Origin: Deltaproteobacteria bacterium
Lineage (GTDB): Bacteria > UBA10199 > GCA-002796325 > 1-14-0-20-49-13
Length of the DNA stretch: 34,465 nt
Reading direction: 5' to 3'
NCBI GenBank assembly: GCA_016180865.1
Contig: JACPAJ010000060.1
Span: 1-34,465 of the forward strand
Shown here: positions 1 to 34,465 of the stretch, in pieces
How positions within the stretch are numbered: position 1 is the first letter of the stretch
How the letters are laid out: each line of letters begins with the position of its first letter
Program-made: the position numbers and the translations under genes
The notes under the pieces: generated by a model
Told to the model about the DNA's origin: nothing
The model's database searches: none
The model's input: only the letters and a program-made list of their open reading frames with translations

Positions 1-20
1 TCTCTATGTGAGCCCCTAAC

Positions 21-99
21 AACGGCTTAGGCTTTGCAAGAAGGCAAGTCCTATTTGATACAGAGTTTGATAAACGCCTTTTTGCAAAGCTTAGCCGTT
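21..99. repeat. Imperfect long inverted repeat (arms 21-45 and 76-99)
   Basis: AACGGCTTAGGCTTTGCAAGAAGGC versus the reverse complement of GCCTTTTTGCAAAGCTTAGCCGTT; 30-nt loop containing TTTGATA twice. Confidence 0.75.
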
Positions 100-195
100 A
101 TTGGGCGATCTCCGAGAGAAGGTTCGCGCCCCGCTGGTCCCATAGCGGGTCGCCGAGTCTAAGCAATGAAAACAGTTGGTGAGCGGAGAACATGC

Positions 196-220
196 TGCCT
201 GTCTGCCGGCAGGCAAGGCC
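196..220. repeat. TGCCTG..CTGCCGGCAG..GGCA palindromic repeat (same core as in hutI at about 31251-31275)
   Basis: TGCCTGTCTGCCGGCAGGCAAGGCC; both sites translate as LPAGRQA on the minus strand. Confidence 0.7.
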
Positions 221-261
221 ACTAGTTGACAAGACGCTGTCTCTAGCGTAATTTGGAAACG

Positions 262-3200
262 ATGATGTATCAACTGGCCAAAGAATGGAAGAAGCTCAAA
301 GACCGCACAATTCTCTTTGTTACATCAAGCGAAGCAAAGGCCCGGGAATATAAGGCTGACCTCGAATTCCTGACCGCCGGCGAGGTTCATGGGGAAGTCT
401 GCCTCTTTCCGGCTCCGGATGTCATCCCCTACCTGCATTTGACTCCGCAGCAGGATATCTGGATAGACCGCCTGAAAATTTTAGATAAATTAGCAAAAAA
501 TAAAACTCTGGCAATAATAACTCCGGTTGAAGCCTTGCTGAGAAAAAATCCGCCCAAGTGGATATTTGAAAAATACAATCGCCGCGTGAATATTCACGAT
601 ACTCTGCAGCTTGAAGAGTTTGCAAACTGGCTGGTCGAAGCAGGTTTCATAAATCAGCCGCTCGTGGAAGACGAAGGGACATTTTCCATTAGAGGCGGAA
701 TAGTCGATATCTTCCCCTCCACGTCCGACAGGCCGATAAGATGCGAGCTTGACGGCGATGAGATAGTTTCGATGCGAACATTCGATCCCGCAACGCAGAA
801 ATCATCGTTCAGCGTAAATTCCTTCACATTAATTCCCGTAAGGAATGTTATTTTGAACTCTGAAACGCGCGACTTGGCGCTAAAAGATTTAAAACCGCTC
901 TGCGACAGCCATGCAATCAGCCCCGGATTAAGGCGCGAGTTTGCCGAATCGATCTTCCATAAGTTTTACGCTCCGGCAGTGGACACTTTAATGCCCGTTT
1001 TTTACGATAAGCCCTCTTCCCTGATAGATTATCTGCCTCCCGAAACAGCAATATTTATCGACGATGAAATTGAAATCAACGAATCCGCCCAAAAGCTGAA
1101 ACAAAGGCTTGAGGCGGCCTACGGTTCGGCAAAACATATCGAAAAAATCGTCGAACCCAAAAAACTTTACGATGAATGGGCTTCAAATATCGGATCCAAG
1201 CTTCAAAAAATAACGAGCGTTCAGGGCTTTTCCGGCGACATAAAAATCGTAATCAACCAGATAAAAAGATGGCGGGAGACGGGGTTTAAAATTATTTCGA
1301 CCGCCCGCACCTCAACTCAGGCCGAGAGAATGCACGATATTTTCAGATGGCACGAAATTATTTCGGAAATAACCGACCGCCCTTTTGCAGATGCATTAAA
1401 TTTAGGCCGCTCCATCGTATGGATCATGCCCGGCGACCTTTCAAAGGGCTTTGTCGCCGAAAAAGACGGACTTGTGGTTTTAACCGATACGGATATCTTC
1501 GGTTCAAAGGTTTCAAGGCGGTCTATTGTAACCTCTCCCGCCGAAACGTTCACCGACTTTTCGCAAATAAACGAGAAAGACTGCATCATCCATAAAGAAC
1601 ACGGCATCGGCAGGTATCTCGGCCTTAAAAATATGGAAATCGGCGGCGTAAAAAACGATTTTCTGATTCTGGAATACCTCGGCGGAGACAAGCTTTATCT
1701 TCCGTTCTGGAAAATAAATTTAATCAGCAGATATCTGGGGGCGGACAGCGGAAAAACCGCTCTGGACAGGCTTGGCAGCAAGCGCTGGGCCAGAACTAAA
1801 GCAAAAGTGACGGCTTCAATCAGAACAATGGCGATGGAGCTTTTAAAAATCTACGCCGCCCGCAAAGTTAAGGAAGGTTTCGCGTTTGGGGCCCGGGATG
1901 AGCAGTTTGAAGAATTTGAAGCCGCGTTTCCATATGATGAAACGCCGGATCAGTGGAAAGCGATCGAAGAAACTTTAAAAGAAATGCAGGAAGGCGCCTC
2001 GATGGACAGATTAATATGCGGCGACGTCGGCTACGGGAAGACGGAAGTTGCCATGCGCGCCGCATTCAGAGCCGTGGCCGACGGCAAGCAGGTCGCAATT
2101 CTGGTTCCTACCACCGTTCTTGCCTTTCAACATTACGACAACTTCATGTCGCGCTTTTCAAAATGGCCGGTAAGAATCGAAATGCTTTCGCGCTTCCGGT
2201 CGCGAAGCGAGCAGAAACATATTATCGGCGACCTTGCTTTGGGAACGGTCAATATCGTTATCGGAACGCACAGGCTTCTGCAGCGCGATATTAAATTTCA
2301 GGATATCGGCCTTTTGATCGTCGATGAAGAACATAGATTCGGAGTTGCCCACAAAGAAAAGATAAGAAAGCTTGCGGCAACGGTGGATACGATCACAATG
2401 TCGGCAACGCCAATACCGAGAACTCTGCATTTATCCCTGAGCGGAATCAGAAACATAAGCATTATCAACACTCCGCCGGCAAACAGGCTCGCCATCAGAA
2501 CTTATGTCTCTGAATTCGACGAAGAAGTGATTCGCGGAGCTATTATGGCGGAACTCTCCCGCGGAGGCCAGGTCTTTTTCGTCCACAATCGCGTTGAATC
2601 GATCGATAAAATGCAAACAATGCTGACAAAGCTCGTTCCCGAAGCCAAAATTGTCGTCGGCCACGGCCAGATGGGCGAGCACGAACTTGAAGATGTGATG
2701 ATAAACTTTTTAGAAAAGAAGGCAAATGTGCTGCTCTGCACGACTATTATAGAATCGGGCATCGATATTCCAACAGCCAATACCATTATTATCAGCAGAG
2801 CCGATACATTCGGGCTTGCCCAGCTTTATCAGCTGAGAGGCCGCGTCGGACGAAGCACGGTGCAGGCTTACGCCTATCTGCTCATTCCGTCCGAAGAGGC
2901 TATTAATCCGACGGCGCAAAAAAGGCTGGCTCTTTTGCAGCGCTACACCGAACTCGGCAGCGGATTTCAGATCGCGATGCACGACCTTGAAATAAGAGGA
3001 GCCGGAAATATTCTGGGAGCGCAGCAATCGGGGCATATAAACGCAATCGGTTACGAAATGTACATCGACCTTCTGGAGCGCGCGATAAGGCATCTTCAGG
3101 GAAAGCCCGAAACTTTGGAAATCGATGCGGAAATAAATCTTCCTGTGGAAGCTTTTATACCCACGGATTATGTGGGAGATGAGGGACAGAGGCTCGTTTT

Positions 3201-3558
3201 ATACAGAAGGCTGGCTGCAATCGGCTCGCCCGATGCGCTTGATTCGCTTGCGGCGGAAATTGCCGACCGCTACGGAAAACTGCCCGATACCCTAAAAAAC
3301 CTGCTCACAATCGTTGAAATAAAATTAACGGCGAAAAAATTAAGCGTTGAATCGATACAATACGACGGCCGCATATTCTCGTTCAAATTTCATCCGAAAA
3401 CTCCTGTCAAACCGGAACTTATACTGACGCTTGTAAAAAACGATCCTAAAAAGTTCGCATTCAAGCAGCCCAATATGCTTTTTGTTAAAGATACCGCCAA
3501 GAGCGCCGCTGCAATACTTAACGCTTCCAAGGCAATTTTGCATTGGTTAAATCCTTAA
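262..3558 (+). CDS. mfd: Transcription-repair coupling factor Mfd (ORF track starts at TTG 253; ATG 262 or 265 more likely)
   Basis: Full-length about 1.1 kaa ORF with Walker A GDVGYGKTEVAMRAAF, DEEH box LIVDEEHRFGV, SATPIPRTLHLSLSGIR, and TRG/RecG-like GRVGRS region. Confidence 0.97.
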   Translation: MMYQLAKEWKKLKDRTILFVTSSEAKAREYKADLEFLTAGEVHGEVCLFPAPDVIPYLHLTPQQDIWIDRLKILDKLAKNKTLAIITPVEALLRKNPPKWIFEKYNRRVNIHDTLQLEEFANWLVEAGFINQPLVEDEGTFSIRGGIVDIFPSTSDRPIRCELDGDEIVSMRTFDPATQKSSFSVNSFTLIPVRNVILNSETRDLALKDLKPLCDSHAISPGLRREFAESIFHKFYAPAVDTLMPVFYDKPSSLIDYLPPETAIFIDDEIEINESAQKLKQRLEAAYGSAKHIEKIVEPKKLYDEWASNIGSKLQKITSVQGFSGDIKIVINQIKRWRETGFKIISTARTSTQAERMHDIFRWHEIISEITDRPFADALNLGRSIVWIMPGDLSKGFVAEKDGLVVLTDTDIFGSKVSRRSIVTSPAETFTDFSQINEKDCIIHKEHGIGRYLGLKNMEIGGVKNDFLILEYLGGDKLYLPFWKINLISRYLGADSGKTALDRLGSKRWARTKAKVTASIRTMAMELLKIYAARKVKEGFAFGARDEQFEEFEAAFPYDETPDQWKAIEETLKEMQEGASMDRLICGDVGYGKTEVAMRAAFRAVADGKQVAILVPTTVLAFQHYDNFMSRFSKWPVRIEMLSRFRSRSEQKHIIGDLALGTVNIVIGTHRLLQRDIKFQDIGLLIVDEEHRFGVAHKEKIRKLAATVDTITMSATPIPRTLHLSLSGIRNISIINTPPANRLAIRTYVSEFDEEVIRGAIMAELSRGGQVFFVHNRVESIDKMQTMLTKLVPEAKIVVGHGQMGEHELEDVMINFLEKKANVLLCTTIIESGIDIPTANTIIISRADTFGLAQLYQLRGRVGRSTVQAYAYLLIPSEEAINPTAQKRLALLQRYTELGSGFQIAMHDLEIRGAGNILGAQQSGHINAIGYEMYIDLLERAIRHLQGKPETLEIDAEINLPVEAFIPTDYVGDEGQRLVLYRRLAAIGSPDALDSLAAEIADRYGKLPDTLKNLLTIVEIKLTAKKLSVESIQYDGRIFSFKFHPKTPVKPELILTLVKNDPKKFAFKQPNMLFVKDTAKSAAAILNASKAILHWLNP

Positions 3559-4457
3559 AACGTATATACGAATAATCCGCTTGCAAGTTTCGGGGCGAAC
3601 CATGTTGATTTGGGCGGCATGATGCCGCCGCTATCGGCTAAAGCCATTATGTCCGGCATTGAATATTTGGAAAGAGGCCTCTTATCGGAATCGCCGCTCC
3701 AGTCGTATTCGAAAATTCTGACTTCATTATCCGGAAAAATGACAACCGGAAAAAAAGCGCTTCCGCCGGCTCCGCCCCGCAACTCGCAGACCTTTGCCGC
3801 CGCAGCGCTTCTATGATGCCCGTCGGCGATATAAAGCGCGTCGAGTTTCCCAAATGCGGCGGCCATTTTCGAAAACTCCTTCGAGCGCCACAAAACATTT
3901 CTTACGCCGTAACAATCGATCGCATCAAAAAGCGGCTCCGTGGAAGTTTCGGCATTAATCAGTCTTTCGATTTCGCCATTTGACCGATAAACCAGAAAAA
4001 CCGGCTCCGCATACGCGGAAATTTTATCGGAGTGCCTCACCCGGTCCGCAAGTTTTTCTTCTTTAGTCAGTTCATGCCTTTTAATCTTTCCGCCAATGTA
4101 ATCGGCAACCGGCGCAAGACCCACAAGTCCGGTTTGAACATGTTTTCCCATTATCTGCCGGTAGATGTAAAATGATTCCCTATCGCGCTGGAGACGGCCT
4201 TTTTTTTGAAAGAGTTCAAAATTCTCTTTTGCCTTTTCATAAACCTTCGGATCATAGGGCGGCATATTATCCGGCAAATCAATTTCCGAGCGCGTGATAT
4301 GCAAAAAAGAGTGCGGGTTGCCGGCTGCAAGTTCGCGTGCAGAGCCAACATCCACCACATCATAGGGAGGACTTATAATTTTCGCCGCAAGATCTTTTCT
4401 CGGCAGAAGCGCTTTAAATGGAATTACGTTTGACATGCCGCGCTTTTTATATACCAT
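3555..4457 (-). CDS. DUF1015 family protein, internally shortened
   Basis: N-terminal PFKALLPRKDLAAKIISPPYDVV, middle LYIADGHHRSAAA and C-terminal IMPPKSTWFAPKLASGLF motifs typical of DUF1015; a likely start is the internal MSNVIPF. Confidence 0.88.
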   Translation of the reverse strand: MVYKKRGMSNVIPFKALLPRKDLAAKIISPPYDVVDVGSARELAAGNPHSFLHITRSEIDLPDNMPPYDPKVYEKAKENFELFQKKGRLQRDRESFYIYRQIMGKHVQTGLVGLAPVADYIGGKIKRHELTKEEKLADRVRHSDKISAYAEPVFLVYRSNGEIERLINAETSTEPLFDAIDCYGVRNVLWRSKEFSKMAAAFGKLDALYIADGHHRSAAAAKVCELRGGAGGSAFFPVVIFPDNEVRIFEYDWSGDSDKRPLSKYSMPDIMALADSGGIMPPKSTWFAPKLASGLFVYTF

Positions 4458-4488
4458 TCTGCCGCGAAGTCAATCCTAGGGGACACAT

Positions 4489-5547
4489 ATGTTAAATTTT
4501 AATCCGGGCCCGTCAATTCTGCCGGCGGAGGCGCTTGAAGAAATAAGGCGGAATTTCATGAGTTTTGGCGGAATGAGCATTCTTGAAATCAGCCACCGCT
4601 CAAAAGAGTTTGAAAATGTTTTGGAAGATGCAAAGGCGCTCTTTGTGGAACTGGCGGTTATCCCTAAAAATTATCATATATTATTTCTGCAGGGCGGCGC
4701 GTCGCTCCAGTTTGCAATGGTGCCTATGAACCTGATGGAAAAATGCGCCGATTATTCCCTGACCGGATACTGGTCCAAAAAGGCCCTCAAAGAGGCTAAA
4801 CTTTTTGGCGAGGCAAATATCCCGTTCTCTTCCGAAAACAGCGCCTTCAGCCGGACTCCAAAACCAGCCGAAATATCTTTGAGCCAAAAATCGAGCTATC
4901 TGCACATAACATCCAATAATACAATTTATGGAACGCAGTACCGCGAATTCCCGGAAACAGGCGATATTCCGCTGGTTGCCGACATGTCGAGCGATATTCT
5001 CTCCCGAAAGATAGATGTCTCAAAGTTTGGCCTTATATACGCCGGCGCCCAGAAAAATCTTGGCCCCGCAGGAACAACCGTCGTCATAATAAGAGATGAC
5101 TTATTGAAGCGCGAATACCGAAAGCTTCCAACTATGCTGAAATATTCGATACATGCCGAAAGCAATTCCCTCTACAATACTCCGCCGGTATTTGCAGTTT
5201 ATGCAATGTCTTATGTTTTAAAGTGGATAAAAAAGTCCGGCGGCATCGATGCAATTGAAAAAATAAACAGGGAAAAGGCAGACACGCTCTATAAAACAAT
5301 CGATTCTTCTAACCTTTATTGCGGCACAGCGGAAAAGTCGAGCCGTTCATCGATGAATGTCACCTTCCGGCTGAAAAATACCGCGCTGGAAAACCGGTTT
5401 CTTGATGAGGCAAAAAAGGCGGAAATGGCCGGGCTTAAAGGCCATAGAGAGATCGGCGGAATCAGGGCATCCATTTATAATGCCTTCCCTTTGGATGGAG
5501 TTAAAAAACTGGCCGAATTCATGAAAGAATTTGAAAGGAAAATATGA
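4489..5547 (+). CDS. serC: Phosphoserine aminotransferase
   Basis: FNPGPSILPAEALEEI, LQGGASLQFAMVPMNL, GAQKNLGPAGTTVVI PLP-lysine region. Confidence 0.96.
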   Translation: MLNFNPGPSILPAEALEEIRRNFMSFGGMSILEISHRSKEFENVLEDAKALFVELAVIPKNYHILFLQGGASLQFAMVPMNLMEKCADYSLTGYWSKKALKEAKLFGEANIPFSSENSAFSRTPKPAEISLSQKSSYLHITSNNTIYGTQYREFPETGDIPLVADMSSDILSRKIDVSKFGLIYAGAQKNLGPAGTTVVIIRDDLLKREYRKLPTMLKYSIHAESNSLYNTPPVFAVYAMSYVLKWIKKSGGIDAIEKINREKADTLYKTIDSSNLYCGTAEKSSRSSMNVTFRLKNTALENRFLDEAKKAEMAGLKGHREIGGIRASIYNAFPLDGVKKLAEFMKEFERKI

Positions 5548-7118
5548 AATTTCATGTCCTTTGCACAGACGGCTTTGCGACCGCCGGAATTGAAGCGCTG
5601 AAAAAAAGCAGGCTTATCGAACCGACATATGTCAAATCGCTTACGCACGAAGATTTATTGAAAACAATCGGCGGTTTTGACGGCCTTATTGTCAGAAGCG
5701 CTTCGCAGGTGACTAAAGATATAGTCGAGGCCGGAAAAAAGCTTAAAATCATAGCAAGGGCCGGCGTCGGCATTGACAATATAGATGTCGAGGCCGCAAC
5801 AAAACAGGGAATCCTTGTCATCAATGCCCCTGCCGGCAACACCGTCTCCGCCGCTGAGTTGACAATGGGCATGATTCTTTCGCTTGCAAGGCGCATTCCG
5901 CAGGCGGCAAAGGCCATGAGCGAAGGGAGATGGGAGAAAAAGAAATTTCAGGGCTCGGAACTTGCCGGAAAAACTCTCGGCATCATAGGCCTTGGACGAA
6001 TCGGGCGCGAAGTTGCCCGCCGAGCCGCCTCTTTTAACATGCAGCTTATAGGCTTTGACCCGTTTCTGGGCAAAGAACAGTTTGCTTCGCTAGGCGTTTT
6101 GCCGTCCACAAAGGAAGATATATATAAAAACGCCGATTATATAACGGTTCACACTCCTTTGACCGACGACACCTGCAATATGATAACAATGCGCGAGCTG
6201 AAGACGATGAAAAAGCCGGCATGCGTAATCAACTGCGCGCGCGGCGGAATTATAAACGAACAAGATCTGGCGCAGGCGCTTGCAAACGGCGTAATAGCCG
6301 GCGCAGCGCTGGACGTCTTCAGCCGCGAACCCTTTGAGGACGCATTATTCCGCAAACTTGAAAACTGCATTACAACCCCTCACCTTGGAGCATCGACAGC
6401 CGAGGCTCAAGATGCCGTGGCCGTCGAATCGGCCCGCGAGGTTGTGCAGTTTTTTAAAGAAGGTTTTAGCGCAAACGCCGTCAATCTTCCGGCCGGAGAT
6501 CCCCAAGCCATTTTTTCGCTGAGAAACCATATTCTCCTTGCAGAAAGACTCGGTTCTTTCGCTTTTCAGCTTTGCCGGCAAGAAGTAAAAAAGGTGACGT
6601 TTATTTCTACGAAGAGGCTTCCTGAGCTCGTTACGCTTGCGGCTCTTAAAGGAGTCTTATCTAATATCGTGAGCGACGCAATCAGCTTGGTCAACGCTTC
6701 CATCGTTGCCAACCAAAGGGGGATCAAAATTTCAGAGGAGGTTGAAGCGTCCGATTATGAAGATGCAATCGGCGTAAGAATATCCTCTTCTGAAAGAAAC
6801 ATCGAAATTACAGGTACGATTTTTTCTGACGGCACGCAGCAGATTGTCCGCTGCGACGGTTATAACGTGACAATGGAGCCGTTCGGCCGGATATTATTCA
6901 TAAAAAACGCCGATCAGCCCGGCGTTATCGGCCGGATATGCTCCATCCTCGGCGACAATAAAATAAACATCTCCGAAATGAAAAATGCCAGAAAAACCAA
7001 GGGAACAGATGCATTGACTGTTATAAGTTTCGACAATGAATTGCCCAAAAAAGTTATGCAGAAAATAAAGGACGAAAAAGGCGTGAACGATGCAATTGAA
7101 ATTCGCCTGCCCTTTTGA
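5544..7118 (+). CDS. serA: D-3-phosphoglycerate dehydrogenase (long form with ASB and ACT domains)
   Basis: LGIIGLGRIGREVARRA Rossmann motif, CARGGIINEQDLAQAL, C-terminal ACT DQPGVIGRICSILGDNKINISEM; overlaps serC by 4 nt. Confidence 0.96.
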   Translation: MKFHVLCTDGFATAGIEALKKSRLIEPTYVKSLTHEDLLKTIGGFDGLIVRSASQVTKDIVEAGKKLKIIARAGVGIDNIDVEAATKQGILVINAPAGNTVSAAELTMGMILSLARRIPQAAKAMSEGRWEKKKFQGSELAGKTLGIIGLGRIGREVARRAASFNMQLIGFDPFLGKEQFASLGVLPSTKEDIYKNADYITVHTPLTDDTCNMITMRELKTMKKPACVINCARGGIINEQDLAQALANGVIAGAALDVFSREPFEDALFRKLENCITTPHLGASTAEAQDAVAVESAREVVQFFKEGFSANAVNLPAGDPQAIFSLRNHILLAERLGSFAFQLCRQEVKKVTFISTKRLPELVTLAALKGVLSNIVSDAISLVNASIVANQRGIKISEEVEASDYEDAIGVRISSSERNIEITGTIFSDGTQQIVRCDGYNVTMEPFGRILFIKNADQPGVIGRICSILGDNKINISEMKNARKTKGTDALTVISFDNELPKKVMQKIKDEKGVNDAIEIRLPF

Positions 7119-7126
7119 TTTTTCAT

Positions 7127-8392
7127 CTATTTAATTTTTTTCAGCCAGATGAATGCGGTTCTACGGACAAACGGCTCCTTGTCCGCCAGCGCGTCTTTCA
7201 ATGTCTCTTTGATTTCATAGCGCATGCCGGCGGGCAAATCCTTCTTCATGCCAAGTATTCCAAACGCGCGCGCTGCCGCAAGCCTCGCTTCCGGATGGGC
7301 CATATCGTAAATAAACCCCGCTAAAATATCTAAAATCTTTTCATCGCATGATTTAACATCACACAGCTTTGCAAGAGAAACTATCGATTCCAAAATCGGC
7401 CGGGGCATAAGCGCTTTTTGCCATTCTTCAAAATCGACCCGCTTTAAAAAAGAAGCCAGCGCTGAAGCCGCTTTCTCTTTTGCCCCGCTGCTGTCATAAG
7501 CCATTCTGCCTAGCGAATAAGCAAGCATCGAGCGCGTGCCTGTGTCAAAAAGCGCATTGTCCAATATTTCCCTCATCCTATCGACGGCTTTGGCATCGGC
7601 TATGCCGCTTGAAGCAAGCGCCTTTGCCACTCTTGCGCCAAGCGTATCGGCTATTGCGCTGTATTCGAATTTTATCTGAGAATCCGGCTGGTCAAACATG
7701 TCGTAGAGCTTTTCAAAATCGATTACTATCGTCTCTTTTACATCCTTATATTTTTCCCAAAAATCTTTTATCGTCTGTTTTAAAAAACTCTTCTTTTCCT
7801 TATCCAGAATATCCATGACAATGCTTGTTATTTTATGGCTCCGCTCTTTTTTTCTTTCAACGATATCGAACAGAGTCAGGATTATTCTGTCGCGCTGGCG
7901 CCTGTGGAAATTTCCAAAATCGGCTAAAAGCATTTCCAGATGTTTGGCGCCTAAATCTCCGGATAATTTCAGAGCTTCCGTTATGATTTTATTTTTATCG
8001 GCAAAAAGAAGCTTGCGGCTTATCACCTGTTCGATTCGCGCATCTGGAAAAGCAAACATGAAGATGCTTGCAAGGTCGCCTATTTTTCTTAAGTTGCAGT
8101 CATCCGACAGCGCAAATGCAATCCATTCAAATTCAATATTCTCGGGGCAGCTTTCTTTCGCCAGAGCGCCATACCTTCTTGCCATCAAATATGTTCTAAG
8201 ATCTGAAAACAACTCGGCCGGGGTTGTATATTTTTCTATCGCCAGAACCTGCGTATCAAATGCTTTTTGCACATCCAGCAGCGTAAAATTATTTGCATCG
8301 CCATCGAAAGGCGCAAATTTCTGAACCAAATCGTCGATGAGATTTTTCTCATCTACGCAGCTCAAAAAACCGATCTTTATTAAAGCATCCAT
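7127..8392 (-). CDS. HEAT-repeat-like protein of unknown function
   Basis: 421-aa helical ORF; C-terminus HPEARLAAARAFGILGM...LADKEPFVRRTAFIWLKKIK resembles HEAT/PBS-lyase repeats. Confidence 0.7.
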   Translation of the reverse strand: MDALIKIGFLSCVDEKNLIDDLVQKFAPFDGDANNFTLLDVQKAFDTQVLAIEKYTTPAELFSDLRTYLMARRYGALAKESCPENIEFEWIAFALSDDCNLRKIGDLASIFMFAFPDARIEQVISRKLLFADKNKIITEALKLSGDLGAKHLEMLLADFGNFHRRQRDRIILTLFDIVERKKERSHKITSIVMDILDKEKKSFLKQTIKDFWEKYKDVKETIVIDFEKLYDMFDQPDSQIKFEYSAIADTLGARVAKALASSGIADAKAVDRMREILDNALFDTGTRSMLAYSLGRMAYDSSGAKEKAASALASFLKRVDFEEWQKALMPRPILESIVSLAKLCDVKSCDEKILDILAGFIYDMAHPEARLAAARAFGILGMKKDLPAGMRYEIKETLKDALADKEPFVRRTAFIWLKKIK

Positions 8393-8901
8393 ATTAACCC
8401 TGCGGCGCTTTGAAACAGGCCGCCGATTTTTTCCGATTCCATAACATACCCAAGCCCGCCCTGAAGCATTAAATCGATTCTTAAATGTTTTCCGAAGCTA
8501 TAAAGAGGCAGCGCAAGTCCGACAAAAATCCCTCCGATTCCGCCTTTGCGGGTCTCATCCACAGTATCAAACGAAGAAAAATCCGCAAAAACGCCGGTCT
8601 GCCACTCCCCCCACGGGAGCATTTCCGGAACTTCCAGAAAAGTTTCGAAATGATGCCCGGACATCAGCCTTTTTGTTTCAAAGGGATAGTTCAGATAGCC
8701 AAGCCCCAAGTTAAAATGCTTTGAGATGGGAAAGGAAAACCTGCCTCCGGCGCCAATGCGCTCATAGCCATCCGAAGCCGTGCCAAACGCTATAGGAATA
8801 AAACTAATTTTCGGATGATGCCTCGCCTCAAGACGAGCCATGCTTTCAAAGTAGTGCTGCCTGTAAGGTCCGCGCGGATATTGGGTAGATTCAACCGGCA
8901 T
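8380..8901 (-). CDS. Hypothetical beta-barrel-like protein
   Basis: Gly/aromatic alternating strands (GAGGRFSFPISKHFNLGLGYLNYPF; GGIFVGLALPLYSFGKHLRIDLMLQGGLGY). Confidence 0.6.
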   Translation of the reverse strand: MPVESTQYPRGPYRQHYFESMARLEARHHPKISFIPIAFGTASDGYERIGAGGRFSFPISKHFNLGLGYLNYPFETKRLMSGHHFETFLEVPEMLPWGEWQTGVFADFSSFDTVDETRKGGIGGIFVGLALPLYSFGKHLRIDLMLQGGLGYVMESEKIGGLFQSAAGLIWML

Positions 8902-8980
8902 AATAAATCACCTAATTTTTATCTTGACGTATAATAGCTTCGGTTATACGATATTTGCAACAATAAAAAGGAGGCCCTTT

Positions 8981-9586
8981 ATGTCAGAAATCCAAAACAC
9001 AACAAACGCAGCGACAATACCACCAACAGTTCAAGTCAATCCAGAGCCGATTGTTCCTCCACGCAAAAAGGCAAAATATGCTCTGGTAGCAGTCGGCGCA
9101 AATTATGTTGATTATAAACCGATTGTAACGGATGCAATCGTACCGGAAAGCAATTTTGTTTCGGGCGCTTTTACTTCCGGGGATAGGGTTTGCGATGGGA
9201 AAGGATGGAATAATTGCACCGATTCTACATACAGCATTTCGGTCGGAACCGCTGCTTCTTCTTTCGGCGAAAAAAATGTCGTTTCGCTTTACGGCGAAAA
9301 AACGCTCTGGCTGGCTGAGATATTTGGTTTTACAGGCGGCGGAGTATTTGATGCCGAACAGGCCATAGAAGGCGAAAAAAAGAGATGGGCGTGGAGAGGA
9401 GCGGTGAGATTAGGACTGGGCGCTAAGCTGCCTCTGTATAAGGGCAGCGAAAATAATTTTGATTTGGCCCTCACCGGAGGAATGAATTTGCTTGGATTGG
9501 ACGGAACCGACGGAATGATAGATTTCTTCAGCGCATTTGATGCCGGCCTGCGCGTCATCTGGTATTGGCCGCAATTGGAAAATTAA
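8981..9586 (+). CDS. Hypothetical protein, possible beta-barrel
   Basis: AAAAAGGAGG Shine-Dalgarno at about 8976 before ATG 8981 (MSEIQNTTNA); ORF track start 8924 is upstream of this SD. Confidence 0.65.
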   Translation: MSEIQNTTNAATIPPTVQVNPEPIVPPRKKAKYALVAVGANYVDYKPIVTDAIVPESNFVSGAFTSGDRVCDGKGWNNCTDSTYSISVGTAASSFGEKNVVSLYGEKTLWLAEIFGFTGGGVFDAEQAIEGEKKRWAWRGAVRLGLGAKLPLYKGSENNFDLALTGGMNLLGLDGTDGMIDFFSAFDAGLRVIWYWPQLEN

Positions 9587-9602
9587 AAACATTGACAATA
9601 AA
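9582..9602. repeat. 21-bp perfect direct repeat, left copy
   Basis: ATTAAAAACATTGACAATAAA, identical to 10280-10300; overlaps the TAA of the upstream CDS. Confidence 0.93.
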
Positions 9603-9604
9603 TC

Positions 9605-9901
9605 TTACGGATAGACCTTGCACATGTTTTTAGAAATATTTTTTATCATCTGTGGCGAACACCTGTGGTAATCTAAAACATCCACCTTGAACGGCAGGTT
9701 GCTTTCTTCAAATTTTTCCTTAATTTGGGAAAGCGATGTTAAATCTATCGGCGCAGTTCCCTTGATTAAAATATCAAGATCTGAAGAGGCGCGGGCAGAA
9801 CCGCTAATACGCGAACCGGCAAAGTAAATTTCTATTTTAACGGGGATAAATTCCAGAATCGCATCAATGATAAAATTCGTTTCACTTCTCGTGGGCTTCA
9901 T
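9605..9901 (-). CDS. Minimal nucleotidyltransferase (MNT / HI0073-like antitoxin family)
   Basis: FAGSRISGSARASSDLDILIKG (GSxxxGxxxxxSDxDL NTase motif) and C-terminal LPFKVDVLDYHRCSPQMIKNI. Confidence 0.85.
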   Translation of the reverse strand: MKPTRSETNFIIDAILEFIPVKIEIYFAGSRISGSARASSDLDILIKGTAPIDLTSLSQIKEKFEESNLPFKVDVLDYHRCSPQMIKNISKNMCKVYP

Positions 9902-9925
9902 TTTTCTTCAGCTCTTTCAACTTTT

Positions 9926-10228
9926 TTAAAAGTTCCTCGGCATACGGTTTCTAGCCTCCAGAAAGGCAAACCAATTTTTTATGTCTTCTATCAAACCCTC
10001 TTCAAGCGCATCGCGAAAGATTGGCCTTGGCGAAGAGCTGACCTCTGCCCTTCCCATTGCAAGAAGGGCCTTTCTAATCATCTTCCAAGCTAATTCAAAC
10101 GTATATTCAAAACGCTGGATGGCTCCATCGCGTTCGAGTTCGTTAAGGCGGCTCTTTTTTATGGCAGTTTTTAGCGTCTTCAATGCGTTTTCATAACCAG
10201 TGAAATCAAGTTCTTTCATATTTACCAT
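9926..10228 (-). pseudogene. HEPN-domain nucleotidyltransferase-partner (HI0074/HepT-like), frameshifted near its 3' end
   Basis: RDGAIQRFEYTFELAWKMIRKALL...SSPRPIFRDALEEGLIEDIKNWFAFLEARN then out of frame; residual C-terminal coding YAEELLKKLKELKKNEAHEK* lies in another frame at 9882-9944. Confidence 0.75.
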
Positions 10229-10279
10229 GCAACGGTTTCTATAAGATTACAAAACTATAATCAAGTAAGTTTTTAAAAC

Positions 10280-10300
10280 ATTAAAAACATTGACAATAAA
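10280..10300. repeat. 21-bp perfect direct repeat, right copy
   Basis: ATTAAAAACATTGACAATAAA, identical to 9582-9602. Confidence 0.93.
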
Positions 10301-10318
10301 ATTCCGTCCTACTAGCCT
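10290..10318 (+). promoter_or_regulatory. Candidate sigma70-like promoter for folD
   Basis: TTGACA (10290-10295), 17-nt spacer, TAGCCT (10313-10318), 11 nt before the ATG at 10330; no SD visible. Confidence 0.45.
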
Positions 10319-10329
10319 TAAGCGCCATA

Positions 10330-11172
10330 ATGTCCAATATTATCGACGGCAAAGAGATTGCGCGTAAAATCAGGGCCGAAATAAAAAGCAAAATCGCTTC
10401 AAAGAAGAATGCCCCAGGCCTTGCCGTGGTGATTGTGGGCAATGATCCGGCATCTTTAATTTACGTAAAAAATAAAAAGGCGGCCTGCGAAGAAGTTGGA
10501 ATCAAAAGCTTTGAATATAATCTTCCGGAAAACACAAAAGAAGATGAGCTTCTTTCCATTATCGGCAAACTAAATTCAGATAAAAATATTCACGGAATTC
10601 TGGTTCAGCTTCCGCTCCCGAAACATATGGATTCCCAAAAAATCATTTCCGCCATCGGCCCGGAAAAGGATGTCGACGGATTCAATCCCGTTAATGCGGG
10701 CCGCCTTTTTTCCGGACAACCGGGACTCAGGCCATGCACGCCTCTGGGAATAATGGAGCTGATAAATTCAACCGGCGTAACGCTAACAGGCGCAAATGCC
10801 GTTGTTATCGGCAGAAGCAATACTGTAGGCAAACCGATTGCCGTAATGCTTCTGGAAAAACATGCAACTGTGACTATCTGCCATTCGAAAACTTTGGATA
10901 TTGCAAACATCGTTCGCAGAGCGGACATCGTTGTTGCAGCCTTGGGCAAACCTGAATTTATTAAAGGAGACTGGATAAAAAAGGGAGCTGTGGTTATAGA
11001 TGTCGGCATAAACAGGCTTGACTCAAAAAAAATCGCCGGCGATGTCGATTTTGCAGCGGCGTCGAAAAATGCGGCGTGGATAACGCCGGTTCCTGGGGGC
11101 GTTGGTCCCATGACAATTGCAATGCTGTTAAAAAACACACTAAAATCATATGAAACATACACCGTTATATAA
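10330..11172 (+). CDS. folD: Methylenetetrahydrofolate dehydrogenase/cyclohydrolase
   Basis: VGNDPASLIYVKNKKAACEEVGI, GILVQLPLPKHMD, PEKDVDGFNPVNAGRL, GRSNTVGKPIAVMLLEKHATVTICHSKT, TPVPGGVGPMTIAMLLKNT. Confidence 0.97.
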   Translation: MSNIIDGKEIARKIRAEIKSKIASKKNAPGLAVVIVGNDPASLIYVKNKKAACEEVGIKSFEYNLPENTKEDELLSIIGKLNSDKNIHGILVQLPLPKHMDSQKIISAIGPEKDVDGFNPVNAGRLFSGQPGLRPCTPLGIMELINSTGVTLTGANAVVIGRSNTVGKPIAVMLLEKHATVTICHSKTLDIANIVRRADIVVAALGKPEFIKGDWIKKGAVVIDVGINRLDSKKIAGDVDFAAASKNAAWITPVPGGVGPMTIAMLLKNTLKSYETYTVI

Positions 11173-12259
11173 TGAACACCTAAAACTTAAAGCTAGAATG
11201 GTTGAATTCGGCGGCTGGGAAATGCCCGTTATTTACGCGGGCGTAATCGCCGAACACCTTGCTGTAAGAGAGGCCGCCGGCATTTTTGACGTCAGCCATA
11301 TGGGCGAATTTGAATTTAAGGGGCCCGACGCTCTTTCTTTCATTCAATATCTCACAACAAACGACATTTCAAAGATTGCCGACGGACAGGCAGTTTATTC
11401 TCTTCTGTGCAGCGAGCAGGGAACGATTGTCGACGATATAATCGTTTGCCGCTTCAATCCGGAGCATATTTTAATTGTCGTCAACGCATCGAATATCGAT
11501 AAAGACTGGGACTGGGTGACATCACATAAAAAAGGAAATGTCGCGATAACCAACAGAAGCGACGATTTCGGACTAATCGCTCTTCAGGGGCCGAAAGCTG
11601 CGCAAATCCTTCAAAAGTGCGCCGGCGCCGCGGATATTCCGGCGGTCAAGCCTTTTTATCTGGCTAAATCGGCTGTTTGCGGAATCGAAGGCTGCATCCT
11701 GGCCCGCACAGGTTACACCGGAGAAGATGGTTTTGAAATTTTCTGCCCGTCGAAAGACACGCCTAAAATCTGGCAGGCGTTAATCGAAAACGGCGCGCCT
11801 TTAGGATTAAAACCTGCAGGGCTCGGAGCAAGAGACACTCTTCGTTTGGAAATGAAATACAGCCTTTACGGACATGAAATAAATGACAAGACAAATCCGC
11901 TGGAAGCGAGCCTCGGATGGGTTGTTAAACTTAATAAGGAGACCGATTTCATCGGAAAATCCGCGATTGAAAAAGTAAAGGCCGAAGGCATTAAAAGAAA
12001 ATGCGTTGGCTTTCAGATGATTGATCCTGGAATTCCAAGAGAGGGTTATGGGATTTTCCCAACGCACCAACGTACTAACGAACCATCTGGCCAGATAGGT
12101 TTCGTCTGCAGCGGCACAATGTCCCCTTCACTTCAAAAAGCCATCGGCACAGGCTATGTTCCAACCGAAGATTCCAAAACCGGTTCGAAAATTTATATTG
12201 ACATAAGAGGAAACAAACGGCTAGCAGAGGTGGTGGAAACGCCCTTTTTAAAAAAATAA
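11150..12259 (+). CDS. gcvT: Aminomethyltransferase (glycine cleavage T protein)
   Basis: MVEFGGWEMPVIYAGVIAEHLAVREAAGIFDVSHMGEF, RTGYTGEDGFEIFC, overlaps folD. Confidence 0.97.
   Translation: MKHTPLYNEHLKLKARMVEFGGWEMPVIYAGVIAEHLAVREAAGIFDVSHMGEFEFKGPDALSFIQYLTTNDISKIADGQAVYSLLCSEQGTIVDDIIVCRFNPEHILIVVNASNIDKDWDWVTSHKKGNVAITNRSDDFGLIALQGPKAAQILQKCAGAADIPAVKPFYLAKSAVCGIEGCILARTGYTGEDGFEIFCPSKDTPKIWQALIENGAPLGLKPAGLGARDTLRLEMKYSLYGHEINDKTNPLEASLGWVVKLNKETDFIGKSAIEKVKAEGIKRKCVGFQMIDPGIPREGYGIFPTHQRTNEPSGQIGFVCSGTMSPSLQKAIGTGYVPTEDSKTGSKIYIDIRGNKRLAEVVETPFLKK
12058..12085. repeat. 8-bp-period micro-repeat in frame in gcvT (about three units of YAACGNAC)
   Basis: CAACGCAC CAACGTAC TAACGAAC CA, translated as THQRTNEP; a similar array lies in rlmN. 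Confidence 0.6.
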
Positions 12260-12271
12260 CCGGAGGCAACT

Positions 12272-12661
12272 ATGGAATTCCCAGACGACATAAAGTACAC
12301 AAAAGAGCACGAATGGGTGAGAGTTGAGGGAAAGACCGCTATAGTCGGCATTACCGACTATGCGCAGGACCAGCTCGGAGATATTGTTTATGTTGAATTG
12401 CCGGATGTTGGCGAAATCCTTTCAAAAGGAGACGCGTTCGGCGTTGTCGAAAGCGTAAAATCCGTCAGCGACGTCAACAGCCCTGTTTCCGGAAAAGTCA
12501 CAGAAACCAATGACCCGCTCAAAGAAAATCCGGAAACCGTGAATGAAGATCCTTACAATGAAGGCTGGATTGTAAAGCTGGAGATGAGCGATAAAGCGGA
12601 TATTGATGATCTTATGAGCGCAAAAGAATACGAAGCATACGTGACCGAAGAGAAAGCCTGA
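12272..12661 (+). CDS. gcvH: Glycine cleavage system H protein
   Basis: YTKEHEWVRVEGKTAIVGITDYAQDQLGDIVYVELPDVG...FGVVESVKSVSDVNSPVSG lipoyl-lysine motif. Confidence 0.97.
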   Translation: MEFPDDIKYTKEHEWVRVEGKTAIVGITDYAQDQLGDIVYVELPDVGEILSKGDAFGVVESVKSVSDVNSPVSGKVTETNDPLKENPETVNEDPYNEGWIVKLEMSDKADIDDLMSAKEYEAYVTEEKA

Positions 12662-12664
12662 TCG

Positions 12665-13996
12665 ATGCGATATCTTCCCCATACAGATTCCGAAATCAGA
12701 GAAATGCTTGCGACGGCCGGAGCAAAAAGCATCGGCGATCTGTTTAGATCGATCCCCAAATCATGCCGTTTTGAAGGAAGCCTGAATCTCCCGAAAGCGC
12801 TGTCCGAACAGGAGCTTTTGGATCACTTGAAAAACTTAAGTTCAAAAAATAAAACCGGCTCAATTTCATTTTTAGGAGCCGGAGCTTACAGGCATTTTGT
12901 GCCGTCAGCAGTTGCAAACCTTGTGGCGCGCAGCGAATTTATCACGCCGTACACCCCCTACCAGCCGGAAATCAGCCAGGGGACTCTTCAGACTGTCTTT
13001 GAATATCAGACAATGATCTGCGCTTTGTTCGGGATGGATATCGCAAACGCATCGCACTATGACGGAGCAACGGCAACGGCGGAAGCGGCCCTTCTTGCGG
13101 CAAAGCAGACCCGCAGAAATAAAATTGCCGTCTCGGACGCCGTTCACCCTGAGTATCGTGAAACGATCGAAACAATTTTGAACCCTTCGGGAATTAAATT
13201 GGCGCCGGTTGCCCACGATGCAGACGGCTGCATAAGCAAACAATCGTTAAAAGACATCTGCGATTCCGAATGCGCCGGCCTTGTAGCCGGTTATCCTAAT
13301 TTCTTCGGCGTTGTAGATGATCTATCTTATCTTGCAGATGCAATTCATAAGGCAGGCGGCCTGATGATTACAACAACGCCGGAACCCTTAAGTCTCGGCC
13401 TTATCGAAGCTCCGGGAGCTTTTGGCGCGGATATCGCGTGCGCAGAGGGGCAGTCTTTCGGATGCGGCTTGAATTTTGGCGGCCCATACCTTGGAATATT
13501 TACCGTTAAGGAAAAATACCTGCGGATGATGCCGGGAAGAGTCGTCGGAGAGACAACAGACGCCGACGGCAAAAGAGGCTATGTTCTGACATTTGCCACG
13601 CGCGAACAGCACATAAGGCGCGAAAAGGCCACATCGAATATCTGCTCAAATGAAGCCCTTTGCGCAGCTTCGGCGGCAATATATCTCGCCCTTCTTGGAA
13701 AGGCGGGGCTAACCAAACTGGCGGAATTGAATTACGCAAAAGCGGAATATCTGAAAAATAAAATTAAGGGTTCCAGCTTAAAAATTAAATTCAGCGGGCC
13801 GACGTTCAATGAATTTATAATCGATGCCGGAAAACCTGCTGATGACGTTTTAACCGGTCTTCAAAAACAGAACATTTACGGCGGTGTCGCGCTTGGCAGA
13901 TGGTATCCGCAGTATAAAAATTGCATTTTGGCCTGTGTAACCGAGCTGAACAGCCGTGAAGAGATCGATAAATTTGCAAACGCATTATGTTTATAG
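12665..13996 (+). CDS. gcvPA: Glycine dehydrogenase (decarboxylating) subunit 1
   Basis: MRYLPHTDSEIREML, FLGAGAYRHFVPSAV, FITPYTPYQPEISQGTLQTVFEYQTMI, ATREQHIRREKATSNICSNEAL. Confidence 0.97.
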   Translation: MRYLPHTDSEIREMLATAGAKSIGDLFRSIPKSCRFEGSLNLPKALSEQELLDHLKNLSSKNKTGSISFLGAGAYRHFVPSAVANLVARSEFITPYTPYQPEISQGTLQTVFEYQTMICALFGMDIANASHYDGATATAEAALLAAKQTRRNKIAVSDAVHPEYRETIETILNPSGIKLAPVAHDADGCISKQSLKDICDSECAGLVAGYPNFFGVVDDLSYLADAIHKAGGLMITTTPEPLSLGLIEAPGAFGADIACAEGQSFGCGLNFGGPYLGIFTVKEKYLRMMPGRVVGETTDADGKRGYVLTFATREQHIRREKATSNICSNEALCAASAAIYLALLGKAGLTKLAELNYAKAEYLKNKIKGSSLKIKFSGPTFNEFIIDAGKPADDVLTGLQKQNIYGGVALGRWYPQYKNCILACVTELNSREEIDKFANALCL

Positions 13997-15483
13997 AAGA
14001 AGGAACATTATTTGAACAGAGTTCGCCGGGCAGAACCGGCTATTCGCTGCCTGCATGCGATGTGCCAAAACCTGATCCCCTGCCCGCAAATATCTGCCGC
14101 AAAGTGAAAGCAGAGCTTCCGGAACTTTCGGAAGCTGACGTGGTCAGGCATTTTGTCCGCCTATCTACATATAATTACAATAAAGATGCGGGATTTTATC
14201 CTTTAGGCTCCTGCACAATGAAATATAATCCGAAATCGGCCGATGCGGCTGCTGTAATGGAAGGATTTGCCAAAAGCCACCCTTATCAGCCCGGAGAGAC
14301 CGTGTCGGGAAACTTCCAGCTAATGAAAGAACTTGAAAATTATCTTTCGGAAATTAGCGGTCTGGACGCAGTTACGCTGCAGCCAGCCGCCGGAGCGCAT
14401 GGCGAGCTGACAGGCATGCTTGTGGTAAGGGCATACCATCTGGACAAACATAAAAACCCTCGCAAAAAAGTCATAATCCCCGACAGCGCCCACGGCACAA
14501 ATCCCGCGAGCGTTGCGATATGCGGCTATGAAGCCGTTGAAGTTAAATCAAACAGCGATGGAATTTTAACGCCGGAAGCCGTTAAAGCGATAATGGATGA
14601 AGATGTGGCCGCCATAATGATCACAAATCCCAATACGCTCGGAATTTTTGAGCCTAATATTAAGGAGATTGCGGATATCGTGCATTCGAAAGGCGGCCTT
14701 GTGTATATGGACGGCGCAAACTTAAACGCTCTTATGGGAATCGCCAGGCCCGGAGATTTCGGCGTCGATGTGATGCACTTTAATCTGCATAAAACATTTG
14801 CAACTCCGCACGGCGGCGGCGGTCCCGGAAGCGGGCCCGTCGGTGTTAAAAAAATACTTACTGAATATCTGCCGAATTCTATCTGTCATCCCCGTCCGCC
14901 TAAGGCGGAGGGATCTCATTTATGGACTCTGGATTCCTCCGCCGTGGCGGACGGGAATGACGCACTTAGCAAATCTATCGGCCGTGTCAAAGCTTTCTAC
15001 GGAAATTTCAGCGTTCTTGTTAGAGCTTATGCTTATATCCGCGAAATGGGCGGAGATGGGCTGAAAAAAGCGTCCGAACTTGCGGTTTTAAACGCCGCTT
15101 ATATCAAATCAAAGCTTATCAAATGCTACAATCTCCCCTATTCAACCGATGCTCTGCACGAATGCGTGTTTTCAGATAAAGTTCAGAATGAATTTGGAAT
15201 TAAAACGCTCGATATCGCAAAAAGGCTGATGGATTATGGAATGCATCCGCCGACTATATATTTTCCCTTGATTGTGCACGGCGCCATTATGATTGAGCCG
15301 ACTGAAACAGAAAATAAAGCGGCATGCGACCAGTTCTGCGAAGCTATGATTAAAATTGCCGAAGAATGCAGAACAAATCCCGAGATTGTCAAAAAAGCGC
15401 CGACAAAAACATTCCGGCGCCGCCTTGACGAAGTAAAGGCTGTAAAAGATCCGCGCCTAAAAATCGCCCGTGCATGCGGCTAA
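13987..15483 (+). CDS. gcvPB: Glycine dehydrogenase (decarboxylating) subunit 2
   Basis: HFVRLSTYNYNKDAGFYPLGSCTMKYNPK, DSAHGTNPASVAICGYE, HFNLHKTFATPHGGGGPGSGPVGVK; contains an in-frame palindromic insertion. Confidence 0.97.
   Translation: MFIEEGTLFEQSSPGRTGYSLPACDVPKPDPLPANICRKVKAELPELSEADVVRHFVRLSTYNYNKDAGFYPLGSCTMKYNPKSADAAAVMEGFAKSHPYQPGETVSGNFQLMKELENYLSEISGLDAVTLQPAAGAHGELTGMLVVRAYHLDKHKNPRKKVIIPDSAHGTNPASVAICGYEAVEVKSNSDGILTPEAVKAIMDEDVAAIMITNPNTLGIFEPNIKEIADIVHSKGGLVYMDGANLNALMGIARPGDFGVDVMHFNLHKTFATPHGGGGPGSGPVGVKKILTEYLPNSICHPRPPKAEGSHLWTLDSSAVADGNDALSKSIGRVKAFYGNFSVLVRAYAYIREMGGDGLKKASELAVLNAAYIKSKLIKCYNLPYSTDALHECVFSDKVQNEFGIKTLDIAKRLMDYGMHPPTIYFPLIVHGAIMIEPTETENKAACDQFCEAMIKIAEECRTNPEIVKKAPTKTFRRRLDEVKAVKDPRLKIARACG
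14885..14961. repeat. 77-nt REP-like double palindrome inside gcvPB
   Basis: GTCATCCCCGTCCGCCTAAGGCGGAGGGATC...GGATTCCTCCGCCGTGGCGGACGGGAATGAC: outer GTCAT/ATGAC, two inner hairpins TCCGCC-TAA-GGCGGA and TCCGCC-GT-GGCGGA. Confidence 0.9.
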
Positions 15484-16256
15484 AGATAAAGCACGAATGT
15501 CCAACTCATCCGAAGCAACCCGTCATCTTCCAGAAATTTTTCCGGCGGAGACGAAAAGGGGCTTGAAGCTCTTACGGTTCTCACTGCTTCATCGTCATAA
15601 GAAGCAATCCCCGAGCTCTTCAGCACAAAAAGTTCCGAAAGGTTTCCCTCTTTTTCTACGCTGACGGCAACAACCACCGAAACGGTTCCGCGCGAAATAG
15701 ACATTGTGGACGCGCCGCGCCTCAGCGCAGGCACAGGATTCCATGTCATTTTGAACGCTCTTTTCAGGCGCACGAAATATTCCACTTCGGGATACCTGAG
15801 AACATTAATATAAGTATGCGCGCCGGCCTTATAATCCGGATAAAAATCTTCTAACCTTTCATTGTCAGCCGCCTCTCCGCTTGTAACGGCGTTATTGGCC
15901 TCATCGGCGACGGGGCTCTTCATCGCAAAGAGATCCCGGTCCACTTTATAAAGGTCTGAAGCTGCCCTGCTTTTTGATTTTTCGGCAGCTGCCTCTTTTT
16001 TGCTTGATGCAACCGTCTCATTTGCAGCCTTCTGGTTATACATTCCAAGATGTTTTGCCGTAGCGGGCTTTTCCTGAATTGCGGGCTCCGGAATATCGGC
16101 AAGCTGCCAGCCGCCATCGGGTTTGTTTAAAAAAACTTCGATTGCTCCCGTATCCTCCGAAAACAGCGCATCCGGAAGATAGAACAATGTAAAGGCAAAG
16201 AACAGATGCAGAATAAGAGACAAAACAACCGCTATGATCAGATTTTTCTTATTCAT
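15480..16256 (-). CDS. TonB-family energy transducer protein
   Basis: N-terminal TM (NLIIAVVLSLILHLFFAFTLFYL), C-terminal TonB-like VSVEKEGNLSELFVLKSSGIASYDDEAVRTVRASSPFSSPPEKF. Confidence 0.8.
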   Translation of the reverse strand: MNKKNLIIAVVLSLILHLFFAFTLFYLPDALFSEDTGAIEVFLNKPDGGWQLADIPEPAIQEKPATAKHLGMYNQKAANETVASSKKEAAAEKSKSRAASDLYKVDRDLFAMKSPVADEANNAVTSGEAADNERLEDFYPDYKAGAHTYINVLRYPEVEYFVRLKRAFKMTWNPVPALRRGASTMSISRGTVSVVVAVSVEKEGNLSELFVLKSSGIASYDDEAVRTVRASSPFSSPPEKFLEDDGLLRMSWTFVLYL

Positions 16257-16966
16257 AATCTTGCCGCAACTGCGAACGATTTTACCTCATTGCCGATGGC
16301 ATGTTCAATTAAAAATTTAAACACCTCGTCAGCTTCCGCCGAATTGTTGTTAGGCATCTTGTCGAATTTAAATATTTTAAGGTACTTAAGGCTGTTTTCC
16401 TGAATAATTTTATCTCCCGGGAAAGACCTGCAATTACCGCATACAATTCCGCCCTGCGACGCGGAAATGCGCCAAACCGCGCTTGCCGAACGGCCGCAGG
16501 CTGCGCATTTATCAAAGACCGGCTCAAGGCCCGAAAGCTTGAGCCACTTATAAAGATAGGCATGCCTGTGAATAAGGCTCGGTTCGTTCTCGGCCAGAAA
16601 AATTATCCACCGCTGCAACAGTTTAAAACGCGGCAGCGAAATAAAAGCGGGCGGCAGCATTTTTTCCGCAATCTCCAAAGCGATGTAAAGCGATGCTAAT
16701 TTTTCAAGGGAAGCCGCCACCTTCCATGCCGGCGTCTCCACGGCGAATTCCTCCAGACGGACCAATTCAACTCCATGCTTTTCTGCAAACCTCAGCCGGC
16801 CGATGCTTCCCGGTTCAAGGCCTCCGCCAAACCTTTTGTTCGACCTTTTTGCATTTTTTGCAACGCCTTTCGCCTTTCCGAAATTATCGGCGAAAAAACT
16901 TACGAGCCTGTCGGCCTCGCCATAATCCGACGTCCGGAGAATCACTGCTTTTGATTGATGTTCCAT
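16253..16966 (-). CDS. recO: DNA repair protein RecO
   Basis: AVILRTSDYGEADRLVSFFADNFGKAKGVAKNAKRSNKRFGGGLEP; Cys pairs CAACGR...GGIVCGNC. Confidence 0.9.
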   Translation of the reverse strand: MEHQSKAVILRTSDYGEADRLVSFFADNFGKAKGVAKNAKRSNKRFGGGLEPGSIGRLRFAEKHGVELVRLEEFAVETPAWKVAASLEKLASLYIALEIAEKMLPPAFISLPRFKLLQRWIIFLAENEPSLIHRHAYLYKWLKLSGLEPVFDKCAACGRSASAVWRISASQGGIVCGNCRSFPGDKIIQENSLKYLKIFKFDKMPNNNSAEADEVFKFLIEHAIGNEVKSFAVAARL

Positions 16967-16973
16967 CTAAAAC

Positions 16974-17375
16974 TTACCTTGAAGAAAAAAACGCGGCCAG
17001 AATAACGACCGCAACCGCTATAAGGCAAAAAATCATCCACCCTTTTATGCGAAAATTCGTTTTATTCGGCTTCTTTTGTTTTGAAACGGCAATTTCCCTG
17101 TAAGGCGTCCGAAAAGACTTTGCGGGTTTTGCCGCTTCTTCAGCTAAAATCTCTTCATATCTCAAAACAACCTCATCCTGATTCAATCCGATGGCTTTTG
17201 CATACGATTTTACAAACCCTTTCGCAAAAATTTTGGATGGCAAAGTATCGAACTTGTCTGATTCGATCGCATTTAAATGATGCGGCGGAATTTTTGTCAG
17301 ATTGGCTATCTGTTCCAGAGATATGCCTCGCAGCTCTCTCTCACGCTTTAAATATTGTCCGACGCTTAGAGTCAT
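16974..17375 (-). CDS. Helix-turn-helix / RodZ-N-terminal-like membrane protein
   Basis: VGQYLKRERELRGISLEQIANLTKIPPHHLNAIESDKFDTLPSKIFAKGFVKSYAKAIGL plus C-terminal TM helix. Confidence 0.82.
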   Translation of the reverse strand: MTLSVGQYLKRERELRGISLEQIANLTKIPPHHLNAIESDKFDTLPSKIFAKGFVKSYAKAIGLNQDEVVLRYEEILAEEAAKPAKSFRTPYREIAVSKQKKPNKTNFRIKGWMIFCLIAVAVVILAAFFSSR

Positions 17376-18280
17376 AACTCAAAATGGGAAAGTTCTTTAA
17401 AATGCTTCATCCTGTTTTCGATCTCAGCCCATGTCAAAGTTCTGAGTCTGTCAAGGCTGAAATCTTCAACATGAAAAGATGCCATAGTGGAACCGACGAT
17501 TACAGCTCGACGCAGATTTTCTTCATCTACTATTCCAGTGCGAGCAAGATGCCCCATAAAACCTCCGGCAAAACTATCACCAGCGCCAGTTGGATCTTTT
17601 ACTTCCGGCAAAGGCATTGCGGGAGCACAAAACATTCCGCTATCAGTGAAAAGCGCCGCGCCATATTCGCCTCGCTTAATTACAAGTATCTTGGGCCCGA
17701 TTGAACGTATATATTTTGCCGCCTTAACTAAATTCCATTCGCCAGAGACAAGCCTTGCCTCCTGATCATTAATTATCACGGCATCCACTTTGCCCATCAC
17801 TTTTTTAACTGCTTCCGGCTCGCCATTGATAAAAAATTCACGCGTGTCGCATGCAGTAAATTTTGGATTTTTGACTTGACGCAAAACATCAATTTGGAGC
17901 TCCGGCAATATGCAGGCAAGGAACAGATATTCGCTGTTTTTGTATTCATCGGGCAGAGAAGGCTTGAAATCGGCAAAGACTCCAAGATGCGTTTCCAAAT
18001 TTTCAGCTTCGTTTAGCTGATTGCCATAACGCCCTTTCCAATAAAATGTTTTGCCGTTTGGCACGAATTTTAGCCCCTTAAGACAAATGTTTCTGCTCTT
18101 AAAAAAATTAATATGTTCATCTTCGAAATCATGGCCTACAACTCCAACAAGCCTGACGTTAGTAAAAAAACTGGCGGACGCTGCAAAATGAGCAGCTGCA
18201 CCGCCAAGAGCTCTTTTTCTGATGCCAGCCGGCGTTTCGAGATCGTCATAAGCAACCGAACCTACAACTAAAATGGACAT
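17372..18280 (-). CDS. PfkB-family sugar/nucleoside kinase
   Basis: ALGGAAAHFAASASFF, VKDPTGAGDSFAGGFMGHLA; start chosen at MSILVVGS preceded by AAGGAG. Confidence 0.9.
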   Translation of the reverse strand: MSILVVGSVAYDDLETPAGIRKRALGGAAAHFAASASFFTNVRLVGVVGHDFEDEHINFFKSRNICLKGLKFVPNGKTFYWKGRYGNQLNEAENLETHLGVFADFKPSLPDEYKNSEYLFLACILPELQIDVLRQVKNPKFTACDTREFFINGEPEAVKKVMGKVDAVIINDQEARLVSGEWNLVKAAKYIRSIGPKILVIKRGEYGAALFTDSGMFCAPAMPLPEVKDPTGAGDSFAGGFMGHLARTGIVDEENLRRAVIVGSTMASFHVEDFSLDRLRTLTWAEIENRMKHFKELSHFEL

Positions 18281-18293
18281 ATTATCTCCTTGT

Positions 18294-19157
18294 TCAAGCT
18301 TTAAAATATCTTCCTGCAATTACCTCTAATTTCTTTTTTACATTCATGGGTACGGTCTTTAAATCAGTCATAATGGCGCCCGACAAAGCATTTGCGCATG
18401 GACATCCGCGCTTTTCTGGTATTTTTGCAACAACATCGCGGATGACGGATTTAGAATTCGATACATTCTTTTTTATTGTGGCAACAATGGCACCGACATT
18501 GGCATGTTCTTCCTCTTTCCAACAGTCATAATCGGTCGACAGGGCAATCGTTGCATAGCAAATCTCGGCTTCACGGGCGAGTTTTGCCTCCGGCATGCCG
18601 GTCATGCCTATTAAATCGGCGCCCCACTGGCGGTGTAAAAAAGATTCCGCACGCGTTGAAAAAGCCGGCCCTTCCATGCAGACATACGTGCCGCCTTTGT
18701 GCGTCTTGATTCCAAGAGAACTGGCGGAATTATACAATACATCGGCCAAAGAAGAGCATACAGGATGAGCAAACGAGACATGAGCGGTAATGCCGTCATC
18801 AAAAAACGTTTGCGCGCGAAATTTTGTCCGGTCTATAAACTGATCGACCACGACAAAATCTCCGGGAGCAATTTTTTCTTTCAAGCTTCCAACCGCGCTT
18901 ACGGAAATTATCCACTCAACTCCAAGCATCTTTAACGCGCAAATATTTGCACGATAATTGATTGTTGAAGGCGAAAATCTATGCCCCTTCCCGTGCCTTG
19001 GAAGAAACGCCACTTTTCTGCCGTTAAGCTCGCCCACAACTATAGAATCGCTAGGCTCGCCAAAAGGAGTATTAACCTTCTTTTCCTCCAATGCGCGAAA
19101 TCCCTCGATTTCATAAAGTCCGCTTCCGCCTATAATGCCTATGAGTTTTTCGGTCAT
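18294..19157 (-). CDS. mtnP: S-methyl-5'-thioadenosine phosphorylase
   Basis: IGIIGGSGLYEIEGF, FLPRHGKGHRFSPSTINYRANICALK, YVCMEGPAFSTRAES, MTGMPEAKLAREAEICYATIALSTDYDCW. Confidence 0.95.
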   Translation of the reverse strand: MTEKLIGIIGGSGLYEIEGFRALEEKKVNTPFGEPSDSIVVGELNGRKVAFLPRHGKGHRFSPSTINYRANICALKMLGVEWIISVSAVGSLKEKIAPGDFVVVDQFIDRTKFRAQTFFDDGITAHVSFAHPVCSSLADVLYNSASSLGIKTHKGGTYVCMEGPAFSTRAESFLHRQWGADLIGMTGMPEAKLAREAEICYATIALSTDYDCWKEEEHANVGAIVATIKKNVSNSKSVIRDVVAKIPEKRGCPCANALSGAIMTDLKTVPMNVKKKLEVIAGRYFKA

Positions 19158-19158
19158 G

Positions 19159-19231
<73 letters not shown>

Positions 19232-19254
19232 AAAATTTTGCAAAGCAAAATTTT
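19232..19254. repeat. Perfect 10-bp-arm inverted repeat just upstream of tRNA-Ala
   Basis: AAAATTTTGC-AAA-GCAAAATTTT. Confidence 0.85.
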
Positions 19255-19272
19255 GCCCGCCAACGGTTTAGT

Positions 19273-19307
19273 GCTTGCCCGCCATGTAGTAGTGGCGGGG
19301 CGGGCGA
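19273..19307. repeat. GC-rich repeat of the TGCYTGCCCGCC...AGTAGTGGCGGGG family
   Basis: TGCTTGCCCGCCATGTAGTAGTGGCGGGGCGGGCG; related to rlmN 28032-28060 and hutI 30311-30363. Confidence 0.65.
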
Positions 19308-19336
19308 CTATGACACCATCTGACTATCGCACCGAC

Positions 19337-19386
19337 TCCAACATTTCAAGCGTTATTTCATTGGGCCGATTTACGACAATTATGAA
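19337..19386 (-). pseudogene. Remnant copy of the 3' end of the HAD gene at 21026
   Basis: Minus strand reads IIVVNRPNEITLEMLESVR*, versus HAD C-terminus DIVVNRLDEITLEMLNYVIQGS; 20-nt identical core CATTTCAAGCGTTATTTCAT at 19342-19361 and 21053-21072. Confidence 0.65.
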
Positions 19387-19399
19387 AGAATATGAGATT

Positions 19400-20980
19400 T
19401 TATTTAAAACCGCAGCTTTTGCCGTCAAGTAGCGGTTTGGTTCTAACCCATTCTTCTTGGGGCAGTTTCAAGGCGTAAAGTACGCCCGCTTCCCAGCCGT
19501 CTGGCAGGTCAGCTGACAGGGGGTTTTGTTTTATCGTATGCAATATTATATCACGCATGGCCTCCGGCGAGGCATTTGATGCAGCAATAGAATCCCTTGC
19601 ACCGCGTATCAGCCGGGCCACCTGCCACTCCATTGTTTCTTCCGGAACACTGCCGCTCTCTGCCAATTCAAACGCCTTTCGCATGTCAAGCGGCCTTCCT
19701 GTTTTTGTAACATAGATGAGATCATCTAACGGAACAAATCTGCATTTGGGGAGCACCGCATAAATAGTTCCAATTTGAACGCCTGTGGCTGGATTATAAA
19801 AGACAACAGGGGATCTCAAATCAATCTGTTTGCTGGGGCTGCTGCGCAAGGCTACTTTTTGCCCCGGTTTAAAAGACATCAATCTATCAGAAGATCGGAA
19901 TTTCATAAACGGCCATTCCCATACATTAGGGACATTATAAGGTAAACGCCATACGGTTACCGGAGTTATCTCTTTGCCGTTTTTATCATGGATTTTTGGC
20001 AGCCTGCATTTTTCATCGTCTTCGTCATACGGAATAAGCCAGAAAACATCTCTGCTATTTTTCCCTTTAAGATTTGGTTCTATGAATTCCCATTCGCATT
20101 CTTCATACGAACGATATTTTTGTGAGAATCGAGGGCAATAATCGAAATCGCTGGATTCTGTATAGTCTTCAATGCCATCGTTATTGAAGTCTAAAGCGCT
20201 TGCAGTTGGTTTGACATCAACTTGTAAGACTCTTGGTTTTGGTGCTGCAGGATGGGACACATTAACTCCTTCAACCCTATCAAACCAATGACTAGCATGA
20301 TTTTCAGAGGAATTGCAAGCAGAAAATAGATCGGCAAGGTTATGCCTCTGACTTGCTCTTTTTAATTCATATGAATATTCGGAGCCAACAAAATACATTT
20401 TTAAAATTTTTTCTATAACTTTCTCTTCCTCATTTGGCTTGATTAAACCGTTTTTTATTATACCCGTAATTTCAAAGAGTTTATGCAGTCCTTCATGAAG
20501 GAGGGTAACCTCGCTATAAGTCATTGGGAAATCCTTAAACGCCCGGCAACTACCTAATTCCATAGCTAATCCTGGATTAAGGAATATGCAATCCTGATCA
20601 TTTTGCGAGGAGCAGGCTTCGTATCTTCCCGCCTTGACTTTAAGCCTTCCGTTTTTCTTTACAATGAAGTCTTCGGATCTTCCCCAGCTTGCCATTTTGA
20701 ATTCGTCTTTTACCGCTTCGAATCTATTCAATAGCCCTTTTTCCCCATTTAGTTGCTTTATCGCTTGACGAAGTCTTTTATCATCTTCTATATAGGTAGA
20801 CAGACCTAATAAGAACGCTTCACACCAATGCTGGCTATCAATTGCCTTTACCGCAAAATCAATATAACTATCTAATATTGCTTGGTTTATTGAAGCGTTT
20901 GCGACGGTGGTAATTTCTTCATTAGATTGCGGCGGATAAGCCCCCAAGGCTAAAAGTTCAATGGGCATCTTGCCGCACAT
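19400..20980 (-). CDS. Putative HExxH metallopeptidase-like protein with a Ca-binding-like DxNxDG loop
   Basis: 526-aa ORF; TLLHEGLHKLFE (HExxH) and LDFNNDGIEDYTES; Cys-rich; no family recognised. Confidence 0.6.
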   Translation of the reverse strand: MCGKMPIELLALGAYPPQSNEEITTVANASINQAILDSYIDFAVKAIDSQHWCEAFLLGLSTYIEDDKRLRQAIKQLNGEKGLLNRFEAVKDEFKMASWGRSEDFIVKKNGRLKVKAGRYEACSSQNDQDCIFLNPGLAMELGSCRAFKDFPMTYSEVTLLHEGLHKLFEITGIIKNGLIKPNEEEKVIEKILKMYFVGSEYSYELKRASQRHNLADLFSACNSSENHASHWFDRVEGVNVSHPAAPKPRVLQVDVKPTASALDFNNDGIEDYTESSDFDYCPRFSQKYRSYEECEWEFIEPNLKGKNSRDVFWLIPYDEDDEKCRLPKIHDKNGKEITPVTVWRLPYNVPNVWEWPFMKFRSSDRLMSFKPGQKVALRSSPSKQIDLRSPVVFYNPATGVQIGTIYAVLPKCRFVPLDDLIYVTKTGRPLDMRKAFELAESGSVPEETMEWQVARLIRGARDSIAASNASPEAMRDIILHTIKQNPLSADLPDGWEAGVLYALKLPQEEWVRTKPLLDGKSCGFK

Positions 20981-21025
20981 TTCACTTATATTATCGGCAG
21001 TTTTAGAAAAAAGTTGCGCCTTTTT

Positions 21026-21706
21026 TTAGCTTCCTTGGATAACATAGTTGAGCATTTCAAGCGTTATTTCATCGAGCCTGTTGACCACGATATCCGCCAT
21101 TGACATATCCTGTCCGCATTCAAGGAGCGAGTTTTTTACGCCGATTGCAAGCATTTTAGCGCTTTTAGCGGCGATTAGGCCGTTAGTTGAATCTTCAAGC
21201 ACCGCGCAGTGTTTTGGATCGACCTGAAGCTTCTTTGCCGCCAGCAAAAAGCAGTCCGGAGCCGGTTTTGGGTTTAAAACGTCATCTCCCGTAACGGCAG
21301 CCTCAAAAAAATCGTTTAATTTAAATTGGGCAATAACTTCATTCACATATTCAGTCACGCCGGATGAAGCCAGCGCACGTTTAAAACCCCACTTCTTTAC
21401 ATTTTCCACCAGCTCAAAAAGCCCGGGCATCGGCTGCACGCCTTTGTTCACAAGTTCCATAAAATACGCGTTGCGATGCCGCGTCAGCTCTTCAACATCA
21501 ACGGCCATCTTGAATTCATCAGCCAAAAGACGCATTATTTCTTTGATGCGCATTCCGTAAATTTTCTGCCTCAGCTCCCCTTCAATTTTCGGCGCTTTAA
21601 TTCCAAAATCTTTAAGCGCTTTTTCATAGGCCTCGAAATGCAGCGGAGAGCTGTTAGCCATCAAATCATCTAAATCAAATATGATCGCTTTTATCATATC
21701 GGCCAA
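21026..21706 (-). CDS. HAD-superfamily hydrolase (beta-phosphoglucomutase-like)
   Basis: KAIIFDLDDLMANSSPLHFEAYEKAL, ALASSG, KPAPDCFLLAAKKL, CAVLEDSTNGLIAAKSA. Confidence 0.9.
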   Translation of the reverse strand: MADMIKAIIFDLDDLMANSSPLHFEAYEKALKDFGIKAPKIEGELRQKIYGMRIKEIMRLLADEFKMAVDVEELTRHRNAYFMELVNKGVQPMPGLFELVENVKKWGFKRALASSGVTEYVNEVIAQFKLNDFFEAAVTGDDVLNPKPAPDCFLLAAKKLQVDPKHCAVLEDSTNGLIAAKSAKMLAIGVKNSLLECGQDMSMADIVVNRLDEITLEMLNYVIQGS

Positions 21707-21766
21707 CCTATATTACGAAACCCGCCGCCAAATAAAAACAAATTTTTAGCGAGGTTTGCGATTTTA

Positions 21767-22987
21767 TTAAAAATTCCATAAAAGGTTAAAAAACCTGTTT
21801 GCGGAAACGATGCAAACTTTTTTTGAAATCATTTTAAATATATCCGGTTGAAACACTACCTGAACAGCAGGCACATTGCCGCTTCTTTCGCTAAAGAATT
21901 TTAAATTGGCATCTAAATTAGAATCTGCGTTCTTTGCCTCGATCAACAGCCTTGGTTCTCCGTCAGAGGCAATCAAAAAATCAACTTCATGCCGTTGTTT
22001 ATCGCGCAAATAATAGAGTTCAACCTTTTGCCATCCGCCGTCATTTATAAATTCACAAAATGTTTTTAACTGAATTGCCATAAAATTTTCAAATCTTCCT
22101 CCAGCATCTTTTACGCGTGTCCAGTCATAAAAGTAGACCTTTGGCTCTTTCGAGAGCGCATATTTAATGTTTTTGCTGTATGGCCGGACCACAGTTATAA
22201 TATAAAGTTTTTCAAGCGCCTTTATGAGGGAACGTGCGGTATCATACGCACAACCGATGTCGGTTTTTAAATTATTCAGCGAAAAAGGCGAGCCAATGCG
22301 CGCCGGCAATAGTTCAATAGCATGTTCAACACGGTTAAAATCCGAAATTTTAGACAGGTCCCTGAGGTCTTCCCTTATTATTCTTTGGTTGTATTCTTCA
22401 TGCCACAGATTAAGAGCCCGATCCGACTGTTTTATGAGCGGTTCCGGAAAACCGCTGTAATTAATCAGCGCGTCAAGAGTAGATTGTTTTAACGATACGG
22501 AAGAAAAAACTTCAAAATTAATATCCAGCTTGGTATTTGGTTTTGGGAGAACACATTCAAGTTCATTTGGCGTGACCGGCGCCATATGCAGAAGATGGTA
22601 TCTTCCAAGCATGCTGTCGCCGGAGCGCTGAAAAAGTTCAAGGCGGGCGCTGCCAGTTACTAAAAAATTAAATTCGCTTCCGAAAGAATCGTAATAGCCC
22701 TTTAAAAGATTTTTCCAGTTCGTAATCTTATGAATTTCGTCAAAAACAATGCGCGACCCTTTTCCGGATGTCCTTGCAGCGGTCTCAAAAAAATTCGGGT
22801 CAGCCCTGAATTTTCGCCGAACTTTTTCATCATCCCAGTTGTAATAAAGACTACTATGCCCGGTTTCATGTAACCATTCTTTGGCTTCTGTAGTCTTGCC
22901 AGTCTGCCTTGGCCCCGCTAAGAGGATCATTTTGTCTGAAAGCAAAGAATCTTTAATTAATTCATGTATTAATCTCTCTATTTTCAT
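21767..22987 (-). CDS. AAA+ ATPase with DUF4143-like C-terminus
   Basis: MILLAGPRQTGKTTEAKEWL Walker A, RIVFDEIHKITNWKNLLKGYYD, FLVTGSARLELFQRSGDSMLGRYHLLHMAPVTPNEL; start at MKIERLIHEL rather than the ORF-track start 23044. Confidence 0.88.
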   Translation of the reverse strand: MKIERLIHELIKDSLLSDKMILLAGPRQTGKTTEAKEWLHETGHSSLYYNWDDEKVRRKFRADPNFFETAARTSGKGSRIVFDEIHKITNWKNLLKGYYDSFGSEFNFLVTGSARLELFQRSGDSMLGRYHLLHMAPVTPNELECVLPKPNTKLDINFEVFSSVSLKQSTLDALINYSGFPEPLIKQSDRALNLWHEEYNQRIIREDLRDLSKISDFNRVEHAIELLPARIGSPFSLNNLKTDIGCAYDTARSLIKALEKLYIITVVRPYSKNIKYALSKEPKVYFYDWTRVKDAGGRFENFMAIQLKTFCEFINDGGWQKVELYYLRDKQRHEVDFLIASDGEPRLLIEAKNADSNLDANLKFFSERSGNVPAVQVVFQPDIFKMISKKVCIVSANRFFNLLWNF

Positions 22988-23012
22988 ATTGGAAATATTA
23001 ACATAACACCAT

Positions 23013-23032
23013 AAAAAAGTAAATACTTTTTT
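23013..23032. repeat. Perfect inverted repeat upstream of the ATPase gene
   Basis: AAAAAAGTA-AA-TACTTTTTT. Confidence 0.8.
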
Positions 23033-23054
23033 ATAGGATGCCATAAAAAAGCTT

Positions 23055-23093
23055 AATAACTAACAATAATAACTAACAAAAATAACTAACAAG
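23055..23093. repeat. Three tandem 13-bp repeats AATAACTAACAAN
   Basis: Identical 12-mers AATAACTAACAA starting at 23055, 23068 and 23081. Confidence 0.92.
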
Positions 23094-23384
23094 ACGGAGT
23101 CAGAGATTTATAAATTTAATGCATCTCAGATTTGCTCCGTAACGGGTGGTTGTGCAACTAACTTTTGACATTGCCGATAACTACGTGGTAGAAGGCGCTC
23201 CGATGAGCGCATTAACCGGATATATAGGCCAGACGTATGGATACGTGACGCCCCGACAAGATTATTACGGGGAGAGCGTGAAGTACACCACCTATAGATA
23301 TTCCACAGTTCCGCCGGATTGCAGCAAAACACCTATAAGGGAAATATTTGATATCAAACACCGGTTTGAACACTGCCTGTTGAA

Positions 23385-25103
23385 CTACAATTTTCCCAAG
23401 ACAAAACTTTGAACATCCTCAGCTATTTTATCAACCTCTTTAAGTAAGCTATCCGCCTTTTTGCGGACGTCCGCCGCCCACTTCTTATCAGTAAGCGTTT
23501 TTAAATTTATCAGCACATTATAATACGCGCCGTGCGCGGCCGCGCTGGCCATTAATGCCGCAACGCCGGCATCCGAAAGCGAATTCTGATTGCCATGTTC
23601 GGCAACGGTTTCGGCGATTTTTGCCGCCTCCACGGATTTTTCAAGCACAGATAATGGCACAAGCGTTGCACCCTTTGTCGCCTCTTCAACTGCGGCCACA
23701 CGTGCGGTTTTTTCGGCATCGCTTCCCTTCGGCATGGAAAAACACGCCATCACCTTATTAAAAGCCTCGGTATCATCATCAACCGCCTTAATCATAAAAT
23801 CTTTTATCTTTTGCGCGTCGATTCCAAGGCGCTCCATCTCGGCATTAAATTTTTCATAACCCTTCTTATTGTGCGTCAGCGCGGCAACCATGGAAGTCAA
23901 AGCCGCGGACAGCGAACCCGCCAGCGCCGCAACGCTCCCGCCGCCCGGCGCGGGCGAATTGCGCGAAAGTTCGTTTGCAAAATCTTTTACGGTCATATTT
24001 ATGAGCATTTTTGCCCCCTCTCCCTCACCCTCTCCCACAAGGGGAGAGGGAACAGTTGATCTGTCGAATTGATATTCAATTATCTTCTTGGCCGAATCAA
24101 ACGTTGCAACGTCATTCAAACCCAAAGACATCGCCGCGATATTTATAATATCTTCTTCCGGAATTCCGGCGGTCTCATTCTGTTTTTTTAGATAATAAAG
24201 GCCGGTTTCTATCATTGCTTGTTTTGGAACCATGCCGACTATTTCGCTTCCGGTTACACGCAGCCCAAGCTTTTCCGCCTCCTTCACCGCGGCATCAAAA
24301 ACCACATGCGCCGGAGTCACATGAAAATCGGTGAGGTTGATTGTTATCTGCGCTCTTTTATATTCCGGAATGAACCAGCCTGTTGCCTTGCATTCTTTAA
24401 AAAGGCCGGGGACATACACCGAATTGCCGTTTTTATCGACAACTTTATTGCCATGCACATCGCGTTTCAGCCGGCCCCGTTCGCGAAGCGTAAAAGCAAT
24501 CTCTTTGGCTTTGGCTGTGCTTGTTGTGTTAAGATTAATATTATAAGCTATCAAAAACTGCCTCGCGCCGATAACAGTTGCGCCTGTTTTAGCAACACGG
24601 TCATCAAATTTGGCCGGGCCAAAGTCAGGGCGCCATTCGGGCTTTTTTAACTTTTCGGCAAACGCCTCATATTCACCCGCGCGGATATCGGCAAGATTTT
24701 TACGCTCATGCCTTGTTGCAGCATGTTCATAAAGATAAACGGGAATTTTTAATTCTTCGCCAATTCGCCGCCCTAACTTTCGCGCAAGCTCCGCACATTC
24801 TTCCATCGTCACGTTGGATATAGGCACGAACGGGCAGACATCCGTTGCACCCTGCCTTGGATGTTCTCCTTTGTGGGCACGCATATCTATTACTTCTGCG
24901 GCTTTCTTTATCGCGCAAAAAGCTGCATCCAAAACTGCTTTCGGCGAACCGGCAAAGGTTACAACAGTCCGGTTTGTTGCGGCTCCCGGATCAACATCCA
25001 AAAGCCTGACGCCATTCACGCGTTTAATTTCAGCGCAGATTGCATCTATTTTGGCCTTATCTCTGCCTTCGCTGAAATTTGGCACGCATTCGACAAGTTT
25101 CAT
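23385..25103 (-). CDS. Bifunctional glutamate formimidoyltransferase / formimidoyl-THF cyclodeaminase
   Basis: N-terminal ECVPNFSEGRDKAKI...MRAHKGEHPRQGATDVCPFVPI; C-terminal cyclodeaminase NSPAPGGGSVAALAGSLSAALTSMVAALT. Confidence 0.95.
   Translation of the reverse strand: MKLVECVPNFSEGRDKAKIDAICAEIKRVNGVRLLDVDPGAATNRTVVTFAGSPKAVLDAAFCAIKKAAEVIDMRAHKGEHPRQGATDVCPFVPISNVTMEECAELARKLGRRIGEELKIPVYLYEHAATRHERKNLADIRAGEYEAFAEKLKKPEWRPDFGPAKFDDRVAKTGATVIGARQFLIAYNINLNTTSTAKAKEIAFTLRERGRLKRDVHGNKVVDKNGNSVYVPGLFKECKATGWFIPEYKRAQITINLTDFHVTPAHVVFDAAVKEAEKLGLRVTGSEIVGMVPKQAMIETGLYYLKKQNETAGIPEEDIINIAAMSLGLNDVATFDSAKKIIEYQFDRSTVPSPLVGEGEGEGAKMLINMTVKDFANELSRNSPAPGGGSVAALAGSLSAALTSMVAALTHNKKGYEKFNAEMERLGIDAQKIKDFMIKAVDDDTEAFNKVMACFSMPKGSDAEKTARVAAVEEATKGATLVPLSVLEKSVEAAKIAETVAEHGNQNSLSDAGVAALMASAAAHGAYYNVLINLKTLTDKKWAADVRKKADSLLKEVDKIAEDVQSFVLGKL
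24014..24052. repeat. Palindromic repeat in the inter-domain linker of FTCD
   Basis: CCCCCTCTCCCTCACCCTCTCCCACAAGGGGAGAGGGAA; CCCTCTCCC / GGGGAGAGGG arms; translated VPSPLVGEGEGEG. Confidence 0.85.
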
Positions 25104-25117
25104 AAATTGGCATCCTT

Positions 25118-25138
25118 GCTAAGTGTCCGACACTTAGC
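25118..25138. promoter_or_regulatory. Palindrome upstream of FTCD (candidate operator)
   Basis: GCTAAGTGTC-C-GACACTTAGC, 15 bp upstream of the FTCD ATG (25103, minus); related palindrome upstream of hutI. Confidence 0.5.
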
Positions 25139-25396
25139 AGATGACACATCCAACATCCAGCCAATTTTTATAGGGTAATTTTTTACCGGCCACGGCTGAT
25201 TTTTGACACCAGCACTTTTCATATATTTCAACCACTTAACAATAACTGTAGTTGTTTTTGACGATTTGCACGATAAAAGCATTATACGTCTGATGTAAAT
25301 CCTTAATTTTCTTTCATTATTTCATTTGGTTCATGGCACATAATATGCTACATTAAGTCTACAAATATTATAAAACAAATAAAAAAGGGGGGGGAT

Positions 25397-27643
25397 ATGA
25401 ATATAAAAAGAATTTTGGTTATGGTTACGGTTACCGCCAGCGCGGCAGCTTTCTTCGCTTTTGGGTGCGGAGGGGGCGGCAGTAACAGCACAAGCACCGG
25501 CACAACCGGCAGCCTAACGGAAGCCGTTGAAATCGCAAGCCAGGTGTCACTGGTAGAAGCGCAGGATGTTGCGGCGGCATCGCTTACAGCTCCGCTGAAA
25601 GGATTCAAGGCTTTGCTTTCTAAAGCAGCGCCGACAAGCGGCGCATATGTGGACGATCCTCTCAATATGTGGGTGGATGACAGCTCCATGCAAGCGCTGG
25701 ATCTTATAAATGAAATTTTGTGTTCTTTTGACCAGACAGGATATGCGGACATGGTTGGCCAGGGACCTTATCTTGCAATCGTAAGCTTTACAGATTGCGC
25801 ATCGGACTCGGCAGACAAATCAAGCGATGTAGGAAACCAGTCAAGCAGCGAAATTGAAGAGCTGGAAACATGGACTGTTGAATCGAGCCTTGCAGATGGC
25901 GTACAGACAGTTAAAGCATGGATTCCCACAAGCGAGCAGATGGGGCCCGGTGAAGAAATCAAAATGGTAATTCATGCCAAGGCAACTATTACAGCTGGAG
26001 TGAGCGACGAAAATCCGTTCGGCCTCTTTAGAATGGATTTCGCTATGTTAGATGAAGCGGAGACAACTCCCTACGCAAATATTTATCTGGAGAGCGTGGA
26101 AACTTCGGACGGCCAGGTGGAGCTTCAGTTCTCAATGACCGGCGCTGATGGTTCGCCAATGGCTAATTTTGCAGAGTCCGTCCATGTCGTTATGGATGCG
26201 GACGGCACAACAGGCCATGCTTCCGCCGCGCACCAGTTCGAAGATGAGGCGTCCGGATATTCCGAAGATGTAGCCTATAATGTGGCGTTTGACGAAAATA
26301 AATATCTGTCATCTAAAGGCGAAGGAACCGATAGCTGCCTGGACAGAAAAAACTTTGATTCTTATATCTATAGATACGGAGTTTACAAAGCTGACGGCAG
26401 CCGGCTTGATTCTTCAAATCCCGGCTTCAGCGTAAAGTACGATAACGGCGGCGAACTGGTATGGGGTTTTGCAGGCTATTATGGAATATGGCTGCCCGAA
26501 GAAGTAACGCTTGAAAGCGGGCTTACGCTGACAAGAGCGGATGGAAGCGCTTCAAGCGGCCTTACGTACACAACCGTTGTGGCTCCCGGCAAGCTGATGA
26601 TCCACACGAAAGATTCGGATGTGCTTGGAAGCTTTCTCGACGACACGTTTTATTATTGGGATAACGCCAATTTCATTGTTACATGGAACGGCACAAATCT
26701 TGTAAAGACGCAGGAGGAAATGTGCGACGAAAACGGATGCCAGCAAACAGATATCGAAGATGAAGCGGTTGCTCTAGTCGCCGGTTCATGGGTTAGTTTC
26801 TGGAAAGACGGCCTCGGCTCGATATTCTTTGAAGTGCCGGCAGGAGGACTCAGCAATTCTACTGTAGTAGGCATCGATAAGAGCGTAATAGCAACCGCGG
26901 AAGATGTGGGAGATGACCCGATACAGCTCTTCTGTTTCAATAGCTGCCTGCAGCCGAATCTTACCGCAGACCAGCTGTCATGGATAGAAAGCCCGTTCTT
27001 CCCGGACAGCTTTGATCTTGCTGCGCCATATATTTATACTCTTGACCCGGCTGATATGACATTAAAGGGCGCTGCTGATGCAGAAATAGCCCCGGTGGCC
27101 GGCCTTACTGCCGCCGAAGTAATGGGATGGGGCGCTTCTTCGGGCCCGATGGTTACAAGCACAGCCGGCATGGCAGACACAGGAGCAGTTTGGAGCGCGG
27201 ATACTTATTACTCGTGGGAGACCGGAATTCAAAGCTGGAACAAATTCGCGGGCCTCATTGATGAAAGTGGAAATCCAGTAGCGTTCGATCCTCCGACCAT
27301 GTTTGCATACACGCATACCGACGGCGAAAAATACATGCTTGATTATTCCGGATTCGGCGAATTAAACGGAGTGCCATGGTCGCGGATCGAAGGAACCGAT
27401 TTATGGGTGCCTCTATTCAGCATACCGGACGGCACGGAAGTTACGGCGAACAACGTAACATATTATGTCCGCGCTTTGGAAGGATCGCAGAGAATGCAGG
27501 AATTGGATCTATCCCAATGCAGCGAGCTTGAAACCGAAGAACTCTCCGCTCCCGATACTGATTACGTTGACCCTGCAATCGGCGCTCAACCGGAAGTTAC
27601 AGCAGACCCAGCGGTGATAAAAGGAGAACTCGCGGGAAGCTAA
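25397..27643 (+). CDS. Large putative lipoprotein of unknown function
   Basis: Signal peptide with lipobox-like FFAFGC|GGGGSNS; 748 aa, acidic, repetitive beta-rich; G-rich SD-like run before ATG. Confidence 0.8.
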   Translation: MNIKRILVMVTVTASAAAFFAFGCGGGGSNSTSTGTTGSLTEAVEIASQVSLVEAQDVAAASLTAPLKGFKALLSKAAPTSGAYVDDPLNMWVDDSSMQALDLINEILCSFDQTGYADMVGQGPYLAIVSFTDCASDSADKSSDVGNQSSSEIEELETWTVESSLADGVQTVKAWIPTSEQMGPGEEIKMVIHAKATITAGVSDENPFGLFRMDFAMLDEAETTPYANIYLESVETSDGQVELQFSMTGADGSPMANFAESVHVVMDADGTTGHASAAHQFEDEASGYSEDVAYNVAFDENKYLSSKGEGTDSCLDRKNFDSYIYRYGVYKADGSRLDSSNPGFSVKYDNGGELVWGFAGYYGIWLPEEVTLESGLTLTRADGSASSGLTYTTVVAPGKLMIHTKDSDVLGSFLDDTFYYWDNANFIVTWNGTNLVKTQEEMCDENGCQQTDIEDEAVALVAGSWVSFWKDGLGSIFFEVPAGGLSNSTVVGIDKSVIATAEDVGDDPIQLFCFNSCLQPNLTADQLSWIESPFFPDSFDLAAPYIYTLDPADMTLKGAADAEIAPVAGLTAAEVMGWGASSGPMVTSTAGMADTGAVWSADTYYSWETGIQSWNKFAGLIDESGNPVAFDPPTMFAYTHTDGEKYMLDYSGFGELNGVPWSRIEGTDLWVPLFSIPDGTEVTANNVTYYVRALEGSQRMQELDLSQCSELETEELSAPDTDYVDPAIGAQPEVTADPAVIKGELAGS

Positions 27644-27675
27644 CTTGACAAAAGTTCAGCATAAGCCTTATATAA

Positions 27676-27705
27676 AAGGCCGTCTCCTATGGAGGCGGCC
27701 TTTTT
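27676..27705 (+). terminator. Rho-independent terminator after the lipoprotein gene, abutting rlmN
   Basis: AAGGCCGTCTCC-TAT-GGAGGCGGCC followed by TTTTT. Confidence 0.88.
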
Positions 27706-27709
27706 AATT

Positions 27710-28858
27710 ATGCAGAATATAAAAGATATACCGATTGCTGAATTTCCTAAAACAATAGAAGGCCTGGGCCTGAAAAAATTCGCAGCAAGCCAGATAATCC
27801 AGTGGATCTACAAAAAAGGCGCAACATCATTTGATGAAATGACTAATCTTTCCATGGATGCCCGCAAAATCCTGAAGGAAAAATTTTATTTAAGCAGGCT
27901 CGAGCTTGTAAAAACGCTGGAATCATCCGACGGCACAAAAAAATTCGCCTGGCAGCTTGCGGACGGCAAGATCATCGAATCTGTGCTAATTCCTGCCGAA
28001 CATGGCTCCAAAATTCCAATAAACCAACGCACCCCGCCACTACTGCCTCGGCGGGCAGGCAACGCACTAACGCACCAACGCACTAGATTAACTCTCTGCA
28101 TCTCCACCCAGGTCGGCTGTGCTATGGGCTGCGTGTTCTGCCGCACAGCGGAGATGGGGTTCGTGCGAAATTTGACACAGGGGGAAATTGTGGATCAGAT
28201 ATTGGAAGTACAAATACAATGCCACCCCCTCCCTCACCCTCCCCCCTCGAGGGGGAGGGATGGGGAGAGGGGGACTAGAGTCACAAACGTAGTTTTAATG
28301 GGCATGGGAGAGCCGCTCGCAAATTACGATAATGTCGTAAGCGCCATCAGAATAATGACCGACACAAAGTGCCTTGGCCTCTCCAAACGCCATGTTACGC
28401 TATCGACTTCCGGCCTTGTGCCTGAAATCGAACGGCTGGCAAAAGAAGGGTTGGATATCAAACTCGCAATTTCGCTCAATGCAACAACAGATGAAGCACG
28501 ATCCGCGATTATGCCGGTTAATAAAAAATATCCCCTTGCCCTGCTTTCCAAGGCGCTGAAAAAATATGCTGAAGCAACAGGCCGTCATAGGCTCACTTTC
28601 GAATATGTCGTGATTGACGGCCAAAATGACTCGGCAGAAGATGCAAAAAGGCTTGTAAAGTTATTGAGCCACATCAAGGCAAAGGTAAATTTGATACCGT
28701 TGAATGCTATGCCCCCTCACCCCCCCTCCGAAGCCTCTATCCAGCGCTTCGCGCAGCTTCTGCGCAATAAAAATATTCAGGTGAATATCCGTAACAGCCG
28801 CGGAGCGGATATATTAGCCGCCTGCGGACAATTATCGGGGGGAACGACTCGCTCATAA
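27710..28858 (+). CDS. rlmN: 23S rRNA (adenine2503-C2)/tRNA methyltransferase, radical SAM
   Basis: LTLCISTQVGCAMGCVFCRTAEMGF (CxxxCxxC), NVVLMGMGEPLANYDNV, RNSRGADILAACGQL; start at MQNIKDI, not the ORF-track ATG 27689 that lies in the terminator loop. Confidence 0.95.
   Translation: MQNIKDIPIAEFPKTIEGLGLKKFAASQIIQWIYKKGATSFDEMTNLSMDARKILKEKFYLSRLELVKTLESSDGTKKFAWQLADGKIIESVLIPAEHGSKIPINQRTPPLLPRRAGNALTHQRTRLTLCISTQVGCAMGCVFCRTAEMGFVRNLTQGEIVDQILEVQIQCHPLPHPPPSRGRDGERGTRVTNVVLMGMGEPLANYDNVVSAIRIMTDTKCLGLSKRHVTLSTSGLVPEIERLAKEGLDIKLAISLNATTDEARSAIMPVNKKYPLALLSKALKKYAEATGRHRLTFEYVVIDGQNDSAEDAKRLVKLLSHIKAKVNLIPLNAMPPHPPSEASIQRFAQLLRNKNIQVNIRNSRGADILAACGQLSGGTTRS
28024..28086. repeat. In-frame composite repeat 1 in rlmN (GC-rich palindromic unit plus 8-bp YAACGCAC array)
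   Basis: CCAACGCACCCCGCCACTACTGCCTCGGCGGGCAGGCAACGCACTAACGCACCAACGCACTAG; translated NQRTPPLLPRRAGNALTHQRTR. Confidence 0.7.
28225..28273. repeat. In-frame palindromic repeat 2 in rlmN
   Basis: CCCCTCCCTCACCCTCCCCCCTCGAGGGGGAGGGATGGGGAGAGGGG; translated HPLPHPPPSRGRDGERG between VDQILEVQIQ and VTNVVLMGMGEP. Confidence 0.85.
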
Positions 28859-28885
28859 GAATGCGCTCCTTCCCCCCGCACCCCT

Positions 28886-28922
28886 TTCGCTCACCACTGG
28901 CAAAGCCAGATGGTTCGCTCAC
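28886..28922. repeat. Hairpin flanked by TTCGCTCAC direct repeats
   Basis: TTCGCTC-ACCACTGGC-AAA-GCCAGATGGT-TCGCTCAC. Confidence 0.6.
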
Positions 28923-28932
28923 TTCAGCAAAT

Positions 28933-29037
28933 TCACTTTTTTTTGCCGGCTTCGCGCCGTTTTTTCCGTTTCTGCCTCATCTTGTCCTGCCTCTTATGAT
29001 GTTTTTTAGCCATCTTCCTTTTCACTTTATTAAGCAT
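28933..29037 (-). CDS. Tiny highly basic protein, AURKAIP1/COX24-domain (bS22-like) candidate
   Basis: MLNKVKRKMAKKHHKRQDKMRQKRKKRREAGKKK* (34 aa); AAGGAG 7 nt before the ATG; below the track's 60-aa cutoff. Confidence 0.6.
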   Translation of the reverse strand: MLNKVKRKMAKKHHKRQDKMRQKRKKRREAGKKK

Positions 29038-29051
29038 ACTTGGTCTCCTTT

Positions 29052-29933
29052 TCACCACTGCAAAAAAAGCCCGACTTCGGGCCCGTGCAAAGTTTCGTCT
29101 CCGATGCTTATTCCCCTATAAGCGGCTCTTGCTCCGATCAATTTATATTTATAACTTATGCCGGACGAAATATCATATACATCGTTGCCGCCTATAAAGG
29201 CAAGATAAGGTTTTATATCCCATATAAAATGTTTGCCAAATATTATATAAAATGGAAAACCGACTTCGACCCCTTCATGCTTCGTGCTTCCCCAAATTAT
29301 TTTTTCGCCGCCGGCAAGGTTCATCTGGAATACATCGCTGAAAAGAGCGCGCAATAAAATATGCCCGCTTGCAACATTCAACTCGTCCTGCGGGGCAGAT
29401 TCCCAGAAACGCTTATATTCTCCCTCGACGCCGACCATCAAATAACCGATCTCCACGCGGGCGCTTGCGGCATTATCATTTCCCGCAAGGTATTGATAGT
29501 TCCCATCAAGTTTAAAAGTCGGCAGCGCCGGACTTTCCACCTCTTTAAGATGGCGATAAACATAGCCCAAATCATCTTCACCGGCCATTTCAAACGCACC
29601 GGCTAAAAAGATGCCCATAAGAGTTTGCGCCACTCCCCATCCCAAAGTTTCGCTTAACTTTTCTGACACGCCCTTCTTTTCAGGCTCTTGATCAACCGTC
29701 TTTTTCTTTTTGGGAGTTTCAACAGATGTTGATTCTTTTTTACTGTCCAGCTTTTGCTCAAACTGCTGGATCTCGCCGGCAAACGCTGAGCTGGACACCA
29801 TCAGCATTGTCATTGCGAACGCAAGCGTAATGATCCGGAGAGACCAATTAAATTCGCTGGATTGCCACGGCCACTTTGTGGCCTTCCGCCAAATGACCGG
29901 CGGACAGGCGCAATGACTTTCACTCCTTTTCAT
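29052..29933 (-). CDS. Putative outer-membrane protein with signal peptide
   Basis: Hydrophobic segment LRIITLAFAMTMLMVSSSAFA|GEIQQ then beta-rich C-terminus ending in aromatic residue (GLFLQW); start taken at MKRSESHC. Confidence 0.6.
   Translation of the reverse strand: MKRSESHCACPPVIWRKATKWPWQSSEFNWSLRIITLAFAMTMLMVSSSAFAGEIQQFEQKLDSKKESTSVETPKKKKTVDQEPEKKGVSEKLSETLGWGVAQTLMGIFLAGAFEMAGEDDLGYVYRHLKEVESPALPTFKLDGNYQYLAGNDNAASARVEIGYLMVGVEGEYKRFWESAPQDELNVASGHILLRALFSDVFQMNLAGGEKIIWGSTKHEGVEVGFPFYIIFGKHFIWDIKPYLAFIGGNDVYDISSGISYKYKLIGARAAYRGISIGDETLHGPEVGLFLQW
29857..29917. repeat. REP-like double-hairpin element at the 5' end of the outer-membrane protein gene
   Basis: GCTGGATTGCCACGGCCACTTTGTGGCCTTCCGCCAAATGACCGGCGGACAGGCGCAATGAC: hairpins GGCCAC-TTT-GTGGCC and TCCGCC...GGCGGA; outer GATTGC../GCAATGAC. 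Confidence 0.8.
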
Positions 29934-30175
29934 ATACAATTTTCCCGTTTTTAATGACTTTGGCCACAAACGGCCTATCAAATCTATAAAAAGGTTCAAC
30001 TTCATTTTTTGCATCAAGAACCACAAAGTCTGCTGCCTTTCCAACTTCAATTGAGCCGTGAGATTTTTGCAGCGAAAGAGCCTTTGCGGCGTTTATCGTG
30101 ATGCCTTTGTATGCCTCTTCCACCGTCAGCTTCATCTGCGTTACCGCCATTGTTGCCGCAAGCCACAAGTTCAAT

Positions 30176-30281
30176 ATCGGCGACGTTCCCGGATTATAAT
30201 CCGTGGAAATTGCAACATCAATGCCTGCATCGGCGACGTTCCCGGATTATAATCCGTGGAAATTGCAACATCAATGCCTGC
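30176..30281. repeat. 53-bp perfect tandem duplication (30176-30228, 30229-30281) inside hutI
   Basis: ATCGGCGACGTTCCCGGATTATAATCCGTGGAAATTGCAACATCAATGCCTGC twice in succession. Confidence 0.97.
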
Positions 30282-30310
30282 GCCTATTATTTCACGTGCC
30301 GGCGCGTACC

Positions 30311-30363
30311 TTCCGCCCCTCCAAACAACCGGCGGGCAAGCACCACTGCTTTGGCGGGCAGGT
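30311..30363. repeat. In-frame repeat insertion 3 in hutI
   Basis: Translated PARQSSGACPPVVWRGG between TFFIGG and RYAPAREII; DNA carries two GGCGGGCA units and a AAGCA-CCAC-TGCTT hairpin. Confidence 0.7.
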
Positions 30364-30692
30364 CCGCCGATAAAAAATGTGGATGACGGAATAAGCACGG
30401 CAATTGTACCCGATTTTGCCAAGGCCCGCATATCTTTTTTAGAAATATGCTCGAGATGATCCGCACTTACAGCTTTTAACTTTGCGGCCAGTACTGCGCC
30501 TCCGTTTGATGATAGCTGATCGGCGTGCAGCTTGGCTTGGAGGCCGTATTTTGCCGCTGCTTTTAATATTTCTTCGGCTTCGGCCTTTGTAAACGCAATC
30601 TTTTCAACAAAAACATCGCAGAATTTTGCAAGTTTTTCCTTGGCGATTTCGGGAAGGAGTTGGTGGATGATGAAGTTGATATAGTCTTGTCT

Positions 30693-30780
30693 GTCATCCC
30701 CGCGAAAGCGGGGATCCAAAATGTTTCCATGAGATTCCTGCTGGAGTTTACCCCGTGCTTTGACACGGGGCAGGAATGAC
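30693..30780. repeat. REP-like double palindrome, in-frame insertion 2 in hutI
   Basis: GTCATCCCCGCGAAAGCGGGGATCC...CCCCGTGCTTTGACACGGGGCAGGAATGAC; hairpins CCCCGC-GAAA-GCGGGG and CCCCGTG-CTTTGA-CACGGGG. Confidence 0.92.
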
Positions 30781-31167
30781 AAGTCCTTTGGCACCATATG
30801 CGCCAAAAAAGTCGGCACAAATTCCTGCGGAAATTCTTCGCCAAGGCATTTCACAACCCGCAGCATTTTTAATTCGGCCTCCGAATCAAGCCCGTAACCG
30901 CTTTTTACTTCGATTGTCGTAACACCGTGAGATAACGATTCCTGCGCGCGCGCCTTTGCACGCTCAAACAGTTCGTCTTCTCCGGCCGCTCGCGTTGCGC
31001 GAACGGTTGACATTATTCCGCCGCCTGCTTTAGCAATATCTTCATAGCTTGCGCCTCTTGCCCGCATGGCAAATTCATCGGCACGACTCCCCGCATGAAC
31101 TAAATGTGTATGGCAGTCGATAAGGCCGGGAAGGACGACAGAGCCGCGGGCGTTCAGGACTTGCGTG

Positions 31168-31287
31168 TCATTGCGAGGAAGTCCACCAAAGGTGGACGAC
31201 GAAGCAATCCCATGTACACACTTTCTAGCGGGAGATTGCTTCGTCCCCTTCGCCTGCCTGCCGGCAGGCAGGGGCCTCGCAATGACA
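31168..31287. repeat. 120-nt REP-like composite palindrome, in-frame insertion 1 in hutI
   Basis: GTCATTGCGAG...CTCGCAATGAC perfect 11-bp termini; inner GTCCACC-AAA-GGTGGAC, GACGAAGCAATCCC...GGGAGATTGCTTCGTC, GCCTGCCTGCCGGCAGGCAGG. Confidence 0.93.
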
Positions 31288-31447
31288 TCGATAATCTTCC
31301 CACCATCAACTTCAACCGCCGCATTTTTAATAACCCCAAGCTCGCCTTCGCGCCCTTTGCCCGGCGCCATAGTCACAAGTCGGCCTATGTTTGTAATGAG
31401 CATGCAATGGTAAATAACAATATAGGACCGCGATTACAACTAATTAT

Positions 31448-31466
31448 TTAAGCGTCGAACACTTAA
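31448..31466. promoter_or_regulatory. Palindrome upstream of hutI (candidate operator related to FTCD site)
   Basis: TTAAGCGT-CGA-ACACTTAA; compare CTAAGTGTCCGACACTTAG upstream of FTCD. Confidence 0.45.
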
Positions 31467-31547
31467 TATGATGGATGTTTTTTGTTGACTTGGACCGCAA
31501 TCTCAGTTAAATGAAAATGAAACCCGTTTTCATTATTACGGCCCTCT

Positions 31548-32495
31548 ATGACCGGCACAGCACTATTTGTAAACGCAAACTCCATTAATTGCGCAAACAA
31601 TGACCTTTTTTCAAGCGCCCAATGCGCTTTGCAAAAAATTTCAGGCGAGTGGGGTGATTGCGCCGTTCCGCACTTAAGCCCCACAAGAGACCCCCACCAT
31701 CAAACAAGTGTATATATTGATTGGGATCATAATAGACAGTTAACTACCATAATATTTGGGTTAAAGGGTTCTACCAGGCCTGCCGCAGCATATGTAAATC
31801 ATAATGAGCTCGAAACTTACAGGCTGTGCATTGAAAAGAAAACCAAAAGTGATAACGCACGGTCTACTTTGGCATCCGCGCTACAATTTATAGATTATAT
31901 TTCTTTGATGCTAATATTAACTCCCGGCAGTCTCCTGGCAAAATTATTCACTAAAATTTTGCCAAAACTCGCGGTAAAAATAACAAACTGGCTGGCCAAA
32001 CACGCCATAGCGCGCGCAGTTGCTTATATCACCTCTTCCAACTTTGCCAAAGCAATACTGATGGCGGTAACTCACGTTCTGAACAATGGCGCAAAATCAT
32101 TTGAACCAGACCCTTCAATTTTGAAAGAGTGGTTCGGCGAAGGACGGGCATGGGTTACCTTGCCTCTCAGCGGTGCGTTGATTACCGGCATCGGCCTTTT
32201 CGCAAGACGGTTTGCATGGTCAGAAATTGCGCTAAACACCCTCTTTTCAACTACAGCGGGGCTGCATCATCATGAAAGGATGAACCTTAATGCAAAGTTA
32301 ACAAAGGGCTCCGAAGATAGAGCGATAATAGAGGATAAATTGCGAACCCATGCGTTTGATATAAGCCTTTTTCTGCTGTTTTCAGGCACAGCGGCGGCTT
32401 TAAATAGCGCCAAATGGCTAGGAACCGCAACCTGCGCGGTTGATGATATTTTGCCTGCGGCAGTAAGGGTCCTCAAGGCACAAGAAGCGCACTAA
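31548..32495 (+). CDS. Hypothetical protein with hydrophobic segments
   Basis: 315-aa ORF; hydrophobic helices (FIDYISLMLILTPGSLLAKLF; FDISLFLLFSGTAAAL); no family recognised. Confidence 0.6.
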   Translation: MTGTALFVNANSINCANNDLFSSAQCALQKISGEWGDCAVPHLSPTRDPHHQTSVYIDWDHNRQLTTIIFGLKGSTRPAAAYVNHNELETYRLCIEKKTKSDNARSTLASALQFIDYISLMLILTPGSLLAKLFTKILPKLAVKITNWLAKHAIARAVAYITSSNFAKAILMAVTHVLNNGAKSFEPDPSILKEWFGEGRAWVTLPLSGALITGIGLFARRFAWSEIALNTLFSTTAGLHHHERMNLNAKLTKGSEDRAIIEDKLRTHAFDISLFLLFSGTAAALNSAKWLGTATCAVDDILPAAVRVLKAQEAH

Positions 32496-32583
32496 TTTTT
32501 TAGTGGAACATTTTCCTCAAAGGTATTATTATGCCAAAAAACAAAAGGCCCTCCATTAAATCTCGGCGGGCAAGGGGGTAAAT

Positions 32584-32865
32584 ATGGGAATGGGAAATCC
32601 AGCATTAGGTATCATAAGTTTGGTAGTTGCGGCCGCGTTTTTAGTGTGGGTGTATGAAAAGAACGGCAATCCGGCGCAAAAATTCGGAAAGTTTGCGGCG
32701 TGGTTCGGCGTCATCGTAGCACTTCTTCTTGTGATAGGCCAGCTTTTCATGTGCTATAAAGCCTGCCAATCCGGCCAGTGCATGAGAATGGGCAAAGGCC
32801 AAGGCATGATGATGCCTCACATGATGCAGAATATGGAAATGCCGGAAGATAGGACGGAAAAGTAA
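32584..32865 (+). CDS. Small membrane protein with Met/His-rich C-terminal tail
   Basis: Two hydrophobic helices then CYKACQSGQCMRMGKGQGMMMPHMMQNMEM; AAGGGGG just before ATG. Confidence 0.7.
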   Translation: MGMGNPALGIISLVVAAAFLVWVYEKNGNPAQKFGKFAAWFGVIVALLLVIGQLFMCYKACQSGQCMRMGKGQGMMMPHMMQNMEMPEDRTEK

Positions 32866-32872
32866 CGGCTTT

Positions 32873-33349
32873 TTATTTGCTGATAACAACAATTTCGGGA
32901 AAGGCTGCCAAAATCGATCTGAAAAACGTGCCAGCCGCTTCCTTTTGGTTTACCGTTAAAGAAGGATTGCTCGACGTTAAATAGCACTCGTAAAACGTTT
33001 TATCAATGCCAACTTCGTGACTACATTTCGTAATTGCATTTTTGATATCAACAAAACAGGATGAAGCAAATGATGGGCGTTCCGCGTCATGCAATACACC
33101 AAATTGAGAGACTGAAAATATCTTTCCATTTTCGTTTTTGACATAGATACTTTTGTCCGGCATCACGGTAAAACTTAAAACCGTTGGTTTCACATCGCCA
33201 AACCAATCTGTTCCATGACATTTCATGGGAAATAAATGTATACTGCCATCAATATCCATATCCACAGCCACATCAAACCTATCACAAAATATAGGAGCCC
33301 TGCACATTATATCAACGGCTTTCGAACTTAGCGGCGTAAAATCTGCCAT
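32873..33349 (-). CDS. Hypothetical protein
   Basis: 158-aa ORF in an otherwise empty interval, coding-like composition; no family recognised. Confidence 0.5.
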   Translation of the reverse strand: MADFTPLSSKAVDIMCRAPIFCDRFDVAVDMDIDGSIHLFPMKCHGTDWFGDVKPTVLSFTVMPDKSIYVKNENGKIFSVSQFGVLHDAERPSFASSCFVDIKNAITKCSHEVGIDKTFYECYLTSSNPSLTVNQKEAAGTFFRSILAAFPEIVVISK

Positions 33350-33493
33350 AAATCACCTTCCTTTCATCTAATACTATTATCGGCCAAAATCAAAAAAAGT
33401 TGCTAATTATTTAAGCTAATACATATCCCCTGAAACTCTTTTAAAATTTCTTTAAGTTTCATAGCCCCCCCTAAGACAAGAATGACGTAGACG

Positions 33494-34465
33494 TTAAATA
33501 AAATCCTTCAGAAATTTTACGGCAGGGCAAACACGTATATTTGTTTCGGAAACATAGTCTTTTGTCCCCGCCGCCGATATCTGCCAACACGAACATTCCG
33601 GAAAACGCTCCTTGTAATAGATAAGCCCGCGATGCAATGGGGCGTCATCATATTTGCACTCGACAGCCTGCATAGGCTTGCCGTTCTTCATTATTACAAA
33701 ATCAACTTCTCTGCCGTCAACATCGCGAAAATATCGCAATTCAATGTTTTCTCCAAACGCATCCTGTTGAAAATGCGCCCATTTCAGCAAATGGCACGCC
33801 ACAAGATTCTCAAACCTGGCACCATTGTCATTAACAAGGCTCCAATCAAAGTGATAATGCTTTTGCTCTTTTTTAACAGCCCTTATCTTTGCCGAACCGA
33901 ACGGTGATATGCGAAAAATAGCATAAAGCCTTTCAAGAATATTGAGCCAGTTGGCCGCTGCTCTAAAGCTCACCTGCAAATCTTCTCGCAAAGCATTGAT
34001 AGAGAGCGGTGAACCGACAAGTTCCGGCAGGCGAAGCATTAAAAGTTCGACATTCCCGACATCGTGCACAAGCTCAAGGCTTGATAAGTCGTCCTGCATA
34101 AGGCGCTCCCTGTATTCACGCAACCACCGCTTTGCTTCCACAACCGCACTGCTGAAAAACGGTTCCGGGAAACCTCCAAGCAGAAGCAGTTCCATAAAAT
34201 CCTTTTGCGACTCTATTCCAAGTTCGGCAACAGAAAGAGGATGAAGGCGCAAGTAATGATACCTTCCTTGAAGCGAATCCCCTCCCCTGCGATAATAATC
34301 GAGCCTTGCGCTTCCGGTTACGAGTATCTTTCGCAAAGAGCGGTTCTTGTCATAAAGCCCTTTGAGATAGTTTCTCCACGAGCGGTATTTATGGACCTCG
34401 TCGAATATCCAAATGGATGTGTCAGACAGTTCCCGTTTCAAAATATGTTCGCGATGTTCTGCAAT
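33494..34465 (-). CDS. AAA+ ATPase with DUF4143-like C-terminus, 5' end cut off by the window
   Basis: WIFDEVHKYRSWRNYLKGLYD...KILVTGSARLDYYRRGGDSLQGRYHYLRLHPLSVAEL; paralogue of 21767-22987; frame stays open to the window edge. Confidence 0.88.
   Translation of the reverse strand: MAEHREHILKRELSDTSIWIFDEVHKYRSWRNYLKGLYDKNRSLRKILVTGSARLDYYRRGGDSLQGRYHYLRLHPLSVAELGIESQKDFMELLLLGGFPEPFFSSAVVEAKRWLREYRERLMQDDLSSLELVHDVGNVELLMLRLPELVGSPLSINALREDLQVSFRAAANWLNILERLYAIFRISPFGSAKIRAVKKEQKHYHFDWSLVNDNGARFENLVACHLLKWAHFQQDAFGENIELRYFRDVDGREVDFVIMKNGKPMQAVECKYDDAPLHRGLIYYKERFPECSCWQISAAGTKDYVSETNIRVCPAVKFLKDFI

Follow-up and report, generated by a model that had tools for sequence, protein, structure and literature searches.

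Rickettsia and Wolbachia supplied the first examples of palindromes that turned into protein sequence, and intragenic REPs in some other species were described afterwards. The rickettsial palindromic elements (Ogata et al. 2000, 2002, cited in PMC2229807) sit in frame in conserved genes (PMC3767692). RPE-4, RPE-6 and RPE-7 have ATGAC ends in common, and at a given site in orthologous genes one of them can take the place of another (PMC3767692). The insert in the rickettsial guanylate kinase is translated and the enzyme is active (PMC2229807), which serves here as a precedent only. Di Nocera et al. assign RPE-4 and RPE-6 to the superfamily of CGTC-tagged REPs (PMC3733652). In that superfamily the tag can also be TGTC, the stem starts with A-T, and most elements are head-to-head dimers; some copies lie in genes, and no transposase is known (PMC3733652).

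We found a segment of hutI (imidazolonepropionase) that very probably belongs to a dispersed family of non-autonomous, palindromic mobile repeats, which are tolerated in surface loops and filtered for frame. We call the repeat family A. The gene lies in a 34,465-nt stretch of DNA (the window). The hutI insertion is true, well delimited and in frame, and the enzyme offers a clear case of one loop used by several kinds of repeat. The parts of the palindrome are as follows (window positions).

31167..31286, 120 nt: palindromic element of family A, GTCATTGCGAGG...CCTCGCAATGAC, in frame in hutI on the minus strand and read as VIARPLPAGRQAKGTKQSPARKCVHGIASSSTFGGLPRNDT (sequence and translation)
31166..31178: left terminal arm TGTCATTGCGAGG, pairing with 31275-31287 (sequence, fold)
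31181..31197: variable hairpin arm GTCCACC-AAA-GGTGGAC (fold)
31199..31244: central stem GACGAAGCAATCCC / GGGAGATTGCTTCGTC with a 19-nt loop (fold and copy comparison)
31245..31274: variable hairpin arm with the palindrome CCTGCCTGCCGGCAGGCAGG (31253-31272, LPAGRQA core) (fold and copy comparison)
31275..31287: right terminal arm CCTCGCAATGACA (sequence, fold)

The preliminary description had placed the element at 31168-31287, which is off by one, and had its length of 120 nt right. The perfect termini of 11 bp that it reported are real, and they reach 13 bp when the flanking T (31166) and A (31287) are included, giving 122 nt with a perfect 13-bp terminal complement. The three hairpins, described as nested, instead fold abreast within the outer stem as a cloverleaf. 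As DNA, the element folds at -41.8 kcal/mol (z = -8.5), and none of 200 shuffles was equally good; the coding strand as RNA gave -73.3 (z = -9.1 against shuffles). The core GAAGCAATC/GATTGCTTC of the central stem is common to other family A copies. In the nearest sister copy (L002), the arm that bears CCTGCCTGCCGGCAGGCAGG is shorter. The LPAGRQA core does occur elsewhere in the window, as had been noted, in a 91%-identical 22-nt match at 197-218. Rfam gave no match on the 120-nt element and two weak ones, far below the gathering score, on a second insert in the gene. A literature search with motif and peptide strings returned unrelated matches only.

The gene carries three inserts and one duplication.

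30171..31403, minus strand: hutI open frame, 410 aa, with three inserts (TIGR01224, 326.7 bits against a cut-off of 298.15; PDB HutI matches)
30693..30780: second insert, an 88-nt palindromic repeat of the GTCATTCC kind (GTCATCCCCGCGAAAGCGGGGAT...GGCAGGAATGAC), which reads as FLPRVKARGKLQQESHGNILDPRFRGDD
30316..30366, limits approximate: third extra segment, about GPARQSSGACPPVVWRGG (homologue comparison)
30176..30281: exact tandem duplication of 53 bp, which puts hutI out of frame

The reading frame is open through the family A element, as claimed. The element had been put after KIIDV, which is the right place; the flanks are KIID and QVLNARG, and the V is already encoded by the first codon of the element. 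The second insert belongs to a repeat kind whose motif GTCATTCCYGC occurs 49 times in the own genome (control, 1), and an inverted match to the third segment (30 nt, 83%) lies at 19254-19283.

The gain in protein length is smaller than the length of the element. The distance from KI of one strand to the next conserved strand is 46 residues here, compared to 17-19 in uninserted homologues. The 40 codons first described are therefore true of the element, and the net gain is approximately 27 residues, because the native turn of the uninserted homologues is missing here. Judged from the aligned sequences, the element replaces this turn rather than merely adding 40 codons. In an AlphaFold2 model of HutI (mean pLDDT 82), the insert is predicted to be a disordered loop (residues 43-81, pLDDT ~40-60) joining strands 36-42 and 82-90 of the N-terminal beta domain. 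The description of the insert as just before the metal-binding HxH is apt for the linear sequence, whereas in the model it occupies a turn flanked by two N-terminal beta strands. The gene's other two extra segments are likewise low-confidence loops in the model.

The tandem duplication bears on whether hutI is functional. It puts approximately the last 85 hutI codons out of frame and, together with three extra segments in one gene, would fit a decaying pseudogene in which the insert is just tolerated in dead DNA. We consider this improbable. The gene has no further stop or frameshift, and when it is read with a single 53-bp unit the frame reaches the normal C-terminus; the duplication may therefore have arisen recently by mutation or have been introduced by the assembly. 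In addition, family A is found at the same base in two genera in which hutI is open, and copies are in frame in carB, folC and tgt as well.

Family A is dispersed across the own genome, a 1.77-Mb metagenome-type draft assembly of 153 contigs that is 84% complete. Exact TCATTGCGAG termini occur 94 times, compared to 0 for the reversed control. We retrieved the places with exact termini and paired the ends, which delimited 46 distinct copies. Common to the copies are the termini, (T)GTCATTGCGAG and CTCGCAATGAC(A), which form inverted repeats of 11-13 bp, and the central stem; in 71 of the 92 termini GTC follows a T. The two hairpin arms vary in sequence from copy to copy and keep their self-complementarity. 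The arms of the hutI copy, in the same form, were found nowhere else in the retrieved own-genome sequence. This uniqueness counts against an assembly artefact or chance open frame, in which a repeat was mis-joined into hutI, as does the presence of family A at the same base in two independently assembled relatives. Despite the draft state of the assembly, we regard such an artefact as very improbable.

We found no target-site duplication: for k = 2 to 9, over all delimited copies, there was no excess over shuffled flanks. The own genome contains five Y1_Tnp genes, with no family A terminus within ~1.5 kb of any of them; none adjoins the repeat, and no transposase is assignable to family A. A preference for insertion into existing hairpins was considered and rejected, as flank complementarity over all copies equalled that of shuffled pairs. 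Two single copies are described here in their own right. The copy at L185 1431-1520 (G000:C54) has flanks complementary over 12 nt (atggcacttttt / aaaaagtgccat) and looks as if placed in the loop of a terminator hairpin. In the window, a diverged copy lies at 29809-29917, directly past the natural hutI stop, and its right end encodes ITLAFAMT, the hydrophobic start of the apparent signal peptide of the next ORF.

Nearly half of the copies are in open frames (21/46). The insertion was correctly described as in frame and palindromic, and it is not specific to hutI. Thirteen of these 21 copies have family-profile or PDB homologue matches on both sides, and these 13 fall in 11 conserved enzymes. 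Two further placements are listed after the enzymes.

HutI
MetH (methionine synthase), three in-frame copies in one gene: L147 (G000:C33), ORF 3-2702, minus strand
Tgt
NadA
FolC
CarB, at the junction of its two halves
23S rRNA methyltransferase
ADP-forming CoA ligase
Hopene cyclase
AmgK-like kinase
CCG-type oxidoreductase
Close to N-termini: LolA and a uracil-DNA glycosylase
In linkers: hybrid histidine kinase, two copies

Several of these copies have uninserted sites in relatives. All three MetH inserts are missing from G001, G003, G004, G028, G008 and G044 in the alignment, and MetH of G002 has different extra sequence at two of the three insert places. Similarly, Tgt of G001 lacks the insert and Tgt of G002 has a different repeat-like insert there.

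The repeat does not appear to be designed for coding. Copies contained 2.4 open frames, compared to 2.5 in shuffled sequence. As the repeat is no richer in open frames than shuffled sequence is, the genic copies look like survivors of a frame filter. Lengths divisible by three were found in 12 of 21 genic and 7 of 25 intergenic copies, an indecisive difference (p = 0.07).

Other repeat-like segments were seen in frame. The gene for Tgt (L195) has a second extra segment at residues 130-170, where several relatives have variable extra sequence, making this another recurrent insertion place. In the window, RlmN (27689-28858) contains the in-frame segments HGSKIPINQRTPPLLPRRAGNALTHQRTR and PLPHPPPSRGRDGERG, and FtcD (23385-25103) contains VPSPLVGEGEGEG; PLPHPPPSRGRDGERG and VPSPLVGEGEGEG are an inverted pair (37 nt, 81%).

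The abundance of family A varies widely among relatives. We surveyed 47 genomes of the class, which are the entire phylum in the collection used. Exact termini numbered from 0 to 372 per genome (control, 0-5); the window's own family, f5, G010 and a few others had high counts. None of 15 copies sampled in G010 (372 termini) was in a gene, compared to 3 of 12 in G002 (226 termini). These two genomes rule out copy number as a predictor of genic load. The repeat thus does not carry a heavy genic load wherever it occurs.

The turn of HutI carries an insert at 6 of the 20 HutI loci found in the class, apparently of three repeat kinds. Family A is at the same hutI base in three genera of the window's family (G000, G001 and G002), with inserts of 122, 83 and 74 nt, respectively, counting the flanking T and A. 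The same turn contains GTCATTCC-type sequence in G008 and G020 and, in G044, a third kind that codes for LRQAQDER; these three inserts are called repeats by their sequence, not by copy counts in those genomes. A short native turn is present in 12 of the other 14 class loci, 12 being all that were read (G005 and one G003 locus were left unread). We also aligned 31 HutI genes from other bacteria over the insertion turn, and all 31 have the short turn. The alignment with HutI homologues, which the preliminary description had proposed as a check, thus found the short native turn only, in 12 class genes and 31/31 genes of other bacteria. Native HutI already containing the segment would have spoken against an insertion; the uninserted homologues have the short turn.

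The shared base in three genera could also reflect one old insertion in the family ancestor, inherited by the three genera and retained as a useful HutI loop. The position and the open frame are the same in G000, G001 and G002 even though the HutI proteins are only 65-67% identical, and the G002 copy has an open frame even though its palindrome has decayed. However, third codon positions of G000 and G001 agree at 14/16 in the element stems, compared to 0.44 in downstream hutI (P about 4e-4, with codons paired by hand), so the copies resemble the family consensus rather than alleles as old as the gene. The inserts are also unequal in length (120, 81 and about 72 nt), and unrelated sequence occupies the same turn in other lineages. 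We therefore consider a single inherited insertion unlikely. The third-position pattern, as read from these codons, speaks against copies that were simply inherited and decayed neutrally; the agreement could come from re-insertion, from conversion by other copies, or from constraint on the stems.

Our results are most consistent with the insertion of a mobile repeat. We suggest that the repeat entered hutI at the turn joining two strands of the N-terminal beta domain, where it displaced the native turn. The copy would persist because an element of this length and composition leaves the frame open at that place and because a long disordered stretch is tolerated in the turn. Its effect on the enzyme is probably neutral or mildly harmful rather than useful. 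Movement was presumably by transposition, with the lack of a target-site duplication as a point against it. The same lack may point to a single-strand, REP-like process. Our results might also indicate, tentatively, that the HutI turn is a class-wide landing pad that unrelated palindromic repeat families enter repeatedly, displacing the native turn, and where they are refreshed or exchanged after their hosts diverge. If so, mobile DNA keeps rewriting one loop of a conserved enzyme.

These findings matter for how proteins acquire sequence. In this uncultured class, 21 of 46 copies of one family are in open frames, and different repeat kinds are at one enzyme's loop in several lineages. Many natural insertions with uninserted relatives could show which loops tolerate new sequence and how repeats supply proteins with new peptide segments.

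By the features described for them, RPE-4, -6 and -7 resemble family A in being dispersed palindromes of ~100 nt, in frame in conserved genes and in exposed loops, and in that orthologous genes can carry different kinds of element at one site. Family A has the dispersed, stable palindrome of ~100-150 nt (46 copies; z = -8.5 for the 120-nt copy), in-frame insertions missing from homologues (13 copies in 11 enzymes; relatives without the insert aligned for HutI, MetH and Tgt), and the terminal ATGAC, within its CTCGCAATGAC end. In contrast to RPE-4, -6 and -7, its host is an uncultured class outside Rickettsiales and its arms are longer and more variable.

Family A shares with MITEs (ERIC, Correia/NEMIS and the Yersinia palindromic sequence; PMC2229807) a short, non-autonomous form with terminal inverted repeats, and some of those repeats are fused in frame to genes (PMC2229807). 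Unlike MITEs, family A has no target-site duplication and no TA ends, and no related transposon was found. A Y1_Tnp gene flanked by the repeat, as for RAYT-mobilised REPs, was not seen among the five Y1_Tnp genes and their surrounding ~1.5 kb.

Like the CGTC-tagged REPs, family A has an outer CGTC/TGTC tag (T before GTC in 71/92 termini), an A-T stem start, two head-to-head units and some copies in genes, with no dedicated transposase known. The stem of 8-9 bp, loop of 4-5 nt and short tail of the four published CGTC-REP families are not present in family A, whose unit is ATTGC...GCAAT with a 5-bp base stem and long, variable arms. Because the stem and loop architecture differs, family A fits none of the four families as described. 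Family A is a known type of repeat, in a new host lineage with a heavy genic load.
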